Positions 1 to 64,000 of a stretch of 64,000 nt of DNA are shown here, piece after piece. Source of the stretch: Lutibacter oceani (GTDB taxonomy: Bacteria; Bacteroidota; Bacteroidia; Flavobacteriales; Flavobacteriaceae); assembly GCF_003384935.1 (NCBI RefSeq), contig NZ_QTTQ01000010.1:744001-808000 (forward strand). Reading direction: 5' to 3'. Position 1 is the first letter of the stretch. Each line of letters starts with the position of its first letter. The position numbers were made by a program, and so were the translations under genes. The notes beneath the pieces are model-generated. The model had not been told where the DNA came from, did no database searches, and worked only from the letters and a program-made list of their open reading frames with translations.

Positions 1-377
1 CAGTAAAACACGATAGTACAATGGCAATGGCTTTTGTATTACTAAATATAGACTCTAAAAATGGAACACCATCTACAGCTTTAGGCCCACAAATGGGAAT
101 GGAACCAACAAGTCTTTCTCGCATTTTAAAAAGCATGGAAGAAAAAGGAGCTATTTATAGAGAAAAAAACCCCGATGATGGAAGAAGTGTACTTATTAAA
201 TTAACTGATTTTGGAATTGAAAAAAGGGATATTTCACGCCAACATGTTATTCAATTTAACGAAACAGTTAAAAATCATATTTCAGAAGAAAAAATAAAAC
301 ATTTTTTTGAAGTTACTGAAACTATAAACAAATTAATTGCTAATAAAACAATTTTTGAATATGAACCTACTAAATAA
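1..377 (+). CDS. MarR-family transcriptional regulator (5' end missing)
   Basis: The frame is open from base 3, ahead of the first visible ATG at 21, so the gene begins outside the window and only about the last 124 residues are seen. They hold most of a winged helix-turn-helix: a recognition helix around MEPTSLSRILKSMEEKG and a wing with DDGRSVLIKLTDFG, which is the classic MarR pattern. It stops 12 bases before the fadN-like gene and is very probably the first gene of the same operon. MarR proteins at this position in beta-oxidation operons usually sense a lipid or CoA-linked ligand; that role is inference here. Confidence 0.85.
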   Translation, partial: VKHDSTMAMAFVLLNIDSKNGTPSTALGPQMGMEPTSLSRILKSMEEKGAIYREKNPDDGRSVLIKLTDFGIEKRDISRQHVIQFNETVKNHISEEKIKHFFEVTETINKLIANKTIFEYEPTK

Positions 378-389
378 AAATATATAATA

Positions 390-2789
390 ATGAAAAGACC
401 AATAAAAAAAGTAGCAGTAATAGGTTCCGGAATTATGGGATCTGGTATTGCATGTCATTTCGCAAATATTGGTGTAGAAGTTTTATTGCTTGATATTATT
501 CCTCGTGAATTAACAGATATTGAAAAAGCAAAAGGACTTACACTAGAACACAAAGTTGTTAGAAACAGGTTGGTTAATGACAGTTTAAAAGCTTCGCTAA
601 AATCTAAACCATCACCTATTTACAACCAAAAATTTGCTGATAGAATTTCTACTGGAAATTTAGATGACGATTTGCACAAAATTAAAGATGTAGATTGGGT
701 ACTAGAAGTTGTTGTTGAAAGATTAGATATTAAACAATCCGTTTTTGAAAAAATTGAGAAATACCGTAAACCAGGTACTTTAATAACTTCAAACACTTCA
801 GGAATTCCCATTAGTTATATGAATAAAGGAAGAAGTGACGATTTTCAAAAACATTTTGCTGTAACTCACTTTTTTAATCCACCACGGTATTTAAAATTAT
901 TTGAAGTGGTTCCAGGTCCTAATTGTAAACAAGAAGTTACGGACTTTTTAATGATGTATGGTGAAAAATTCTTAGGAAAAACTTCGGTTTTAGCTAAAGA
1001 TACTCCTGCTTTTATTGGAAACAGAGTTGGAATTTTTGGTATTATGAGTTTGTTCCACCAAGTAAAAGAACTAGGTTTAACTGTTGAAGAAGTTGACAAA
1101 TTAACCGGTCCAGTTATTGGTCGTCCAAAATCAGCAACATTTAGAACTGTTGATGTAGTTGGTTTAGATACTTTGGTGCATGTAGCAAATGGTATTTACG
1201 AAAATTGTCCTGATGATGAGGCTCATGAATTATTTAAACTGCCTTCTTTCATTGAAAAAATGATGGAAAACAAATGGCTAGGAAGCAAAACAGGACAAGG
1301 TTTTTACAAAAAAGTAGTTGAAAATGGAAAAAAATCTATTCAATCTCTAGATTTAAATACTTTAGAATACCGTCCAAATAAAAGAGCCAAATTTACAACT
1401 TTGGAAATGACTAAAACTATCGATAAAGTTATTGATCGTTTTAAAATATTAGTGAAAGGAAAAGACAAAGCTGGTGAATTCTACAGAAAGAATTTTGCAG
1501 CTATGTTTGGTTACGTTCAAAATAGAATTCCTGAAATTTCCGATGAATTGTATCGTTTAGATGATGCTATGAAAGCTGGTTTTGGATGGGAACACGGACC
1601 TTTCCAAATTTGGGATGCTATTGGTGTTGAAAAAGGGATTGAACTAATGCAAGCAGAAAACATTCCTGTTGCTTCTTGGGTAACTGAAATGGTTACAAGT
1701 GGAAATAAATCTTTTTATTCTGTAAAAGATGGAGCTAAATATTATTATGCAATTCCATCAAAAAAACAAGAAAAAATTCCTGGACAAGATAGTTTTATCA
1801 TTCTTGATAATATTAGAGAAGCAAAAACAATTTGGTCTAATGCAGGCGCTTCTATTCAACATTTAGGAGATGGTGTTTTAAATGTAGAATTCCAATCTAA
1901 AATGAATACTTTAGGAGGTGAAGTTTTACAAGCCATAAATAAAGGAATTGATTTAGCCGAATCTGAATATGATGCAGTAATTTTAGGAAATCAAGCAGCT
2001 AATTTTTCTGTTGGTGCAAATTTAGCAATGGCATTTATGATGGCTGTTGAACAAGAATATGATGAACTAAACTACTCCGTTAAATATTTCCAAGATACAG
2101 TAATGCGTTTGCGCTATTCTTCTTGTCCTACTATTATTGCTCCTCACGGTTATACATTTGGTGGAGCCTGTGAAATGAGTATGCATGCTGACAAAGTTGT
2201 TGCAGCTGCAGAGACCTATATTGGTTTGGTTGAATTTGGTGTTGGAATTATCCCTGGGGGTGCTGGTTCAAAAGAAATGGCTTTAAGAGCTTCTGAGGGG
2301 TTATTAAAAGATGACGTTAAATTAAATAAACTTCGTGATTATTTTATAAACGTTGCTATGGCAAAAGTTGCCACTTCTGCACATGAAGCTTACGACTTAG
2401 GATTTCTAAAAGAATATAAAGATATTGTTGTTGTAAATAAAGACCGTCAAATTGCTACAGCTAAACGACATGCAATTCAATTATTAGAAGATGGCTATAC
2501 ACAACCTGTTCCCAAAAAAGCGTTGGTTTATGGTCAGCAAGCATTAGGTATGTTTTTAGTTGGTACTGATAGTTTAGAAAAAGGACACTACGCTTCTGAA
2601 CACGATAAAAAAATAGCCAATAAATTAGGTTATGTTATGGCAGGTGGAGATTTATCTGAACCAACTTATGTTTCAGAAGATTACTTACTAAATCTTGAAC
2701 GTGAAGCGTTTATGAGTTTAATGACCGAACGTAAAACTTTAGAGCGTATTGAGCATATGTTAAAAACAGGAAAACCATTACGTAATTAG
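390..2789 (+). CDS. fadN: 3-hydroxyacyl-CoA dehydrogenase / enoyl-CoA hydratase (FadN type)
   Basis: This 799-residue bifunctional enzyme catalyses the hydration and NAD-dependent oxidation steps of fatty-acid beta-oxidation. The dehydrogenase half comes first: Rossmann motif GSGIMGSG at residues 12-19, then THFFNPP with catalytic His160 and Glu172. The crotonase half is C-terminal (about 465-680), with FGGACEM and VEFGVGIIPGGAG supplying the two expected glutamates. This order is the reverse of E. coli FadB and matches Bacillus FadN in order and size (known about 790 residues). The following thiolase and acyl-CoA dehydrogenase also match FadA and FadE in length, so the set looks like a fadNAE operon. 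Confidence 0.93.
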   Translation: MKRPIKKVAVIGSGIMGSGIACHFANIGVEVLLLDIIPRELTDIEKAKGLTLEHKVVRNRLVNDSLKASLKSKPSPIYNQKFADRISTGNLDDDLHKIKDVDWVLEVVVERLDIKQSVFEKIEKYRKPGTLITSNTSGIPISYMNKGRSDDFQKHFAVTHFFNPPRYLKLFEVVPGPNCKQEVTDFLMMYGEKFLGKTSVLAKDTPAFIGNRVGIFGIMSLFHQVKELGLTVEEVDKLTGPVIGRPKSATFRTVDVVGLDTLVHVANGIYENCPDDEAHELFKLPSFIEKMMENKWLGSKTGQGFYKKVVENGKKSIQSLDLNTLEYRPNKRAKFTTLEMTKTIDKVIDRFKILVKGKDKAGEFYRKNFAAMFGYVQNRIPEISDELYRLDDAMKAGFGWEHGPFQIWDAIGVEKGIELMQAENIPVASWVTEMVTSGNKSFYSVKDGAKYYYAIPSKKQEKIPGQDSFIILDNIREAKTIWSNAGASIQHLGDGVLNVEFQSKMNTLGGEVLQAINKGIDLAESEYDAVILGNQAANFSVGANLAMAFMMAVEQEYDELNYSVKYFQDTVMRLRYSSCPTIIAPHGYTFGGACEMSMHADKVVAAAETYIGLVEFGVGIIPGGAGSKEMALRASEGLLKDDVKLNKLRDYFINVAMAKVATSAHEAYDLGFLKEYKDIVVVNKDRQIATAKRHAIQLLEDGYTQPVPKKALVYGQQALGMFLVGTDSLEKGHYASEHDKKIANKLGYVMAGGDLSEPTYVSEDYLLNLEREAFMSLMTERKTLERIEHMLKTGKPLRN

Positions 2790-2791
2790 AG

Positions 2792-2872
2792 TTTGAAAGT
2801 TAAAAGTTTAAAAGTCGAAAGTTTTTTGATTTTTGTAACTGACAACTAAAAACCAACAACTAAAAACTAAAA
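2792..2872. repeat. Degenerate low-complexity repeat between fadN and fadA
   Basis: The 86-base gap between the two genes is made of short decaying repeats: GAAAGTT, AAAAGTTT, AAAAGTC and GAAAGTT on the left, then AACTGACAACTAAAAACC and CAACTAAAAACT on the right, with the left half partly complementary to the right half. It may form a weak stem, but I see no clear terminator. Such sequence is common between Flavobacteriaceae genes. Confidence 0.4.
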
Positions 2873-2875
2873 TAC

Positions 2876-4060
2876 ATGAAAACAGCATATATAGTACAAG
2901 GATATAGAACAGCGGTTGGAAAAGCTCCAAGAGGTGTTTTTAGGTTTAAAAGACCTGATGAGTTAGCCGCTGAAACAATAGAACATTTATTAAAAGATGT
3001 TCCTCAATTAGATAAACATAGAATTGATGATGTAATTGTTGGAAACGCCATGCCTGAAGCTGAACAAGGTTTAAACATGGGAAGATTAATTTCGTTAATG
3101 GGATTAAAAATTGAGGATGTTCCCGGTATGACAGTGAACCGTTATTGTGCATCAGGACTAGAAACAGTTAGTATTGCAGTAGCTAAAATTCAATCAGGAA
3201 TGGCTGATTGCATTATTGCAGGTGGTGTGGAAAGTATGAGTTATATTCCTATGGGAGGTTACCGTCCAGTTCCAAATTATAAATCTGCAAAAGAAGGCCA
3301 TGAAGATTATTATTGGGGAATGGGATTAACTGCTGAAGCGGTTGCAAAACAATTTAAAGTTTCTCGTGAAGATCAAGATGAATTTTCTTTTAAATCGCAT
3401 ATGAAAGCTTTAAATGCGCAAGCCGAAGGAAAGTTTAATGATGACATTGTTCCAATTACCGTTGAAAATATTTTTTTAGATGAAAACGGTAAAAAACAAA
3501 CTAAAAATTATACAGTTTCTTCTGATGAAGGACCAAGAAAAGGAACTTCAATTGAAGCTTTGGCTAAATTACGACCTGTTTTTGCAGCTGATGGAAGTGT
3601 AACAGCTGGCAATTCATCTCAAATGAGTGATGGAGCTTCATTTTTATTAGTAATGAGTGAAGAAATGGTAAAAGAATTAAATATTGAACCAATTGCTCGT
3701 ATGGTTTCTTTTGCTGCCGTTGGCGTTGAGCCTAGAATTATGGGAATTGGTCCTGTAAAAGCGATTCCGAAGGCATTAAAACAAGCAAATCTTACTTTAA
3801 ACGATATTGATTTAATTGAATTAAATGAGGCATTCGCCTCTCAATCATTAGCTGTGATGCGTGAATTAAATATCAATCAAGATATTGTAAATGTTAATGG
3901 TGGTGCTATTGCATTAGGTCATCCGCTTGGTTGTACCGGAGCAAAACTTTCGGTACAATTATTTAACGAAATGCGCAGACGAAAAAACAAATATGGTATT
4001 GTTACCATGTGTGTTGGTACAGGACAAGGTGCCGCAGGAGTTTACGAGTTATTAAAATAA
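2876..4060 (+). CDS. fadA: Acetyl-CoA C-acyltransferase (thiolase)
   Basis: The 394-residue protein is a full-length thiolase that cleaves 3-ketoacyl-CoA with free CoA, the last step of the beta-oxidation cycle. The acylated cysteine is Cys91 in NRYCASGLE, followed by NEAFASQ, the His349 motif GGAIALGHPLGCTGA and the second active-site cysteine Cys379 in CVGTGQG. Length and spacing are normal for the FadA/AcaB family. It sits between the fadN-like and fadE-like genes on the same strand. A biosynthetic acetoacetyl-CoA thiolase would look similar, but the operon argues for degradation. Confidence 0.93.
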   Translation: MKTAYIVQGYRTAVGKAPRGVFRFKRPDELAAETIEHLLKDVPQLDKHRIDDVIVGNAMPEAEQGLNMGRLISLMGLKIEDVPGMTVNRYCASGLETVSIAVAKIQSGMADCIIAGGVESMSYIPMGGYRPVPNYKSAKEGHEDYYWGMGLTAEAVAKQFKVSREDQDEFSFKSHMKALNAQAEGKFNDDIVPITVENIFLDENGKKQTKNYTVSSDEGPRKGTSIEALAKLRPVFAADGSVTAGNSSQMSDGASFLLVMSEEMVKELNIEPIARMVSFAAVGVEPRIMGIGPVKAIPKALKQANLTLNDIDLIELNEAFASQSLAVMRELNINQDIVNVNGGAIALGHPLGCTGAKLSVQLFNEMRRRKNKYGIVTMCVGTGQGAAGVYELLK

Positions 4061-4082
4061 AATTAAAATCTAAAAAATAAAA

Positions 4083-5876
4083 ATGGTAACAATAAAAGGA
4101 GGAGAATTCCTAGTAAAAGAAATTAAATCTGAAGATATTTTTGTTTCAGAAGAATTTAATGAAGAACAAAAAATGATGAAAGATGCGGTTATAGAATTTA
4201 TAGACCGTGAAGTTTGGCCAAATAAAGAACGTTTCGAAAATAAAGATTATGCTTTAACTGAAGAAGTTATGCGTAAAGCAGGAGAAATGGGATTTTTAGG
4301 CGTTTCAATTCCTGAACAATATGGAGGAATTGGAATGGGATTTGTTTCAACCATGTTAGTTACTGATTATATTTCATCGGCAACGGGTTCTGTTGGAACT
4401 GCATTTGGTGCACATACTGGAATTGGAACAATGCCAATATTTTTATATGGAACTGAAGAACAAAAGCAAAAATATTTACCTTTTTTAACATCTGGTGAAA
4501 AATTTGGTGCTTATTGTTTAACAGAACCTGGAGCTGGTAGTGATGCTAATTCCGGTAAAACAACTGCGGAATTAACTTCTGATGGAAAACATTATAAAAT
4601 TAACGGACAAAAAATGTGGATTTCAAACGCAGGTTTTGCCGAAATTTTTATCGTTTTTGCTCGTATTGAAGATGATAAAAATATTACCGCATTTATAATG
4701 GAATTTGATAAAAATAATCCAAATGGGGTTACTTTAGGTGAAGAAGAACATAAATTAGGTATTACTTCTTCATCAACGCGACAAGTGTTTTTTAGTGATA
4801 CTTTAATTCCTGTTGAAAATATGCTTTCTGAAAGAGGGAAAGGTTTTAAAATTGCCTTAAATTCTCTAAATGTTGGTCGTATTAAATTAGGTGCGGCTTG
4901 TTTAGACGCAAGCAGAAGAATTATTACTGAATCTGTAACTTATGGAAATGAACGTAAACAATTTAAAACCGCCATTTCTAATTTTGGAGCAATTCAAAAA
5001 AAATACGCTGAAATGAGTGCTAAAACATTCACTTTAGATGCTGCTTGTTATAGAGCTGCAAAAGACATTCAAAATATGATTGATGCAGGTTTAGAAGCAG
5101 GAAAATCGCATCAAGATGCTGAATTAGATGCTTTTCAAGAATATGCAATAGAATGCGCCATAATTAAAGTCTTTGGTTCTGAAGTTTCTCAATTTGTTTC
5201 GGATGAAGGTATCCAAATTTTTGGAGGTATGGGATTTTCAAAAGACACACCAATGGAAAGTGCCTGGAGAGACGCAAGAATTACCAGAATCTATGAAGGT
5301 ACAAATGAAATAAACAGACTTTTAACTGTTGGAATGTTGCTTAAAAAAGCAATGAAAGCTGAAATTGACTTATTAACTCCTGCAATGGAAGTTGGAAATA
5401 GTTTAATGGGAATTCCATCTTTTGATACTCCAGATTTTTCAGAATTATTATCAGAGGAAAAAGCTATGGTTGCTAAATTGAAAAAAGCATTTTTAATGAT
5501 TTCTGGAAAAGCAGTCCAAACTTATGGTATGGAATTAGAAAGCCATCAACAATTAATTTTAGCTGCTGCTGAAGTTATGATTGAAATTTACATGGCTGAA
5601 TCGGCTATTTTAAAAGCTGAAAAAGTTGCAAAATTAACTTCAGAAACAGATGCTGAATGTCAAATTGCGATGGCACAATTAAACTTGTTTAATGCTGTTG
5701 AAAAATCGGCAACAATGGGAAAAGAAGCCATTATCTACTTTTCAGAAGGTGATGAACAACGTATGATGCTTATGGGATTAAAACGATTTACAAAGTATGT
5801 AAACAATCCAAACCCAATAGCTTTAAGAAAAATAATTGCAGAAAAAGTAATTGCTGAAAACAAATATTGCTTTTAA
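4083..5876 (+). CDS. fadE: Acyl-CoA dehydrogenase (FadE type)
   Basis: The 597-residue flavoprotein introduces the first double bond of beta-oxidation. The FAD/substrate motif CLTEPGAGSDA lies near residue 145, and catalytic Glu405 sits in IYEGTNEI. A C-terminal extension of about 170 residues makes it longer than the usual 380-residue enzyme, as in Bacillus FadE. The N-terminus with KGGEFLV looks family-conserved and supports the start at 4083; the AGGAGGAG at about 4097-4104 is therefore coding and not a ribosome binding site. It is the last gene of the operon and is followed by a strong terminator. Confidence 0.93.
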   Translation: MVTIKGGEFLVKEIKSEDIFVSEEFNEEQKMMKDAVIEFIDREVWPNKERFENKDYALTEEVMRKAGEMGFLGVSIPEQYGGIGMGFVSTMLVTDYISSATGSVGTAFGAHTGIGTMPIFLYGTEEQKQKYLPFLTSGEKFGAYCLTEPGAGSDANSGKTTAELTSDGKHYKINGQKMWISNAGFAEIFIVFARIEDDKNITAFIMEFDKNNPNGVTLGEEEHKLGITSSSTRQVFFSDTLIPVENMLSERGKGFKIALNSLNVGRIKLGAACLDASRRIITESVTYGNERKQFKTAISNFGAIQKKYAEMSAKTFTLDAACYRAAKDIQNMIDAGLEAGKSHQDAELDAFQEYAIECAIIKVFGSEVSQFVSDEGIQIFGGMGFSKDTPMESAWRDARITRIYEGTNEINRLLTVGMLLKKAMKAEIDLLTPAMEVGNSLMGIPSFDTPDFSELLSEEKAMVAKLKKAFLMISGKAVQTYGMELESHQQLILAAAEVMIEIYMAESAILKAEKVAKLTSETDAECQIAMAQLNLFNAVEKSATMGKEAIIYFSEGDEQRMMLMGLKRFTKYVNNPNPIALRKIIAEKVIAENKYCF

Positions 5877-5920
5877 AACACTTTAAAAATTTAATATTCA
5901 ATCAATTTAATTACAATTGG

Positions 5921-5955
5921 AAAGCTGCAACAAAATAGTTGCAGCTTTTTTTTAT
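5921..5955 (+). terminator. Rho-independent terminator of the fad operon
   Basis: A perfect 11-bp stem, AAAGCTGCAAC (5921-5931) paired with GTTGCAGCTTT (5938-5948) around a 6-base loop, runs straight into eight T residues. It lies 45 bases after the fadE-like stop codon. Confidence 0.92.
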
Positions 5956-6048
5956 TTTTTCAATTTTTGGAACTATTTTTTGTAACTTTATAACAGCGTT
6001 GAGTTAACTCTTTCGCCCCCAATTGTTAAATCATTAAATTCTTCAATT

Positions 6049-6459
6049 ATGAAAAAAAACATTGGAATCTGGATAGATACAAAACAAGCCATAATTATTA
6101 AATTGTCACAAAACAACCATCATTCAATTAAAAAAATTGAATCAAATATTGAAACTCGAGAACGGGTTGAAGGTGAAACAAAAAAATATGGAAGATTTGG
6201 AGGGCAATATACAACCTATGAAAAAAATAGGTTAAACAAAAAAAATGAACAAATTAATCATTTTTTAAAAGAGCTTCTTAAAGAAATTGAAAATTGTGAT
6301 GCTGTTGTAATTTTTGGCCCTTCAAAAATGAAAAAGTTATTTGCAAAAGAAATTAGAAATAATATGCAATTTTCTAAAAAACTATTAGGTGTTCATAATT
6401 CCGAATTAATTACTGAAAATCAAATGGTTGCTTGGGTTAATGAATATTACAACAGTTAA
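6049..6459 (+). CDS. Hypothetical protein, 136 residues
   Basis: I do not recognise this protein with certainty. It is cytoplasmic (no signal peptide), Lys-rich, and begins with IGIWIDTKQAIIIKL, a strand-turn-strand that resembles small eRF1/ribosomal-like 'translational machinery' proteins in many bacteria. The middle carries a basic, Gly/Tyr-rich loop (KKYGRFGGQYTTYEK) and the second half a VVIFGPSKMKKLFAKEI segment like a phosphate- or RNA-facing loop. It stands alone between the fad terminator and the MBL gene. The function is unknown and the fold suggestion is tentative. Confidence 0.7.
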   Translation: MKKNIGIWIDTKQAIIIKLSQNNHHSIKKIESNIETRERVEGETKKYGRFGGQYTTYEKNRLNKKNEQINHFLKELLKEIENCDAVVIFGPSKMKKLFAKEIRNNMQFSKKLLGVHNSELITENQMVAWVNEYYNS

Positions 6460-6565
6460 TTTGGGTTTATACTAGCAGCCTCTTTTTGTAAACTATAATT
6501 TGGCATAATATTGGAATATATTAATTTAATAGTATATTTATAAATAACATTATTAAATTAATAAT

Positions 6566-7330
6566 ATGAAATTAAGAATCTCTTTAATAGTACTTTTTGC
6601 TTTTATAAGTGGAATTATAACTGCTCAGAAAGCAAATTTAGACGAATTAAAAACCTTAACTGGTATTTTAAAAATTCAACCCATTTTACACGGAAGTTTA
6701 GTATTAACACATAATAATAAAACTATCTATGTTGATCCGTATGGAGGAGGAAAATTATATGAAGACCAAAAACCTCCTGATATAATTCTTATAACTGATA
6801 TTCATGGCGATCATTTAAACCAGGAAACATTAGATGCTATTGATACTTCAAAAAGTATTTTTATTGTTCCACAAGCAGCTGCAGATAATTTACCAGAGAA
6901 ATACAATTCGCAATTGGTAATTTTAAATAACGGACAAGGAGTTCACAGAATGGATTATTTTATACAAGCAATTCCTATGTATAATTTACCTGAAGAAGAA
7001 AATGCTAAACACCCTAAAGGAAGAGGTAACGGCTATATTTTAAATATTGATGACAAACGAATTTATATTTCTGGCGATACTGAAGATATTACAGAAATGA
7101 GAATGCTTAGAAATATTGATGTTGCTTTTTTATGTATGAATTTACCATATACAATGGACATACACCAAGCTGCAAGTGCCGTATTAGACTTTAAACCTAA
7201 AATTGTTTATCCATATCATTACAGAGGAACTGAGGGTTTAAGTGATATTACTGAATTTAAAAAACTTGTAAATACTGAAAATCCAAACATTGGAGTTAGA
7301 TTAAGAAATTGGTACCAAACGAGCAATTAG
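6566..7330 (+). CDS. Exported MBL-fold metallohydrolase
   Basis: The 254-residue protein has a signal peptide (residues 1-20, cleavage near TA|QK) and a metallo-beta-lactamase fold. The metal-binding motif reads TDIHGDHLN: His80, Asp82 and His83 are present, but the first position of the usual HxHxDH is Asp78. Later motifs are ISGDTED and YPYHYRG, which supply further ligands. It resembles the UPF0173/UlaG-like hydrolases. The substrate cannot be told from sequence. It is probably periplasmic and is transcribed alone. Confidence 0.85.
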   Translation: MKLRISLIVLFAFISGIITAQKANLDELKTLTGILKIQPILHGSLVLTHNNKTIYVDPYGGGKLYEDQKPPDIILITDIHGDHLNQETLDAIDTSKSIFIVPQAAADNLPEKYNSQLVILNNGQGVHRMDYFIQAIPMYNLPEEENAKHPKGRGNGYILNIDDKRIYISGDTEDITEMRMLRNIDVAFLCMNLPYTMDIHQAASAVLDFKPKIVYPYHYRGTEGLSDITEFKKLVNTENPNIGVRLRNWYQTSN

Positions 7331-7337
7331 TTTGTGT

Positions 7338-7356
7338 AAATTTAGCACCTAAATTT
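7338..7356. repeat. Short inverted repeat after the MBL gene
   Basis: AAATTTAG (7338-7345) and CTAAATTT (7349-7356) form perfect 8-bp arms around CAC, 8 bases after the stop codon. There is no T-tract directly behind it, so a termination role is uncertain. Confidence 0.4.
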
Positions 7357-7443
7357 GTTAAATCCTTTTATTAAAATTACTTAAAAAGTGGTGGTTTTTT
7401 TATTACTTTAGTTATTAATTTTATTTGTAATAAAAAATATTCT

Positions 7444-9096
7444 ATGCACACTTCAATTAAATTTATTTGTATTCTAATTATTCTATTCACTTTTAACAGC
7501 TGCTCTAATAAAAATCAAGTTTTAGATGCTGAAAACTCAATTAATTCAAAAGATTTAGAAAAACACATTATTGCATTATCTTCCGATGAATTTCAAGGTA
7601 GAAAACCTTTTACAATTGGCGAAGAAAAAGCAACACAATATTTAGCAAATGCATTTAAAGAAATGGGAATAGTAGGTGCTTTTGATGGCAACTATTTTCA
7701 AAATGTACCCGCAGTAGAACTACAATATTCACCGGATAAAAATATTACCATAAATACTATAAATGGTGATTTAAATTTAGAACTTACTAAAGATTTTATT
7801 GCTAAAACTCCACATATAAAAGATTCAGTTGCAATAAAAAATGCTGAAATTGTTTTTGCAGGTTATGGAATTGTAGCTCCAGAATATGGTTGGGATGATT
7901 ATAAAAATATTGATGCAAAAGATAAGATTGTCTTAGTTTTAGTAAATGATCCAGGTTTTGCAACTCAAAATAATGACTTATTTAGAGGAAATGCAATGAC
8001 TTATTATGGCAGATGGGCCTATAAATATGAAGAAGCTGCCAGACAAGGTGCAAAAGGAATTCTTGTAATTCATTCTACAAAACCAGCAGGCTACGGCTGG
8101 CAAGTACTAACAAATACATCTGGTTTTGGTATATCTATACAAGCTGAAAATGGAAATGAAAATAAATGTGCGTTGGAAGGATGGATTACCGATGAAGCTG
8201 CAAAAAAATTATTCGAAAAATCTGAATTAAATTTTGAGGAACTAACAAAACAAGCTGAAACTCCCGATTTTAAAGCAGTAAGCTTAAATTGTGACTTAAA
8301 TTTAACCATCAAAACACAATTAAAATTTCAAAACAGTAAAAATGTTGCAGGAATTATAAAAGGAACAAAACATCCAGAAGAATGCGTTGTTTATAGTGCA
8401 CATTGGGATCATTTTGGAATAGGCCCTGTTCATAATGGGGATTCCATTTATAATGGAGCAATGGACAATGGGACGGCATTGGCAGCTTTTTTAGAAACTG
8501 CAAAAGCTTTTTCAAAATTGGAACAAAAACCAGAACGATCAGTTGTGTTTATTTCTGTTACAGCTGAAGAAACTGGTTTAATAGGTTCAAAATTTTACGC
8601 TAAAAATGGGCTTTTTCCACCTGAAAAAACAATTGCAAACTTAAATTACGAATTGTTATTACCTATGGGAAAAATGAAGGATGTTACAATTACAGGTTTT
8701 GGACAATCGGAATTAGATATGTATGTTGAACAAGCAGCAAAAGAACAAGATCGCTATATAATTGAAGAACCTTTTCCTGAAAATGGTATGTATTTTAGAT
8801 CAGATCATTTTAGTTTTGCTCAGGTTGGTATTCCTTCTTTGTTTATAAAAGGATGGCAAGATAGCAGAGCACATGGTAAAGAATGGGCAAAAGAACAAAT
8901 TAATAATTATTGGAGAAATGCGTACCATAAACCAGCTGATGAATATGATCCAACTAAGGCGGATTTATCTGGAATTGTTGAGGACTCCAAACTATTTTTT
9001 AAAATTGGATATAAGTTAGCTAATGAAACAAGCTATCCAAACTGGAATGAAAAATCAGAATTTAGAGCAATAAGAGAAAAATCTATGCAACATTAA
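7444..9096 (+). CDS. M28-family metallopeptidase, lipoprotein
   Basis: The 550-residue zinc peptidase has a lipoprotein signal ending at Cys20 (FNSC). The M28 metal ligands are visible: His320 in SAHWDH, Asp341 in GAMDNGTA, Glu375/Glu376 in VTAEETG and His455 in FRSDHFSF. At the Asp position of the usual NxDM motif it has NYE403. A PA-like insert probably occupies about 120-260. The lipid anchor places it at a periplasmic or surface membrane face, where it likely trims peptides. Its last 14 bases overlap the convergent DUF2851 gene. Confidence 0.9.
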   Translation: MHTSIKFICILIILFTFNSCSNKNQVLDAENSINSKDLEKHIIALSSDEFQGRKPFTIGEEKATQYLANAFKEMGIVGAFDGNYFQNVPAVELQYSPDKNITINTINGDLNLELTKDFIAKTPHIKDSVAIKNAEIVFAGYGIVAPEYGWDDYKNIDAKDKIVLVLVNDPGFATQNNDLFRGNAMTYYGRWAYKYEEAARQGAKGILVIHSTKPAGYGWQVLTNTSGFGISIQAENGNENKCALEGWITDEAAKKLFEKSELNFEELTKQAETPDFKAVSLNCDLNLTIKTQLKFQNSKNVAGIIKGTKHPEECVVYSAHWDHFGIGPVHNGDSIYNGAMDNGTALAAFLETAKAFSKLEQKPERSVVFISVTAEETGLIGSKFYAKNGLFPPEKTIANLNYELLLPMGKMKDVTITGFGQSELDMYVEQAAKEQDRYIIEEPFPENGMYFRSDHFSFAQVGIPSLFIKGWQDSRAHGKEWAKEQINNYWRNAYHKPADEYDPTKADLSGIVEDSKLFFKIGYKLANETSYPNWNEKSEFRAIREKSMQH

Positions 9097-10366
9097 TTTT
9101 ATTTAAAATCGTTTTTCCAATTGCACATTGTAAACATAATTTTTTATTGCAATATTCATTTTTTAATTGAAGTAAAGCCTGAGTTTTAAATGCATTTGAG
9201 CTTTTTAGTTTTAGTTCTTCAAACTTTGAGATTATAGTATTTTTTTCAGGTTTAATTTGTTCTATTATTGCAAAAATTGAGCTAAAATCATCACTTCCTA
9301 AACTTTTTAAATGCACAAATTTTAAAGGTAATATTGTATTTATCAATAATAAATCAATAAAAGGTTTTGTTAGTTTTTTTGTACTCTCCTTAGATGCCGT
9401 TTCAAAAGTATAGTGTGCTTCCCAAAATGGGAACGTTTTAACTTCAAACAAACTGTAAAAACCTTCAAGTGTATTTGTTTCAATAATTTTAGAAAATATA
9501 TTTTGATATCTATTATATAAAAATGCCAATTGAGACAATCTAATTGTAGGAAAATTATTTGGTCGTAATCTAAAAAACTGAACTTGTCCTTTTGAAATGG
9601 GTTTTAAATTAAACTTAATTTTTAAATACTCATATTCACTTTTTAAATTATTGAAATAAACTGATTCATACTTTGAAGAAAGTAATCCTGCTTGCCCAAA
9701 AAACAAAGCCTCTAACTGAGATGCATTAGTTGAAACCTTTCTAACAATTGAAAAATCGAAGGAGCTTGCAAAATTCATAAAAGCCTCTGAATTAACTTTT
9801 AAACCAAAACCTTTTGCTAACAAAATAAATAAAGTTTGTTCCCAATTATTTACTGTATTCAATAAAATTTGTTTAACAAATTGAGATTTTTGCTCTAATC
9901 TTTCAAAATATAGTCTTTCCAGCCAATTTTCAATAATAAAAGAATCAATACGTTTTATATCATTTTCACAATTTATCCATTTTTTATCTTCACTAAAAAG
10001 TTGATTATAATTATCTAATAATTCATTTGAAATATAATTTTTCAATGCTAATGTTACAATTTTATCATTATTCTTTCTAAATATTTCAACATCGTGTTCC
10101 CAAACAACATGAAGAATTACAGAATCGTAATTTTCATCAATTTCGTGATTGTGGTTATACCAATCAGATGATTTAACATGAATTTCAACATTGCCTGCCC
10201 AAACTTGTTTGTTTATCTCAATTTTAGCATTAAAAAAGTCAGGACCAGTATTTAAATTATGAGTTCCGTTAGAAATAATATTAATACTTTCTCCAAAAGT
10301 AGAAACAAGATTTTTTGATGAAAACAATTTTAGTTTCCATATAAAGTGAAGTAAATTTTCTTTCAT
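9083..10366 (-). CDS. DUF2851 family protein
   Basis: The 427-residue protein matches the Bacteroidota family DUF2851: it starts with ENLLHFIWKLKLFS and has the conserved block GTHNLNTGPDFFNAKIEI followed by WAGNVEIHVKSSDW. Near the C-terminus a small Cys cluster (CNKKLCLQC) may bind metal. There is no signal peptide. The biochemical role of the family is unknown to me. It is convergent with the peptidase gene, and the two coding ends overlap. Confidence 0.88.
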   Translation of the reverse strand: MKENLLHFIWKLKLFSSKNLVSTFGESINIISNGTHNLNTGPDFFNAKIEINKQVWAGNVEIHVKSSDWYNHNHEIDENYDSVILHVVWEHDVEIFRKNNDKIVTLALKNYISNELLDNYNQLFSEDKKWINCENDIKRIDSFIIENWLERLYFERLEQKSQFVKQILLNTVNNWEQTLFILLAKGFGLKVNSEAFMNFASSFDFSIVRKVSTNASQLEALFFGQAGLLSSKYESVYFNNLKSEYEYLKIKFNLKPISKGQVQFFRLRPNNFPTIRLSQLAFLYNRYQNIFSKIIETNTLEGFYSLFEVKTFPFWEAHYTFETASKESTKKLTKPFIDLLLINTILPLKFVHLKSLGSDDFSSIFAIIEQIKPEKNTIISKFEELKLKSSNAFKTQALLQLKNEYCNKKLCLQCAIGKTILNKINVA

Positions 10367-10455
10367 AGCAACAATAAAACTTTATAAAAGTAAAAATTAA
10401 CTTTTACTTATAAAAATAGGATGCCAATGTTACTTAATTTTAAAGTTATTTAAAG

Positions 10456-10463
10456 TAAATTTG
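10456..10463 (+). promoter_or_regulatory. Candidate -7 promoter element
   Basis: TAAATTTG matches the Bacteroidota -7 consensus TAnnTTTG perfectly and lies 20 bases before the nitroreductase ATG. I see no clear TTTG -33 element. Confidence 0.55.
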
Positions 10464-10483
10464 TAATACAAAATTTATTAAAA

Positions 10484-11119
10484 ATGAACATAATTAATAG
10501 TTTAGCGTGGAGATATGCAACAAAGAAGTTCGATCCAGCTAAAAAACTATCAAATCAGCAAATAGATACATTAAAACAAGCTTTTAATTTAACAGCAACT
10601 TCTTTTGGGCTTCAGCCAGTAAAAATGATTGTAATTAATAACAAAGAATTACAAGAAAAATTTATTGAACATTCCTATTATCAACGTCAGGTTGCAGATG
10701 CTTCTCATTTACTTGTTTTATGTATTGAAAAAGATACAACAACTGAAGATATCAATAATTATTTTGATTTAGAAAAAAAAGTGAGAGGTGTTGATGAAGC
10801 TACTATTTCTTCATTTCGAAATCAATTAATTGAGATGTACAAAAACAAATCTATTGAAGAAAGACAGCTTTCAGCTATTTATCAAGCTTATATAATTTTA
10901 GGAAATTTAATGACTGTTTGTGCAGTTGAAAAAATTGATGCTTGCCCGTTGGAAGGCTTTATCCCTGAAAAAATTGATACCCTTTTAAATTTAGAAAAAC
11001 AAAATTTAAAGTCTGTTTTACTGCTTCCGGTTGGATATAGAGCTGAAGATGACATTATGAGCAAAATGAAAAAAGTTAGAAAACCCTTAAATGAAACAAT
11101 AATAGAAATAACAAATTAA
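10484..11119 (+). CDS. Nitroreductase-family NAD(P)H-dependent oxidoreductase
   Basis: The 211-residue flavoenzyme resembles the NfsB/YdgI group: WRYATKKFDP near the N-terminus contacts the flavin, and YQAYIILGNLMTVCAVEKIDACPLEGF is the conserved central helix and turn. Such enzymes reduce nitro compounds or quinones with NAD(P)H and FMN. Length is normal. It is followed 20 bases later by pepD and probably shares its transcript. The physiological substrate cannot be deduced. Confidence 0.87.
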   Translation: MNIINSLAWRYATKKFDPAKKLSNQQIDTLKQAFNLTATSFGLQPVKMIVINNKELQEKFIEHSYYQRQVADASHLLVLCIEKDTTTEDINNYFDLEKKVRGVDEATISSFRNQLIEMYKNKSIEERQLSAIYQAYIILGNLMTVCAVEKIDACPLEGFIPEKIDTLLNLEKQNLKSVLLLPVGYRAEDDIMSKMKKVRKPLNETIIEITN

Positions 11120-11139
11120 TACCAAAATAAATACTAATT

Positions 11140-12597
11140 ATGAGTAATGATATTAGAACACTTGAACCCAAAGCACTTTGGAATAATTTTGCAGATTTAA
11201 ATGCGGTCCCAAGAGGCTCCAAAAAAGAAGAGCGCGTGATACAATTTATGGTTGATTTTGGGAAAAAGTTAAACCTTGAAACCATTGTTGATCCTGTTGG
11301 AAACGTAATTATAAAAAAACCTGCTTCAAAAGGTATGGAGAATCGTAAAACTGTTGTAATGCAATCGCATTTAGACATGGTTCACCAAAAAAATTCAGAT
11401 ACAATTTTTGATTTTGATACTGAAGGTATAAAAATGAAAATTGTAGGTGATTGGGTGAAAGCTGAAGGCACCACACTAGGTGCAGATAATGGTTTAGGAG
11501 TTGCAGCAATTATGAGTGTTTTAGCATCTAAAGATATTAAACATCCGGCTATTGAAGCTTTATTTACAATTGATGAAGAAACTGGAATGACTGGTGCAAT
11601 GGGATTACAAGCTGGTTATTTAAATGGAGAAATACTTTTAAATTTAGATACCGAAGAAGATGACGAAATTGATATAGGTTGTGCAGGCGGAATAGATATT
11701 ACAGCCGAAAATGCTTATAATGAAGTACATACTCCGTCAAATAGTTATGGATACTCAATTGCTGTTACCGGATTAAATGGAGGGCATTCAGGAATGGATA
11801 TTCATAAAGGTTTGGGAAATGCAAATAAAATTATGAATCGTATTTTATACGAAGTACAAGATGCAATTAGAATCTCTGAAATAAATGGAGGAAGTTTACG
11901 AAATGCAATTCCAAGAGAAAGTTTTGCAATAATTTCTGTATATAATTCACAAAAAGATATTTTTACAAAAACTATTAAAAAAATTATTAAAGAAATAAAA
12001 ACAGAATTTAAAACAGTTGACCCTAATTTAGAGATTGAGTTTAAAGAAATTGAAGCTCCTAAAAAAGTAATGACATCTATTAGTCAAACTACATTACTTA
12101 AAACTTTATATGCAGCTCACAATGGTGTTTATAGAATGAGCCATGACATGGCTGATTTAGTTGAAACATCTAATAATGTTGCAAAAGTTATTGTTAAAGA
12201 TGAACTAATTAAAATTCTTTGCCTAACAAGATCTTCTGTAGAGTCTTCAAAAAAAGATTTAGCAAACGCCTTAAAATCAACCTTTGAAATGGCGGGTTAT
12301 AATGTTTCATTATCAGGTTCTTACCCAGGATGGAAACCTGATGTAGCATCACCAATTTTAAAGGTGTTAACAGAAAATTACGAAAAACTTTTTAATGAAA
12401 AAGCAAGTGTAGTTGCCTGTCATGCTGGGTTAGAATGTGGTATTTTAGGTACTAATTATCCTGAAATGGATATGATTTCATTTGGTCCAACAATACAAGG
12501 TGCTCATTCACCAGACGAACGAGCAAATATAAAATCTTCACAAAAATTTTGGAAGTTTTTATTAACAATTTTAGAAAATATTCCTCTAAAAAAATAA
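11140..12597 (+). CDS. pepD: Aminoacyl-histidine dipeptidase (M20 family)
   Basis: This 485-residue cytosolic dipeptidase (PepD, carnosinase-like) cleaves Xaa-His and other dipeptides. The M20 ligands are in order: His77 with Asp79 in SHLDMVH, Asp116 in GADNGLG, Glu146/Glu147 in DEETGMTG and Asp170 in LNLDTEED; CHAGLECGILG and the HSPDE segment close the site. Length matches E. coli PepD (known about 485). It is directly downstream of the nitroreductase. No signal peptide is present. Confidence 0.93.
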   Translation: MSNDIRTLEPKALWNNFADLNAVPRGSKKEERVIQFMVDFGKKLNLETIVDPVGNVIIKKPASKGMENRKTVVMQSHLDMVHQKNSDTIFDFDTEGIKMKIVGDWVKAEGTTLGADNGLGVAAIMSVLASKDIKHPAIEALFTIDEETGMTGAMGLQAGYLNGEILLNLDTEEDDEIDIGCAGGIDITAENAYNEVHTPSNSYGYSIAVTGLNGGHSGMDIHKGLGNANKIMNRILYEVQDAIRISEINGGSLRNAIPRESFAIISVYNSQKDIFTKTIKKIIKEIKTEFKTVDPNLEIEFKEIEAPKKVMTSISQTTLLKTLYAAHNGVYRMSHDMADLVETSNNVAKVIVKDELIKILCLTRSSVESSKKDLANALKSTFEMAGYNVSLSGSYPGWKPDVASPILKVLTENYEKLFNEKASVVACHAGLECGILGTNYPEMDMISFGPTIQGAHSPDERANIKSSQKFWKFLLTILENIPLKK

Positions 12598-12648
12598 CAC
12601 TTCAAAAAATGATTTTATTTACCCTAAATAATTCATAATTAATATATT

Positions 12649-12701
12649 GAGCGTAGTTTAAGTTTATTTTACTTCAAGAACCTAACTTCTAAACTGCGCT
12701 C
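12649..12701. other. Long imperfect hairpin between pepD and parA
   Basis: GAGCGTAGTTTA (12649-12660) pairs with TAAACTGCGCTC (12690-12701) over 12 positions with one G-U wobble; AGTT and AACT extend it inward past a 2-base bulge. The stem is followed by A-rich rather than T-rich sequence on the plus strand, so it is not a standard terminator. It could end pepD transcription weakly or be a structured leader upstream of parA. Confidence 0.6.
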
Positions 12702-12826
12702 AAAATTAACAACTTAAAATATTTTAAAAAATCATATAGTTTTTAAGTCTTTGTTAACAATATTCCCTTTTAAAAACCATAAATAATTGTATTTTTACAA
12801 CTTATAAATAATTGGATATTCTTTTT

Positions 12827-13594
12827 ATGGGAAAAATTATTGCAATCGCCAATCAAAAAGGTGGAGTTGGTAAAACTACTACTACTGTAAATTTAGCTGC
12901 TGCTTTGGGTGTATTAGAAAAAAAAGTATTGCTAATAGATGCCGACCCACAGGCAAATGCTTCATCAGGACTTGGTATTGTTGTTGAAGAAGTTGAAATT
13001 GGAACTTATCAATTATTAGAACACGCAGCTTCAGCCAAAGAAGCTATTGTTGCAACAAATTCTCCAAATGTTGATATAATTCCTGCACATATTGATTTAG
13101 TTGCAATAGAAATTGAATTGGTTGATAAAGACAACCGTGAATATATGTTAAAAGAAGTTTTAAATGACATAAAAAATGAGTATGATTATATTCTTATAGA
13201 TTGTGCACCATCATTAGGCTTAATTACTTTAAATGCATTAGTGGCAGCTGATTCAGTTATAATTCCAATTCAATGTGAATATTTTGCTTTAGAAGGATTA
13301 GGAAAATTACTAAATACTGTAAAAAGTATTCAAAAATTACACAATCCTAATTTAGATATTGAAGGCTTATTATTAACTATGTACGACTCTCGTTTAAGAT
13401 TATCCAATCAAGTAGTTGAAGAAGTTAAAAAACATTTTCAAGACATGGTTTTTAAAACTATAATTCAAAGAAATGTAAGATTAAGCGAAGCCCCTAGCTA
13501 TGGCGAAAGCATTATTGCTTATGATGCAACAAGTAGAGGTGCTGTAAATTATATTAACTTAGCCAACGAAATAATAAAACTACAAGTTAAATAA
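12827..13594 (+). CDS. parA: Chromosome-partitioning ATPase ParA
   Basis: The 255-residue MinD/ParA ATPase segregates chromosome origins together with ParB. The deviant Walker A KGGVGKTTTT is at residues 11-20, LLIDADPQANASSGLG is the A' motif and YILIDCAPSLGLITLNAL the Walker B. I chose ATG 12827 because the frame's earlier TTG at 12812 would add five non-conserved residues, and the family starts directly with GKIIAIANQKGG. A TATTTTTA sequence at 12789-12796 could be its -7 element. parB follows after 2 bases. Confidence 0.95.
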   Translation: MGKIIAIANQKGGVGKTTTTVNLAAALGVLEKKVLLIDADPQANASSGLGIVVEEVEIGTYQLLEHAASAKEAIVATNSPNVDIIPAHIDLVAIEIELVDKDNREYMLKEVLNDIKNEYDYILIDCAPSLGLITLNALVAADSVIIPIQCEYFALEGLGKLLNTVKSIQKLHNPNLDIEGLLLTMYDSRLRLSNQVVEEVKKHFQDMVFKTIIQRNVRLSEAPSYGESIIAYDATSRGAVNYINLANEIIKLQVK

Positions 13595-13596
13595 GT

Positions 13597-14496
13597 ATGG
13601 CAAAAGCAACTAAAAAACAAGCACTTGGAAGAGGTTTATCTGCCTTACTAAAAGATAATAGTTCAGATATTAATTCTGCAAATGACAAAAATGCAGATAA
13701 AGTTGTAGGTAGTATAATTGAAATAGAATTAGAATTAATTGATATAAATCCTTATCAACCAAGAAGTTATTTTAATGAAGAAGCTTTAAGAGAGTTAGCT
13801 AGTTCAATAAAAGAGTTAGGAGTTATTCAACCAATAACAGTTAGAAAGTTAGACGGTAATAAATTTCAATTAGTATCTGGTGAACGTAGATTTAGGGCTT
13901 CAAAATTAATTGGTAATAAAACAATACCTGCATATATTAGATTGGCAAACGATCAAGAAATGCTTGAGATGGCTTTGGTTGAAAATATTCAACGTAAAGA
14001 TTTAGACCCAATTGAAGTTGCATTATCTTACCAACGTTTAATTGATGAAATTGATTTAACTCAAGAAGAAATGAGTCAAAGAGTTGGCAAAAAACGTTCA
14101 ACAATTACCAATTATTTACGTTTGTTAAAACTTGATCCAATAATTCAAACAGGAATGCGTGACACTTTTATTTCAATGGGACATGGTAGAGCGCTTATTA
14201 ATGTTGAAAATACAGAAGACCAACTTAGTATTTACGAAAAAATAGTTCAGCAAAAATTATCTGTAAGACAAACTGAACAACTTGTAAAACAATTTAAAAG
14301 TGGTGCTAATCCCGTACTAAAATCACCAGCAAAAAAAATTACAACGCCAAAATATGTAAACAAAGGATTAAAAACTTTTAGTGAATACTTTGGACATAAA
14401 ATTGACGTTAAATTATCTGGAGATGACAAAGGAAAAATCATTATCCCTTTTCATTCTGAAGAAGATTTTAACCGTATAAAAAAATTACTTGAATAG
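13597..14496 (+). CDS. parB: Chromosome-partitioning protein ParB
   Basis: The 299-residue ParB/Spo0J protein is a CTP-dependent clamp that loads at parS sites. Visible parts are the RGLSALL start, box I (NPYQPRSYF) with ELGVIQPITVR, the CTP-binding GERRFRAS motif, a helix-turn-helix near MSQRVGKKRSTITNYL and a short C-terminal dimerisation domain. It is in a tight operon behind parA, and its stop codon overlaps the GTG start of the next gene by one base. I found no parS-like palindrome in the window. Confidence 0.95.
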   Translation: MAKATKKQALGRGLSALLKDNSSDINSANDKNADKVVGSIIEIELELIDINPYQPRSYFNEEALRELASSIKELGVIQPITVRKLDGNKFQLVSGERRFRASKLIGNKTIPAYIRLANDQEMLEMALVENIQRKDLDPIEVALSYQRLIDEIDLTQEEMSQRVGKKRSTITNYLRLLKLDPIIQTGMRDTFISMGHGRALINVENTEDQLSIYEKIVQQKLSVRQTEQLVKQFKSGANPVLKSPAKKITTPKYVNKGLKTFSEYFGHKIDVKLSGDDKGKIIIPFHSEEDFNRIKKLLE

Positions 14497-15074
14497 TGTT
14501 TCAGAAAAAAAATTATATTTTAATAACAGTAATTTTATTTGCTACTTTTAAAAGTTTTTCACAAGAAGATTTAATAATAAAAGCACAAGATTCTACCTTT
14601 ATGAGTCCTGTTGAATTTGATATGCTTTCTCCGGCAAAGGCTGCATTTTATTCTGCAATTTTACCAGGTTTAGGACAAGCATATAATAAAAAATACTGGA
14701 AAATTCCTTTAATTTATGGAGCTCTTGGAGGTGGTATTTATTTTTACGATTTTAATAATACACGCTATAATAGAGCCCGGACAGCTTTTAAATTAAGTCT
14801 TGATGGAAAACCACACGAATTTGATGGGGAAAATGGAAATATTTTTTTATCTGAAGATGCATTAATCCGTGCTCAAAAAACATACAAAAAAGATCGTGAT
14901 TTATCTATTTTAGTAACTGTTGCCTTGTATGTTTTACAAGTGCTTGAAGCAAGTACTAATGCACATTTATTACAACATAACGTAGATGATAATTTAACTT
15001 TATCTCCACAAATAATTAAAGATGTTACTAATAATAAATCTGTTATGGTAGCATCACTAAATTTTAAATTTTAA
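14496..15074 (+). CDS. DUF5683 family membrane protein
   Basis: The 192-residue protein carries a signal peptide (cleavage near FKSFS|QE) and the DUF5683 core SPAKAAFYSAILPGLGQAYNKKYWK, a glycine-rich hydrophobic hairpin, with a second membrane segment at ILVTVALYVLQVLEA. It starts at a GTG that shares its G with the parB stop codon, so translation is probably coupled. The position between parB and dapB looks conserved in flavobacteria from memory. Its function is unknown. Confidence 0.85.
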   Translation: MFQKKNYILITVILFATFKSFSQEDLIIKAQDSTFMSPVEFDMLSPAKAAFYSAILPGLGQAYNKKYWKIPLIYGALGGGIYFYDFNNTRYNRARTAFKLSLDGKPHEFDGENGNIFLSEDALIRAQKTYKKDRDLSILVTVALYVLQVLEASTNAHLLQHNVDDNLTLSPQIIKDVTNNKSVMVASLNFKF

Positions 15075-15076
15075 CA

Positions 15077-15778
15077 ATGAAAATAGCGCTATTAGGTTAT
15101 GGAAGAATGGGTAAAACAATTGAACAAATTGCTTTACAAAGAGGACATGAAGTTGTTTTAAAAGTAGATGAACACACTAAAAATTATGATATAAAAACTG
15201 CTGATATTGTCATAGATTTTAGTATACCCGCGGTAGCTTTTAACAATATTTCAAATTGTTTAAATAATAATGTTCCGGTTGTAAGCGGTACTACAGGATG
15301 GCTTGATAAATTTAATATTGCAGCTGAACTCTGCAAACAAAATAATGGTGCTTTTATATATGCTTCAAATTTTAGTTTGGGCGTAAATATCTTTTTTGAA
15401 CTGAATGAATATTTAGCAAAAATGATGAGAAACTTAAATGAGTATCAAATTTCTATGGAAGAAATTCATCATACAAAAAAATTAGATGCTCCAAGTGGCA
15501 CAGCAATTACTTTAGCAGAAGGTATTATTAAAAATTCTGACAAAAAAAGTTGGGCGTTAAATGTAACAAATAAAGAAACTGAAATACCAATAATTGCAAA
15601 ACGTATAAATGATGTTCCTGGAACACATTCCGTTACATATAATTCATCTATAGATACAATTGACATTAAGCATACTGCTCATAGCAGAGATGGTTTTGCT
15701 TTGGGAGCAGTTGTTGCTGCAGAATGGTTAGTTGGAAAAACGGGAGTTTTTACAATGAAAGATGTTTTAGGTATTTAA
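15077..15778 (+). CDS. dapB: 4-hydroxy-tetrahydrodipicolinate reductase
   Basis: The 233-residue DapB reduces the cyclic intermediate of diaminopimelate/lysine synthesis with NAD(P)H. It shows the nucleotide motif LGYGRMGKTIE at the N-terminus, SGTTGW in the middle and the signature EIHHTKKLDAPSGTA with the catalytic His/Lys. It is the short form usual in Bacteroidota (E. coli is about 273). It lies 2 bases after the DUF5683 gene and 16 before lepB, so it belongs to the parAB-lepB transcript. Confidence 0.94.
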   Translation: MKIALLGYGRMGKTIEQIALQRGHEVVLKVDEHTKNYDIKTADIVIDFSIPAVAFNNISNCLNNNVPVVSGTTGWLDKFNIAAELCKQNNGAFIYASNFSLGVNIFFELNEYLAKMMRNLNEYQISMEEIHHTKKLDAPSGTAITLAEGIIKNSDKKSWALNVTNKETEIPIIAKRINDVPGTHSVTYNSSIDTIDIKHTAHSRDGFALGAVVAAEWLVGKTGVFTMKDVLGI

Positions 15779-15794
15779 TAAAAAATTACTAATT

Positions 15795-17336
15795 ATGACA
15801 ATGATTCAATGGTTTATATTTTTTTTAATTGTTCAGATAATTCACTTTCTTGGAACTTGGAAACTATATAAAAAAGCTGGCAGAAAAACTTGGGAAGCAA
15901 TTGTTCCTATTTACAATGCAGTAATCTTAATGAAAATAATAAACCGACCTGTTTGGTGGGTTGTTTTATTATTTATACCAATAATAAATTTACTAATGTT
16001 TCCAGTTGTTTGGGTAGAAACTATTAGAAGTTTTGGAAAGTATAAATCTTTAGATTCAATATTGGTAGTTTTAACTTTAGGTTTTTATATTTATTACTTA
16101 AACTATATTGAAAATGTTAATTATCTTGAAGACAGAAGTTTAAAATCGAGAACAGAATTAGGCGAATGGGTAAGTTCTATTGTATTTGCTATTGTTGCAG
16201 CTACCTTGGTGCATACCTATTTTATGCAACCTTATACAATACCAACATCTTCATTAGAAAAATCTTTACTGGTTGGAGATTTTCTATTTGTTAGTAAGTT
16301 TCATTATGGTGCAAGAACCCCTATGACAACTATTGCTGCTCCAATGGTACACGATTCCCTACCTTTTATTAAAGCAAAATCTTATTTAAACAAACCTCAA
16401 TTACCGTATTTTAGAATTCCTGGTTTTCAAAAAATTAAGCGTAATGAAATTGTTGTTTTTAGTTGGCCAGTAGATACAGTTCGTTTCTTCTTTGATAAAT
16501 CAAAAATTCATATAGATAAACCTATTGATAAAAAATCTAACTACGTAAAACGTTGTGTTGGTATTCCTGGTGATTCCTTAGAAATTAGAGATGGTTATAT
16601 TTTTATAAATGGTAAGCAAACAGTTTTACCAGATCGAGCAAAACCACAATATATGCACAAAGTTGTTACTAATGGACAACAATTAAGTGCAGCAGCTTTA
16701 AAAAGATATGATATCACCGAAGGAAGATTAGAAGGTGACTATTATATTTTAAATTTAACCGATGAAAATGCAGCAAGGTTAAAAAATAATCCACTAGTTA
16801 AGAGTATTAGTAAAGAACTTACACCAAGTGGAAATTATAACTCTAGAGTATTTCCACATAACAAACAATACCCATGGTCTGATGATAACTATGGTCCAAT
16901 TTACATTCCAGAAGCTGGAAAAACTGTTGAATTAAACTCAAAATCATTACCTTTTTATAAAAGAATTATTGAAGTTTATGAAAAAAATGATTTAACAATA
17001 AATGGTGATGAAATTTATATTAATGGAGAATTAGCAACAAGTTATACTTTTAAACAAGATTATTATTGGATGATGGGTGATAATCGCCATAATTCTGAAG
17101 ATGCACGTTACTGGGGTTATGTTCCTTTTAACCATGTTGTTGGTAAGCCTGTTTTTATTTGGTTCAGTTGGGATACTAACGGACAAGGTCTGGCTGATAA
17201 AATAAGATGGGATCGTTTATTTACTACGGTGCATGGAAGTGGAAAACCTGTTTCTTATTTGTATTATTTTTTAGGAGTTTTAGTGCTTTGGTTTGGTTTT
17301 AGCACCTACCGAAAACGCAAAAAAGAGGAAGGGTAA
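15795..17336 (+). CDS. lepB: Signal peptidase I, enlarged form with N-terminal membrane domain
   Basis: The 513-residue inner-membrane protease removes signal peptides. The catalytic pair is Ser153 in IPTSSLEKS (in place of the usual SGSM) and Lys252 in NYVKRCVGIPGD; box E is MGDNRHNSEDARYWG. Residues 1-105 form an extra domain of about three membrane helices resembling DUF5684, and another helix lies at the C-terminus (about 490-505). An insert of about 100 residues separates the Lys box from box E, giving nearly twice the size of E. coli-type cores. Flavobacterial LepB proteins are typically this large, from memory. Confidence 0.92.
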   Translation: MTMIQWFIFFLIVQIIHFLGTWKLYKKAGRKTWEAIVPIYNAVILMKIINRPVWWVVLLFIPIINLLMFPVVWVETIRSFGKYKSLDSILVVLTLGFYIYYLNYIENVNYLEDRSLKSRTELGEWVSSIVFAIVAATLVHTYFMQPYTIPTSSLEKSLLVGDFLFVSKFHYGARTPMTTIAAPMVHDSLPFIKAKSYLNKPQLPYFRIPGFQKIKRNEIVVFSWPVDTVRFFFDKSKIHIDKPIDKKSNYVKRCVGIPGDSLEIRDGYIFINGKQTVLPDRAKPQYMHKVVTNGQQLSAAALKRYDITEGRLEGDYYILNLTDENAARLKNNPLVKSISKELTPSGNYNSRVFPHNKQYPWSDDNYGPIYIPEAGKTVELNSKSLPFYKRIIEVYEKNDLTINGDEIYINGELATSYTFKQDYYWMMGDNRHNSEDARYWGYVPFNHVVGKPVFIWFSWDTNGQGLADKIRWDRLFTTVHGSGKPVSYLYYFLGVLVLWFGFSTYRKRKKEEG

Positions 17337-17378
17337 ATTATTAAAAGTCTTTTTATTTAAGGCTTTAAAGTCGTAATT

Positions 17379-17993
17379 ATGATTTTAATTCAACCTACTT
17401 ATTTTTCGCCTATAATTCAATATGTTGCAATTGCAAATTCAAAAGAAATTGTATTTGAAGTTGAAGATAATTTTCAAAAGCAAACCTATAGAAATCGCTG
17501 TTATATTTATACTGCTGAAGGAAAACAATTGCTAAACGTTCCAATTCAACACACAAAAGGAACTAAGCAAAAAACAAAAGATGTTAAAATTGATTATAAA
17601 GACAATTGGAATAAGCAGCACTTAAAAAGTTTAAAAACAGCTTATAATTCTTCACCTTTTTTTGAATATTATATTGATGATTTAATTCCTGTTTTTGAAA
17701 AAAAATACACGTTTTTATTAGATTTAAACCTAACATGTCATGAAATTATTATGGATGCTTTACAGTTAGAAGTTCCATTTACAAAAACTACGGAATTTTA
17801 TAAAAATACTAATATAAATGACTTCCGACATTTAGCGATTGCAAAAGGAACACAAAACTACAATTTGTCAAGATATATTCAGGTTTTTGAGGAAAACCAT
17901 GGTTTTATTCCAAACTTAAGCATCTTAGATTTAATTTTTATGGAAGGTCCGAATGCTTTAAATTATTTGGAAAGTCAAAAAGTAACATTTTAA
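17379..17993 (+). CDS. WbqC family protein
   Basis: The 204-residue protein matches the WbqC-like family: it begins with MILIQPTYFSPIIQYVAIAN and continues with TYRNRCYI and LLNVPIQH, followed by NKQHLKSLKTAYNSSPFFEYY. WbqC homologues are found in O-antigen or glycan gene clusters, but the enzymatic activity is not established to my knowledge. It follows lepB by 42 bases and precedes the DUF6122 gene by 2 bases. Confidence 0.87.
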   Translation: MILIQPTYFSPIIQYVAIANSKEIVFEVEDNFQKQTYRNRCYIYTAEGKQLLNVPIQHTKGTKQKTKDVKIDYKDNWNKQHLKSLKTAYNSSPFFEYYIDDLIPVFEKKYTFLLDLNLTCHEIIMDALQLEVPFTKTTEFYKNTNINDFRHLAIAKGTQNYNLSRYIQVFEENHGFIPNLSILDLIFMEGPNALNYLESQKVTF

Positions 17994-17995
17994 CC

Positions 17996-18310
17996 TTGGA
18001 AATTTTACGTTTTTTAACACATTATGGAATGCATTTTTTAATTCCAGGTATTATTGCTTATTTTTTTTTCAAAGATAACTGGAAAATGGTATGGCTAACT
18101 TTTATACTAACAATGTTTGTAGATATAGATCATTTAGTTGCCTCACCAATATTCGACTCGAATAGGTGTAGCATTAATTACCATTTACTTCACTCCTATT
18201 ATGCCATATTTCTTTATTTTTTATTATTAATTCCATCTAAAACTAGAATCGTAGGCATAGGATTACTTTTTCATATGCTAACTGATTTTACTGATTGCTT
18301 TTGGTTGTAA
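17996..18310 (+). CDS. DUF6122 family membrane protein
   Basis: This 104-residue integral membrane protein has three to four hydrophobic helices and the family signature DIDHLVASPIFDSNRCSI with HSYYAIF and HMLTDFTDC. The start is a TTG two bases after the WbqC stop; the only in-frame ATG alternative (residue 12, in HYGMHFL) would cut into the first helix, so TTG with translational coupling is preferred. The His/Asp pattern resembles membrane-bound metal-dependent hydrolases of the YdjM type, but no activity is known. Confidence 0.82.
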   Translation: MEILRFLTHYGMHFLIPGIIAYFFFKDNWKMVWLTFILTMFVDIDHLVASPIFDSNRCSINYHLLHSYYAIFLYFLLLIPSKTRIVGIGLLFHMLTDFTDCFWL

Positions 18311-18428
18311 TTTTTTATGATTTGGAATCTTTTTTTACGATTTGATAATTAACAATAAATAATTAGTTTATAACTTTAATAAACTATTTAATACCCCATT
18401 TCATCTAAGTTTAATTCAAATTTAAACA

Positions 18429-19028
18429 ATGATTAAGAAATGTTTATTACTACTTTTTGGAATTATATATATACTGGGTGCAGTATTTATGTTGTATTTT
18501 TTTAACAATTATAATTCTATTGAAATTCCAAAAAATTTACATCTAAAAAATGGTGATTTAATTTTACGTTGTGGAAAATCAACAGAAAGTTATGCTGTAA
18601 TTTTGGCCGATTCAAAAACCGAATTTTCACACATTGGCATTATAAGTATAGAAAACCAAGTTCCATTTGTAATTCATGCTGTACCACATAAGAATCACCT
18701 TATAAAAAAAGATAAATTAAACGTTTTTTTAAGTTCAAAAAATGCATCAAAATATGCTGTTTACAGAGCAAATTTTAATGAAGAAGCAATGCAAAAAGTT
18801 ACAATTGAAGCACAGCTTTTTTATGATAAAAAATGCACTTTTGATACTCATTTTAATTTAACAACAAACACAAAACTGTATTGTACCGAGCTAATTTTTA
18901 AAGCATTTAAAAATGCTGGAATCCCATTAAAAATACAACCAAAAGAATTTAATTACATCATTGGAAAACAACCAATTATACTTCCTTCCGAATTTACAAA
19001 AGCCCCTATTTTTAACAAAATTATTTAA
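18429..19028 (+). CDS. YiiX/YebB-like NlpC/P60-type cysteine hydrolase
   Basis: The 199-residue protein starts with one membrane helix (residues 4-25) and continues with a permuted NlpC/P60 fold: LKNGDLILRCG, then His68 in FSHIGII and the nucleophile Cys152 in KLYCTELIFKAF. The order His before Cys fits the YiiX/YebB family. Such enzymes hydrolyse amide or lipid-linked bonds at the cell envelope; the substrate is unknown. It precedes a run of small exported proteins. Confidence 0.83.
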   Translation: MIKKCLLLLFGIIYILGAVFMLYFFNNYNSIEIPKNLHLKNGDLILRCGKSTESYAVILADSKTEFSHIGIISIENQVPFVIHAVPHKNHLIKKDKLNVFLSSKNASKYAVYRANFNEEAMQKVTIEAQLFYDKKCTFDTHFNLTTNTKLYCTELIFKAFKNAGIPLKIQPKEFNYIIGKQPIILPSEFTKAPIFNKII

Positions 19029-19048
19029 CTATTTAAAACAAATTTATT

Positions 19049-19462
19049 ATGAAAAAATCAGCAATTTACTTAGTCATTTTAACAGTATTTTCATTTATTG
19101 GATTTTATTCTTGTAGTGGAACTAGCTCAAATTCACCTGGAAAAGCAGTGATTTCACTTTATGAAAAAATGAAAAGTCAAGATTTTGAAAAAGTTGCCAA
19201 AATGTATGTTACAAAAGACGGCGAACAATTATCTGAAGATGAAGCAAAAAAAATAGAAGGATTAATTGGAATGGGATCTAAAGAATATGAAAAAAAAGGT
19301 GGTTTAGATACAATTTCCATTGATGAAGAAAAAATTAATGAAGACGGATCATCTGCCAAAGTAGACTTTACAGTTCATTATAAAAATGGTGATACTGATA
19401 AAGAACATATGTCATTAATAAAGGTAAATGGCGATTGGTTTATACAAGTAACAAATTTTTAA
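19049..19462 (+). CDS. DUF4878-like lipoprotein
   Basis: The 137-residue protein has a lipoprotein signal with Cys22 (IGFYSC) and a small NTF2-like alpha+beta domain: SPGKAVISLYEKMKSQDFEKV, then a beta segment ending NGDWFIQVTNF. This is the layout of DUF4878, an envelope protein family of unknown role. It sits 20 bases behind the YiiX-like gene and 4 bases ahead of the next exported protein, so the three are probably cotranscribed. Confidence 0.83.
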   Translation: MKKSAIYLVILTVFSFIGFYSCSGTSSNSPGKAVISLYEKMKSQDFEKVAKMYVTKDGEQLSEDEAKKIEGLIGMGSKEYEKKGGLDTISIDEEKINEDGSSAKVDFTVHYKNGDTDKEHMSLIKVNGDWFIQVTNF

Positions 19463-19466
19463 AGTG

Positions 19467-19871
19467 ATGAAAAAGTTTTTTTTATTCACAACATTTGTAT
19501 TTTTTCTGTTTAATTTTAAAATAGCTGCTCAAGAATATACGACCATTGAAATTTTAAATCTTGAACCCGAAATTGCTAGAAATGCTATCAATCAAACTTT
19601 TAAAGATTTAAAATTACCACCTATGCATCTTTGGAAAAATGAAACCTCTACCGAAAGCAGTTTTTATACATACACCTCATTAATGGTGAAAAATAGGTTT
19701 GTTTTTAAAGTGGATGTTGAACAAAATAAATTAACTATCTCAATTATAAATAGGCAATATTACACCAATAATCATTGGGCTGATAGTCCATTACCAATGT
19801 CTAAAAAACAAGCTGCTAAAATTTTAGATCCCATAAAGATAAAAGTTTTAGCACTAACAAAAACAAGTTAA
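19467..19871 (+). CDS. Exported hypothetical protein, 134 residues
   Basis: I do not recognise this protein. It has a clear signal peptide (FFLFTTFVFFLFNFKIAAQ) and a small alpha/beta mature domain with MVKNRFVFKVDVEQNKLTI and two Trp residues. I prefer the ATG at 19467 over the GTG directly before it at 19464. It is the last gene before a terminator and probably shares the transcript of the preceding lipoprotein. Confidence 0.72.
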   Translation: MKKFFLFTTFVFFLFNFKIAAQEYTTIEILNLEPEIARNAINQTFKDLKLPPMHLWKNETSTESSFYTYTSLMVKNRFVFKVDVEQNKLTISIINRQYYTNNHWADSPLPMSKKQAAKILDPIKIKVLALTKTS

Positions 19872-19881
19872 ATACAAAATA

Positions 19882-19912
19882 AACCTCAGCAATGCTGGGG
19901 TTTGTTATTTTT
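19882..19912 (+). terminator. Rho-independent terminator
   Basis: AACCTCAGC (19882-19890) pairs with GCTGGGGTT (19894-19902) with one T-G wobble and a 3-base loop, followed by a T-rich tail. It ends only five bases before the ATG of the next gene, which is unusually close. Confidence 0.85.
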
Positions 19913-19916
19913 AAAT

Positions 19917-21161
19917 ATGAAAACAAAAATAATAGCAACTATATTTCTTGTTCTATTAAATAACATTTCAAATAGTCAGGAAATAAAAAACACGAATTAT
20001 ATTTCAGGTGAAATTAAAGTTCCAATTATTGTAGATCAAATTCTTATTGAAGATCATTTTTTGGATGACAGAAGAGATTCTAATACAAGAAATGAAAATG
20101 TTTCATTTGACATTTATACACAATTAAATAATATTCCAATTTATTTTTACGGAAAACAAACTTTTAGAGGTAAGTATATTGAAGAAGTATATGATCTTAT
20201 TACGGAAATAAATGTAACTGGATCCATAAATTCTGAAACCAATCTAGGCACTATTACAGTTCAACAAAAAGAAACTAAAAATGTAAAAGCCCACCCTATG
20301 AATGTATGCGATTATGATTATGAGTATAGTTTCAATTATGAATATATAGATTTAAAGGTAATTAAAGGTATTGAATTTGGCAATCAAAAAGATAAAAATG
20401 TATCCTATTTATTTAAACCGAATGAAAATACAAAATTAACAGTAAGCAATTATAAATATATTGAAGACACTAAATGCTCTAACCGAAATTACTCTAAAGA
20501 ATTTGTTTTCAAAAACATAAAAGAAGAATATTTGAAAGAAAAATTAAATAGCCATTGGTCATATTTTACTTTTACAATACACTGGAATGGAAAAACTATT
20601 AAAGATTTAATAAAAGAGTCTATTTCTATAACTAAAATAAGAGATGAAGACCCAAATTGGGAACCACCTTCAACACCCTATTTAAGAGAAGGGATAAAAG
20701 CAGAACCCAATAGTATAGCAATTTATCCCACATCTATCAAAATTGTAAACGTAAATAATCCGAAATTTAAAGGCTTGGAGAAAGGCTTTCCTGCTTTACT
20801 TATTGCTGATTTAAGCAAAGTACCTAATTTAAAAGTTTTGGAACGTCAAAAAATAAATGAAATACTTCAAGAAATTGATTTAAGCGAATCGGGATTAGTT
20901 AAAGAAGATTCAAAAGTAGAAAATAATTTAATGAAAGAAGAAATGGCTGTGATAGTGAAATTAGAAATAGATGCTGGAAAATTAACATTTAATACTAAAT
21001 TTTATGTTCAAAGTAAAAATAAGGAAATAACCTTAAGTACAGCTAACTTGCCGCTTAAAGAAATTTTTGGAATACAAAAATCTTTAACTAAATTAATTAT
21101 AGAAGAGGCTAATAATCAATTTAATATGAATACAGATCCAGAAATAATATTTAGAAAATAA
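19917..21161 (+). CDS. Exported protein with CsgG-like C-terminal domain
   Basis: The 414-residue protein has a signal peptide (cleavage near ISNS|QE). The first 240 residues are beta-rich with Cys pairs (NVCDYDYEY, DTKCSNRN) and match nothing I recognise. The C-terminal part, from FPALLIADLSKVPNLKVLER through KINEILQEIDLSESGLV, is the nucleotide-free alpha/beta core seen in CsgG/FlgO-type envelope proteins. ATG 19917 is chosen because the frame's TTG at 19902 lies inside the terminator hairpin. It may be a periplasmic or outer-membrane assembly factor; this is inference. Confidence 0.75.
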   Translation: MKTKIIATIFLVLLNNISNSQEIKNTNYISGEIKVPIIVDQILIEDHFLDDRRDSNTRNENVSFDIYTQLNNIPIYFYGKQTFRGKYIEEVYDLITEINVTGSINSETNLGTITVQQKETKNVKAHPMNVCDYDYEYSFNYEYIDLKVIKGIEFGNQKDKNVSYLFKPNENTKLTVSNYKYIEDTKCSNRNYSKEFVFKNIKEEYLKEKLNSHWSYFTFTIHWNGKTIKDLIKESISITKIRDEDPNWEPPSTPYLREGIKAEPNSIAIYPTSIKIVNVNNPKFKGLEKGFPALLIADLSKVPNLKVLERQKINEILQEIDLSESGLVKEDSKVENNLMKEEMAVIVKLEIDAGKLTFNTKFYVQSKNKEITLSTANLPLKEIFGIQKSLTKLIIEEANNQFNMNTDPEIIFRK

Positions 21162-21171
21162 TTGTTCAACT

Positions 21172-21201
21172 AAAAATCCCAGCAAAATTGCTGGGATTTT
21201 T
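21172..21201. terminator. Bidirectional terminator between convergent genes
   Basis: AAAAATCCCAGC (21172-21183) and GCTGGGATTTTT (21190-21201) form a perfect stem with A- and T-tracts on either side, so it can stop transcription on both strands between the CsgG-like gene and ettA. Confidence 0.92.
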
Positions 21202-21208
21202 AAATTTA

Positions 21209-22900
21209 TTATCTCACTAATTTTTTATACTTAATTCGTTTTGGCATTAAATCTCCACCCAAACGTTTTTTCTTATTTTCTTCGTAATCTGAGAATGAAC
21301 CTTCAAAGAAATATACCTGAGAATCTCCTTCAAAAGCCAAAATATGTGTACAAATTCTATCTAAAAACCAACGGTCGTGACTAATAACTACAGCACATCC
21401 AGCAAAATTTTCTAAACCTTCTTCCAAAGCACGTAATGTATTCACATCTAAATCATTGGTTGGCTCATCAAGTAATAACACGTTTCCTTCTTCACGCAAG
21501 GTCATAGCTAAATGCAAACGGTTACGTTCTCCACCAGATAAAGTTGCTACTTTTTTATTTTGATCACTTCCTGAAAAATTAAAACGACTTAAATACGCGC
21601 GAGAATTTACTTGTTTTCCTCCCATCATAATTAGTTCTTGTTCGTCAGAAAAGTTTTGCCAAATGGTTTTTTCCGGGTCTATATTAGAATGGCTTTGATC
21701 TACATATGCAATTTTTGCAGTTTCACCTACTATAAATTCCCCCTTGTCAGGCTCTAATTCATTCATAATCATTTTAAAAATAGTGGTTTTACCAGCTCCA
21801 TTTGGACCAATAATTCCAACAATTCCTGCTTGAGGTAAATTAAAATTTAAATCTTCATATAATAATTTATCTCCAAATGCTTTTGAAACTCCTTTTGCTT
21901 CAATAACATTTGTTCCTAAACGAGGACCGTTTGGAATATAAATTTCCAATTTTTCATCTAATTGATTTTGATCCTGACTCATTAATTTGTCATAATTCTT
22001 CAAACGCGCTTTTTGTTTTGTTTGGCGCCCTTTTGCTCCCTGACGAACCCATTCCAACTCTCGTTCTAAAGTTTTTTGACGTTTAGATGCTTGTTTAGAT
22101 TCTTGAGCCAAACGTTTCGATTTTTGATCTAACCAAGAAGAATAATTTCCTTTCCAAGGAATTCCTTCTCCTCGATCCAATTCTAAAATCCAACCAGCAA
22201 CATTATCCAAGAAATACCTATCGTGAGTTACTGCAATTACGGTTCCTTTATATTGTTGTAAATGATGTTCTAACCAATGTACAGATTCTGCATCTAAATG
22301 GTTTGTTGGCTCATCTAACAATAAAACATCTGGTTCCTGCAATAACAATCTGCATAATGCTACTCTTCTTCGTTCACCACCAGATAAATGTTTAATTGGA
22401 GTATCGCCATCTGGAGTTCGCAAGGCATCCATAGCTATTTCCAATTTTGTGTCTAACTCCCAAGCATTTGCAGCATCAATTTTATCCTGTAGAATAGCCT
22501 GTTGAGCCATTAATTTATCCATTTTATCAGCATTAGAATACACTTCTTCTAAACCGAACATATCGTTTATTTTATTGTATTCATCTAAAATTGCTACTGT
22601 TTCTGCAACACCTTCTTTTACAATATCTATTACAGTTTTAGAATCATCTAATTGAGGCTCCTGGGATAAAAATCCAACTGAATAACCTGGCGCAAAAACA
22701 ACATCACCTTGATAATTTTTTTCAATTCCAGCAATAATCTTCAACAAAGTAGATTTACCAGAACCATTTAAACCTAAAATTCCAATTTTAGCTCCGTAAA
22801 AAAAGCTTAAATAAATATCTTTTAAAACAGGTTTATTTGCTCCTTGATAGGTTTTACTTAAACCCGACATTGAAAAGATTACCTTCTTATCATCTGACAT
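21209..22900 (-). CDS. ettA: Energy-dependent translational throttle protein EttA (ABC-F)
   Basis: The 563-residue ABC-F protein has two ATPase domains without membrane helices. Domain 1: Walker A GLNGSGKST near residue 42, signature LSGGERRRVA, Walker B LLLDEPTNHLD. Domain 2: GPNGAGKTT, LSGGERNRL, LLLDEPTNDLD. The linker with KRLAQESKQASKRQKTLERE is long, basic and helical. Length and the second signature fit EttA, which binds the ribosomal E site and gates the first elongation steps according to the ATP/ADP ratio. It is transcribed alone, ending at the shared terminator. Confidence 0.93.
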   Translation of the reverse strand: MSDDKKVIFSMSGLSKTYQGANKPVLKDIYLSFFYGAKIGILGLNGSGKSTLLKIIAGIEKNYQGDVVFAPGYSVGFLSQEPQLDDSKTVIDIVKEGVAETVAILDEYNKINDMFGLEEVYSNADKMDKLMAQQAILQDKIDAANAWELDTKLEIAMDALRTPDGDTPIKHLSGGERRRVALCRLLLQEPDVLLLDEPTNHLDAESVHWLEHHLQQYKGTVIAVTHDRYFLDNVAGWILELDRGEGIPWKGNYSSWLDQKSKRLAQESKQASKRQKTLERELEWVRQGAKGRQTKQKARLKNYDKLMSQDQNQLDEKLEIYIPNGPRLGTNVIEAKGVSKAFGDKLLYEDLNFNLPQAGIVGIIGPNGAGKTTIFKMIMNELEPDKGEFIVGETAKIAYVDQSHSNIDPEKTIWQNFSDEQELIMMGGKQVNSRAYLSRFNFSGSDQNKKVATLSGGERNRLHLAMTLREEGNVLLLDEPTNDLDVNTLRALEEGLENFAGCAVVISHDRWFLDRICTHILAFEGDSQVYFFEGSFSDYEENKKKRLGGDLMPKRIKYKKLVR

Positions 22901-23083
22901 ATTATATTATTTTTTAATGTTTATTGTAGTAGTTTTAATACTTGGTATTTGGTAGCCTGTATTAAGTAATTGAACTTTTCACTTTCTAACTCGAAATAAA
23001 TGAGATTGACACAGTCGTATTTTCGATTTCATTTCAAACACTTTCTCGCAAAAACGTTGTAATTCAAACTTTATAACGAAGTC

Positions 23084-23260
23084 CTAAACCCTCCCTTTTA
23101 GAGCATTAAATACCCAAGCAATTGCAAAAAATCCAATTCCAACTGAAGCAAATCCCCAACCTGCAACATCATCATACCTAAATGCACCAAGTGCAATAAG
23201 TGCTAATCCAACTATTATCATTATTGCTGTAGCCCAAGCTAATACTGTATTTTTATTCAT
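23084..23260 (-). CDS. CAL67264-family small membrane protein (58 residues)
   Basis: Reading the minus strand from the ATG at 23260 gives a 58-residue protein starting MNKNTVLAWATAIMIIVG and ending WVFNALKGRV. It has two hydrophobic helices joined by LGAFRYDDVAGWGFASVG. This is the pattern of a small flavobacterial membrane family named after CAL67264, as I recall it. It fills part of the 494-base space between ettA and the pirin gene and has its own upstream palindrome. The function is unknown. The rest of that space (22901-23083) holds only a weak TTAATAC/GTATTAA inverted repeat. Confidence 0.82.
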   Translation of the reverse strand: MNKNTVLAWATAIMIIVGLALIALGAFRYDDVAGWGFASVGIGFFAIAWVFNALKGRV

Positions 23261-23295
23261 TTTCTATATTTAGTTTTTGTTAATTACCTTGAAAA

Positions 23296-23318
23296 GATAT
23301 TTGTAGCTTACAAATATC
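23296..23318. promoter_or_regulatory. Perfect palindrome upstream of the 58-residue membrane protein
   Basis: GATATTTGTA and TACAAATATC are perfect 10-bp arms around GCT, 36-58 bases before the ATG on the minus strand. A TATCTTTT lying partly within it could be the -7 element, so the dyad would occupy the upstream promoter region, as expected for an operator. Confidence 0.5.
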
Positions 23319-23340
23319 GTAAAATAAAAATGAAAACCAT

Positions 23341-23370
23341 AAAAAAACACCCATATACATATGAGTGTTT
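23341..23370 (-). terminator. Terminator of the reductase-MarR-pirin operon
   Basis: On the minus strand AAACACTCATAT pairs with ATATGGGTGTTT (one A-C mismatch) and runs into seven T residues (the A-run at 23341-23347 on the plus strand). It lies 25 bases after the pirin stop codon. Confidence 0.82.
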
Positions 23371-23394
23371 AAAATTTTATAGACAAAAAAAGTA

Positions 23395-24117
23395 TTAAAA
23401 CTTCATAGGTACTTCAATAAATAATAATTCTGTATTTTTAGTTGCAAATACCTCAAATTTATTAGTTTGTTCAATTCCAATTGCGTCTCTTTTATTTAAA
23501 ATTGCATTTTGAATTAAAATCTCACCTTCAATAACCATAACATATACTCCATGATTTTCTGACTTTAATTTATAGTTAAATTTTGAGTTTTCACTTAAAT
23601 CTATTCTTGAAATTTGAGCATCTTGGTGAATTTTTAAACTTCCATTATCCGCTTCATCAATTGAAGAAACCAACACTTGGAGTTTATTTTTACGAGCCGA
23701 AACTTCAAACTTTTTTTGATCATATCTTGGTTGAACTTGCTGTTTGTTAGGAATAATCCAAATTTGAAATAAATTTATAAATTCAGTCGGAGAATTATTC
23801 ATTTCAGAATGTTGCACACCTGTACCTGCTGACATTATTTGTACTTCACCGGTTTGAATCGGAATACATTTATTACTCATAGAGTCCCTATGTTTTAATG
23901 AACCTTGTAATGGAATTGTAATTATTTCCATATTATCATGTGGATGCGTTCCAAACCCCATTCCAGCATCAATTATATCGTCATTTAAAACGCGTAACGC
24001 TCCAAAATTAACTTTTTCAGGATTGTAGTAATTGGAAAAACTAAATGAATAATTAGCTTTTAACCATCCATAATCTGCAGTTCCACGTTCGCTAGCTTTA
24101 TATATTTTTGTTTTCAT
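23395..24117 (-). CDS. Pirin family protein
   Basis: The 240-residue bicupin shows the pirin metal ligands: two His in FGTHPHDNMEI and His/Glu in GTGVQHSEMN. Bacterial pirins of this kind (YhhW/YhaK) act as quercetinase-like dioxygenases or redox-responsive proteins. Length is normal. It is the third gene of a tight operon (reductase, MarR, pirin), with a 1-base gap from the MarR gene, which suggests a response to electrophiles or quinones; that is inference. Confidence 0.9.
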   Translation of the reverse strand: MKTKIYKASERGTADYGWLKANYSFSFSNYYNPEKVNFGALRVLNDDIIDAGMGFGTHPHDNMEIITIPLQGSLKHRDSMSNKCIPIQTGEVQIMSAGTGVQHSEMNNSPTEFINLFQIWIIPNKQQVQPRYDQKKFEVSARKNKLQVLVSSIDEADNGSLKIHQDAQISRIDLSENSKFNYKLKSENHGVYVMVIEGEILIQNAILNKRDAIGIEQTNKFEVFATKNTELLFIEVPMKF

Positions 24118-24118
24118 T

Positions 24119-24556
24119 TTATCGTAATTTATCTAATAAATTATTTAATTGTTTTGCTTCATCTTCAGAAATTTTATCCATAAAACTATGCATTTCATCA
24201 ATTTTAATTTCATCTAATAGTTCTAAACCTTTTTTTGTAATTTTTACATATACAACACGCCTATCATTTTCACATCGTACCCGATCAATTAGATTTTTAT
24301 CACATAATTTATCCATTAAACGTGTAGAATTTGGCGATTTTTGTATCATTCTATCTTTCACCGTTTTAACTGTGATTGCATCTTTTGCTCCTCGTAATAT
24401 TCTTAAAATATTATATTGTTGTTCCGAAATATTAAAAGGTTTCAAAAGTGCATTTCCTATATTATCAAAATAATTAGCTGTAAACTTTATATTTAACAAT
24501 GCTTTTATTCGTTCATTTGGAAATTTTGAATTTATATCTTTTGAAAAATCAGCCAT
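24119..24556 (-). CDS. MarR-family transcriptional regulator
   Basis: The 145-residue winged-helix regulator has the MarR core: LNISEQQYNILRILRGAKDAITVK, the recognition helix region SPNSTRLMDKLCDKNLIDR and the wing ENDRRVVYVKITKKG. It lies between a flavin reductase gene (2-base gap) and a pirin gene (1-base gap). A palindrome TACCTAGGTA in the operon's promoter region is a plausible binding site, making it likely autoregulatory. There is no cysteine in an obvious OhrR-type sensing position. Confidence 0.88.
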   Translation of the reverse strand: MADFSKDINSKFPNERIKALLNIKFTANYFDNIGNALLKPFNISEQQYNILRILRGAKDAITVKTVKDRMIQKSPNSTRLMDKLCDKNLIDRVRCENDRRVVYVKITKKGLELLDEIKIDEMHSFMDKISEDEAKQLNNLLDKLR

Positions 24557-24558
24557 AA

Positions 24559-25089
24559 CTATATTACTTTTTGAAAATCTTCAACAAGCTTAAAATGATG
24601 CTTTTGCAAATCTTCATTAACTATTTTACCGTTTTTAAAATTATCATTAAAAAATGGAAATGACATACTTCCAACAATTTTTGCACCCATATATGGAAAT
24701 CTCCCCAAAGCAATTTCAAGCATTGTAATTCCTCCGCGCTCTCCTGGTGCAGCTGTTAAAAGTAACATTGGCTTATCTCTCCAAACCTTACCATTTACTC
24801 GTGAAAGCCAGTCAAAAGCATTTTTAAATGCAGTAGAATATGCTCCATTATGTTCCGCTAAAGAAACCACAAAACCATCTGCAGCGTTAAATAATTTATT
24901 TAAAGTAACTAAATCTTCTGAAAAACCTTGCTCATTTTCAACATCAATTGAAAACATTGGCAAATTATAATCGTTTAAATCAATTTTAATCAATTCAACA
25001 TTTTTCATTAATTCACCAGTATATTCAGCGAAAATTTTATTAATTGAATTTATACTATTACTACCTCCTATTGTAATTATTTTCTTCAT
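24559..25089 (-). CDS. NADPH-dependent FMN reductase
   Basis: The 176-residue flavodoxin-like protein belongs to the NADPH-dependent FMN/azo/quinone reductase family. It has the phosphate loop GGSNSINSINK near the N-terminus and the flavin-binding VVSLAEHNGAYSTAFKNAFDW with LLTAAPGERGG later. It is the first gene of the reductase-MarR-pirin operon, transcribed from a good -7 element at 25120-25127. Its role is probably two-electron reduction of quinones or similar electrophiles. Confidence 0.88.
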   Translation of the reverse strand: MKKIITIGGSNSINSINKIFAEYTGELMKNVELIKIDLNDYNLPMFSIDVENEQGFSEDLVTLNKLFNAADGFVVSLAEHNGAYSTAFKNAFDWLSRVNGKVWRDKPMLLLTAAPGERGGITMLEIALGRFPYMGAKIVGSMSFPFFNDNFKNGKIVNEDLQKHHFKLVEDFQKVI

Positions 25090-25119
25090 TGTTTTATTTT
25101 TTTAGTTCTAAATATTTGG

Positions 25120-25127
25120 CAAATATA
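25120..25127 (-). promoter_or_regulatory. -7 promoter element of the reductase-MarR-pirin operon
   Basis: Read on the minus strand the sequence is TATATTTG followed by CC, a perfect TAnnTTTG element, 31 bases before the reductase ATG. Confidence 0.65.
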
Positions 25128-25144
25128 TATAAAATAATTTTATT

Positions 25145-25154
25145 TACCTAGGTA
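25145..25154. promoter_or_regulatory. Candidate MarR operator
   Basis: TACCTAGGTA is a perfect 10-bp palindrome; a related half site AGGTA follows at 25165-25169. It is centred about 22 bases upstream of the -7 element of the minus-strand operon, so it covers the -33 region, where a repressor would block transcription. It also lies in the shared divergent region with the carboxylase gene. Confidence 0.55.
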
Positions 25155-25199
25155 GTTATTGTTTAGGTATATATTTAACATTAATTAACATTCATTTTG

Positions 25200-25207
25200 T
25201 ACTTTAG
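25200..25207 (+). promoter_or_regulatory. Candidate -7 element of the carboxylase gene
   Basis: TACTTTAG approximates TAnnTTTG and lies 22 bases before the ATG of the acyl-CoA carboxylase gene. One position deviates from consensus. Confidence 0.4.
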
Positions 25208-25229
25208 CATAGATTAAATTAAAAGTAAA

Positions 25230-26858
25230 ATGGATATCAACTTCAATAAAAACGAAGATTTTAATAAGCTACAAATAGCATCATTAAGAAAAAAACTATT
25301 AAAAGTTTATAAAGGTGGTGGAGATTCTAAAATTGAAAAACATAAAGCAAAAGGGAAACTAACTGCCAGAGAACGTATTGATTACCTTTTTGATAAAAAA
25401 AGTAAGTCGATTGAAATTGGCGCTTTGGCTGGAGATGAAATGTATAAAGAACATGATGGCTGTCCTTCTGGTGGAGTTGTTGTTAAAATTGGATATATTT
25501 CAAAAAAGCAATGTATTGTAGTTGCAAATGACGCAACTGTAAAAGCTGGAGCATGGTTTCCAATTACTGGTAAAAAGAATTTAAGAGCTCAAGAAATTGC
25601 TATAGAAAATAAATTACCAATAATTTATTTGGTTGATAGTGCCGGAGTGTATTTACCAATGCAAGATGAAATTTTTCCTGATAAAGAACATTTTGGTCGT
25701 ATTTTTAGAAACAATGCAGTAATGAGTAGTATGGGAATTACTCAAATTTCTGCAATTATGGGAAGTTGTGTTGCAGGTGGAGCATATTTACCTATTATGA
25801 GCGACGAAGCAATGATTGTAGATAAAACTGGTAGTATATTTTTGGCAGGTAGTTATTTAGTAAAAGCAGCAATAGGTGAAAGTATTGATAACGAAACCTT
25901 AGGTGGAGCAACTACACATTGCGAAATTAGTGGTGTTACCGATTATAAAGCTGAAGATGATTTTGATGCTTTAAATAAAATTAAAAAAATTATTGATAAA
26001 ATTGGTGATTATGATAAAGCTGGTTTTAACAGAGCTGAACCTAAACAACCAACTGAAAATCCTGAAGAAATATTAGGAATTTTACCAAAAAACAGAACAG
26101 ATCAATATGAAATACGTGGCATAATTGAACGTATTGTTGATAATTCTGAATTTGAAGAATATAAAAAAGACTATGGAAAAACCATCGTTTGTGCCTATGC
26201 ACGTATTGATGGATGGGCTGTTGGTATTGTTGCCAATCAGCGTAAAGTAGTTAAAAATGGAAAAAAAGAAATGCAGTTTGGTGGGGTTATTTACTCCGAT
26301 TCTGCCGATAAAGCAACTCGCTTTATAGCCAATTGTAATCAGAAAAAAATACCATTGGTTTTTTTACAAGACGTTACCGGTTTTATGGTTGGTAGTAAAA
26401 GTGAACATGGGGGTATTATAAAAGATGGTGCTAAAATGGTAAATGCTGTTAGCAATTCAGTAGTACCAAAATTTACCATTATTATTGGAAATTCTTATGG
26501 TGCAGGAAATTACGCAATGTGCGGAAAAGCTTATGACCCAAGATTAATTGTAGCCTGGCCTTCGGCAAGATTGGCTGTAATGGGTGGTGAGCAAGCTGCA
26601 AAAGTATTGTTACAAATTGAAACTGCTTCATTTAAAAAACAAGGTGAAAAAATTTCACAAGAAAAAGAGCAAGAAATATTAGAATCTATTAAAAAAAGAT
26701 ACGATGCACAAACCTCACCTTATTATGCAGCTGCACATTTATGGACAGATGCAATTATTAACCCTTTAGACACAAGAAAATGGATAAGTATTGGAATTGA
26801 AGCTGCTAACCACGCCCCTATTGAAAAGCAATTTAATTTAGGTGTTATTCAGGTTTAA
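25230..26858 (+). CDS. Acyl-CoA carboxylase carboxyltransferase (beta) subunit
   Basis: The 542-residue protein is the carboxyltransferase subunit of a biotin-dependent acyl-CoA carboxylase, moving CO2 from biotin to propionyl-, methylcrotonyl- or a similar acyl-CoA. It has both crotonase-like halves: GKLTARERIDYLFD, then CPSGGVVVKIG and GGAYLPIMSDEAMIV in the N-half, and VTGFMVGSKSEHGG with GNSYGAGNYAMCGKAY in the C-half. The length and the motif TGSIFLAGSYLVKAA fit the methylcrotonyl-CoA type, but substrate is uncertain. No biotin carboxylase subunit is adjacent, so its partner is encoded elsewhere. Confidence 0.9.
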   Translation: MDINFNKNEDFNKLQIASLRKKLLKVYKGGGDSKIEKHKAKGKLTARERIDYLFDKKSKSIEIGALAGDEMYKEHDGCPSGGVVVKIGYISKKQCIVVANDATVKAGAWFPITGKKNLRAQEIAIENKLPIIYLVDSAGVYLPMQDEIFPDKEHFGRIFRNNAVMSSMGITQISAIMGSCVAGGAYLPIMSDEAMIVDKTGSIFLAGSYLVKAAIGESIDNETLGGATTHCEISGVTDYKAEDDFDALNKIKKIIDKIGDYDKAGFNRAEPKQPTENPEEILGILPKNRTDQYEIRGIIERIVDNSEFEEYKKDYGKTIVCAYARIDGWAVGIVANQRKVVKNGKKEMQFGGVIYSDSADKATRFIANCNQKKIPLVFLQDVTGFMVGSKSEHGGIIKDGAKMVNAVSNSVVPKFTIIIGNSYGAGNYAMCGKAYDPRLIVAWPSARLAVMGGEQAAKVLLQIETASFKKQGEKISQEKEQEILESIKKRYDAQTSPYYAAAHLWTDAIINPLDTRKWISIGIEAANHAPIEKQFNLGVIQV

Positions 26859-26896
26859 TACAAGCATCTTTTTTATACTTATAAATTAAATATTTT

Positions 26897-27625
26897 CTAA
26901 TTTGTAGTACCTGAAGCCCAGTTAACAGCTTCAATAATATGTTTTTCATATAACGGGTTGTCAAAAATATCGTTCGTATGCCCCATACCGGTATAAAAAA
27001 CTCTACCTCCATCATAAAAATGATACCAAGCTATAGGATGTTTATTATTCATTGTACCACCATCATAAGAATTCTCATCTAAACTCATTAAAACATTGAC
27101 GTGTGACAAAACCGGAGCATTAAAATTATACCATTCATCAACAACCTTAAAAGTGGTGTTAAAATGTTTTATTGAAGGATGTTTTGAAGTATGATTAACG
27201 TGTAAAGTTGCTTGTTGTATTTTTGGGTGACTTTTAAATTGAGCACCTATCATTTGATAGTACCAAGGCCAATTGTATTCGGTATCGCTCGCCGAATGAA
27301 TACCAACAAAACCACCACCTTTATTTATATATTTTTTAATTGCCTTTTTAGAAGATTCATCTAAAATATCACCGGTTGTACTTAAAAACACCAAGACATC
27401 TGTAAATGCTAAATTTTCATCTGAAAAAAAAGAGGTTTCTTCAGAAAATACAATATCCCAATTTGAAGTTTTGGCCCATTTTTTAAAATGTGCTATACCT
27501 GTTTCTATAGATTCATGTCTAAAACCTGCTGTTTTAGAAAACACAGCAACGTTTATATTTTTTTGAGCGTACAATTCAGAAAAAGTAACGATTAAAATAC
27601 AGATTGTTAAAATTATTTTTTTCAT
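26897..27625 (-). CDS. Exported ThuA-domain protein
   Basis: The 242-residue protein has a signal peptide ending near LYA|QK and a ThuA-like, class I glutamine-amidotransferase-like fold: VAVFSKTAGFRHESIETGI, DVLVFLSTTGDIL, GGGFVGIHSASDTEYNW and the C-terminal PIAWYHFYDGGRVFYTGMGH. ThuA proteins are linked to utilisation of sugars such as trehalose, and many Bacteroidota exported forms act on plant or algal glycans. There are no sugar genes beside it, so its job here is open. It is a single gene on the minus strand. Confidence 0.88.
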   Translation of the reverse strand: MKKIILTICILIVTFSELYAQKNINVAVFSKTAGFRHESIETGIAHFKKWAKTSNWDIVFSEETSFFSDENLAFTDVLVFLSTTGDILDESSKKAIKKYINKGGGFVGIHSASDTEYNWPWYYQMIGAQFKSHPKIQQATLHVNHTSKHPSIKHFNTTFKVVDEWYNFNAPVLSHVNVLMSLDENSYDGGTMNNKHPIAWYHFYDGGRVFYTGMGHTNDIFDNPLYEKHIIEAVNWASGTTN

Positions 27626-27699
27626 TATACCTTTTTATTATTGAAATATACACAAAATAAATTGTTATGAAATCAAAGTTTAAAATCAACTTCAAAAAA

Positions 27700-27730
27700 T
27701 TGGAAAAAAGTGTGGTTATATTTACATTTG
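27700..27730 (+). promoter_or_regulatory. Promoter of the yebC-like gene
   Basis: TACATTTG (27723-27730) followed by C is a perfect -7 element; TTGG at 27700-27703, 19 bases upstream, is a reasonable -33 element. The ATG follows 24 bases later. Confidence 0.65.
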
Positions 27731-27754
27731 CAACACTTAAAATATATGTAAATT

Positions 27755-28471
27755 ATGGGAAGAGCGTTTGAATTTAGAAAAGCACGAAAAATGAAGCGTT
27801 GGTCTGCAATGGCAAAAACATTTACCCGAATTGGTAAAGATATTGTAATGGCCGTTAAAGAAGGCGGTCCAAATACTGAAACCAATGCACGTTTAAGAGC
27901 TGTAATTCAAAATGCGAAGGCTGCAAATATGCCTAAAGACAATGTTGAACGCGCCATAAAAAAAGCGAGCGATAAAGATACTGCTAATTATAAAGAAGTG
28001 TTATTTGAAGGATATGCTCCACACGGTGTAGCAGTAGTTGTTGAAACTGCAACCGACAATAATAACAGGTCTGTTGCCAATGTAAGAGCTGCTTTTAACA
28101 AATGTGATGGAAATATGGGAACTTCAGGCTCTGTTGTTTTTATGTTTGACCATACTTGTAATTTTAGAGTAAAAACTGAAGACTTAAAAATGGATTTGGA
28201 AGAGTTTGAATTAGAATTGATTGATTTTGAAGTTGAAGAAGTTTTTGAAGATGAAGATGGTATTTTAATTTATGCACCTTTTGAACAATTTGGCGCTATT
28301 CAAAAATATTTGGAAGAAAATAATTTAGAAATCCTTTCGTCAGGTTTTGAACGCATACCAACAACAACAGTTAAGTTAAATGAAGAACAACAAGCTGATG
28401 TTGAAAAATTATTAGAACGTTTGGAAGAAGATGATGATGTGCAAAACGTATATCATAGTATGGAAATGTAA
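27755..28471 (+). CDS. yebC: YebC/PmpR (TACO1) family protein
   Basis: The 238-residue protein has the YebC signature from its first residues (MGRAFEFRKARKMKRWSAMAK), then KEGGPNTETNARLRAVIQNAK, GYAPHGVAVVVETATDNNNR and a GTSGSVVFMFD segment. The family was described as transcriptional regulators and more recently as ribosome-associated factors that relieve polyproline stalling. The acidic C-terminus (LERLEEDDDVQNVYH) is typical. It is followed after 6 bases by a zinc-ribbon gene. Confidence 0.93.
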   Translation: MGRAFEFRKARKMKRWSAMAKTFTRIGKDIVMAVKEGGPNTETNARLRAVIQNAKAANMPKDNVERAIKKASDKDTANYKEVLFEGYAPHGVAVVVETATDNNNRSVANVRAAFNKCDGNMGTSGSVVFMFDHTCNFRVKTEDLKMDLEEFELELIDFEVEEVFEDEDGILIYAPFEQFGAIQKYLEENNLEILSSGFERIPTTTVKLNEEQQADVEKLLERLEEDDDVQNVYHSMEM

Positions 28472-28477
28472 TTAATT

Positions 28478-28810
28478 ATGTTATTAGCTGGTAAAAAGAC
28501 TTCTGAATTAAAATTTGAAACACCAAAGGAAATTTTATGCCCAAACTGTAATGAAAAAAATACAACTAAAGTTTCTATAATTGGAACTTACAAGCATATA
28601 TTTCAAATTCCATTTATTTCTGGAGGTAAATCTGGAAAATCAGTTTGTAAAAATTGTAACCATTCTTATAATTTAAAAAAAATGCCTAATACTATAAAAT
28701 TAGCATATTATGAATTAAAAGAGACGACTAAAACACCTATTTGGTTTTATGCTGGATTAATTGGAATTAAAACTTTAGTTCTTATTAAAATTTTTAGTCG
28801 ATACTTTTAA
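28478..28810 (+). CDS. Zinc-ribbon protein with C-terminal membrane helix
   Basis: The 110-residue protein has two cysteine pairs, CPNCNEKNTTK and CKNCNHSYNLKK, separated by about 35 residues, forming a zinc ribbon, and ends with a hydrophobic helix (IWFYAGLIGIKTLVLIKI). It lies 6 bases behind yebC and is probably cotranscribed with it. The last 17 bases overlap the 3' end of menE on the other strand. The function is unknown. Confidence 0.75.
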   Translation: MLLAGKKTSELKFETPKEILCPNCNEKNTTKVSIIGTYKHIFQIPFISGGKSGKSVCKNCNHSYNLKKMPNTIKLAYYELKETTKTPIWFYAGLIGIKTLVLIKIFSRYF

Positions 28811-29918
28811 TCATCTTCAATGTTTCAATTCTATTAATTTTTTGAGTGGGAGTATCCATAAATTTAGGAAGAAAATAGATTTCTCTAGGTTTTTCAAATT
28901 TTGTGAGTGATTTTAAATTACTCACTTCGTTCAGAACAAGATTATTGTTATTTCCTTCAACAACTAAAACTAATTGTTCACCCAAAATTGGATCAAACAT
29001 TCCTGCAACAAAAAACCGATTATTAATTATTTCTGACAATTTTTCTTCTATTTTTTCAGGAATTAATTTTATTCCTCCAGAATTAATAATGTTATCAAAC
29101 CTACCCAACCATTTAAATTCAGATTCTGAAATAAGCTCAACCAAATCATTTGTTGCGATAATTTCATTAGCTATTTTTGGCGCATTTATTACTAAACAAC
29201 CTCTGTTATCTGTTGAAATTTTAATATTTGGAAGTGTTTTATAATGAGATGCTGAAACAAGTTCAGCATGACGAAAATTAACGCCATTCTCAGCTTGGCT
29301 GGGAATCTTAATTTTTGCATCTAAACAAAAATCAAAATTATTCAATTTTTTAATTGCAATATGTGTCACTGTTTCTGTCATACCATACGTTGCAAAAATT
29401 TCGGTTTTTATATCTTGAATTTTAGCCCATAATTCACTAGAAACTACGCCTCCTCCAATTATTATTTTTTTTACCTTTTGTAAATCTACTAATGAACTAT
29501 TAACCTGTAAAGGAACCATTGCTGAAAAATCATATTCTTTTTCAGTATTTTTTAATGGTGATGCTGTTGGATCTACAACATCTAAATGCCAACCCAATGT
29601 TAACGCTCTCACTAACATCATTTTACCTGCAATAAAATTAACCGACATACATAACAAAGCTTTTGTACAATCATATAGTTCAAAAAAATCACCTGTAGCT
29701 TTTGCACTATTTATCATGTGCTCTTTTTGAAGCTGAATTATTTTAGGTACACCCGTAGAACCAGAAGTTTTAACTTTAATAAAGTTATTATTATTAAACC
29801 ATTCCATTAGAAATGAATGCATTTCAATAGAAATTGTTCCTGAAAAATCAATCAAATCCCCTACTTTAGAAAATGATTTTCCCTGTAATTTAAATGTTTT
29901 ATGAATTTTATTTTCCAC
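28794..29918 (-). CDS. menE: o-Succinylbenzoate-CoA ligase (short MenE), with translated repeat insert
   Basis: The 374-residue adenylate-forming enzyme activates o-succinylbenzoate in menaquinone synthesis. The phosphate loop TSGSTGVPK is at residues 51-59, the adenine motif is FATYGMTET, and the C-terminal domain has GRFDNIINSGGIKL. It is the short form of Bacteroidota. About residues 204-225 (around NFRHAELVSAS) are encoded by an inverted pair of palindromic repeats (29246-29307), an insertion that kept the frame and separates KKLNNF from YKTLPNIKIS. It is in a minus-strand group with a CPBP protease and menC. Confidence 0.9.
   Translation of the reverse strand: MENKIHKTFKLQGKSFSKVGDLIDFSGTISIEMHSFLMEWFNNNNFIKVKTSGSTGVPKIIQLQKEHMINSAKATGDFFELYDCTKALLCMSVNFIAGKMMLVRALTLGWHLDVVDPTASPLKNTEKEYDFSAMVPLQVNSSLVDLQKVKKIIIGGGVVSSELWAKIQDIKTEIFATYGMTETVTHIAIKKLNNFDFCLDAKIKIPSQAENGVNFRHAELVSASHYKTLPNIKISTDNRGCLVINAPKIANEIIATNDLVELISESEFKWLGRFDNIINSGGIKLIPEKIEEKLSEIINNRFFVAGMFDPILGEQLVLVVEGNNNNLVLNEVSNLKSLTKFEKPREIYFLPKFMDTPTQKINRIETLKMIKSID
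29246..29307. repeat. Inverted pair of palindromic repeats inside menE
   Basis: Unit 1 (29246-29273) has arms TGCTGAA and TTCAGCA around ACAAG, followed by TGACG. Unit 2 (29282-29307) is a diverged copy in the opposite orientation, with ATTCTCAGC and GCTGGGAAT around TTG. Eight bases separate them. Both match the repeat units at 30901 and 55850, so this is a BIME-like head-to-head pair that is translated as part of MenE. Confidence 0.8.
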
Positions 29919-29924
29919 TTTCTA

Positions 29925-30884
29925 CTAAGCTATAAATTCATTTTCATTAAATTCAGCTGGTTTCATAATATTACCAAATAATTTTCCTTTCCAGTCTTTC
30001 CATCCATATTTTTTTGAAAAAATAAATAAAACCAACGGATATAAAACTAAAACCGGTACAAACATTTCCCAACCGATAGAAGGTTCAGAAGTATCAATTA
30101 ACAGTGCATCTGTTTGAAAAACTGTCCAATTAGCAGTAACAAGTACCGCAGCAATAATATTATTTGCTGCGTGAAAACCAAAAGCTAACTCGGTTCCTTC
30201 ATCCATTAAAGTAAAAATTCCCAATACTAAACCAGTTCCAATATAATAGACCATACTTATCCATCCTAATTTTTCAACCTCAGGATTTAATCCATGTAAC
30301 AAACCAAAAATTACTGAAGTTAAGATTAATGCAACAAACGATTTTTTGAACCATGTACCAAAACCTTGCATTAAATATCCTCTAAATAATACTTCTTCCA
30401 TAGTAGTTTGAATTGGTAAAAACAAGAAAGAAACCAATACCAAAATTGTAAATTGAACTGGTTTAAAATTCCAAACATAATTTTCTGGCTCTGTAAAATA
30501 ACCAATTGCAATTATTATAACTCCAATAATTGCCCAAATTGAAAAAGCGTAAAAAAAACGACTCCAATCTATTTTATTACGACTTGTTATAACGGAAATA
30601 ACGTTGCGTTTATGTATAAATTTTACACCTAATAACAGCGCAATTAAACCACCTAAAAAAGTTAAAATCATTAAAAACAAATACAAGTTTGAGTCAATTC
30701 CTAACGATGTAAAATTATCATTTGCAGCAGAAGTAAAAGTTTCCAAATCACCTGCATAATAAAAAGCAGTAACAATTAAAGGTAAAACCCCTAAAAATTG
30801 CCAACCAATAAACAATAAGAATATTGTTATAAAATAAGTCCACCATTCGTTATTTCCTTTATATGCTTGTTGTATAAATTTCAT
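29925..30884 (-). CDS. CPBP-family intramembrane metalloprotease (CAAX-like)
   Basis: The 319-residue integral membrane protein has about eight hydrophobic helices and the ABI/CPBP motifs: Glu163-Glu164 and Arg168 in MEEVLFRGY, His197 in FGLLHG, and His238/Asn242 in FHAANN. These form the putative metalloprotease site. Bacterial members process peptides or help bacteriocin self-protection; the substrate here is unknown. It lies between menC and menE on the same strand, 6 bases before menE. Confidence 0.9.
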   Translation of the reverse strand: MKFIQQAYKGNNEWWTYFITIFLLFIGWQFLGVLPLIVTAFYYAGDLETFTSAANDNFTSLGIDSNLYLFLMILTFLGGLIALLLGVKFIHKRNVISVITSRNKIDWSRFFYAFSIWAIIGVIIIAIGYFTEPENYVWNFKPVQFTILVLVSFLFLPIQTTMEEVLFRGYLMQGFGTWFKKSFVALILTSVIFGLLHGLNPEVEKLGWISMVYYIGTGLVLGIFTLMDEGTELAFGFHAANNIIAAVLVTANWTVFQTDALLIDTSEPSIGWEMFVPVLVLYPLVLFIFSKKYGWKDWKGKLFGNIMKPAEFNENEFIA

Positions 30885-30900
30885 GCTCTTTTTAGTATAA

Positions 30901-30926
30901 GATTCTGAATCAAGTTCAGAATGACG
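30901..30926. repeat. Single palindromic repeat unit before menC's stop codon boundary
   Basis: ATTCTGAA and TTCAGAAT (8-bp arms) flank TCAAG and are followed by GACG. The unit fills the gap between the CPBP gene and menC and ends on the base just outside the menC stop codon. It may act as a hairpin in the menC-CPBP mRNA. Confidence 0.75.
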
Positions 30927-31961
30927 TTATAAATTAAATGTCCATTTTTTAAATTTATTATAATGCAAATGTCCATTTTTCACTTCTAAAGGACTGTTAA
31001 AATTATTGGTAAATAAACTACCAGTTCCCAATCCCTGTGGCATTTTATTTCCTAAAATATATGTCCACTGTGCAATGGCATTTAACCCAATATTACTTTC
31101 TAAAGCAGATGTAATCCACCAGCCAATTTGTTTTGTTTCAGCTATATTTATCCATGCTTCACTGCCCCTAAAACCACCTATTAAACTTGGTTTTAAAATA
31201 ATGTACTGCGGATTTATTATTTGTAACAATTCTTTCTTTTTTGTTACATTAAAAACGCCAATTAATTCTTCATCCAAAGCAATTGGTAAAGGAGTTTTTG
31301 AGCATAATTCAGCCATTTCATTAATTTGACCTTGCTTAATTGGCTGTTCTATGGAATGAATTTCAAAATCGGAAAGGCGTTTCAATTTTTCTAATGCTTC
31401 AGGAAACTTAAAAGCTCCATTTGCATCTACACGTAATTCAATTTCTTTTGAAGAAAAATTAGTTCTAATACTTTTTAATAACTTAATTTCAGTTTCAAAA
31501 TCAATAGCTCCAATTTTCATTTTTATTGTTGTAAAACCAGAAGCCAATTTATCTTCAATTTGCTTTTTCATAAAAGATTCACTTCCCATCCAAATTAAAC
31601 CATTAATATTAATAGCATCCTTTGATTTAGTGAATTTTGAAGGAAATAATTCAAATATATTTTCACTTTTTAAAGATAAAACAGCCTGTTCTAACCCAAA
31701 TTGAATTGAAGGAAATTCAGTTAACTCGGCTAATAATTCGTCAATATTTTTATTAATATGTTCACAAACCCATTGTAATTTATTTTCATAATCCGGTCTG
31801 TCATCAACACTTAAACCTTTAAACAAACCGCATTCACCAATACCAATTTTATTACCGTTGTAAATTTTTAAAAAGTAGGTTTCTTTTGTATGCAATACAC
31901 CACGTGATGTTCCGCTAGCTTGTTTGAAATTCAATATATATTTTTGGTAAACTGCTTTCAT
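30927..31961 (-). CDS. menC: o-Succinylbenzoate synthase
   Basis: The 344-residue enolase-superfamily enzyme dehydrates SHCHC to o-succinylbenzoate in menaquinone synthesis. The catalytic lysine motif is TTIKMKIG, the metal ligands are in ELRVDANG, SIEQPI and ALDEELIG, and the second lysine is in ILKPSLIGG. It leads the minus-strand group menC, CPBP protease, menE; menA lies 5 kb away on the same strand. The assignment to MenC rather than a dipeptide epimerase rests on the menE neighbour. Confidence 0.9.
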   Translation of the reverse strand: MKAVYQKYILNFKQASGTSRGVLHTKETYFLKIYNGNKIGIGECGLFKGLSVDDRPDYENKLQWVCEHINKNIDELLAELTEFPSIQFGLEQAVLSLKSENIFELFPSKFTKSKDAININGLIWMGSESFMKKQIEDKLASGFTTIKMKIGAIDFETEIKLLKSIRTNFSSKEIELRVDANGAFKFPEALEKLKRLSDFEIHSIEQPIKQGQINEMAELCSKTPLPIALDEELIGVFNVTKKKELLQIINPQYIILKPSLIGGFRGSEAWINIAETKQIGWWITSALESNIGLNAIAQWTYILGNKMPQGLGTGSLFTNNFNSPLEVKNGHLHYNKFKKWTFNL

Positions 31962-32029
31962 TTATTTAAAAATTGAAAGGTACAAATATTTAAAAATTTA
32001 TTTTATATTAGGCTATAATAATATTATTT

Positions 32030-32932
32030 ATGGAAATCCCTGAAATACCAAATCTAATTTACTATGCAATTCCATTTTTTATTGTAACTGTTATTTTTGA
32101 AGGAATTGTTATTTTTAAAAAGAAACCTGAAAAATACAATCTTAAAGATACTTTTGCATCATTATCAATGGGAATTGGAAATGTGATTGTAAATTTACTG
32201 AGCAAGTTATTGGTTGTTTTTATTTTTGCTTTTTTATATGAAAATTATAGAATTACAACAATTCCTTTTATATGGTGGGCTTGGTTACTAATTTTATTTG
32301 CAGATGATTTTTGTTATTACTGGTCGCATAGAATTGGGCATGAAAGCAGATTCTTTTGGGCTTCTCATATTGTGCACCATTCATCACAAAAATACAATTT
32401 AAGCACTGCGCTAAGACAGACCTGGACTGGAGGTTTTTTTAGTTTTATATTTTATATTTCACTTCCAATCTTAGGTTTTCACCCACTTATGATATTTACA
32501 CAAATGAGTATTAGTTTAATTTATCAATATTGGATTCATACCGAATTAATTGATAAAATGCCTCGTTGGTTTGAAGCTATTTTTAATACACCATCACATC
32601 ATAGAGTTCATCATGGAAGCAATCCAATATATTTAGATAGAAACCACGCTGGTATATTTATAATTTGGGATAAACTTTTTGGAACATTTCAACCAGAATT
32701 AAAAGAAGAAAAAGTAGTGTATGGTTTAACTTCAAACATTACTACATTTAATCCAGTAAAAATTGCATTTCATGAATGGATTGCTGTTTTTAAAGATGCT
32801 TTCACTGCAAAAACAACTTTTATAAATAAATTAAACTATTTTATAAAGCCACCAGGTTGGAAACATGATGGAAACGGCTTGCTCTCAAACGATTTAAGAA
32901 AAGAATGGTTAAAAAATAATAAAAGTAATTAA
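32030..32932 (+). CDS. Sterol desaturase-family (fatty acid hydroxylase) membrane protein
   Basis: The 300-residue membrane protein has four to five hydrophobic helices and the eight-His di-iron pattern: His100-x3-His104 (SHRIGHES), His113-x2-His116-His117 (SHIVHHSS) and a third box HHRVHHGSN. Family members hydroxylate or desaturate lipids with O2. The substrate is not visible; a carotenoid, hopanoid or ornithine lipid is possible. It starts 68 bases from menC, divergently, and its end lies 3 bases from a convergent gene. Confidence 0.88.
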   Translation: MEIPEIPNLIYYAIPFFIVTVIFEGIVIFKKKPEKYNLKDTFASLSMGIGNVIVNLLSKLLVVFIFAFLYENYRITTIPFIWWAWLLILFADDFCYYWSHRIGHESRFFWASHIVHHSSQKYNLSTALRQTWTGGFFSFIFYISLPILGFHPLMIFTQMSISLIYQYWIHTELIDKMPRWFEAIFNTPSHHRVHHGSNPIYLDRNHAGIFIIWDKLFGTFQPELKEEKVVYGLTSNITTFNPVKIAFHEWIAVFKDAFTAKTTFINKLNYFIKPPGWKHDGNGLLSNDLRKEWLKNNKSN

Positions 32933-32935
32933 CTA

Positions 32936-33616
32936 TTATATTTTCAAGTTCCCTCCAATTTGTAATAAAAATAATTCTTTTTTAGCTTTCGCAAATGCTT
33001 CAAAAGCACTTTTATGATCAATTTTAATATATCCAAATGTATCATAATGGTATCCTAAAACCTTGTTACAACTTAAAAATCTACTTGCTTTAATTGCTTC
33101 ATCTATACCCATTGTAAAATTATCACCAACAGGCAAAACTGCTAAATCCAATTCTCCAATTACCTCTGGAATTAATTTCATATCGTATGTTAATGCTGTA
33201 TCTCCAGCAATATATAACCTATGATGATTTGTTTCAATTACAAATCCTCCTGGCTGGCCTCCGTAACTTCCATCAGGAAATGAACTTGAATGTATTGCAT
33301 TTGTATAATGAACCGTTCCAAAATCGAAATTCCATTTTCCCCCATGATTCATAGGATGACCTGAAATTCCTTTATTTTCAAAATATGTTACAATTTCAAA
33401 ATTAGAAATTACTTTGGCACCAGTTCGTTTCGCAATTGCTTCCACATCTAAAATATGATCTTGATGTGCATGGGTTACTAAAATATAATCGGCTTGTAAT
33501 TTATTAATATCAATATCTTTAGCTAATTCATTTCCAGTAATAAATGGGTCAATTAATAAAGTTTTGTCTTTCGTTTCTATGCTTAAACTTGCGTGTCCTA
33601 AATACGTTATTTTCAT
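32936..33616 (-). CDS. UPF0173-type metal-dependent hydrolase (MBL fold)
   Basis: The 226-residue cytosolic protein has the complete MBL metal site: VTHAHQDH, then HYTNAIHSSSFPDG, YIAGDTALTYDM and a C-terminal HYDTFG. Length, the start MKITYLGHASLSIETKDKTLLIDPF and motif spacing match UPF0173 (YtkL/YddR-like). The substrate is unknown. In contrast to the exported MBL protein at 6.6 kb, the first His is kept. Confidence 0.9.
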   Translation of the reverse strand: MKITYLGHASLSIETKDKTLLIDPFITGNELAKDIDINKLQADYILVTHAHQDHILDVEAIAKRTGAKVISNFEIVTYFENKGISGHPMNHGGKWNFDFGTVHYTNAIHSSSFPDGSYGGQPGGFVIETNHHRLYIAGDTALTYDMKLIPEVIGELDLAVLPVGDNFTMGIDEAIKASRFLSCNKVLGYHYDTFGYIKIDHKSAFEAFAKAKKELFLLQIGGNLKI

Positions 33617-33667
33617 TTTGTAGTTTTTGTGTTGGTTGGTTTACTGCAATTTAAAAAATATATTCCA

Positions 33668-33700
33668 TAAAAAAGAACCACAGAAAAATTAATTTCTGTG
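33668..33700 (-). terminator. Terminator after the TonB-dependent receptor
   Basis: On the minus strand CACAGAAA pairs with TTTCTGTG around a 6-base loop (33679-33700), followed by a TTCTTTTTT tract. It lies 45 bases after the receptor's stop codon. Confidence 0.8.
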
Positions 33701-33744
33701 ATTCCAAACAAACAAATAAGTATAGTCTAATATTATAAAAATAA

Positions 33745-36015
33745 CTAAAACTTATACTTGAGATAGGTAGTGAAATTTCTACCTGGTTCATAAATTTTTC
33801 CTGAAAGTGTGTTTGAGTTTTGATAGGAAAAATTAAGATGTTCATAATAGGTTTTATCAAAAATATTTAATATTGCAAAACCAATTGAGAACCCTTTTAT
33901 TGGTTCTAAACCAGCTCTAAAATCTAAAGTTCCAAAACCTGGACTTTCTTCCTCCATAAATGAGGTTGAAACTCTTGTTTGACTAGCAACTAATCTTGAA
34001 GTAAGAGCAGCCCAAAATAAATCATTTTCAAATTTTGCACCTAAGTTTGCCATAAAAGGAGGTATATGTGCCAACGGTTCATCTAAATCTTTGTTTTGAG
34101 CTTTAGTATAAGAAACATCAGATGTAAAAGTTAATTTATCAGTCGCTTTTACATTAAAGCTAAATTCAAAACCTGTTTGTGTAGCTTCATCTAAGTTTAT
34201 AAACTGCTTTGCGTAAACTGGTGGCGTTGTAGGCATAAATTTTCGAGGAATATTGGTATTTACCTCAGCGGAAATATAATTTTCTAAGAAAGAATGGAAT
34301 ACGCTTGCTCCAATTTCAATTGACTTAAATTTCTTAATAAAAGACAATTCAATTTGATTATTAACCTCTGGTTTTAAATTTGGGTTTCCAACATATTCAT
34401 AAGGGTCAACTCCTACATTAAAATGATTTATATAACGCTCAATCATTGAAGCTGTTCTAACACCTCTACCAATTGCAAGCTGCGTTTGAAAACCATTTTT
34501 TTGATATTTAACCGAGACATTTGCACTTAAATTAACTTCTGTTTCATCATCAATTGTTCCTCCATAAAAAGTCTCAAAATCTGGAGATGGATCGTTTAAA
34601 GATGTTGATATGAAATCGGCTCTAACACCTGTTGTTAAAGTTGCATTCTCTGAAATATTGTGGTTCCCTTCTGCAAAAATGCCTAAATCATTTAGTACTG
34701 CATCTTGCCAAATTTTATCAACAAATGTTTTAGGAGTTGGTAAAACATTACCATTCATTATTTTTACAATTCTGGTTCTATCACCTTTTCTATCAATTAA
34801 ATTTGCATCAATTCCAGTAAAAATTCTTGTATTTTCTGATGGAACCAAAACCAATTCTGCTTTACCACCATACACCCAAGATTCTACAGGAGAACTGGCA
34901 TCTGTCATCATAAAACTTGGTCGTCCTTCATTGGTCATTAAATGATCTACATAAGAGTGAAATGCTTTTACAGAAAAACTAGCTATTTTTTCAGAAATAG
35001 CATTCATTTTATAGTCTATCCCAGCTAAAAAACTATCATCGTATGGTGAATCCATTGGTAAACCAGCATGCATAATATCTCTTCCAAAAGATTGTCTCCA
35101 GGAAAATTGTAATCGTTGTTTTTCAGTAGGATTAATACCCACTTTTAATGAATAGTCTGTTGTTTTAAATGATGAAGGAACTTCAGTTCCATCTCCATCT
35201 TTATATTCACCAAAATCACGGTAAGAACCATTTAAATGAACGTCGAACTTATCTGTAACATATAAAGCCGAAACTCCAGTAACTAAATTTCCTCCGTTAG
35301 ATTCGTAACCACCTTCAATACTGCCATGAAATCCTTGTTGGTTTTTTGTAGGGTTTTTTGAAACTAAATTTATAATTCCACCAAAATTTTGTCCAAATCG
35401 CACTGTAAACGGTCCTTTTATAATTTCAATTTTTTCAATTTCTTCAGGAATTACGTGGGTTGTAATAGGATCCATTCTATTCGGACACGCATTTAACACT
35501 TTCATTCCTCCATCATATTGTACATTTAATTGTTCATATTTAAATGCTCTAAATACAGGTTCTGAAGCATACGCTCCTTTTTTAGTAATTCCAAATCCTT
35601 TAATATCTTTAAATAAATGCCCAACACTTCTTGGTTGGCTTATTCTTTTTTCAGTATCATTTATTACAACTGATTGGGAAATATCCAGTAATGGATTTGC
35701 GGTAACAAGTATTTCATTTAACTCTATTTGAGAAGGTTCTAATTGTATATAAGTTTTATTTTGTAATGTAGTTATTACAGTATTAAAATTTATATGTGAA
35801 ACTTCAATTTTATCTTCAATATTTCCTTTTATTGAAAATTCGCCATTGCTATTTGATGTTGCAATTTCATTATTTATTAAATTTCTTATGGATGCAAACT
35901 CAATGGGATTATTAGAACCTTTAGCTATTATTTTTCCATTTATAATTGCAGTTTGAGCGTAAGAGCTCACACTAATAAGCATTACTAAAAAGTACTTTAG
36001 TATTTTATTTATCAT
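33745..36015 (-). CDS. TonB-dependent receptor, probable copper transporter (OprC/NosA-like)
   Basis: The 756-residue outer-membrane receptor has a signal peptide ending at SYA|QT, a carboxypeptidase-like beta domain (about 22-95), a plug (about 110-225) and a 22-strand barrel ending in TTYLKYKF. The plug carries NACPNRMDP, with Cys177 and Met181 in the CxxxM spacing that binds copper in Pseudomonas OprC, and His358-x-Met360 (DHLM) matches the second half of that site. This makes copper the likely substrate. A small Cys/His-rich protein gene lies directly upstream on the same strand. Confidence 0.88.
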   Translation of the reverse strand: MINKILKYFLVMLISVSSYAQTAIINGKIIAKGSNNPIEFASIRNLINNEIATSNSNGEFSIKGNIEDKIEVSHINFNTVITTLQNKTYIQLEPSQIELNEILVTANPLLDISQSVVINDTEKRISQPRSVGHLFKDIKGFGITKKGAYASEPVFRAFKYEQLNVQYDGGMKVLNACPNRMDPITTHVIPEEIEKIEIIKGPFTVRFGQNFGGIINLVSKNPTKNQQGFHGSIEGGYESNGGNLVTGVSALYVTDKFDVHLNGSYRDFGEYKDGDGTEVPSSFKTTDYSLKVGINPTEKQRLQFSWRQSFGRDIMHAGLPMDSPYDDSFLAGIDYKMNAISEKIASFSVKAFHSYVDHLMTNEGRPSFMMTDASSPVESWVYGGKAELVLVPSENTRIFTGIDANLIDRKGDRTRIVKIMNGNVLPTPKTFVDKIWQDAVLNDLGIFAEGNHNISENATLTTGVRADFISTSLNDPSPDFETFYGGTIDDETEVNLSANVSVKYQKNGFQTQLAIGRGVRTASMIERYINHFNVGVDPYEYVGNPNLKPEVNNQIELSFIKKFKSIEIGASVFHSFLENYISAEVNTNIPRKFMPTTPPVYAKQFINLDEATQTGFEFSFNVKATDKLTFTSDVSYTKAQNKDLDEPLAHIPPFMANLGAKFENDLFWAALTSRLVASQTRVSTSFMEEESPGFGTLDFRAGLEPIKGFSIGFAILNIFDKTYYEHLNFSYQNSNTLSGKIYEPGRNFTTYLKYKF

Positions 36016-36064
36016 TATACTATAATTAATTTATGTTTTCTTTTAATATTTAAGCCAATACTGT

Positions 36065-36096
36065 AAACAAATTCAATAGATAAAATTGAATGGTTT
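36065..36096. other. Imperfect hairpin in the receptor leader
   Basis: ATTCAAT (36071-36077) pairs with ATTGAAT (36085-36091), extended by AAAC/GTTT across a small bulge. It lies 50-81 bases upstream of the receptor ATG on the minus strand, between it and the Cys/His-rich gene. It could be a weak terminator or attenuator. Confidence 0.4.
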
Positions 36097-36153
36097 ATTT
36101 AATTAGAAAAATATCATCTTTTTTAAGTTAGTTTATTACGCATGTAACACACC

Positions 36154-36177
36154 CTAATTGCTATTAATAGTAATTAG
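36154..36177. promoter_or_regulatory. 24-bp near-perfect palindrome upstream of the copper receptor
   Basis: CTAATTGCTATT joins AATAGTAATTAG with one mismatch and no spacer. It lies in the 200-base gap between the Cys/His-rich gene and the receptor gene. A gapless dyad is more like a protein-binding site than a terminator; the regulator is unknown. Confidence 0.45.
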
Positions 36178-36215
36178 TTGTAAAATATAATTTATAGGTA
36201 AGCGTAATTATAAAG

Positions 36216-36602
36216 TTATAAAACCAGCTTTGGTGGTGGTTTTAATATTGAAGTGTAATAATCTGATGAAATTTGATTAATACCAAAAACCTGGTTTAAA
36301 TATTCAGTATTAATATTACTAATTTTATATCCGTATTGGTCTATAGGTGAAACTGGATAATCTTCTAAATTAATTTGTGGAATTGTTGATTTGTGCTCAT
36401 GATTATCATGGTTTACCTCTTTTAGTTGTTTTTCTAAATAACACTTTCCGTTACATTCTAAATAAGGTTTATCTCTATTCTCACAAAGTACTGTTGCAAT
36501 ATAATCGTAATTGGCATAGTACTCTATTATTGGAAGAACAGGACGAACCATTGCCAACAAATAAAGAAGGTAAAAAAAGATGCCTAAAAACTGATTTTTC
36601 AT
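36216..36602 (-). CDS. Cys/His-rich membrane-anchored protein, probable metal partner of the receptor
   Basis: The 128-residue protein has one hydrophobic N-terminal segment (FLGIFFYLLYLLAMVRPVLP) and then Cys40, Cys50 and Cys54 in LCENRDKPYLECNGKC, followed by a His cluster NHDNHEH (65-70). I know similar short proteins beside metal TonB receptors in Bacteroidota, without a defined name. Together with the CxxxM receptor downstream it suggests copper binding at the membrane. No enzymatic motif is present. Confidence 0.78.
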   Translation of the reverse strand: MKNQFLGIFFYLLYLLAMVRPVLPIIEYYANYDYIATVLCENRDKPYLECNGKCYLEKQLKEVNHDNHEHKSTIPQINLEDYPVSPIDQYGYKISNINTEYLNQVFGINQISSDYYTSILKPPPKLVL

Positions 36603-36625
36603 TGCTTAGCTAACATATAAGAAGG

Positions 36626-36633
36626 CAAATATA
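36626..36633 (-). promoter_or_regulatory. -7 promoter element of the Cys/His-rich gene
   Basis: On the minus strand TATATTTG followed by CC matches TAnnTTTG perfectly, 23 bases before the ATG. Confidence 0.6.
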
Positions 36634-36679
36634 TAATCTCAAATATAATTTAATGTTATATTTATCACTTAACATTTGT

Positions 36680-37579
36680 TTAACTCAAAATTAAGCCTAA
36701 GCCAAACAAAATAGAAAATAAAAACGTACTAATTGCTAACTTTTTTAATTCTGGATCTAGCAATTTTGGAACTTCATTTTTATAAACTACCATAAAGTGC
36801 TTTGCAATAGGAATATATGCTAAAACAAATAAAAATTGATAGGGTGATTTGTAATATATCATTACATATAAAAAAGCAAATAAAAATGCAGCAATTAGCA
36901 AATAGTAGTGGTAATATTTTGCAAATTCACTTCCAATTTTAACAACTAATGTTTTTTTACCTGCTTTTACGTCTGATGCTCTATCACGCATATTATTTAA
37001 ATTCAAAACCCCAATACTTAAAAACCCTACGGAAAATGCAGGAAGAAAAATAGTGAAGTCTAATTGCTTTGTAAATAAATAATAACTTCCACATACACTT
37101 ACTAATCCAAAAAAAATAAAGACAAAAAAATCTCCAAAACCACTATAGCCATAGGCTTTTTTACCCATTGTATATTTAATGGCAGCAACAATACTCATTA
37201 AACCAAGAATAAAAAATATGAATAGATTTAGAAAATCCTCTTTTCCAAATGCGGTATATATTAATAAAACTGCAAGTACAAAAGTTACTCCAACGGAAAT
37301 TTTAATTGCACTTAACATTTGATTGGGAGATATAGCACCGCTTTGTAAAGCTCTTTCAGGTCCAACTCTATCTAAATTATCGGTTCCTTTTACACCATCA
37401 CCATAATCATTCGCAAAATTGGAAATAATTTGAAAACCAATTGTAGTTAAAAGTGCTAAAACGCATATTAATAAATTGAAATTTCCCTGAGAAGCCGCAA
37501 TAAAACTACCTACAATAATTCCTGAAACAGAAAGTGGTAATGTTCTTAAACGTGCTGCTTTTATGTAGTGTTTAATCAT
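36680..37579 (-). CDS. menA: 1,4-dihydroxy-2-naphthoate polyprenyltransferase
   Basis: The 299-residue UbiA-family membrane enzyme attaches the isoprenoid tail to dihydroxynaphthoate, the step that makes demethylmenaquinone. The prenyl-diphosphate motif NFANDYGDGVKGTDNLDR lies near residue 55-72, and the second Asp motif is NNMRDRASDVKAGKKTL. Eight to nine hydrophobic helices are visible. It is the third men gene of the window but separated from menC/menE by several kilobases. It lies 29 bases after the Fe-S gene upstream of it. Confidence 0.92.
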   Translation of the reverse strand: MIKHYIKAARLRTLPLSVSGIIVGSFIAASQGNFNLLICVLALLTTIGFQIISNFANDYGDGVKGTDNLDRVGPERALQSGAISPNQMLSAIKISVGVTFVLAVLLIYTAFGKEDFLNLFIFFILGLMSIVAAIKYTMGKKAYGYSGFGDFFVFIFFGLVSVCGSYYLFTKQLDFTIFLPAFSVGFLSIGVLNLNNMRDRASDVKAGKKTLVVKIGSEFAKYYHYYLLIAAFLFAFLYVMIYYKSPYQFLFVLAYIPIAKHFMVVYKNEVPKLLDPELKKLAISTFLFSILFGLGLILS

Positions 37580-37608
37580 ATAATACTATTCAAAAAAGTT
37601 TTATATAA

Positions 37609-38388
37609 TTATAAGTCTTCGGCATTTGCAATTAACTCTGCAATATCCAATACTTCAATTTCTTCTTCTTTATTTGTAGCTTTTACACCATCAGTAATCA
37701 TTGTATTACAAAACGGACAGCCAGTTGCAATAATATTTGGAGATACTTTAATAGCATCTTCAGTACGCTCAACATTAATATCTTTATCTCCTTTTTCAGG
37801 TTCTTTAAACATTTGAGCTCCACCGGCACCACAACATAAACCGTTAGATTTACAACGTTTCATTTCAACCAATTCAACATCTAATTTTTGAATTAATTCT
37901 CTTGGAGCTTCATACACTTCATTTGCACGACCTAAATAACAAGGATCGTGGAATGTTATTTTTTTTCCTTTAAATTTTCCTCCTTCAATAGAAAGCCGTC
38001 CATCATCCAATAAAGATTTTAACAATTCTGTATGATGAACAACTTCATATGTACCTCCTAGTTGAGGATATTCATTTTTAAGTGTATTAAAACAATGTGG
38101 ACAAGCTGTTACTATTTTTTTTATTTCATACGCATTTAGCACTTCTATGTTTGTCATTGCCTGCATTTGAAATAAGAACTCGTTTCCTGCTCTTTTAGCA
38201 GGATCACCAGAACAGCTTTCCTCCGTACCTAAAACCGCAAATTCAACATTAGCCTTGTTTAAAATTTTCACAAATGCTTTTGTTATTTTTTTTGCTCTAT
38301 CGTCAAAACTTCCAGCACATCCAACCCAAAATAATACTTCCGGTTGTTTTCCTTGTGCCATCATTTCTGCCATTGTTGGTACATTCAT
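37609..38388 (-). CDS. CCG-domain Fe-S protein (HdrB/LutA/GlpC-like)
   Basis: The 259-residue soluble protein has two CCG-type cysteine domains: Cys24, Cys59 with Cys96/Cys99 (ACPHC), and Cys150, Cys185-Cys186-Gly (LCCGAGG), Cys224/Cys227 (GCPFC). This matches subunit B of heterodisulfide reductase and the electron-handling parts of lactate and glycerol-3-phosphate dehydrogenases. It probably pairs with the membrane Fe-S protein at 38883-40187 to pass electrons to or from menaquinone. A HAD protein gene lies between them. The donor is unknown. Confidence 0.87.
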   Translation of the reverse strand: MNVPTMAEMMAQGKQPEVLFWVGCAGSFDDRAKKITKAFVKILNKANVEFAVLGTEESCSGDPAKRAGNEFLFQMQAMTNIEVLNAYEIKKIVTACPHCFNTLKNEYPQLGGTYEVVHHTELLKSLLDDGRLSIEGGKFKGKKITFHDPCYLGRANEVYEAPRELIQKLDVELVEMKRCKSNGLCCGAGGAQMFKEPEKGDKDINVERTEDAIKVSPNIIATGCPFCNTMITDGVKATNKEEEIEVLDIAELIANAEDL

Positions 38389-38406
38389 ATTAATATGTTT
38401 TAAATT

Positions 38407-38853
38407 TTATTCGTGTTTTCCGTCATCAAAAACTTCAATAGTAACTTCTTTTTCTACTAAATCAGTAAAATGACCTCTATAACGAGTTGCTTTAACTAAG
38501 TGATTATCAATCCAGTGATAATTACCTCCTCTAGGTTTTCCCATTAACAAGCTATGGTATTTAAAGCCATGTTTGTTCAACCACATTTCAGTAACTTCTC
38601 TATGTGCTTCCGTTCTTGAAGTAAAGAAACAAATTATATGTCCTTCATCATACCATTTATTTAATGTTGCTAATGCATCTGGAAAAGGTTCGCAAGTTCC
38701 CATTCTTTCTGGTTCTTCATTTGGAACATCTTCTGTTACAGTACCATCAATATCAATTAAATAATTTTTAATTCCTTCAGGTAAAATAGGACTAATATGT
38801 AGCCCATCTTCTACTTTATCATGTAGTAGTTTTTCAACATCTTCTTTTTTCAT
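38407..38853 (-). CDS. HAD-superfamily hydrolase, small
   Basis: The 148-residue protein has HAD motif I as DIDGTVTED (Asp34, Asp36), motif II in CFFTSRTEAH and a C-terminal WIDNHLVKATRY in place of a full motif III/IV. There is no cap domain. Flavobacterial homologues are sometimes labelled phosphoheptose isomerase, which the sequence does not support. It is inserted between two Fe-S protein genes in one operon; the reason for that arrangement is unknown. Confidence 0.8.
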   Translation of the reverse strand: MKKEDVEKLLHDKVEDGLHISPILPEGIKNYLIDIDGTVTEDVPNEEPERMGTCEPFPDALATLNKWYDEGHIICFFTSRTEAHREVTEMWLNKHGFKYHSLLMGKPRGGNYHWIDNHLVKATRYRGHFTDLVEKEVTIEVFDDGKHE

Positions 38854-38882
38854 TTTGTGTGTTTTTGATTTTTATAGTTATG

Positions 38883-40187
38883 TTATTCGTCTTTCCAATT
38901 TAATCTATCCATTTGGTTGTACTGCCAAGGTGCACCGTTATTTTCAATATTTGTCATCATCATATTTAATTCTTGTGATGCAGCGGATTGTTCCATTACC
39001 AAATACCTTCGTAAATCAATAATTATTGATAACGGATCTATATTTACAGGACATTCCTCAACACAAGCATTGCAACTTGTGCAAGCCCAAATTTCTTCTG
39101 GTGTTATATAATCATTTAGAAGTTGTTTACCATCTTCCACAAATTCACCATTTTTATTTATGTTTTTTCCAACCTCCTCTAACCTATCACGCGTTTTCAT
39201 CATAATAGCTCTTGGAGAAAGTTCTTTTCCTGTAATGTTTGCAGGGCATGAAGATGTGCATCTACCACATTCAGTACAAGTATAAGCATTCATTAATTGC
39301 ACCCAATTTAAATCTGTAACATCACTTGCTCCAAATTTTTCAGGAACTTCATCTTCACTTCCTTCTGGTGCTGCTGCAAAAGGATCTGCAGTTGGATCTA
39401 ACATCATTTTCACCTCATTGGTTACAGCTTCTAAATTATTTAATTGTCCTTTCGGATTTAAATTAGCAAAATAAGTATTTGGAAAAGCTAATAAAATATG
39501 AAGGTGTTTAGAATAATACAAATAATTTAGAAAAATTAAAATTCCTGCAATATGCAACCACCAAGCTGTACGTTCTATAATATAAAGCGTAGTTACATTA
39601 AAATTTTCAAATAAGGGAACTAAAAACTGACTGATTGGATTTCCAGAATCTCCTTGTTGAAATGGTACATCAGTAGCATTCATTATTAAAAATAATGACA
39701 TTAAAACCATTTCAAAATATAAAATATACAAAGCATCATTTTTTGGAAAACCTTTCATTTCTTTATTCCAAAAACGAGGAATTCTTAAAACCATTCTTCT
39801 AATCCAAAAAACTGAAACGGATATTAATACTAATAAGGCTAAAATTTCGAAAGTACCTATTAAAATAGCATAAGTTCCTCCTAAAAAAGATAAGACTCTA
39901 TGTGTGCCAAATAAACCGTCAATAATTATTTCTATTACTTCAATATTTATAATAATAAAACCTAAATATACTATTATATGTAATAATGCTGAAATTGGCC
40001 TTTTAACCATTTTGCTTTGTCCAAAGGCAATAAAGGCCATATTTTGCCAACGTGCATTTGAATTATCAGATCTATCTACTTTTTTACCAAGTTTTATATT
40101 TCGAATTATCTTTTGAATGTTTTTAACAAAAAAACCAACTCCTAAAATCAGCAGTATTAAAAATGCGATGTTGTCAATATAATTCAT
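38883..40187 (-). CDS. Membrane-bound Fe-S electron-transfer protein (NarI/HdrD-like)
   Basis: The 434-residue protein has about five membrane helices in the first 230 residues, with spaced His residues that could bind heme b as in NarI, and a C-terminal ferredoxin domain with two CxxCxxCxxxCP motifs (Cys304-314 and Cys369-379). It resembles the membrane arm of DsrMK/HdrED-type complexes; the separate CCG protein downstream would be its soluble partner. An ETF:menaquinone oxidoreductase role serving beta-oxidation is possible; this is speculation. Confidence 0.86.
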   Translation of the reverse strand: MNYIDNIAFLILLILGVGFFVKNIQKIIRNIKLGKKVDRSDNSNARWQNMAFIAFGQSKMVKRPISALLHIIVYLGFIIINIEVIEIIIDGLFGTHRVLSFLGGTYAILIGTFEILALLVLISVSVFWIRRMVLRIPRFWNKEMKGFPKNDALYILYFEMVLMSLFLIMNATDVPFQQGDSGNPISQFLVPLFENFNVTTLYIIERTAWWLHIAGILIFLNYLYYSKHLHILLAFPNTYFANLNPKGQLNNLEAVTNEVKMMLDPTADPFAAAPEGSEDEVPEKFGASDVTDLNWVQLMNAYTCTECGRCTSSCPANITGKELSPRAIMMKTRDRLEEVGKNINKNGEFVEDGKQLLNDYITPEEIWACTSCNACVEECPVNIDPLSIIIDLRRYLVMEQSAASQELNMMMTNIENNGAPWQYNQMDRLNWKDE

Positions 40188-40259
40188 ACTTAATTTTTAT
40201 TGATAATTCAATTGTTTTAATTAAACTATCTTTTTTGGTAAAAGTTCAAAATTTTCACT

Positions 40260-40320
40260 TTTTACATTTTAAGGTTGGCAATTTAAAATAAATTAACACC
40301 TTAACATATTTAATGTAAAA
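40260..40320. other. Long imperfect hairpin in the MCE / Fe-S intergenic region
   Basis: A contiguous 16-base left arm, TTTTACATT plus TTAAGGT (40260-40275), pairs with ACCTTAA (40298-40304) and AATGTAAAA (40312-40320) across a 7-base bulge; AATTT/AAATT pair inside. It occupies much of the 184-base gap between the MCE gene and the membrane Fe-S gene on the minus strand. No T-tract flanks it, so a leader RNA structure or processing site is as likely as a terminator. Confidence 0.55.
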
Positions 40321-40371
40321 TAATTTACAAAATGATTAAGATTGTAAATATATTATTTTCTGTTTTAAATT

Positions 40372-41325
40372 TTATTTTTCTTCTTCAGGATTATAACCTT
40401 TGTCCTTTTTCCCAAATAATGAGAAATGCACAAAACGTTTTGGATGTAATTTCATTTCGTTTAATAATTCTTCTAATTCTTTAGATGCATTTGTTAAATT
40501 ATTATACATTTCTTCATCCTTTAATAACTTTCCTAAAGATCCTTCTCCACTTTCAATACCTGCTAAAACATTATTTAAGTTACTTACAGTTTCTTCAATA
40601 TTTTTAATGGTAACACCTAAATTTGCATTAACTAAGGTGTCTGAAAGTTTTGATAAATTAGCTGTCATTAATTCTGTATTTTCTAATGTTTTAGCCAATT
40701 TTTCGTCATTATTTTTTATTAGTTCATTTACTGATTCTGAAGCGGATTTAAAGTTAGAAATGGTAGCATTTAATTGTGATATACTTAATTTTAAATTTTG
40801 TCTGCTTTTAACATCTAAAATATCCGTTAAACCTGTCATTAATGAATCTGCACTTACAATTACATTTTCAACTTTAGCCTGTAGTGGATTTAATTTTTCT
40901 GTAACTGAAGAAAAAATATCAGACTCTATTTCGCCTTTTAAAAAATCACCAGGAATAGCTAATTCACCTTCATATGAAGGAACAATTGCCAAAGATTTCC
41001 CTCCCATTAAACTTGCACTGTAAATTTTAGCAACACTGTTTTTAGAAAATTCAAAATCATTTTCAATACTAAATTCTACAATTAATCGCCCCCGTTTATC
41101 TTCATTTTTATTAAATTTAATATTAATAACCTTTCCTACTTCAACACCATTAATTGTAACTACACTTGCCGTATTTAATCCTTGCACATTACTATATTCA
41201 GTAAAATATGTTTTTAATGGGCCATCAAATAAATTTATGCCTTTCATAAAATTATAACCCCATATAAATAAAGCAATTACAGCAACAGCAACAACACCTG
41301 TTTTTAATTCTCTTGAAATTTTCAA
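40372..41325 (-). CDS. MlaD/MCE-family lipid-transport protein
   Basis: The 317-residue protein has an N-terminal membrane anchor (VVAVAVIALFIWGYNFMKG) and an MCE domain at about 38-115 (FTEYSNVQGLNTASVVTINGVEVGKV), followed by a long helical region with repeated Asn/Leu heptads. MCE proteins form periplasmic rings that shuttle phospholipids between membranes. The usual ATPase and permease partners are not adjacent. It lies 60 bases behind the amidase gene on the same strand. Confidence 0.88.
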   Translation of the reverse strand: MKISRELKTGVVAVAVIALFIWGYNFMKGINLFDGPLKTYFTEYSNVQGLNTASVVTINGVEVGKVINIKFNKNEDKRGRLIVEFSIENDFEFSKNSVAKIYSASLMGGKSLAIVPSYEGELAIPGDFLKGEIESDIFSSVTEKLNPLQAKVENVIVSADSLMTGLTDILDVKSRQNLKLSISQLNATISNFKSASESVNELIKNNDEKLAKTLENTELMTANLSKLSDTLVNANLGVTIKNIEETVSNLNNVLAGIESGEGSLGKLLKDEEMYNNLTNASKELEELLNEMKLHPKRFVHFSLFGKKDKGYNPEEEK

Positions 41326-41385
41326 AATAGTATAATTTTTTAAAGCAATATTACTAATAATTTTTGTGAGTAAATGGCAAAAATA

Positions 41386-42528
41386 CTATGATTTTTTTAA
41401 AACATCTTGAACCGATATTTTTTCACCATTTTTAAATGCAACAATAAATGCTGAAGTATAGCCTTTTGTTTTAGCCAAGCTTTGCAATTCTTTAATTTTT
41501 GAATAATTAGATGTATTCCCTAAATAATATTTATAACTATTACCAACTTTAACTCTATCAATGTTTTTAAGCCCTTTAAAATTGTAGGGTTTTGTATCTA
41601 ATTTTCTAGATCCTGAAGCTATTTGTACCTTAAACAGTACATTATTAAAAGTTTCTTCAGTAACAATTGTATTTTTATCTACCACACTGTTATTTAAAAC
41701 AGCAAGATCCTCATTTTTAACACTATTTAAATTAAGCTGTTTTATATATTTAACTATTCCATTATATATAGATTCAGAAAATTTATGTTGACCTTGTTTA
41801 GAACCTAAGTAGGTACCTTCTTTAATATTTGTTATAAATCCAGTTTCAATTAATATACTTGGCATATAAGTTTGATGTAAAACAACAAATACATTTTGCT
41901 TAACACCTCTATCTTTTCTCTTCAATTTATTTGAAAATCCTTCTTGAATAATACTTGCTAATTGAATACTTTGGTCTAAATATTCTTCTTGCATTAATGT
42001 AAGGCCTATAACTGATTCCGGTGAATTTGGATCGAAACCTTTATAGTTTTTTTCGTAATTATCTTCCAATAAAATTACAGAGTTTTCTGCTTTAGCAACT
42101 TCAAAATTCTTATTATTTGCATTTGTTCCCAACACCCAAGTTTCGGCACCTGAGGCTTGGGTATTATGTGCATTACAATGAACTGATACAAACAAATCTG
42201 CATCTGCTTTATTTGCTATTCTTCCTCGTTCCCATAAATCAATAAAAACATCCGTTTTTCGTGTGTAAATAACTTTTATATTTTCTTGATTTGACAATAA
42301 TTTACCTACCTGCAATACAATATTTAATGCAATATCCTTTTCTTTAACTTTTTTATACCCCACTTTACCAGGATCCTTACCACCATGCCCTGCATCTAAA
42401 ACAACAACAAAATCATTTTTTTGAGCAAAAACAGTAGTATTCTTAAAAAGAATAGTAATAAAAAATACGAAAATCAGTACGAATTTCGTTGTAATTTTAA
42501 TTTTATAAAAGAGTAGTGAGTTCATCAA
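41386..42528 (-). CDS. N-acetylmuramoyl-L-alanine amidase (AmiC type) with SPOR-like domain
   Basis: The 380-residue amidase cleaves the peptide from muramic acid in peptidoglycan and is needed for cell separation. After a signal segment (residues 10-36) come the zinc ligands His48 (LDAGHGGKDPG), Glu63 (KVKEKD) and His117 (SVHCNAH), with the catalytic Glu in SILIETGFITN. The last 85 residues (FKVQIASGSRKLD...) look like a SPOR domain that binds denuded glycan. It is followed by the MCE gene and is divergent from lptD. Confidence 0.9.
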   Translation of the reverse strand: MMNSLLFYKIKITTKFVLIFVFFITILFKNTTVFAQKNDFVVVLDAGHGGKDPGKVGYKKVKEKDIALNIVLQVGKLLSNQENIKVIYTRKTDVFIDLWERGRIANKADADLFVSVHCNAHNTQASGAETWVLGTNANNKNFEVAKAENSVILLEDNYEKNYKGFDPNSPESVIGLTLMQEEYLDQSIQLASIIQEGFSNKLKRKDRGVKQNVFVVLHQTYMPSILIETGFITNIKEGTYLGSKQGQHKFSESIYNGIVKYIKQLNLNSVKNEDLAVLNNSVVDKNTIVTEETFNNVLFKVQIASGSRKLDTKPYNFKGLKNIDRVKVGNSYKYYLGNTSNYSKIKELQSLAKTKGYTSAFIVAFKNGEKISVQDVLKKS

Positions 42529-42723
42529 TAATTTTAATTATTTTTGGCATCTGTTATTTGGTGATACAATTATTGAGCCATACATTTACAAGCAATCAAA
42601 ATTTGGTTGAATGCTTAAAAGCTAAATTAAAAAAACTTATGCTTTCAACCCAATAAATATAATGATTTTACAAATATTTTAATTATTAAAACGAACATTT
42701 TCAAAATATATGCGCTCTTTTTT

Positions 42724-45366
42724 TTGATACTAGCTTTTAGCTTTGTCAATACTTCTGTTTATTCTCAAGAAATAAAGCAATTTTCTTCAGACACAATTCC
42801 TGTAATTAAAAAGGATACTATTGTTATTCCTCTAAAAGATACTCTTAATATAAAACCAATTGATTCTTTACTTATAAAACCAAAAGACTCCATTAAAAAA
42901 CCGAAAGAATTACTGGAAGGAATTGTTGAACACAGTGCCGATAGTTTAATTAGACAGGATATAAAAAACAATAAAATTCAACTATTTAATAATGCACATA
43001 TACATTATAAAGATATTGATATTACTGCTGGTTATATTGAAATAAATAATAATACAAGTACTGTTATTGCAAAAGGAATTAAAGATAGTATAGGAAATTA
43101 TTCTCAATTACCTGTTTTTAAACAAGGAGGTCAAGAATCTACTCAGGATACAATTAGTTTTAATTTTAAATCTGAAAAAGCTAAAATTTGGAATTTAAAA
43201 ACTGAGCAACAAGGAATAATAATATTAGGTGAGGTTAGTAAAAAACATAATGATTCTGTTATTTTTATTGAAAATATACGCCTAACAACATCAGATAAGG
43301 AAAATCCAGATTACTATATTAAAATTCCAAAAGCAAAATTTATTAAAGACAAGAAATTAGTTGCCGGAACAAGTCAATTGGTATTAGCTGATGTACCAAC
43401 ACCTGTAGTTTTACCTTTTGCATACATTCCTTTAACAAAAGGAAGAACTTCCGGTTTTTTAATGCCTACTTGGGGAGATAATAACAGGCAAGGTTATTTT
43501 TTACAAAATGGAGGTTACTATTTTGTAATAAATGATAATTTTGATTTAGCAGTTTTAGGAGATATTTATACAAACGGAAGTTGGGGTTTACGAGCAGAAT
43601 CTGGCTATGCAAAAAGGTATAAATTTTCCGGAAATATTAATATTAGATATGAAAATTTAATAAACAGCTTAAAAGGATTTGATGATTATTCAAAAGCATC
43701 AAATTACAATATCAGATGGAGTCATTCACAAGACTCAAAGGCAAGCCCTAACTCGCGTTTTTCAGCTTCTGTAAATATGGGAAGCAGTAAATATTATAAA
43801 CAATCTAATAATGAATATAACACTAATTCATTCTTAAACAACAATTTAAGTTCTTCCGTTTCTTTTTATAAAAATTTTGTTGGTACCCCATTTAATGTGT
43901 CTTTATCTATGACACATTCTCAAAACACCAATACTGAAGAAATTACCATGACCTTGCCTTCTTTACAATTAAATATGGATCGAATTTATCCGTTTACCGG
44001 AAAAAATGGTGTAAAAAAGAATGCAATTCAGAAAACAGGATTAACCTATTCTATGAAAGGTGACAATAGAATAAATACCACCGATGAATTTTTCTTTAAA
44101 AAACAAATGTTTGATGAAGCAAAGTCTGGTATTCAGCACAATATTTCAATGAATACCAACATGAAAGCTTTAAAATATTTTACAATTTCGCCCAGCATAA
44201 CTTATAAAGATGTATGGTATTTTGATCGTATTAGCAAAAAATTTGATGATGTGCAAAATGCCGTAGTTACAGATACCATAAGTAGTTTTAGTCGATTTAA
44301 TGAATATTCAACTTCTGTTTCATTGGGAACTACATTTTATGGAATGTTTAAGTTTAAAAAAGGAAATATTGAAGCCATTCGTCATGTTGTAAGACCAAGT
44401 ATTTCCTATAGTTACAGACCCGATTTTAGTTATTTTAATGAAGAATATCAAAAAAGTGCTGAAGAACCAGATGAGTTTATTGAATACTCTCCTTTTTCTA
44501 ATGGAATTTTTGGAAAACCAGGATCTGGACTTTCCAATAGTTTAAACTTAACGCTTAATAATAATTTAGAAGCCAAAATTAGAAAGAAAGATTCTGCAGA
44601 TAGCGAAACAGAAGCCAAAAAAATTATTTTATTAAATAATTTAAACTTTTCAACCAGTTATAATATGGCTGCGGATTCTTTAAAATGGAGCCCTGTGGGT
44701 GTTAATGCTGGAACTAAATTATTTAACAATAAACTAAGCGTAAATGTTAGAGCAACCTTAGATCCTTATGCTTTAGATGTTAATGGAAAAAAAATAAATA
44801 CATTTAACTATAATAATGGTGGTAGTTTATTTAGACTAACAAATGCAGGACTTACTTTAAATTATTCTTTATCGAGTAAAAAAGATGACGGTAAAAAATC
44901 TGAAAAAGATCAAAAAGCTGAAGATAATAACTCCGATGGTGTATTTGGAGAAAACTTAACTGCTACAAACCAGCAAACTCCAAATCAGGAAAAAAAAGCT
45001 AACGTAAAAGAAGCAAAACTTTATCAGTCTAAAATTCCCTGGACATTAAAAATTGCTTATAGCTTAAATTACGCCAATGCAAACAGGCAAAAAGAAATTT
45101 CATCTAATTCTATAATGTTTTCTGGTGATGTTGAAATAACTCCAAAATGGGGACTTGGATTTTCATCTGGTTACGATGTTAAAAATGAAGGTTTTACTTA
45201 CACACAACTTCGTTTTTCAAGAGATCTTGATAGTTGGAAACTGAATTTTAACTGGGTTCCTTTTGGAGACAGACAAACCTATTACTTTTTTATTGGTGTA
45301 AAATCATCTATGCTTAGTGATTTAAAATATGATAAAAGACAAGTGCCTGATAAACAATTATTTTAA
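42724..45366 (+). CDS. lptD: LPS-assembly protein LptD (start codon uncertain)
   Basis: The protein (880 residues from the TTG at 42724) is an OstA/LptD-type outer-membrane translocon that inserts lipopolysaccharide: an N-terminal OstA jellyroll (about 60-230, AHIHYKDIDITAGYIEINN) then a large barrel ending near YYFFIGVKSS. Starting at TTG would leave a signal peptide without its basic N-terminus. The same frame is open back to 42631 and encodes KTNIFKIYALFF just upstream, so the real start is probably a rare ATT at 42685 or 42682; no ATG or GTG exists there. Confidence 0.88.
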   Translation: MILAFSFVNTSVYSQEIKQFSSDTIPVIKKDTIVIPLKDTLNIKPIDSLLIKPKDSIKKPKELLEGIVEHSADSLIRQDIKNNKIQLFNNAHIHYKDIDITAGYIEINNNTSTVIAKGIKDSIGNYSQLPVFKQGGQESTQDTISFNFKSEKAKIWNLKTEQQGIIILGEVSKKHNDSVIFIENIRLTTSDKENPDYYIKIPKAKFIKDKKLVAGTSQLVLADVPTPVVLPFAYIPLTKGRTSGFLMPTWGDNNRQGYFLQNGGYYFVINDNFDLAVLGDIYTNGSWGLRAESGYAKRYKFSGNINIRYENLINSLKGFDDYSKASNYNIRWSHSQDSKASPNSRFSASVNMGSSKYYKQSNNEYNTNSFLNNNLSSSVSFYKNFVGTPFNVSLSMTHSQNTNTEEITMTLPSLQLNMDRIYPFTGKNGVKKNAIQKTGLTYSMKGDNRINTTDEFFFKKQMFDEAKSGIQHNISMNTNMKALKYFTISPSITYKDVWYFDRISKKFDDVQNAVVTDTISSFSRFNEYSTSVSLGTTFYGMFKFKKGNIEAIRHVVRPSISYSYRPDFSYFNEEYQKSAEEPDEFIEYSPFSNGIFGKPGSGLSNSLNLTLNNNLEAKIRKKDSADSETEAKKIILLNNLNFSTSYNMAADSLKWSPVGVNAGTKLFNNKLSVNVRATLDPYALDVNGKKINTFNYNNGGSLFRLTNAGLTLNYSLSSKKDDGKKSEKDQKAEDNNSDGVFGENLTATNQQTPNQEKKANVKEAKLYQSKIPWTLKIAYSLNYANANRQKEISSNSIMFSGDVEITPKWGLGFSSGYDVKNEGFTYTQLRFSRDLDSWKLNFNWVPFGDRQTYYFFIGVKSSMLSDLKYDKRQVPDKQLF

Positions 45367-45377
45367 AACCTTTTAAA

Positions 45378-45758
45378 ATGAAAAAAATTATTAACACAAA
45401 CAATGCCCCAGCTCCAATTGGTCCTTATAATCAGGCTGTTTTAGTTGGAAACAATTTATTTACTTCTGGGCAAATTGCTATAAACCCAACAACTGGAGCA
45501 TTAGTGCTGGATACTATTGAAAATGAAACAAAACAAGTAATGGAAAATATGAAAGCAGTTTTAGCTGAAGCTGAAATGACTTTTGAAAACGTTGTAAAAT
45601 CAACTATTTTTATTACAAATATGAATGACTTCACTAAAATAAATGCCGTATATGGCAGCTATTTTAATAGTGAAACTGCTCCAGCACGAGAAACTGTAGA
45701 AGTTGCCAACTTACCAAAATTTGTACATGTAGAAATTTCTATGATTGCTATAAAATAA
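45378..45758 (+). CDS. ridA: RidA family reactive-intermediate deaminase
   Basis: The 126-residue trimeric deaminase hydrolyses reactive enamine/imine products of PLP enzymes. It shows NAPAPIGPYNQAV at the N-terminus, SGQIAINPTTG, and the C-terminal motif ETAPARETVEVANLP with the substrate-binding Arg105. Length is standard. It follows lptD by 11 bases and ends 3 bases from the convergent mgsA gene. Confidence 0.93.
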   Translation: MKKIINTNNAPAPIGPYNQAVLVGNNLFTSGQIAINPTTGALVLDTIENETKQVMENMKAVLAEAEMTFENVVKSTIFITNMNDFTKINAVYGSYFNSETAPARETVEVANLPKFVHVEISMIAIK

Positions 45759-45761
45759 TAC

Positions 45762-46124
45762 CTAAATAGATTTTATTAAAAGTTCTGCAGTAGCAGGGTT
45801 TGTAGCTAATGGAACATCATGAACATCACACAAACGCATTAACATTGCAATATCTGGTTCATGAGGATGCATCCCTAGTGGATCTCTAAAAAAGAAAACC
45901 ATATCCGTTTTCCCTTCTGCTACACGTGCAGCAATTTGGGCGTCACCTCCATAGGGTCCTGAAAGGAATTTTTCAACTTTAAACCCAGCCTTTTCGGCAT
46001 TTTTACCAGTTGTTCCGGTAGAAATTAAAGTAATTTTTTTTGATATTAACAGTGCTTTAAAGTCCATTAAAAACTGAACCATTTCTGTTTTTTTGCCATC
46101 GTGAGCAATAATTGCTATTTCCAT
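45762..46124 (-). CDS. mgsA: Methylglyoxal synthase
   Basis: The 120-residue enzyme converts dihydroxyacetone phosphate to methylglyoxal and phosphate. The phosphate loop is STGTTGKNAEKAG, the catalytic aspartates lie in SGPYGGDAQIAAR and FRDPLGMHPHEPDI. It is slightly shorter than E. coli MgsA (152). The gene lies just behind gapA and pfkA on the same strand, tying the bypass to lower glycolysis. It seems to have its own promoter at 46149-46156. Confidence 0.93.
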   Translation of the reverse strand: MEIAIIAHDGKKTEMVQFLMDFKALLISKKITLISTGTTGKNAEKAGFKVEKFLSGPYGGDAQIAARVAEGKTDMVFFFRDPLGMHPHEPDIAMLMRLCDVHDVPLATNPATAELLIKSI

Positions 46125-46148
46125 AATTCCTATTTTTTTAAACTTCTA

Positions 46149-46156
46149 CAAATATA
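46149..46156 (-). promoter_or_regulatory. Candidate -7 element of mgsA
   Basis: TATATTTG on the minus strand matches the TAnnTTTG consensus and lies 24 bases before the mgsA ATG. Confidence 0.5.
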
Positions 46157-46171
46157 AATTATCTAGTTTAT

Positions 46172-47164
46172 TTAAAGTGATGCAGAATATTCTATTAAAT
46201 CTACTATTTTAGTCGCATAACCAAACTCATTATCATACCAAGCAATAATTTTAAAGAAATGATTGTTTAATTCCATTCCTGCATTGGCATCAAAAACTGA
46301 GGTTCTTGGTTCAGAAACAAAATCTTGCGAAACTACCTCATCTTCAGTATATCCTAAAATTCCTTTAAGTTCATTTTCTGAAGCATATTTCATCACTTTT
46401 TTTATATCACTATAACAGGTTGTATTTTTTAAATGTACCGTAAAATCTACTAAAGATACATCCACTATTGGCACTCTCACTGCCATTGCCAAAACTTTCC
46501 CTTTCATTTCAGGTATTATTTTGGATATTGCTTCTGAAGCACTTGTTGAAGTAGGTATCATATTATTTAATGCTGCTCTACCTCTACGCCAGTTTTTGGC
46601 ATAACCATCTACAGTATTTTGACTAGAAGTTGTAGAATGTACCGTTGTAACCAACCCTTCAATTATTCCGAAGTTGTCATTTAAAACTTTTACTATTGGA
46701 GCTAAACAATTTGTGGTACAAGATGCATTTGAAAATATTATATCGTCTTTTTTTAATTGCTTGTTATTAACACCCATTATAAACATTGGTGCATCTTTTG
46801 AAGGTGCAGAGATTACTACTTTTTTAGCACCGCCTTTCAAGTGCAAAGCAGCTTCGTTTTTAGTTGTATAATATCCGGTAGATTCAATTACAAAATCTAC
46901 ATCTAAAACTCCCCAATTTATGTTTTCCGGATTTTTTTCTGAAGTAATTCTAATTGGTTTACCATTTATTATTAAAACATCTTTTTCAACTTTAACAGTT
47001 CCTTTAAATCTTCCGTGAACTGAGTCAAATTTTAATAAATATGCTAACTGATTTATGTCCAATAAATCATTTATTGCAACAACTTCAATATTTATTCTAT
47101 TTAAAATCGACCTTAGGGCAATCCTTCCAATTCTCCCAAATCCATTTATTCCAACTTTTATCAT
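46172..47164 (-). CDS. gapA: Glyceraldehyde-3-phosphate dehydrogenase, type I
   Basis: The 330-residue glycolytic enzyme has NGFGRIGR at residues 7-14, the NAD-specifying Asp33 (INDL), nucleophile Cys149 in SNASCTTNCLAP and His176 in TTVHSTTSSQ. The C-terminal WYDNEFGYATK is intact. It lies 37 bases downstream of pfkA on the same strand, probably in one operon. Asp33 points to an NAD-dependent catabolic enzyme. Confidence 0.95.
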   Translation of the reverse strand: MIKVGINGFGRIGRIALRSILNRINIEVVAINDLLDINQLAYLLKFDSVHGRFKGTVKVEKDVLIINGKPIRITSEKNPENINWGVLDVDFVIESTGYYTTKNEAALHLKGGAKKVVISAPSKDAPMFIMGVNNKQLKKDDIIFSNASCTTNCLAPIVKVLNDNFGIIEGLVTTVHSTTSSQNTVDGYAKNWRRGRAALNNMIPTSTSASEAISKIIPEMKGKVLAMAVRVPIVDVSLVDFTVHLKNTTCYSDIKKVMKYASENELKGILGYTEDEVVSQDFVSEPRTSVFDANAGMELNNHFFKIIAWYDNEFGYATKIVDLIEYSASL

Positions 47165-47201
47165 TTACAATTTTTCTTATAGAAAATATAATTTCTAACA
47201 A

Positions 47202-48188
47202 TTAAATAGACATAATATCACTTACTCTTAACAACTCCTTGTTAATATGATGTTTCCCTTTAACGGCATGGTCCAATTCTGTTGTTTCAACTTTATTATT
47301 TAACAAGCCAACCATTAAATTTGTTTGGCCATCTAACAATAACTCAACAGCTTTTACACCTAATCGTGTTGCCAAAACACGATCAAAACAACTTGGTGAA
47401 CCACCTCGCTGCATATGTCCTAGTACCGAAACTCTAACTTCGTATTGTGGTAAGTTTTCTTCTACATAATCGGCTAATTCAAACACATTTTTACCAATTT
47501 TATCTCCCTCCGAAACTACTACAATACTAGATGATTTTCCTGATCGTTTACTTCTTTTTAATGCTTCTAACAATCTTTCCAACCCTAAATCTTCTTCAGG
47601 TATTAAAATTTCTTCAGCTCCTGCACCAACTCCTGCATTTAAAGCAATAAAACCGGCATCTCTACCCATTACTTCAACAAAAAACAACCTGTTATGAGAA
47701 CTTGCCGTATCTCTAATTTTATCAATAACATCAACCACGGTATTTAAAGCGGTATCATATCCAATTGTAAAATTTGTTCCATAAATATCATTATCAATTG
47801 TACCAGGAATACCAATACAAGGAAAATGGTATTCTTCATTAAAAATCATTCCACCGGTAAAAGTACCATCTCCACCTATTAAAACAAGTGCATCAATTTC
47901 AGCTTTTTTAATTTCTTTATATGCCTTTGCTCTACCTTCTTTTGTTCTAAATTCAGAAGATCTTGCTGATTTTAAAATAGTTCCTCCCCTGTTAATAATA
48001 TTACTTACATGCCTTGGTGACAGTATTTTAAAATCGCCTTCAATTAAACCTTGGTAACCTCTGTAAGCACCTACACATTCAATATTATAATAAGCACAAG
48101 CTCTAACAACTGCTCTAATAGCAGCGTTCATTCCAGGGGCATCTCCTCCAGAAGTTATCACCCCAATTTTTTCAATTTTTTTTCCCAT
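47202..48188 (-). CDS. pfkA: 6-phosphofructokinase, ATP-dependent
   Basis: The 328-residue enzyme phosphorylates fructose 6-phosphate. ATP and substrate motifs are VITSGGDAPGMNAAIRA, IGGDGTFTGG (Gly after GGD indicates ATP rather than pyrophosphate), GIPGTIDNDIYGTNFTIGYD and VEVMGRDAGFIAL. Length is as in E. coli PfkA. It starts a pfkA-gapA pair on the minus strand and follows the sugar kinase gene by 37 bases. Confidence 0.95.
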   Translation of the reverse strand: MGKKIEKIGVITSGGDAPGMNAAIRAVVRACAYYNIECVGAYRGYQGLIEGDFKILSPRHVSNIINRGGTILKSARSSEFRTKEGRAKAYKEIKKAEIDALVLIGGDGTFTGGMIFNEEYHFPCIGIPGTIDNDIYGTNFTIGYDTALNTVVDVIDKIRDTASSHNRLFFVEVMGRDAGFIALNAGVGAGAEEILIPEEDLGLERLLEALKRSKRSGKSSSIVVVSEGDKIGKNVFELADYVEENLPQYEVRVSVLGHMQRGGSPSCFDRVLATRLGVKAVELLLDGQTNLMVGLLNNKVETTELDHAVKGKHHINKELLRVSDIMSI

Positions 48189-48225
48189 AATGAAAAGCTA
48201 ATTTATAATTATATTTCAATTGAAT

Positions 48226-49338
48226 TTATTTTTGTTTTAGTTTTTTGAATTCCATAAAAGTTATTTCATTCATTTTATTAAAATTTTCACTTATTTCATC
48301 AACTAATTTAAACTGATTTTTTGCTCTATCTAAATTATGAAATTTATATGCAGTTTTATAATAGACATCATTATTTAAAAAATCGGTTAGCATACGTAAT
48401 CCCATAATAAATGTAATTGTTTTTGCTGCCAGTGCTAAGTTTTGCACATCTAAAAGTGTTAATTCTTTGTGCGTTTTTTCTAAAAACCCTTTTGTAAAAT
48501 CCTTAAAAAATTTGATATTAAATAAAACTTTATTTAAATCGGTTTCATCTTCATTTGAAGTATTACAAATGGTTCTTACGGCATCCCCAAAATCGTAATG
48601 TATAATCCCCGGCATAACCGTATCTGTATCAATTACACATAATCCTTTATTCGCTTCACTAAATAAGGCATTTGATATTTTTGTATCGTTATGTGTTATT
48701 CTCAATGGAATTTTCCCTGTGGCTATTAAATTTTGAAGTATATGCATTTCATTTTTTAATGTATATACTTTTTTAATTTCTATACTAGCCAGTTCTATAC
48801 GATTTTTAGAGGCATTTTTCAATGCTTCGTAAAATTGTTTATAACGAAAAGACATTTTATGAAAATCAGGAATAATTTCAACTATTTCATTTACATTTAA
48901 ACCATTTGTTAAATTTAAAAACTCGCCAAATAATTTTCCGCCTTCGAAAGCAATTTCTTTTGATTCAACTTTTTCAAAAGTTTTACTGTTTTTTATATAA
49001 ATAGATAAATTCCAAAAATCTCCATCTTTATCCTCATAATATGGTAAATTATTTAGTGTTTTTATAAAACTTAAAACGTGTTGTGACTTATGATTACTTG
49101 TTAAATTAATTTGCGTCTTAATATATTCGCTAACCTTAACTTTGTTTAAAATAACCTGTTTGGCATTTTTAAAAACATAGCTGTTTAAACGTTGAAGCAC
49201 AAAATCATGCGCTCCTTTTGTTTTAATTAAAAAGGTATCGTTAATATGTCCAGAAGATAATTCTGAAAAAGAATCTAACTTAGACAAATGATTGAAATGA
49301 TTAAATACGGTAATTATATTTTCCGTACTTAAGACCAT
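48226..49338 (-). CDS. Phosphotransferase of the aminoglycoside/choline kinase fold, probable sugar 1-kinase
   Basis: The 370-residue kinase-fold protein has the substrate/ATP segment LSSGHINDTFLIKT, the catalytic loop THNDTKISNALF and the metal motif DTDTVMPGIIHYDFGDAVR. That pattern resembles N-acetylhexosamine 1-kinase (NahK) more than aminoglycoside kinases. Its start overlaps the end of the following nucleotidyltransferase gene by 10 bases, so the two are translated together; a kinase plus a uridylyltransferase would salvage hexosamine or hexose to a UDP-sugar. That pathway is inference. Confidence 0.82.
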   Translation of the reverse strand: MVLSTENIITVFNHFNHLSKLDSFSELSSGHINDTFLIKTKGAHDFVLQRLNSYVFKNAKQVILNKVKVSEYIKTQINLTSNHKSQHVLSFIKTLNNLPYYEDKDGDFWNLSIYIKNSKTFEKVESKEIAFEGGKLFGEFLNLTNGLNVNEIVEIIPDFHKMSFRYKQFYEALKNASKNRIELASIEIKKVYTLKNEMHILQNLIATGKIPLRITHNDTKISNALFSEANKGLCVIDTDTVMPGIIHYDFGDAVRTICNTSNEDETDLNKVLFNIKFFKDFTKGFLEKTHKELTLLDVQNLALAAKTITFIMGLRMLTDFLNNDVYYKTAYKFHNLDRAKNQFKLVDEISENFNKMNEITFMEFKKLKQK

Positions 49339-50234
49339 AAATGTGTTGGATAAACTCCCGATTTCTTTAATTTTTGAATTTCAGAAGTAACAAATTCTTT
49401 ATCTTCTTTATAAGTAACTCCAAACCATCTCGCATTGGATTTTAATACTTTCATAGTTGCAGTTTTATTTATAATACAAGTATTTACAACCGATGGAATA
49501 AAAAACTCAGCTTTTGCTTCTTTATAATTATGTTTTAAAAAATCTTCAAACATAGATTCAGAAACTTCAAAATATTTAGGTGTAAAACCAAAAAAGTTCA
49601 TTGCGACAACTGTATCTTCAGAAATTGGCTTTAATTGCTCATTTTCATCTTTATACATTAATTGTCCATCAATTTTTTCAATGTGTGTACGTTCAGTAAC
49701 TTGTGTTAAAAAATTATTGCTATCTACCATACATTCACCTCTTGAAACAAAGCCATATTCTGAAATTGTATTTTTTAATACATAGCCCATCATATTAAAA
49801 TTTGTAGAATTTTCATCAGTATTTCTTAATGCCTCAGCCACACCTTCAAACGCCTCTCTTCCGTAAAAATCGTCTGCATTAATTACTGCAAAATTACCTT
49901 CTACAGCATCTTTTGCCATTAATAAAGCGTGTCCAGTTCCCCAAGGCTTTTGACGATTATTATCTTTATATTTTTCTGGAATTTTATCCAATTCTTGAAA
50001 TACATACTCGACTTCAATTTTACCTTCAAGTTTTGGATTAAAAAATGCTTTAAAATCGTCTTCAATATTTTTTCTAATAATAAAAACTACTTTTCCAAAA
50101 CCCGCCTGAATTGCGTCGTAAATTGAGAAATCTAAAATAGTATCTCCTTGTTCTGAAAATGTATCTAATTGTTTTAACCCACCATACCTACTTCCTACTC
50201 CTGCTGCTAAAACTACTAATGTTGGTTTGTTCAT
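49329..50234 (-). CDS. Sugar nucleotidyltransferase
   Basis: The 301-residue NTP-transferase-fold protein has VLAAGVGSRYGGLKQLD at residues 8-24, the metal motif NADDFYG and PWGTGHALLMAKDAV, typical of hexose-1-phosphate nucleotidyltransferases. It is upstream of, and overlaps, the NahK-like kinase gene. Activity is probably formation of UDP- or another NDP-sugar from the kinase product. It lies 10 bases after tamB on the same strand. Confidence 0.86.
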   Translation of the reverse strand: MNKPTLVVLAAGVGSRYGGLKQLDTFSEQGDTILDFSIYDAIQAGFGKVVFIIRKNIEDDFKAFFNPKLEGKIEVEYVFQELDKIPEKYKDNNRQKPWGTGHALLMAKDAVEGNFAVINADDFYGREAFEGVAEALRNTDENSTNFNMMGYVLKNTISEYGFVSRGECMVDSNNFLTQVTERTHIEKIDGQLMYKDENEQLKPISEDTVVAMNFFGFTPKYFEVSESMFEDFLKHNYKEAKAEFFIPSVVNTCIINKTATMKVLKSNARWFGVTYKEDKEFVTSEIQKLKKSGVYPTHLWS

Positions 50235-50244
50235 GCTTTTTATT

Positions 50245-53200
50245 TTAATTTTTAAAATTAATTAAATCTTTAGTTTTATTTAACTTTTCAATTGCTTTTT
50301 TTGAATTTAAAGTATCACTTACTTTTTGTTTTTTTAAACCTAGTTTTTCTAATAATTCTTTACCATTATCAAAATCAATTTGATAATTCATACCTACTCC
50401 TTGTGTATAACCTTCTTCCTCCTCAGTATATTGAATTTCATTTTGACGGTTAAATATTGATGATCTTAAGGTTCCTTCTTCATTCATTAAAAAATCTATT
50501 GTTACTTCGCCAATTATACTTGTTTGCTCTTTTGAACCTATTGGAACACTGGCTTTTCCGTTTATTAAAATTCTTTCATTTATCTGATAATCAAAGTCCA
50601 AACCTAATTGATCATTAATATTTAAATTATCTATTCTATTTCTTTCACCAAAAGTATATACAGGTTTTAATTTAAATTTATTATTTCCTTTATTAACTAT
50701 ATTATCAAATGCATTTGAAAGCAAATCGGAAGTTGTTCCATAAACCAATCCACTACTATTTACACTTAAATCACTTTCGTTATAAAAACTTCCAGTTGCA
50801 AGTAATGCCATGAAATGTATTGTTTTGCTATTTGTGTCGTTATTATTTAATTTAAAAGCAAGCTCGGATGCAACAGTTGAACTTGAATTTGGAATTTCAA
50901 TATCAAATTCGCGCTGAGAGTTGAATAATTCACCTGAAAAACGTGTTATTAAGTCAATCGGAATTTTTCTGTTTGTTGTAATGTTTTCTAATAAAGATTT
51001 TGGGTTTGCCGATACTCTATAAACTGCTTCAATATTTATATCTGCCGTAAAAGGATCGCCACTCCAGGATATACTTCCTCCTTTTTTTACATTAAATGGT
51101 TTGTTTATAATACCTCCGTATTTAAAATTGTAAATACCATTATCTACAATAAAATCTCCGTACATATCAAATTTATCTTTTGTGTCCAACTCTAGCTGTA
51201 AATTTCCGGCACCACTTCCTTTTAAGTAACTTCCTGTAGCCTTGTCCAACACCATTTCTACAATAGCTTCTTTGGTAACTTCTATATTAAAGTTTAGTGA
51301 AAGTCCTTTCAATTTTTCAGAAATTAATTCTTTTCTAGACTTTACACTTTCTTCATTTTTCTCGTTTCCAACAAACCTAATTAATTGATTTGTTTCCACG
51401 GTTTTAACATCACTTATTGGAATTACAAAATGCGTTCCTTTATTAGTTTTACCGTTTACATCAATTACCAGTTTATCAGTTGGTCCTTTTATAGTTGCAT
51501 TTCCTGCCAAGTAACCAGTTCCATAATATAAAGAAGTTTCTTCTTCCTCTGTATTTAGTACTAACAAGTTTTGTGTAATTAAACTTAAATCCAATTTCCA
51601 ATTATCAAAATATTTATGAGAAATAGTTCCAGTTAAATTTCCTTTTGTTGCTTTTAAACTATCGTTTATTAATACATCTTCCAAATTAAAAGTTTGATTG
51701 TTTAAAGTAATAACACTAGTACCTACAAAATCGTAATCTACATTTAAATACGGAAAATAGAGCCCAGCTCCATCCAGGTACAATTCACCTGTCATAGTTG
51801 GATTATTTAAAAGTCCCGTTAAATTAACATTTCCATAAGCAAATCCTCTAATATTATTAAATACATCTTCGCCTAACGGACTAAAAGCATCTAATTTAAA
51901 TTCTTCAAAATCTACTATTATGTCTAAAGTTGGCTTTACGGGTGTAAAATCTAAATCACCTTTTGCTGAAAAGTTAATATTTCCATCTCTTTTTAAAGAG
52001 ATATCAACTCCGTAATTTTTAACTGAATTTTTTCCTTCAATAGCCAATTTTAAATCTCCCTGATGTGAATTATTAACATTAAAATTTGAAACCATTAAAT
52101 TTGCAGTTGGTTTTACCTGGTTATTCAGTTGATTGTAATTTAAAGTCCCATTTATAATTCCTTTCAATTTCAAGCTATCAATATCGGGAGTAATGCTTGA
52201 AAGTTTAACATTATTAAATTTAAAATTTAAATCTTTTGAAATGGTATCTTTTAATGTGCCATAAAATTCTATTTGTTCTTTTTTTGAAGCAATTAAAAAC
52301 TGCTCTACATTATAAATTTTGGTTTTACTATCAAATACCACTTTGTTTTTTAAGTTGTCCTCTGGATTAATAATCCATTTATTATTTTTAAAGGTGAAAT
52401 TAGATTTTTGCAATCCAAAAACAGATTTATTTTCACTATTAAAAGTATGATAAAATGATAAATCAAATTTTTCAGTTTTATCAATTCCGCCATCAAATTC
52501 TGTTCTAAAATATAGGGTATCGCTTAAAGTTATATTTACCAAATGTAATTTTGAAATAGTGTAATATTTCGAATTTATTTCATCAATTGTTAATTGGGTA
52601 TTAAATAGTGGATTTTTATTATCAACCTGTAAATTTAACTCGTTTATTGTATTTGTAAATGCTTCAATTTTTGGTGATTTAACATTCAGTTTAAACAAAT
52701 TATCATCTGAACTAATATCACCTCTAATTGTAGTGGTTGGTGATAATATAACCTCAGGATAAAAAACCTCTACAATTTTATTATGAATATTAAATCTAAA
52801 ATCTAAATTTTGATTTGGGGTTACATTAAATGGTTTATAATTTGAATAAATACTACCAATAGAATTTTGTGCTAATTTCCCCAACTCATTAAATTTAAAC
52901 TTCCCAATTATTCGACCGGTTAATATTTCTGGAGAATTTATTGTTATTGTTCTTATACTATCTTTAAAAGAAGAAGTAATATTAAAATCTTTGAAAAAGT
53001 AATTTCCTTTTTGATTTACATATAAAGAGTTTTTAAAATCTACTGTACCTACTAAATCATCAAAAGAATTTCCTTTAACATTAATATCAATATTTCCTTT
53101 AATTTTTGAAATACTATCTCTTTTAAAAAGATTTATGGTATTTAAATCGCAATAATCAACAGTTGTTTTAAAATCGAATGAATAAATATCTTTAGATAAA

Positions 53201-54609
53201 TCTGCTAAACCGTTAAAATTAAGTTTAATATTATCATCATTTACTTCCATTTCCCCATCAAAATGTTTGTTTTTAAACACACCATTTAAACTAATACCTT
53301 TATAAGTATAATTTTTGTATTGATGTTTAGATACCTTGCCTTTAACTGAAGTATTTAAGTTTTCTAATGTAAAACCTTTCCCTTTAATATCAGCTTCCAT
53401 AGATAATTTACCAACCAAACTATCTTTCATTACTTCACCCAATTTAAAATCAACTAACTCAATATGTCCTGTATAAGAGGCATTGTCTATATCACTAATA
53501 TCAGTTAAAATTAAATCGGAAATTGAAGTTCCTAAATCGGTGTTTAACGTAAGTTTAGCATCAATTAAATTTTGAGTAATGTAAGTATTGCCACTTAAAG
53601 TAAACCTGCCTAACATTTCAAATGTAGAAGGTAATGTTTTCCCTAAAACTTCAGGTAATACCACTTTTAAATGGCTATAATCTGAAGTTAAATTTTTAAA
53701 ATTACCATTCATAGAAAATCCGTTTTCTTGATTAAAAACGTTTTTAAAGTTCAAATCTCCATTAATAATAGCATTTTTATCAGTTATTAAACTTAAATCA
53801 TTTGCTACAAAATCATTCAGTTTTCCAGATATTACAGTAGAGAAATGCAACACATCGTTAGTACCAAACTCTTGATAAAAATTTTTCAAATCTAAAAGTG
53901 ATACATCAGCCTGTTTTACATTGGCATTAAAGGAAACCAAGTTGTTAAAGTCAGAAAAATCTTCTCTATCATAAGTAAATTTAATATCAGCTAAAATTTT
54001 TGATGATTTTGTTTTAAGCGCTGTATTTTCAAAATTCATAAATGATTTAGTGTATGTAAAATCACTTGATAAACTCTCAACCTTTAAATCGTGATTTTCA
54101 ACAAAACTGAATCCTCTAATTTTTACAGAAACATTTGGACCAGCTACTTTAAAATTAGTACCATTTCCATAAATTTTATTAAAAAATAATGGATTTTCAT
54201 TTTCACTATTTTCATCAGAAATTAATACATAACCATTTTCTAGTTTCAACTTATCTGCAGTCATTAAAAAACTAGATGGTTTGTCACTTACTGTTCCATC
54301 ATCAAATTTATCTACAAAAACCGTTAAAGCATCGTCTTTTTCGTTTTCATAGGTTTTAATATTTAAAATGAAATCTTGCAATAATATTTGACCAAATTCT
54401 AATTTATTCTTTAAAATTTTTCTATAACTAAGTATTGAAGTTGATAAATTTTCAGCATAAATTAACGTATCTAAATGATGGTCTCTAATAAAAACTTCTT
54501 TAAGTTTTACGTCTCCAAGGTAAGCTAAATCAACTTTTCCAACATTAATATCAACATTATAGGAGTTCCGTAAATAGCTGGTTGCAGCTTTTCCCAGTTT
54601 AGTTTGCAC
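50245..54609 (-). CDS. tamB: Translocation/assembly module TamB-like protein (DUF490; start codon uncertain)
   Basis: This 1454-residue protein (from the GTG at 54609) is an AsmA/TamB-type periplasmic bridge: long beta-helical repeats through residue 1050 and a C-terminal DUF490 domain (KTNKGTHFVIPISDV onward), thought to carry lipids between membranes. From GTG it lacks the inner-membrane anchor. The frame continues upstream for 36 codons and encodes KRFKKIVVKILLALLLLLVV, an ideal anchor, but contains no ATG, GTG or TTG; ATC at 54699 or ATA at 54681 are the likely starts. Confidence 0.87.
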   Translation of the reverse strand: MQTKLGKAATSYLRNSYNVDINVGKVDLAYLGDVKLKEVFIRDHHLDTLIYAENLSTSILSYRKILKNKLEFGQILLQDFILNIKTYENEKDDALTVFVDKFDDGTVSDKPSSFLMTADKLKLENGYVLISDENSENENPLFFNKIYGNGTNFKVAGPNVSVKIRGFSFVENHDLKVESLSSDFTYTKSFMNFENTALKTKSSKILADIKFTYDREDFSDFNNLVSFNANVKQADVSLLDLKNFYQEFGTNDVLHFSTVISGKLNDFVANDLSLITDKNAIINGDLNFKNVFNQENGFSMNGNFKNLTSDYSHLKVVLPEVLGKTLPSTFEMLGRFTLSGNTYITQNLIDAKLTLNTDLGTSISDLILTDISDIDNASYTGHIELVDFKLGEVMKDSLVGKLSMEADIKGKGFTLENLNTSVKGKVSKHQYKNYTYKGISLNGVFKNKHFDGEMEVNDDNIKLNFNGLADLSKDIYSFDFKTTVDYCDLNTINLFKRDSISKIKGNIDINVKGNSFDDLVGTVDFKNSLYVNQKGNYFFKDFNITSSFKDSIRTITINSPEILTGRIIGKFKFNELGKLAQNSIGSIYSNYKPFNVTPNQNLDFRFNIHNKIVEVFYPEVILSPTTTIRGDISSDDNLFKLNVKSPKIEAFTNTINELNLQVDNKNPLFNTQLTIDEINSKYYTISKLHLVNITLSDTLYFRTEFDGGIDKTEKFDLSFYHTFNSENKSVFGLQKSNFTFKNNKWIINPEDNLKNKVVFDSKTKIYNVEQFLIASKKEQIEFYGTLKDTISKDLNFKFNNVKLSSITPDIDSLKLKGIINGTLNYNQLNNQVKPTANLMVSNFNVNNSHQGDLKLAIEGKNSVKNYGVDISLKRDGNINFSAKGDLDFTPVKPTLDIIVDFEEFKLDAFSPLGEDVFNNIRGFAYGNVNLTGLLNNPTMTGELYLDGAGLYFPYLNVDYDFVGTSVITLNNQTFNLEDVLINDSLKATKGNLTGTISHKYFDNWKLDLSLITQNLLVLNTEEEETSLYYGTGYLAGNATIKGPTDKLVIDVNGKTNKGTHFVIPISDVKTVETNQLIRFVGNEKNEESVKSRKELISEKLKGLSLNFNIEVTKEAIVEMVLDKATGSYLKGSGAGNLQLELDTKDKFDMYGDFIVDNGIYNFKYGGIINKPFNVKKGGSISWSGDPFTADINIEAVYRVSANPKSLLENITTNRKIPIDLITRFSGELFNSQREFDIEIPNSSSTVASELAFKLNNNDTNSKTIHFMALLATGSFYNESDLSVNSSGLVYGTTSDLLSNAFDNIVNKGNNKFKLKPVYTFGERNRIDNLNINDQLGLDFDYQINERILINGKASVPIGSKEQTSIIGEVTIDFLMNEEGTLRSSIFNRQNEIQYTEEEEGYTQGVGMNYQIDFDNGKELLEKLGLKKQKVSDTLNSKKAIEKLNKTKDLINFKN

Positions 54610-54705
54610 CGCAGGAATAGCAAATAAAATACTTGTTACTACTAAAAGAAGTAGTAAGGCAAGTAAAATTTTGACAACTATTTTTTTAAATCGTTTGATA
54701 AGCGC

Positions 54706-54713
54706 TAAATTTG
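54706..54713 (+). promoter_or_regulatory. -7 promoter element of tsaD
   Basis: TAAATTTG followed by C is a perfect TAnnTTTG element, 40 bases before the tsaD ATG, inside the region that encodes the upstream extension of TamB on the other strand. The -33 region is only a T-run. Confidence 0.5.
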
Positions 54714-54752
54714 CATTTTAACGGCAATTTTCGTGCCTTTATTTGTTATTAA

Positions 54753-55787
54753 ATGATTAAAAATAAACCAATTTATATACTTGGTATTGAATCGTCTTGT
54801 GATGACACAAGTGCCGCTGTAATTTGCAACGGAAAAATACTATCAAATGTTGTGGCAAATCAAGAAATACATACCAAATATGGTGGTGTTGTTCCTGAAT
54901 TAGCCTCACGTGCACATCAACAAAATATTGTTCCTGTAATACAACAGGCAATTCAACAAGCAAATATCGACAAAAAAGACTTAAATGCCATAGCTTTTAC
55001 ACGCGGACCTGGATTAATGGGTTCATTATTGGTTGGAACCTCTTTTGCCAAATCACTTTCGTTGGCTTTAGACATTCCTTTAATAGCTGTAAATCATATG
55101 CAGGGACACGTTTTAGCACATTTTATTGAAGAAGAAAATCAACAAATACCTCCATTTCCTTTTATATGTTTAACCATAAGTGGCGGACATACTCAAATTG
55201 TAAAAATTACCAACCATTTTAATATGGAAGTTTTAGGTGAAACATTAGATGATGCCGTTGGTGAAGCTTTTGACAAATCTGCAAAAATTTTAGGATTACC
55301 ATATCCGGGAGGACCATTAATTGATAAATACGCTCAACTTGGAAACCCAAAAGCTTTTAAATTTACCAAACCCAGAGTTAATGATTTAAATTTTAGTTTT
55401 AGCGGATTAAAAACAGGAATTTTATATTTTATTCAGAAAAAAGTAAAAGAGAACTCCAATTTTATTCAAGAAAACTTAAATGACATTTGTGCTTCTATTC
55501 AACATACAATTGTTGAAATTTTATTTGAAAAACTAAAAAAAACAGTTCAACAAACTGGCATAAAACATATTGCAATTGCTGGTGGCGTAAGTGCAAATTC
55601 TGAAATTAGAAAAGTATTAAAAGGTACAGAAGAAAAATTTGGTTGGAAAACTTATATCCCAAAATTTGAATATACTACAGACAATGCTGCAATGATTGCA
55701 ATTGTTGGGTATTTAAAATATTTAGAAAATAATTTTTCTGAAGAATCTACTTCTGCTACTGCCAGGTTAAAAGTTAGTGAAAATTAA
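54753..55787 (+). CDS. tsaD: tRNA N6-threonylcarbamoyladenosine synthase subunit TsaD
   Basis: The 344-residue ASKHA-fold protein installs the t6A37 modification on ANN-decoding tRNAs with TsaB and TsaE. It has the N-terminal GIESSCDDTSAA, the metal-binding His115 and His119 in VNHMQGHVLAHF, LTISGGHTQIV and the C-terminal YTTDNAAMIA. All family motifs are intact. It is divergent from tamB and convergent with the E2 gene, the gap to which holds an inverted repeat pair. Confidence 0.95.
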   Translation: MIKNKPIYILGIESSCDDTSAAVICNGKILSNVVANQEIHTKYGGVVPELASRAHQQNIVPVIQQAIQQANIDKKDLNAIAFTRGPGLMGSLLVGTSFAKSLSLALDIPLIAVNHMQGHVLAHFIEEENQQIPPFPFICLTISGGHTQIVKITNHFNMEVLGETLDDAVGEAFDKSAKILGLPYPGGPLIDKYAQLGNPKAFKFTKPRVNDLNFSFSGLKTGILYFIQKKVKENSNFIQENLNDICASIQHTIVEILFEKLKKTVQQTGIKHIAIAGGVSANSEIRKVLKGTEEKFGWKTYIPKFEYTTDNAAMIAIVGYLKYLENNFSEESTSATARLKVSEN

Positions 55788-55800
55788 AAAGTCAAATTTA

Positions 55801-55879
55801 CATCAACCTGCATTTATTTCAGGTTCTCATATTGAGTGATTATCCGTAAATGAGATTCTGAAATAAATTCAGAATGACG
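55801..55879. repeat. Inverted pair of palindromic repeats between tsaD and the E2 gene
   Basis: The left unit (55801-55830) has AACCTG and CAGGTT arms; the right unit (55850-55879) has ATTCTGAA and TTCAGAAT arms around ATAAA, followed by TGACG. The two 30-base units are inverted copies of each other, about 23 of 30 positions matching, with a 19-base spacer, so the whole can form a large cruciform or a double hairpin. It may also terminate both convergent genes. Confidence 0.75.
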
Positions 55880-55907
55880 GGTTTCAGAGTTTTAAAGGAC
55901 CTTTTTA

Positions 55908-57233
55908 TTAATACTCAGCATTTACATCCCAAGCTTCTAAATTTTCTTTAATAGATTTAATAAACATTCCTCCTAAAGCACCGTTTACAACTCTATGGTC
56001 GTAAGAATGTGAAATAAACATTTTATGTCTAATTCCAATAAAATCACCTTCTGAAGTTTCAATAACCGCAGGCACTTTTCTCACAGCACCTAATGCTAAA
56101 ATTGCAACTTGAGGCTGATTAATAATTGGAGTACCAAAAACACTTCCAAAACTACCTACATTTGTAACAGTATAAGTACCACCTTTAATATCATCTGGAT
56201 TTAATTTTCCATTTCTAGCTCTATTCGCTAAATCATTCACAGCCTTAGTCATTCCTACTAAATTTAATTGGTCTGCATTTTTTATTACAGGTACAATTAA
56301 ATTTCCATCAGCCAAAGCAGCAGCCATTCCTAAATTAATAGCTTTTCTTTTAATTATTTTATTATCCCCATCAACAGAAATATTAATCATTGGAAATTCT
56401 TTAATAGCTTTTGCAACGGCATGCATAAAAATTGGAGTAAATGTTATTTTTTCACCTTCACGAGCAAAGAACTGATCTTTAACTTTATCTCTCCATTTAA
56501 CAATATTGGTGACATCAACTTCTATAAAAGATTGAACATGTGCAGAAGTTTGAACAGATTGTACCATATGGTGTGCAACCAATTTACCCATTCTACTCAT
56601 TTCAATAATTTCATCAGCACCATTTACAGAAATTGGAGCTGTGCTTTTTACAACTTTATTTTTTTCAACTTTAGGCTGTTCCACTTGAGCTTCAACAACT
56701 TCTTTCTTTGAAATTTTAGCATCTGTTTTATTGCTTTCCAAATAGGCCAAAATATCGTTTTTTGTAACTCTTTTATCTTTCCCTGTACCAATTATAGATT
56801 CTAATTGTTCCATTGAAATACCTTCAGTTTCAGCAATATTTCTTACCAGTGGAGAATAAAATTTTCCCGACGCAGAAACTTTTTCAATACTAGAAGAGGC
56901 AATTGTTTCATTCACTTCATTTTCAATTTCGCTACTAATAGCTTCACTTTTAATTTCAGAAATAGTTTCAACACTCGTACTTTCACCACTTTCAAGAGTT
57001 TCAATAATTGCTATGGTTTCACCTACTTTAACAACCGCATCTGGCTCAAACAATATTTCAACAAGAGTTCCTTCAACTTCACTAGGCACTTCAGAATCTA
57101 CTTTATCTGTAGCAATTTCAACAATTGCCTCATCTAATTCAACCCTTTCACCAACATGTTTTAACCAAGAAGTTATTGTTGCTTCCGCAACACTTTCACC
57201 CATTTTTGGAAGTTTTACTTCAAATTTTGCCAT
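55908..57233 (-). CDS. Dihydrolipoamide acyltransferase (2-oxoacid dehydrogenase E2)
   Basis: The 441-residue protein has a lipoyl domain (residues 1-80, lipoyl Lys44 in ATDKVDSEV), an Ala/Glu-rich linker, a peripheral subunit-binding domain (about 126-170, SPLVRNIAETEGIS) and a catalytic domain with His413 in SHSYDHRVVNGA. The motif is HxxxNG rather than the usual HxxxDG. It is the acyltransferase core of a branched-chain or 2-oxoglutarate-type complex; E1 and E3 genes are not adjacent. A good -7 element lies just upstream. Confidence 0.9.
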   Translation of the reverse strand: MAKFEVKLPKMGESVAEATITSWLKHVGERVELDEAIVEIATDKVDSEVPSEVEGTLVEILFEPDAVVKVGETIAIIETLESGESTSVETISEIKSEAISSEIENEVNETIASSSIEKVSASGKFYSPLVRNIAETEGISMEQLESIIGTGKDKRVTKNDILAYLESNKTDAKISKKEVVEAQVEQPKVEKNKVVKSTAPISVNGADEIIEMSRMGKLVAHHMVQSVQTSAHVQSFIEVDVTNIVKWRDKVKDQFFAREGEKITFTPIFMHAVAKAIKEFPMINISVDGDNKIIKRKAINLGMAAALADGNLIVPVIKNADQLNLVGMTKAVNDLANRARNGKLNPDDIKGGTYTVTNVGSFGSVFGTPIINQPQVAILALGAVRKVPAVIETSEGDFIGIRHKMFISHSYDHRVVNGALGGMFIKSIKENLEAWDVNAEY

Positions 57234-57253
57234 TGTGATTTTTTTAAGTTTCG

Positions 57254-57261
57254 CAAATTTA
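57254..57261 (-). promoter_or_regulatory. -7 promoter element of the E2 gene
   Basis: On the minus strand TAAATTTG followed by CG is a perfect TAnnTTTG element, 20 bases before the E2 ATG. Confidence 0.6.
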
Positions 57262-57448
57262 CAAAAAATATGGCCTATTATTAAATATAGCCACTTTTAT
57301 ATTATAAAAATCAAGTACAGTTATTTATTATTTTCATAACATCAATACCTAATAAACCATTCAAATTATATATTCTTTTAATTAAATTCGAAATAAATAC
57401 AAATTCTTTAATTAGACTACTTCAAAAAAAGGACTACTCCTTAAATTT

Positions 57449-57464
57449 TGTAACAAAAATTACA
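57449..57464. promoter_or_regulatory. Upstream dyad TGTAA-N6-TTACA
   Basis: Perfect 5-bp arms with a 6-base spacer have the geometry of a CRP-like site. The same pattern recurs at 60377-60392 before the Fe-S operon, but there it overlaps the -7 element, so the shared role is doubtful. Confidence 0.3.
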
Positions 57465-57567
57465 GTGCTATGTAACAAGTATTGCCGAAAAATTCAATTA
57501 AATTACTTTAAACGATTCTAAATAAGACCTATATTGCTGATTTTCAGTATTATAAATTTTTAAAAAC

Positions 57568-57612
57568 TATGACTTAAGTCATAATATTACTTTTATGTTG
57601 TTCTTAAATTTA
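57568..57612 (+). promoter_or_regulatory. FNR/CRP-like operator and promoter of the multiheme cytochrome operon
   Basis: A perfect 16-bp palindrome TATGACTTAAGTCATA (57568-57583) is centred 29.5 bases before a -7-like TAAATTTA (57605-57612). That puts the site near -42 relative to the expected start, the class II activator position of FNR/CRP proteins. The second operon at 60435 has a TGACATAAATCA site with exactly the same spacing. Confidence 0.65.
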
Positions 57613-57645
57613 TAAAAGATTTAAAACAAACAAATATCTAATATT

Positions 57646-58737
57646 ATGAAAAATTTAAAATTAATAGGATTCTTGATGATTTTGGCATCAAGTTTAATGT
57701 TTATTCAATGTACTAGCGACCCTATTGCAGGACCACAAGGTTTAGCAGGTGCCGATGGTATAGATGGTATTGACGGCGTTAACGGTGTTGATGGTGTTGA
57801 TGGTGTTGATAGTACTGCTTCATGTGTTGCTTGCCACTCTGATAGCCACAGAGATCCGATTGAAGCATCATATAAATTATCTCTTCACGCAATGGATCCT
57901 TTACATACAGACCGTGGTACTGGAGACCAAATTAACACATCAGATTACACTAATAGACAATCATGTGCACAATGTCATACAAGTGAAGGCTATATAGATT
58001 ATGTTAGTGGTTTCCCAATTGCTTCAGGTGATGGATATCCTGATGATTTAGCTTATGCTTATGGTAAGCAAACAATTTCTTGTAATACTTGTCATAATAG
58101 TCATAGTTCATTTGACTTCGATACTGATGGTCAAGATTTTGCTTTAAGAAATTTTGATCCAGTTACCTTAATTATTGATGGTGTTACAACTATTGATATG
58201 GGAACAAGTAACAATTGTGCTACTTGTCATCAACCAAGACAAGTTGATTTTCCAGCAGGTATAGAGGATGTTACAATTACAAGTTCTAGATATGGACCTC
58301 ACCATGGACCACAATCTACAGTTGTAGAAGGTATTTTTGGTGCAAATATAGCAGGTTCAGTAGGTTACCCAGGTGTTGGAACATCTACACATAGAACTGG
58401 CGCTTCTTGTGTAAGTTGTCATATGGGTGAAACAACTGACGGAACAGATGGTTTACACTCTTGGCATCCAACAGAAAACACTTGTCTTAATTGCCATGTG
58501 AATGGAGCTCCAACAGAAGTTAGTGGATATGCTGAAGATTTCCAAACATTACATGATTTATTAGTTGCAGCAGGTTCTTTAACCGAAAGTGGTAGCACTG
58601 TACCTGGTACTTTTTCTGCAGCAGTTGGACAAGCAACTTGGAATTACAAAACATTAGAAGAAGATAAAAGTAATGGTATACATAACCCTGGCTATGCTAA
58701 AGCATTACTTAAAAATTCAATTGAAGCATTACAATAA
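57646..58737 (+). CDS. Hexaheme c-type cytochrome lipoprotein with collagen-like stalk
   Basis: The 363-residue protein has a lipoprotein-type signal with Cys22 (LMFIQC), then nine Gly-X-Y triplets (residues 29-55, GIDGVNGVDG-like), then six CXXCH heme sites at 60-64, 107-111, 146-150, 191-195, 255-259 and 280-284, with extra His residues that could be distal ligands. I know no named family with this build. The collagen-like part would hold the heme domain off the membrane, possibly on the cell surface. It heads an operon with a monoheme lipoprotein and a beta-barrel and is controlled by an FNR-like site. Confidence 0.87.
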   Translation: MKNLKLIGFLMILASSLMFIQCTSDPIAGPQGLAGADGIDGIDGVNGVDGVDGVDSTASCVACHSDSHRDPIEASYKLSLHAMDPLHTDRGTGDQINTSDYTNRQSCAQCHTSEGYIDYVSGFPIASGDGYPDDLAYAYGKQTISCNTCHNSHSSFDFDTDGQDFALRNFDPVTLIIDGVTTIDMGTSNNCATCHQPRQVDFPAGIEDVTITSSRYGPHHGPQSTVVEGIFGANIAGSVGYPGVGTSTHRTGASCVSCHMGETTDGTDGLHSWHPTENTCLNCHVNGAPTEVSGYAEDFQTLHDLLVAAGSLTESGSTVPGTFSAAVGQATWNYKTLEEDKSNGIHNPGYAKALLKNSIEALQ

Positions 58738-58756
58738 TTGTTAGATATTTTTTTAG

Positions 58757-58785
58757 AGTTCAGGAGTATATTTTATTCCTGAACT
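58757..58785 (+). terminator. Hairpin after the hexaheme cytochrome
   Basis: AGTTCAGGA (58757-58765) and TCCTGAACT (58777-58785) form a perfect 9-bp stem 20 bases after the stop codon. Only a short T-run follows, so it is probably a leaky terminator or an mRNA-stabilising hairpin that lets the next two genes be expressed at a lower level. Confidence 0.55.
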
Positions 58786-58883
58786 TTATAAAACTAACGC
58801 TGAATTGTGTGTTTAGATTAACTTAAAATTTCATTTTTAGAAATTTAAAAAGTAGAAGTTAATTAACATTAAAAATCAAACAA

Positions 58884-59279
58884 ATGAAAAAACTATTGCA
58901 AATAGTTCTAATTAGCAGCTTAAGTTTATTGTGCTTCTCTTGTTATTATGATGAAATTCCTGAAGGATTAGATACCGTTATAACTGATGATGATGTACCT
59001 GAAATACCAGACACTCAAGTAGTTTCATTTAGTACTGAAATTCAACCAATATTAAATCAATGTACAGGGTGCCATGCAGCTAATATTAATCCAGATTTAA
59101 GAGAAGGAAATTCTTACAATGCACTTGTTCCAACATATGTTACAGCAGATGATGCAGATAACAGTAGATTTTACAAATATTTACCTGGAAAAGGGCATCA
59201 TGATGTAGGAATAACGTTAAGCGTAGATGAAATTGCATTAATAAAAGCTTGGATAAACCAAGGTGCTAAGGACAACTAA
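58884..59279 (+). CDS. Monoheme cytochrome c lipoprotein
   Basis: The 131-residue protein has a lipoprotein signal with Cys20 (LLCFSCYYDE), an acidic linker (TDDDVPEIPD) and one heme motif CTGCH at 60-64 inside FSTEIQPILNQCTGCHA, the pattern of planctomycete-type cytochrome c domains. The C-terminal helix LSVDEIALIKAWINQGA is typical of a small cytochrome c. The acidic residues after the lipidated Cys resemble Bacteroidota surface-export signals. It lies between the hexaheme and barrel genes and probably relays electrons between them. Confidence 0.83.
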   Translation: MKKLLQIVLISSLSLLCFSCYYDEIPEGLDTVITDDDVPEIPDTQVVSFSTEIQPILNQCTGCHAANINPDLREGNSYNALVPTYVTADDADNSRFYKYLPGKGHHDVGITLSVDEIALIKAWINQGAKDN

Positions 59280-59296
59280 TATATAAGACATTAAAC

Positions 59297-60145
59297 ATGA
59301 AAAATTATAAAATTATACTTTTTGTTCTTTTTATTCTTCCTTTTGTAACATTTGCACAAGAAGATGAGAAAAAAGATGAAAAAGTAAAAGAAAAAGTTGA
59401 AAGACCTGCGTTTGAAAGTTCATTTATTGTTGATAATCCAACTAATGTTTTGTTTAGTAAAAATTCCTTAGAGGTAACTATGCAACACAGATTTGGTACT
59501 ATTAATGGTGGAACTAACGATATGGCTGGTTTTTGGGCGCCTTCTAATATTAGAATTGGGCTTACTTATGCGATCCATGAAAGATTAACAATTGGTTATG
59601 GAACAACTAAATTTAATCGTTTACAAGATTTTAACTGGAAAGTTGCTTTATTAAGACAAACACGCTCAGGTAGTATGCCATTTAGCGTATCTTATTATGG
59701 TAATTTTACAATAGATGCTAGATCTAAAGAAAATTTCAATATGATTCAAGATAGGTACTCTTATTTTAATCAATTAATTATTGCTAAAAGATTTAGTCCA
59801 AATGTATCTTTACAAATAGCACCAAGTGTATCTCATTATAATCTAGTAGATGGAGATACAATGAAAAATGATATGGTTGCTGTTTCTTTTGGAGGACGAT
59901 TTAAAGTAAGTCCACAAACATCTATTTTATTAGATTATAGTCAACCAATAACAAAATTTGAAAGTGATCCAAAACCAGGAGTTAGTATTGGTGCTGAGTT
60001 TGCAACTTCAGCCCACGCATTCCAAATTTTCTTAACAAATTACAATGGTTTGGTATCTCAGAAAAACTATATGTATAACCAAAACGATTTCTTTAATGGT
60101 GATTTCCTAATTGGATTTAACATTACAAGAATCTACAATTTTTAA
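59297..60145 (+). CDS. DUF5777-family outer-membrane beta-barrel
   Basis: The 282-residue protein has a signal peptide ending near FVTFA|QE, a charged linker (EKKDEKVKEKVERP) and alternating amphipathic strands ending in FNITRIYNF, consistent with a 12- to 14-strand outer-membrane barrel. NNPTNVLFSKNSLEVTMQHR-like sequence and FWAPSNIRIGLTYAI match DUF5777. It is cotranscribed with two c-type cytochromes, which suggests it houses or anchors them in the outer membrane, as porins do in porin-cytochrome complexes; that is inference. Confidence 0.83.
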   Translation: MKNYKIILFVLFILPFVTFAQEDEKKDEKVKEKVERPAFESSFIVDNPTNVLFSKNSLEVTMQHRFGTINGGTNDMAGFWAPSNIRIGLTYAIHERLTIGYGTTKFNRLQDFNWKVALLRQTRSGSMPFSVSYYGNFTIDARSKENFNMIQDRYSYFNQLIIAKRFSPNVSLQIAPSVSHYNLVDGDTMKNDMVAVSFGGRFKVSPQTSILLDYSQPITKFESDPKPGVSIGAEFATSAHAFQIFLTNYNGLVSQKNYMYNQNDFFNGDFLIGFNITRIYNF

Positions 60146-60160
60146 CTATTAAAATCCATT

Positions 60161-60228
60161 AAAACAGACTAAAAGTTTAAATAAATCACCCCAAAAGATT
60201 TTTCCAAACTTTGTTAGTCTGTTTTTTA
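60161..60228 (+). terminator. Terminator of the cytochrome-barrel operon
   Basis: AAAACAGACTAA (60161-60172) pairs perfectly with TTAGTCTGTTTT (60214-60225), extended by AAGTTT/AAACTT, and runs into T residues. The loop is unusually long (about 40 bases). It lies 15 bases after the barrel's stop codon and separates the two cytochrome operons. Confidence 0.8.
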
Positions 60229-60347
60229 ATGTTAAAAATATTTTTTGAATTACTTTATCAAACCTAAAAAAATCACTTAAGCTAAATTAAAGACTGATTT
60301 TTTCTGGGTTTTATTCGAAAAAAACTTATAGTATCTTTTAAAATCAC

Positions 60348-60390
60348 TGACATAAATCATAGTACAATAATTACTATGTAACTAACTTTA
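60348..60390 (+). promoter_or_regulatory. FNR/CRP-like operator and promoter of the Fe-S/NrfD operon
   Basis: TGACATAAATCA (60348-60359) is a dyad related to the TGACTTAAGTCA site at 57570. Its centre is 29.5 bases before TAACTTTA (60383-60390), a -7-like element, the same distance as in the first operon. The remaining sequence between the terminator and this site is AT-rich without visible structure. Confidence 0.6.
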
Positions 60391-60434
60391 CATAAGAAAA
60401 TTTAACATAATTTCTAGTATAGATTTTTAATATT

Positions 60435-61421
60435 ATGGAAAATAAAAAAACTGAAAAAGGAGGCACAAACAGACGTAATTTCTTGAAATTAGGATTAATG
60501 TCTAGTGTAACAGCTGTTGCAGGAGCATCACTAATATCAAACTTAGCAATTCAAGATGAAGAAGTAGCCGAATCTGGCGAAAAAATGAGGTTGTTAACCC
60601 CCGATGGAAAAATAGTTGAAGTAGATGCCTCTAATGTAAATAAATATCCTGAGGCACTAATAACTCCAGAAGAATCTAGAAAAGGAATACCTAATCGAAA
60701 ATTTGTAATGGTTATTGATTTGGCAAAATGTAAAAATGCCAGAAAATGTGTTGAAGGTTGTCAAAAAGCTCACAAACTAGATTATAATGAAGAGTTTATG
60801 AAAGTTCAGTTGATACAAGACAATCCTGAAGCTTCTCCATATTGGTTACCAAAACCTTGTTTTCATTGTGATGAACCACCTTGTGTAACTGTTTGCCCAA
60901 CCGGAGCAACATTTAAACGTGAAGATGGTATTGTATTAGTAGACAATGATCGTTGCATTGGTTGTAAATTCTGTATTACAAGTTGCCCATATTCTGCTCG
61001 TCAATTTAATTGGGGGCATAAAGAAAAATTTGATGATAAATCACAACCTTATTCTCCAGAAACAAGTGTTCCGGCAGCAGAAGGTACTGTTATGAAATGT
61101 GATTTTTGTCCAGATATGTTACGTCAAGGTAAATTACCACATTGTGCACAATCTTGCCCAATGGGTGTTATTTATTTTGGTGATAAAAATGAAGATATTG
61201 TAACAAATGGTGAAGAAACAGTTCGTTTCTCACAATTAATTAAAGACCGAGGTGGTTATCGCCATTTAGAACATTTAGGTACAAAACCTAATGTATATTA
61301 TTTACCAGCAGTAAACAGACAATTCCCATTAGAACGTGGATTTAATGTTGAAGAAGATATAATTGAACGCTATAAAGATGTACCATTTGTTCAAGATTTA
61401 AAAAAACAAGGTAAAATTTAA
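60435..61421 (+). CDS. Tat-exported 4Fe-4S dicluster-type electron-transfer protein (HmcB/NrfC-like)
   Basis: The 328-residue protein has a Tat signal (NRRNFLKLG at 12-20) and then four ferredoxin-type cysteine groups: Cys99/105/109, Cys142/145/150/154, Cys174/177/180/184 and Cys222/225/237/241. The first group lacks its second Cys (Ala102), so 15 instead of 16 ligands are present and one cluster may be 3Fe-4S. This is the electron-transfer subunit of CISM-type complexes such as NrfCD, PsrBC and HmcBC. The NrfD partner follows after 17 bases. It would act on the periplasmic face. Confidence 0.88.
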   Translation: MENKKTEKGGTNRRNFLKLGLMSSVTAVAGASLISNLAIQDEEVAESGEKMRLLTPDGKIVEVDASNVNKYPEALITPEESRKGIPNRKFVMVIDLAKCKNARKCVEGCQKAHKLDYNEEFMKVQLIQDNPEASPYWLPKPCFHCDEPPCVTVCPTGATFKREDGIVLVDNDRCIGCKFCITSCPYSARQFNWGHKEKFDDKSQPYSPETSVPAAEGTVMKCDFCPDMLRQGKLPHCAQSCPMGVIYFGDKNEDIVTNGEETVRFSQLIKDRGGYRHLEHLGTKPNVYYLPAVNRQFPLERGFNVEEDIIERYKDVPFVQDLKKQGKI

Positions 61422-61438
61422 TTTCAAAACTCTTAATT

Positions 61439-62782
61439 ATGAATATAGAAAATAGAAAAAGAGAATTGGCTAAAGAATTTTCTCCTATGTTAGAAAAAAC
61501 TACCAAAACTTCTAAAATTTGGATTGGATTTTTAATCGCTGTAATTTTAGTTGGAGTATATGCCTTTTTTGTTCAATTATTTAAAGGCCATATTGTTACT
61601 GGAATGAGAGACAATGTAGTATGGGGTATTTATATTATAAATTTTATATTTTTCGTATGCCTAAGCTATTCAGGAGCTTTTATTTCAGGTATTCTACACT
61701 TTTTTAAAACACCTTGGAAAAATTCAGTTTCAAGAATTGTTGAAATAATTACGGTCTTGTCTTTAATTATAGGACCTATATTTATTTTATTGTGTATTGG
61801 ACGATTAGATAGACTTCATTATTTATTTATTTACCCAAGAATTCAATCTCCAATTACTTGGGATATTATAGCTATTATGACCGATTTAATAGGTTGTTTC
61901 ATCTATTTATACCTAACATTTATTCCTGATTTTGCAATTTTACGTGACAATAGTGAAAACGCTTCAAAATGGAGACAAAAAGTTTATAAATTTTTAGCAA
62001 TTGGTTACCAAGATACAACAACACAAAGAGAAAAGCTTCATAAAATAACACGTACAATGTCAGCAATGGTTATTGCTTTGGCAATTGTTGCTTACTCTGT
62101 GCTTGCTTGGATTTTTAGCTTAACGCTACAACCAGGATGGAACAGTTCCATTTTTGCACCATATTTTATAATTGCGGGCTTATATTCTGGTATAGGGGTA
62201 ATAATAATTGCAATGTATCTTATTAGAAAATATTACCATTTAGAACATTATATCAGAAAAGTACATTTTATTGGAGCTGGAATCATTCTATTAGTAGTTT
62301 CATTATTATTTGGATATTTTACTTTTAGCGAATATTTTTCACGCTGGTTCAGTCATAAAATACATGATACCAATCTTTTAAATACATTATTTACAAGATA
62401 TTTTTGGGTGTTTATTTTCGCTAATTACATTGGTGTATTAGTTCCGATCGTAATCTTATTCTTTAAAAAATTTAGAACTATAAAATCTATCACCTTTGCA
62501 GCTATTGTTGCTGTTATTGGATTATGGTTTAACCGTTATTTAATAGTTGTTCCAACTTTAGAAACACCTTATTTACCAATTCAAGATACAAGAGAAGAAT
62601 TTGTTCATTATACTGCAACCTGGATTGAGTGGGCTTTAAGTTTTGCAGGGGTTGCAGCATTTATTTTATTCTTTATTTTAATTATGAAATTAGTGCCTGT
62701 TATTCCAATGTCAGGAATTATAGATAACGAACGTGAACAAAAAATGAGTAAAAAATCTTTTAAAAAAATTGTAACTGAGTAA
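61439..62782 (+). CDS. NrfD/PsrC-family quinol-interacting membrane protein
   Basis: The 447-residue integral membrane protein has about ten hydrophobic helices, with the NrfD-type features VTGMRDNVVWGIYI near residue 55, ISGILHFFKTPWK, and long helices with few charges. NrfD subunits oxidise or reduce menaquinol and hand electrons to a periplasmic Fe-S subunit, here the protein encoded directly upstream. It has neither heme nor Fe-S ligands itself. No molybdopterin catalytic subunit is encoded in the window. Confidence 0.9.
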   Translation: MNIENRKRELAKEFSPMLEKTTKTSKIWIGFLIAVILVGVYAFFVQLFKGHIVTGMRDNVVWGIYIINFIFFVCLSYSGAFISGILHFFKTPWKNSVSRIVEIITVLSLIIGPIFILLCIGRLDRLHYLFIYPRIQSPITWDIIAIMTDLIGCFIYLYLTFIPDFAILRDNSENASKWRQKVYKFLAIGYQDTTTQREKLHKITRTMSAMVIALAIVAYSVLAWIFSLTLQPGWNSSIFAPYFIIAGLYSGIGVIIIAMYLIRKYYHLEHYIRKVHFIGAGIILLVVSLLFGYFTFSEYFSRWFSHKIHDTNLLNTLFTRYFWVFIFANYIGVLVPIVILFFKKFRTIKSITFAAIVAVIGLWFNRYLIVVPTLETPYLPIQDTREEFVHYTATWIEWALSFAGVAAFILFFILIMKLVPVIPMSGIIDNEREQKMSKKSFKKIVTE

Positions 62783-62801
62783 TTTAATAAAGTTAGAAAT
62801 T

Positions 62802-63716
62802 ATGAAAAGTATAAACTACAAATACACCATTATTACTTCACTTCTTATTGCTTTTTTATTCAGTTTTAATGGCTTTTCACAAGAAGATGAAGCAACTGAT
62901 GCAAGCAGCTATAAAATGAGATTTAATTTTAAGACTGTTAAACAGTACGATAATTCTCGTTTGCTTGAGGTAAGTTTTATTGGGCAAAACAAAAAAGATA
63001 GAAAAGATAAAATTCCTGTTTTTGATGCAGTAATTAAATTTTATAATAATGATAATTTATTAGGAGAATCAAAAACTTCTGATGAAGGTATTGCTCAGTT
63101 TGCGGTTCCGGGAAATCAAATTTATATTACTGATGAAGATGGATACATTAATCTTACAGCTAAATTTGAAGGATCTGACGGTTTAGATGAAGAGGAGGAA
63201 GAAATTCAAGTAAAGGATTTATTCTTAGAATTAAATTTAGAAGAAATTGATAGTGTTAAAACTGTTTTAGTAAAAGCTTTTACGATAGATAGTTTAGGAG
63301 TTGAAATTCCTCTGGAAGAAGCTGATTTAATAATTTCTGTTGGTGGAATGATTTCCAAAATGAAATTAGAGGAAGGTACTATTGAAGACGGTGAATTTGA
63401 ATTTGAATTCCCTACAGATATACCTGGTGATGTAAATGGTGACATTCTGGTATATTCAATTATTACAGATAATGATGATTTTGGAAATGTAATTCAACAA
63501 AAAACTGTAAATTGGGGTAACATAAAAACTAAAATTGTAAAAGAAGATAATAAATTATGGTCTGAAGCAGCTCCAATATGGATGTATATTGTTTTAACAA
63601 TTTTATTGGTTGGGGTTTGGGCTAATTATTTATATACAGCTATAAATTTATTTAAAATTAAAAAAGAAGGGAAGGAAATTGAATTAAAAGAAACAGAATT
63701 AAACACAGAACATTAA
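62802..63716 (+). CDS. Periplasmic protein with C-terminal membrane anchor, unrecognised
   Basis: The 304-residue protein has a signal peptide ending near FNGFS|QE, about 220 residues of beta-rich, strongly acidic sequence (two Ig-like or transthyretin-like domains are plausible: PVFDAVIKFYNNDNLLGES with SDEGIAQFAVPG) and one C-terminal helix (WMYIVLTILLVGVWANYLYTA) with a short basic cytosolic tail. I do not recognise a family. Its place between NrfD and a c-type cytochrome suggests a structural or docking part of the same complex. It has no heme or metal motif. Confidence 0.75.
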   Translation: MKSINYKYTIITSLLIAFLFSFNGFSQEDEATDASSYKMRFNFKTVKQYDNSRLLEVSFIGQNKKDRKDKIPVFDAVIKFYNNDNLLGESKTSDEGIAQFAVPGNQIYITDEDGYINLTAKFEGSDGLDEEEEEIQVKDLFLELNLEEIDSVKTVLVKAFTIDSLGVEIPLEEADLIISVGGMISKMKLEEGTIEDGEFEFEFPTDIPGDVNGDILVYSIITDNDDFGNVIQQKTVNWGNIKTKIVKEDNKLWSEAAPIWMYIVLTILLVGVWANYLYTAINLFKIKKEGKEIELKETELNTEH

Positions 63717-63740
63717 ACAAATTAAAATTATCAAATTAAT

Positions 63741-63748
63741 TACTTTTG
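63741..63748 (+). promoter_or_regulatory. Candidate internal -7 element
   Basis: TACTTTTG matches TAnnTTTG and lies 48 bases before the cytochrome ATG. A short GGTATC/GATATT hairpin follows. It may give the cytochrome gene a promoter of its own besides the operon promoter. Confidence 0.4.
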
Positions 63749-63796
63749 TGGTATCTTTTTTGATATTATTATTATAACAAACAAAAAAAACTAAAA

Positions 63797-64000
63797 ATGA
63801 AAACACTTAAAACATTAATGATTATTGGGATTATAACTATAGGCCTTTTTGCATTTAAATCTATTGATCAAGATGAATGGAAAGTACCAGCTAAATATGA
63901 AAAAATGACAAACCCAGAAGAAGCTAGTAAAGAAAATGTAGCTATTGGAAAATCTATGTATTCTAAACATTGTAAATCTTGTCATGGTAGTAAAGGTTAT
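63797..64000 (+). CDS. c-type cytochrome (3' end outside the window)
   Basis: Only 68 residues are visible. They comprise a hydrophobic signal segment (TLMIIGIITIGLFAFKS), the stretch WKVPAKYEKMTNPEEASK, and GKSMYSKHCKSCHGSKGY with the heme motif CKSCH at residues 59-63. This is the start of a class I cytochrome c domain. It is the fourth gene of the Fe-S/NrfD operon and a natural periplasmic acceptor for that module. The operon continues past the window, so a catalytic subunit may follow. Confidence 0.85.
   Translation, partial: MKTLKTLMIIGIITIGLFAFKSIDQDEWKVPAKYEKMTNPEEASKENVAIGKSMYSKHCKSCHGSKGY

Follow-up and report, generated by a model that had tools for sequence, protein, structure and literature searches.

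Does the gene cluster at positions 57646-64000 of a 64,000-nt window of Lutibacter oceani (GCF_003384935.1, NZ_QTTQ01000010.1 positions 744,001 to 808,000, forward strand; "the window" is this whole analysed stretch) encode a route for electrons from the quinone pool to the outer membrane? Most descriptions of extracellular respiration concern Shewanella, Geobacter, and certain Gram-positives, and marine flavobacteria are better known for aerobic polymer breakdown. Our answer, which we hold to be about evenly poised, is that the unit forms a menaquinol-linked branch whose electrons go to haem proteins at the outer membrane and whose terminal protein can be exchanged.

Gene content, order, and surroundings

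Seven ORFs (P1 to P7) of the types named in the first-pass annotation were recovered by ORF list, Pfam, and motifs (Table 1). That annotation had placed them in two adjacent operons: the genes were confirmed, but in relatives both operons formed one unit with constant order. P1 to P7 were complete in 28/31 relatives not cut upstream, and this conserved order excluded chance as the source of the gene set; the remaining 3/31 harbored an EB_dh-type haem lipoprotein at P1's position. The annotation had staked its reading beforehand on the co-occurrence of both operons in relatives, and they did co-occur. An independent 149-genome family sample contained 12 genomes with the module, including all 10 genomes with P1. 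The gene set is patchily distributed in marine flavobacteria, and the core P2-P3-FeS-NrfD-P6-P7 was also present in further families of Bacteroidota, where P1 was missing in some cases.

Table 1. Features of the locus, with positions in the window
Feature	Position	Strand	Basis or remark
P1, hexaheme lipoprotein, modelled as NrfA/OcwA fold class	57646..58737	+	ORF, Pfam, model, profile, motif count
P2, monoheme c-type lipoprotein	58884..59279	+	ORF, conserved residues
P3, DUF5777 outer-membrane barrel, 12 strands predicted	59297..60145	+	Pfam, strand prediction
P4, Tat-exported Fe-S protein, PsrB/ActB/DsrO-like	60435..61421	+	Pfam, comparison, conserved Cys
P5, quinol subunit of NrfD type, among solved structures closest to ActC of alternative complex III	61439..62782	+	
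P6, exported protein, C-terminal hydrophobic segment, TM-anchored	62802..63716	+	
P7, c-type cytochrome, cut at window end	63797..64000	+	continues for another 195 bp, to L006:8195
TGTAA-N6-TTACA palindrome upstream of P1	57449..57464	.	pattern position
ATGA-N6-TCAT palindrome upstream of P1	57569..57582	.	pattern enrichment
TGTAA-N6-TTACA palindrome upstream of P4	60377..60392	.	single site in this genome

Directly beyond the window end lay a second Fe-S/NrfD/anchor module, followed by haem genes. The contig was extended past 64 kb, as the annotation had proposed, and inspection of the ORFs listed for the next 24 kb gave no Mo/W catalytic subunit; the three molybdopterin-family matches in the genome were all elsewhere, the nearest ~120 kb from the locus. 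The annotation's reading thus withstood both conditions that it had named as refuting. The window contained no tRNA. Terminator-like sites numbered 6 against 2.5 expected, with none between P3 and P4 and none after P6, and the promoter scan (30 found versus 40 expected from shuffles) was uninformative. The ATGA-N6-TCAT box, presumably Crp/Fnr-like, occurred in 22/28 P1 upstream regions versus 29/145 controls, the pattern having been chosen on the same 28 sequences, and TGTAA-N6-TTACA in 7/28 versus 18/145, which is weak on its own.

Quinol module and the P2-P3 pair

P4 displayed Fer4 domains (Pfam) plus a twin-arginine motif, and 15 Cys were conserved in 17/17 aligned P4/P8-type proteins. P5 matched NrfD (1.4e-33, Pfam) and ActC (6f0k chain C, 3.7e-50). 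P4-P5 resembled PsrB/ActB and ActC. This resemblance and the best match of the P1 model (see below) gave the reading of the first-pass annotation partial support. Four quinone or gate residues have been named in ActC (PMC8076601): the equivalents of Asp169 and Arg395 were kept in 20/20 cases, and His139 and Asp253 were not kept in P5, which had Cys119 and Ile225 instead. P6 was fused to NrfD in two relatives, P7 matched the cytochrome c family (Pfam), and neither P2 nor P6 matched any Pfam family at E 0.1.

At neutral pH, menaquinone has a low potential as an acceptor of electrons from Fe(II); this, and the fact that the solved structures closest to P5 are those of ActC, which belongs to a complex that oxidises quinol, argues against an inward flow in which an external donor (e.g., Fe(II) or another cell) would feed menaquinone reduction through P1/P2. 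Such flow is quite improbable in our judgment, even though FeS/NrfD modules run either way, the Qrc complex reportedly reduces menaquinone, and cytochrome-porins serve Fe(II) oxidation.

P3 matched DUF5777 (6.6e-78, Pfam), a family found in 115/296 sampled genomes of the phylum, whose name was absent from full-text searches of openly available literature. Only 12 strands were predicted for P3, versus the 26 reported for the MtrB/PioB-type barrel of MtrCAB, so that an MtrCAB-like multiheme inserted in the barrel is unlikely; a 12-strand barrel is not expected to hold a multiheme, and P3 would thus not account for the way in which electrons cross the outer membrane. The "complete path" from quinone pool to cell surface claimed by the first-pass annotation found no support, given this strand count, the units without P1, the putative nature of P1's surface exposure, and the chance that P1 reduces soluble compounds.

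DUF5777 was examined in 31 loci, composed of the best-scoring matches plus the genome's own two and mostly of YceI type. YceI lay near 25/31 of these, the genome's own second copy was accompanied by YceI and not by NrfD, and a monoheme lipoprotein adjoined DUF5777 in at least 11/31, the strict lipobox pattern used having missed the window's own P2. The occurrence of DUF5777 with YceI and without NrfD would suit two separate neighbouring functions, in which P4-P7 would be a quinol:cytochrome c oxidoreductase of simplified make-up and P1-P3 an outer-membrane group unrelated to it. However, P2-P3 adjoined the module in all fetched module loci not cut there, with gene order kept across families, and we consider this separation very improbable.

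P2-P3 was a constant pair, found also in units without P1, which would accord with a pore chemistry resembling that of Cyc2: a small ion or molecule with redox activity would enter through P3 and react with P2 where the pore opens to the periplasm, and P1 would be an optional partner. In Cyc2 (PMC8406198), a barrel of 16 strands is fused to a monoheme domain that has been proposed to close it on the periplasmic side; like P2-P3, Cyc2 combines a single c-type haem with a small outer-membrane barrel. Unlike the single-polypeptide Cyc2, P2 and P3 are separate genes without established sequence kinship to it, the predicted strands number 12 rather than 16, P2 is a lipoprotein, and a further haem lipoprotein is usually present, the hexaheme being the usual partner in flavobacteria. 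In three regions (L128, L129, and L136), distant P1 relatives adjoined proteins that carry a single CXXCH close to the N-terminus and whose C-terminal 370 aa may form a barrel; these putative fusions would favor Cyc2-like chemistry, which on the whole we regard as improbable. An amphipathic-strand count was rejected as barrel proof for the fused proteins because a soluble E2 enzyme scored equally high.

These distant P1-like matches were present in 46/296 phylum genomes at E 1e-10, of which 16 regions from 15 genomes were fetched and 11 regions annotated. No P4-P7 module was found in the 11 annotated regions at the thresholds used, and two regions (L130 and L137) had no redox partner at all.

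P1 and its replacements

P1 displayed six CXXCH motifs and a conserved lipobox cysteine; its start C-T-S-D fitted partially the lipoprotein export consensus SDDFE, which is that of F. johnsoniae (PMC5080379). Its domain match over the cut-off was Pfam MtrC/MtrF-like, domain II/IV (PF22113, 45.7 versus 30 bits). The structure model, of middling confidence (pLDDT 76.7), had as its best whole-model match OcwA, the surface reductase of Thermincola. Profile searches matched nitrite reductases and OcwA (2e-11 to 3e-12), and with the whole-length profile an octaheme nitrite reductase (2.2e-11) ranked above OcwA (6.9e-10). An NrfA-type fold, C-terminal helices, and matching haem motifs place the modelled P1 in the NrfA/OcwA fold class. 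No MtrC-type chain was among the VIA-align matches listed for P1, which carries no weight either way.

With such a fold, P1 may reduce soluble compounds itself. It would then act as the terminal reductase of nitrite, hydroxylamine, or similar in an Nrf-like system, with P4-P7 feeding it and the barrel admitting the substrate. Three observations would fit: (i) the P1 homologue of one relative (L161) exceeded the Pfam NrfA-family cut-off (Cytochrom_C552); (ii) H219 was invariant in 38/38 rows (position 220 being His in 31/38 and Tyr in 6/38) and, judged by order along the chain in a model that holds no haems, took the place of the His pair that covers an open (five-coordinate) haem in OcwA; and (iii) OcwA itself reportedly reduces nitrite and hydroxylamine slowly. 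The catalytic CXXCK haem of NrfA, however, was found in 0/38 aligned P1 rows (37 distinct), and a haem-b-type EB_dh lipoprotein, from which the same chemistry is not expected, replaced P1 in some units. What looks like an NrfAH pair is also already present elsewhere in the genome, and the soluble-substrate role is accordingly judged unlikely. A purely wire-like P1, with bis-His ligation of all six haems, was also considered, six further His being conserved, but appears less probable, as the comparison with OcwA would put H219 above an open haem.

Three core units had neither P1 nor EB_dh in front. Because units without P1 exist, the core does not depend on P1, which is an end piece that can be exchanged. 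Pfam confirmed EB_dh in seven loci (L034, L048, L066, L083, L080, L156, and L157) and YceI in one (L158); the L. oceani genome itself contained no EB_dh. The exchange of the end protein was accompanied by a change in P2's putative ligand, His in some P2 proteins and Met in others, with both kinds in L080; this makes the proposal directly testable.

Proposed electron path and known systems

In the menaquinol-linked branch that we propose, P5 (NrfD), the periplasmic Fe-S protein P4, and P6 would oxidise menaquinol; electrons would pass to P7, a periplasmic cytochrome c, and from there to P2, the monoheme lipoprotein presumed to work at the outer membrane together with P3, the 12-strand barrel. 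From P2 they would go to a terminal lipoprotein that can be exchanged; in L. oceani this is P1, the hexaheme resembling OcwA, and it would reduce an acceptor on the cell surface or beyond it, with a solid metal oxide, a shuttle, or another cell as candidates.

More tentatively, and with doubt prevailing, marine flavobacteria and scattered other Bacteroidota might respire across the outer membrane by an independent system composed of the monoheme lipoprotein with the 12-strand DUF5777 barrel, the ActC-like quinol module, and plug-in end proteins (a hexaheme like OcwA, an EB_dh lipoprotein with haem b, or a YceI lipoprotein) that set the external redox partner. If so, cell-surface respiration in sediments or on particles would have been missed by searches with MtrB-type porin markers, an OcwA/NrfA-fold cytochrome would have been recruited to an outer membrane, and the barrel family DUF5777 would gain a testable redox role.

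Full-text searches of openly available literature gave no description of the gene set among the matches listed, and neither did the passages checked in PMC11475568, PMC7399161, and PMC8446621. The unit's barrel and swappable end protein look unlike known metal-breathing machines. The nearest known proteins to P1 were OcwA of Thermincola potens (6i5b) and the S-layer undecaheme cytochrome of Carboxydothermus (6qvm), which have 9 and 11 haems, respectively, versus 6 in P1; P1 further differs from both in being a Gram-negative lipoprotein that is accompanied by a barrel and a quinol module.

The likeness to MtrCAB and other porin-cytochrome complexes was one of working, in that haem proteins and an outer-membrane barrel would be fed from the quinone pool. 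MtrCAB is fed by CymA, while the unit has NrfD/FeS instead; no MtrA-like periplasmic decaheme was found among the unit's ORFs; and MtrB_PioB (PF11854) had no match in the L. oceani genome, the 14 control genomes giving no over-cut-off positive either. The PF22113 match recalls MtrC/OmcA-type surface cytochromes, but the best whole-model match was OcwA.

With alternative complex III (ActABCDEF), the unit shared an ActC-like NrfD and an ActB-like Fe-S protein, while the ActA pentaheme, the ActB Mo-like domain, ActD, and the ActE-F set were absent from the ORF lists of the unit and its flanks; a locus resembling full ACIII lay elsewhere in the genome. SirCD of Shewanella and CbcSTU of Geobacter are reported to be FeS/NrfD pairs that feed cytochromes and have no catalytic subunit of their own. 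As in SirCD/CbcTU, the unit had an adjacent periplasmic FeS protein and NrfD with no Mo enzyme; unlike in SirCD/CbcSTU, its FeS/NrfD pair was coupled in one locus to P6, P7, P2-P3, and P1.

Gene content and conservation of the unit

All seven genes named in the first-pass annotation, encoding a hexaheme lipoprotein (P1), a monoheme lipoprotein (P2), a DUF5777 barrel (P3), a Tat-exported Fe-S protein (P4), an NrfD protein (P5), an anchored protein (P6) and a cytochrome c (P7), were recovered in the window of this 3.38-Mb genome by ORF listing and family matches, with P7 ending 195 bp beyond it in the continuation L006. Past P7, L006 encoded a further module made up of an Fe-S protein (P8), an NrfD protein (P9) and an anchor protein (P10; 25% identity to P6), followed on the opposite strand by what are presumably haem synthesis genes. 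A downstream Mo/W oxidoreductase, which that annotation had held to speak against an electron conduit to the surface, was not found by inspection of the ORFs of L006 and a further 12 kb, and none of the three molybdopterin-family matches in the genome lay near the unit.

Coordinates of the unit and of related features
Feature	Locus	Coordinates	Strand
Window	C2	744001-808000	
Unit	C2	802-812 kb	
P5 (containing residue 119)	window	61439-62782	
Molybdopterin-family match	C4	49 kb	
Molybdopterin-family match	C2	681 kb	
Molybdopterin-family match	C1	676 kb	
Second DUF5777 barrel with YceI protein and monoheme lipoprotein	L021 (C1:404000-420000)	411789-413641	minus
Two very large cytochromes	L022 (C2:368000-387000)	373164-379485	
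12-haem cytochrome and adjoining set	L008	678866-684726	minus (cytochrome)
P7 relative (~240 aa)	L059	11586-12314	
Tetraheme-FeS-NrfD set	L082	16127-18541	
Tetraheme-FeS-NrfD set	L087	10360-12769	
Repeat-containing ORFs	L159	23-2091	

The P6 alignment was scanned against named genomes, giving 43 loci in which the FeS/NrfD/P6 quinol module was thus present by construction; they were titled Flavobacteriaceae, Flavobacteriia, Flavobacteriales or Bacteroidetes, plus one Labilibaculum. Lutibacter, the probable genus of this genome, supplied many of the named homologues and loci. The co-occurrence expected in related genomes was borne out: P1 to P7 had the same order on one strand in 28/43 loci (some with the second module interposed), the contig ended before P1's place in 12, and the other three (L034, L048 and L066) carried EB_dh, a haem-b-type lipoprotein (PF09459, by Pfam), directly before P2. 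An independent family sample of 149 genomes contained 10 P1 carriers (weak matches set aside), all among the 12 module carriers, and the module-only genomes G062 and G082 had EB_dh at P1's place (L083 and L084). EB_dh-P2-P3 adjoined P1-P2-P3 in L080, and both P1 and EB_dh were present in L077 and L086. The second module was located 3' of P7 (window and L031) or between P3 and P4 (e.g. L047 and L054), and stood on its own in some genomes (e.g. L079). P6 was fused to NrfD in G103 and G106 (L078 and L080), an arrangement suggesting that the quinol module includes P6 as a subunit.

ATGA-N6-TCAT, which we take to resemble Crp/Fnr boxes, occurred in 22/28 P1 upstream regions versus 29/145 of the remaining upstream regions in these loci; this apparent enrichment is indicative only, because the pattern was chosen on the same 28, mutually related sequences. 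The TTGAT-N4-ATCAA box occurred in 0/28 and 0/145 of these regions, respectively.

Constant core and exchangeable front protein

The module was found in seven of 296 genomes sampled across the phylum (this one, G125 and five belonging to other families), and the P2-P3 pair adjoined the FeS-NrfD-P6-P7 genes in all five other-family units (L155 to L159), P2 of L158 being assigned from its place and CX4CH motif with no BLAST match. The protein encoded in front of P2 was EB_dh in L156 and L157 and a YceI-domain lipoprotein in L158 (Pfam), while no haem lipoprotein was seen there in L155 and L159. A 296-genome order sample gave six module matches, one of them spurious; the two new loci, L160 and L161, had P1 in front of the core. 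Since P1, EB_dh, YceI or no haem lipoprotein preceded it across loci, the unit has a constant core, composed of P2-P3, the quinol module and P7, and an exchangeable front protein. P1-like proteins without this module were present in 46/296 phylum genomes (E 1e-10), many within longer proteins.

The P2 homologues of L156, L157 and L158 had CX4CH (CALSGCH) instead of CXXCH. The P7 relative of L059, with similar ones in L048, L053, L055 and L161, combined a lipobox with a long linker rich in Lys, Thr, Val and Glu and had its cytochrome c at the C-terminus; it is perhaps a tethered carrier. A separate tetraheme-FeS-NrfD set lay near the unit in L082 and L087, and repeated, peptide-like ORFs resembling CRISPR arrays lay 5' of the unit in L159.

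Quinol module and predicted outer-membrane components

The P4/P8-type proteins kept 15 Cys in 17/17 cases, one fewer than four complete motifs, and thus one cluster may be [3Fe-4S]. The best solved relatives were 2vpw chain B (4e-27; presumably PsrB) and ActB (1e-20) for P4, and ActC subunits (3.7e-50) for P5. ActC residues named in PMC8076601 were matched to P5 by hand from the alignment: Asp169 and gate Arg395 corresponded to D142 and R366, both kept in 20/20 P5-type proteins, His139 to Cys119 (20/20; Asp in the four aligned P9-like proteins), and Asp253 to I225. Menaquinol oxidation by the module is likely, judging from its family.

The P3 model had 12 strands (pLDDT 88) and matched general small barrels, e.g. 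FapF, OmpG and NanC. According to PMC8406198, the MtrCAB barrel has 26 strands, while Cyc2 has 16 predicted strands with its cytochrome at the periplasmic mouth; given the 12 strands predicted for P3, a haem protein inside it is unlikely. Outer-membrane crossing is where the proposed conduit is weakest.

The putative distal ligand of P2, read by pattern in 48 P2 proteins, was His in 32/35 units with P1 only and Met in 6/8 with EB_dh only (Fisher 3e-4, relatedness ignored); units with neither (n=3) had two Met and one neither ligand, those with both (n=2) were split His/Met, and the L080 genome encoded both types. This association of ligand type with P1 or EB_dh suggests that the potential of P2 would be tuned to its partner. 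A YceI protein accompanied the second DUF5777 barrel of this genome, as did a monoheme lipoprotein, with no NrfD nearby.

Proposed electron path and other cytochrome loci

Of the readings considered, an outward menaquinol branch is the most probable, in which electrons would pass from menaquinol via P5/P4/P6 to P7, then through P2/P3 to the exchangeable end protein, P1 in this unit. FeS/NrfD pairs such as SirCD and CbcSTU are able to feed metal respiration (PMC11434368). P1 is a member of the NrfA/OcwA fold class (OcwA being the Thermincola surface reductase), and its action as a reductase of a soluble substrate is one chief rival to this outward branch, pore chemistry like that of Cyc2 being the other. 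The unit belonged to none of MtrCAB, Cyc2 and alternative complex III; its gene set, exchangeability and ligand change are all bench-testable, giving it real interest.

Elsewhere in this genome, the two very large cytochromes of L022 (23 and 31 CXXCH motifs) lay beside genes for a membrane protein and a ferredoxin-like protein and beside others resembling those of cytochrome c biogenesis, and the 12-haem cytochrome of L008 adjoined a molybdopterin enzyme/Fe-S protein/NrfD set and then rhodanese-like proteins (all names by inspection). In L128, L129 and L136, distant P1-like hexaheme proteins had neighbours of 408-431 aa that carry one CXXCH close to the N-terminus, have an aromatic C-terminus and may be fused cytochrome-barrels; these loci also encoded Tat proteins that contain a Rieske domain or resemble Rieske proteins (Pfam for L128 only). 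P1-like proteins adjoined 14-haem cytochromes, together with CXXCH-free proteins of 423-458 aa that may be barrels, in L131, L132, L135 and L138, and a 12-haem cytochrome in lieu of the 14-haem one in L133 and L134.
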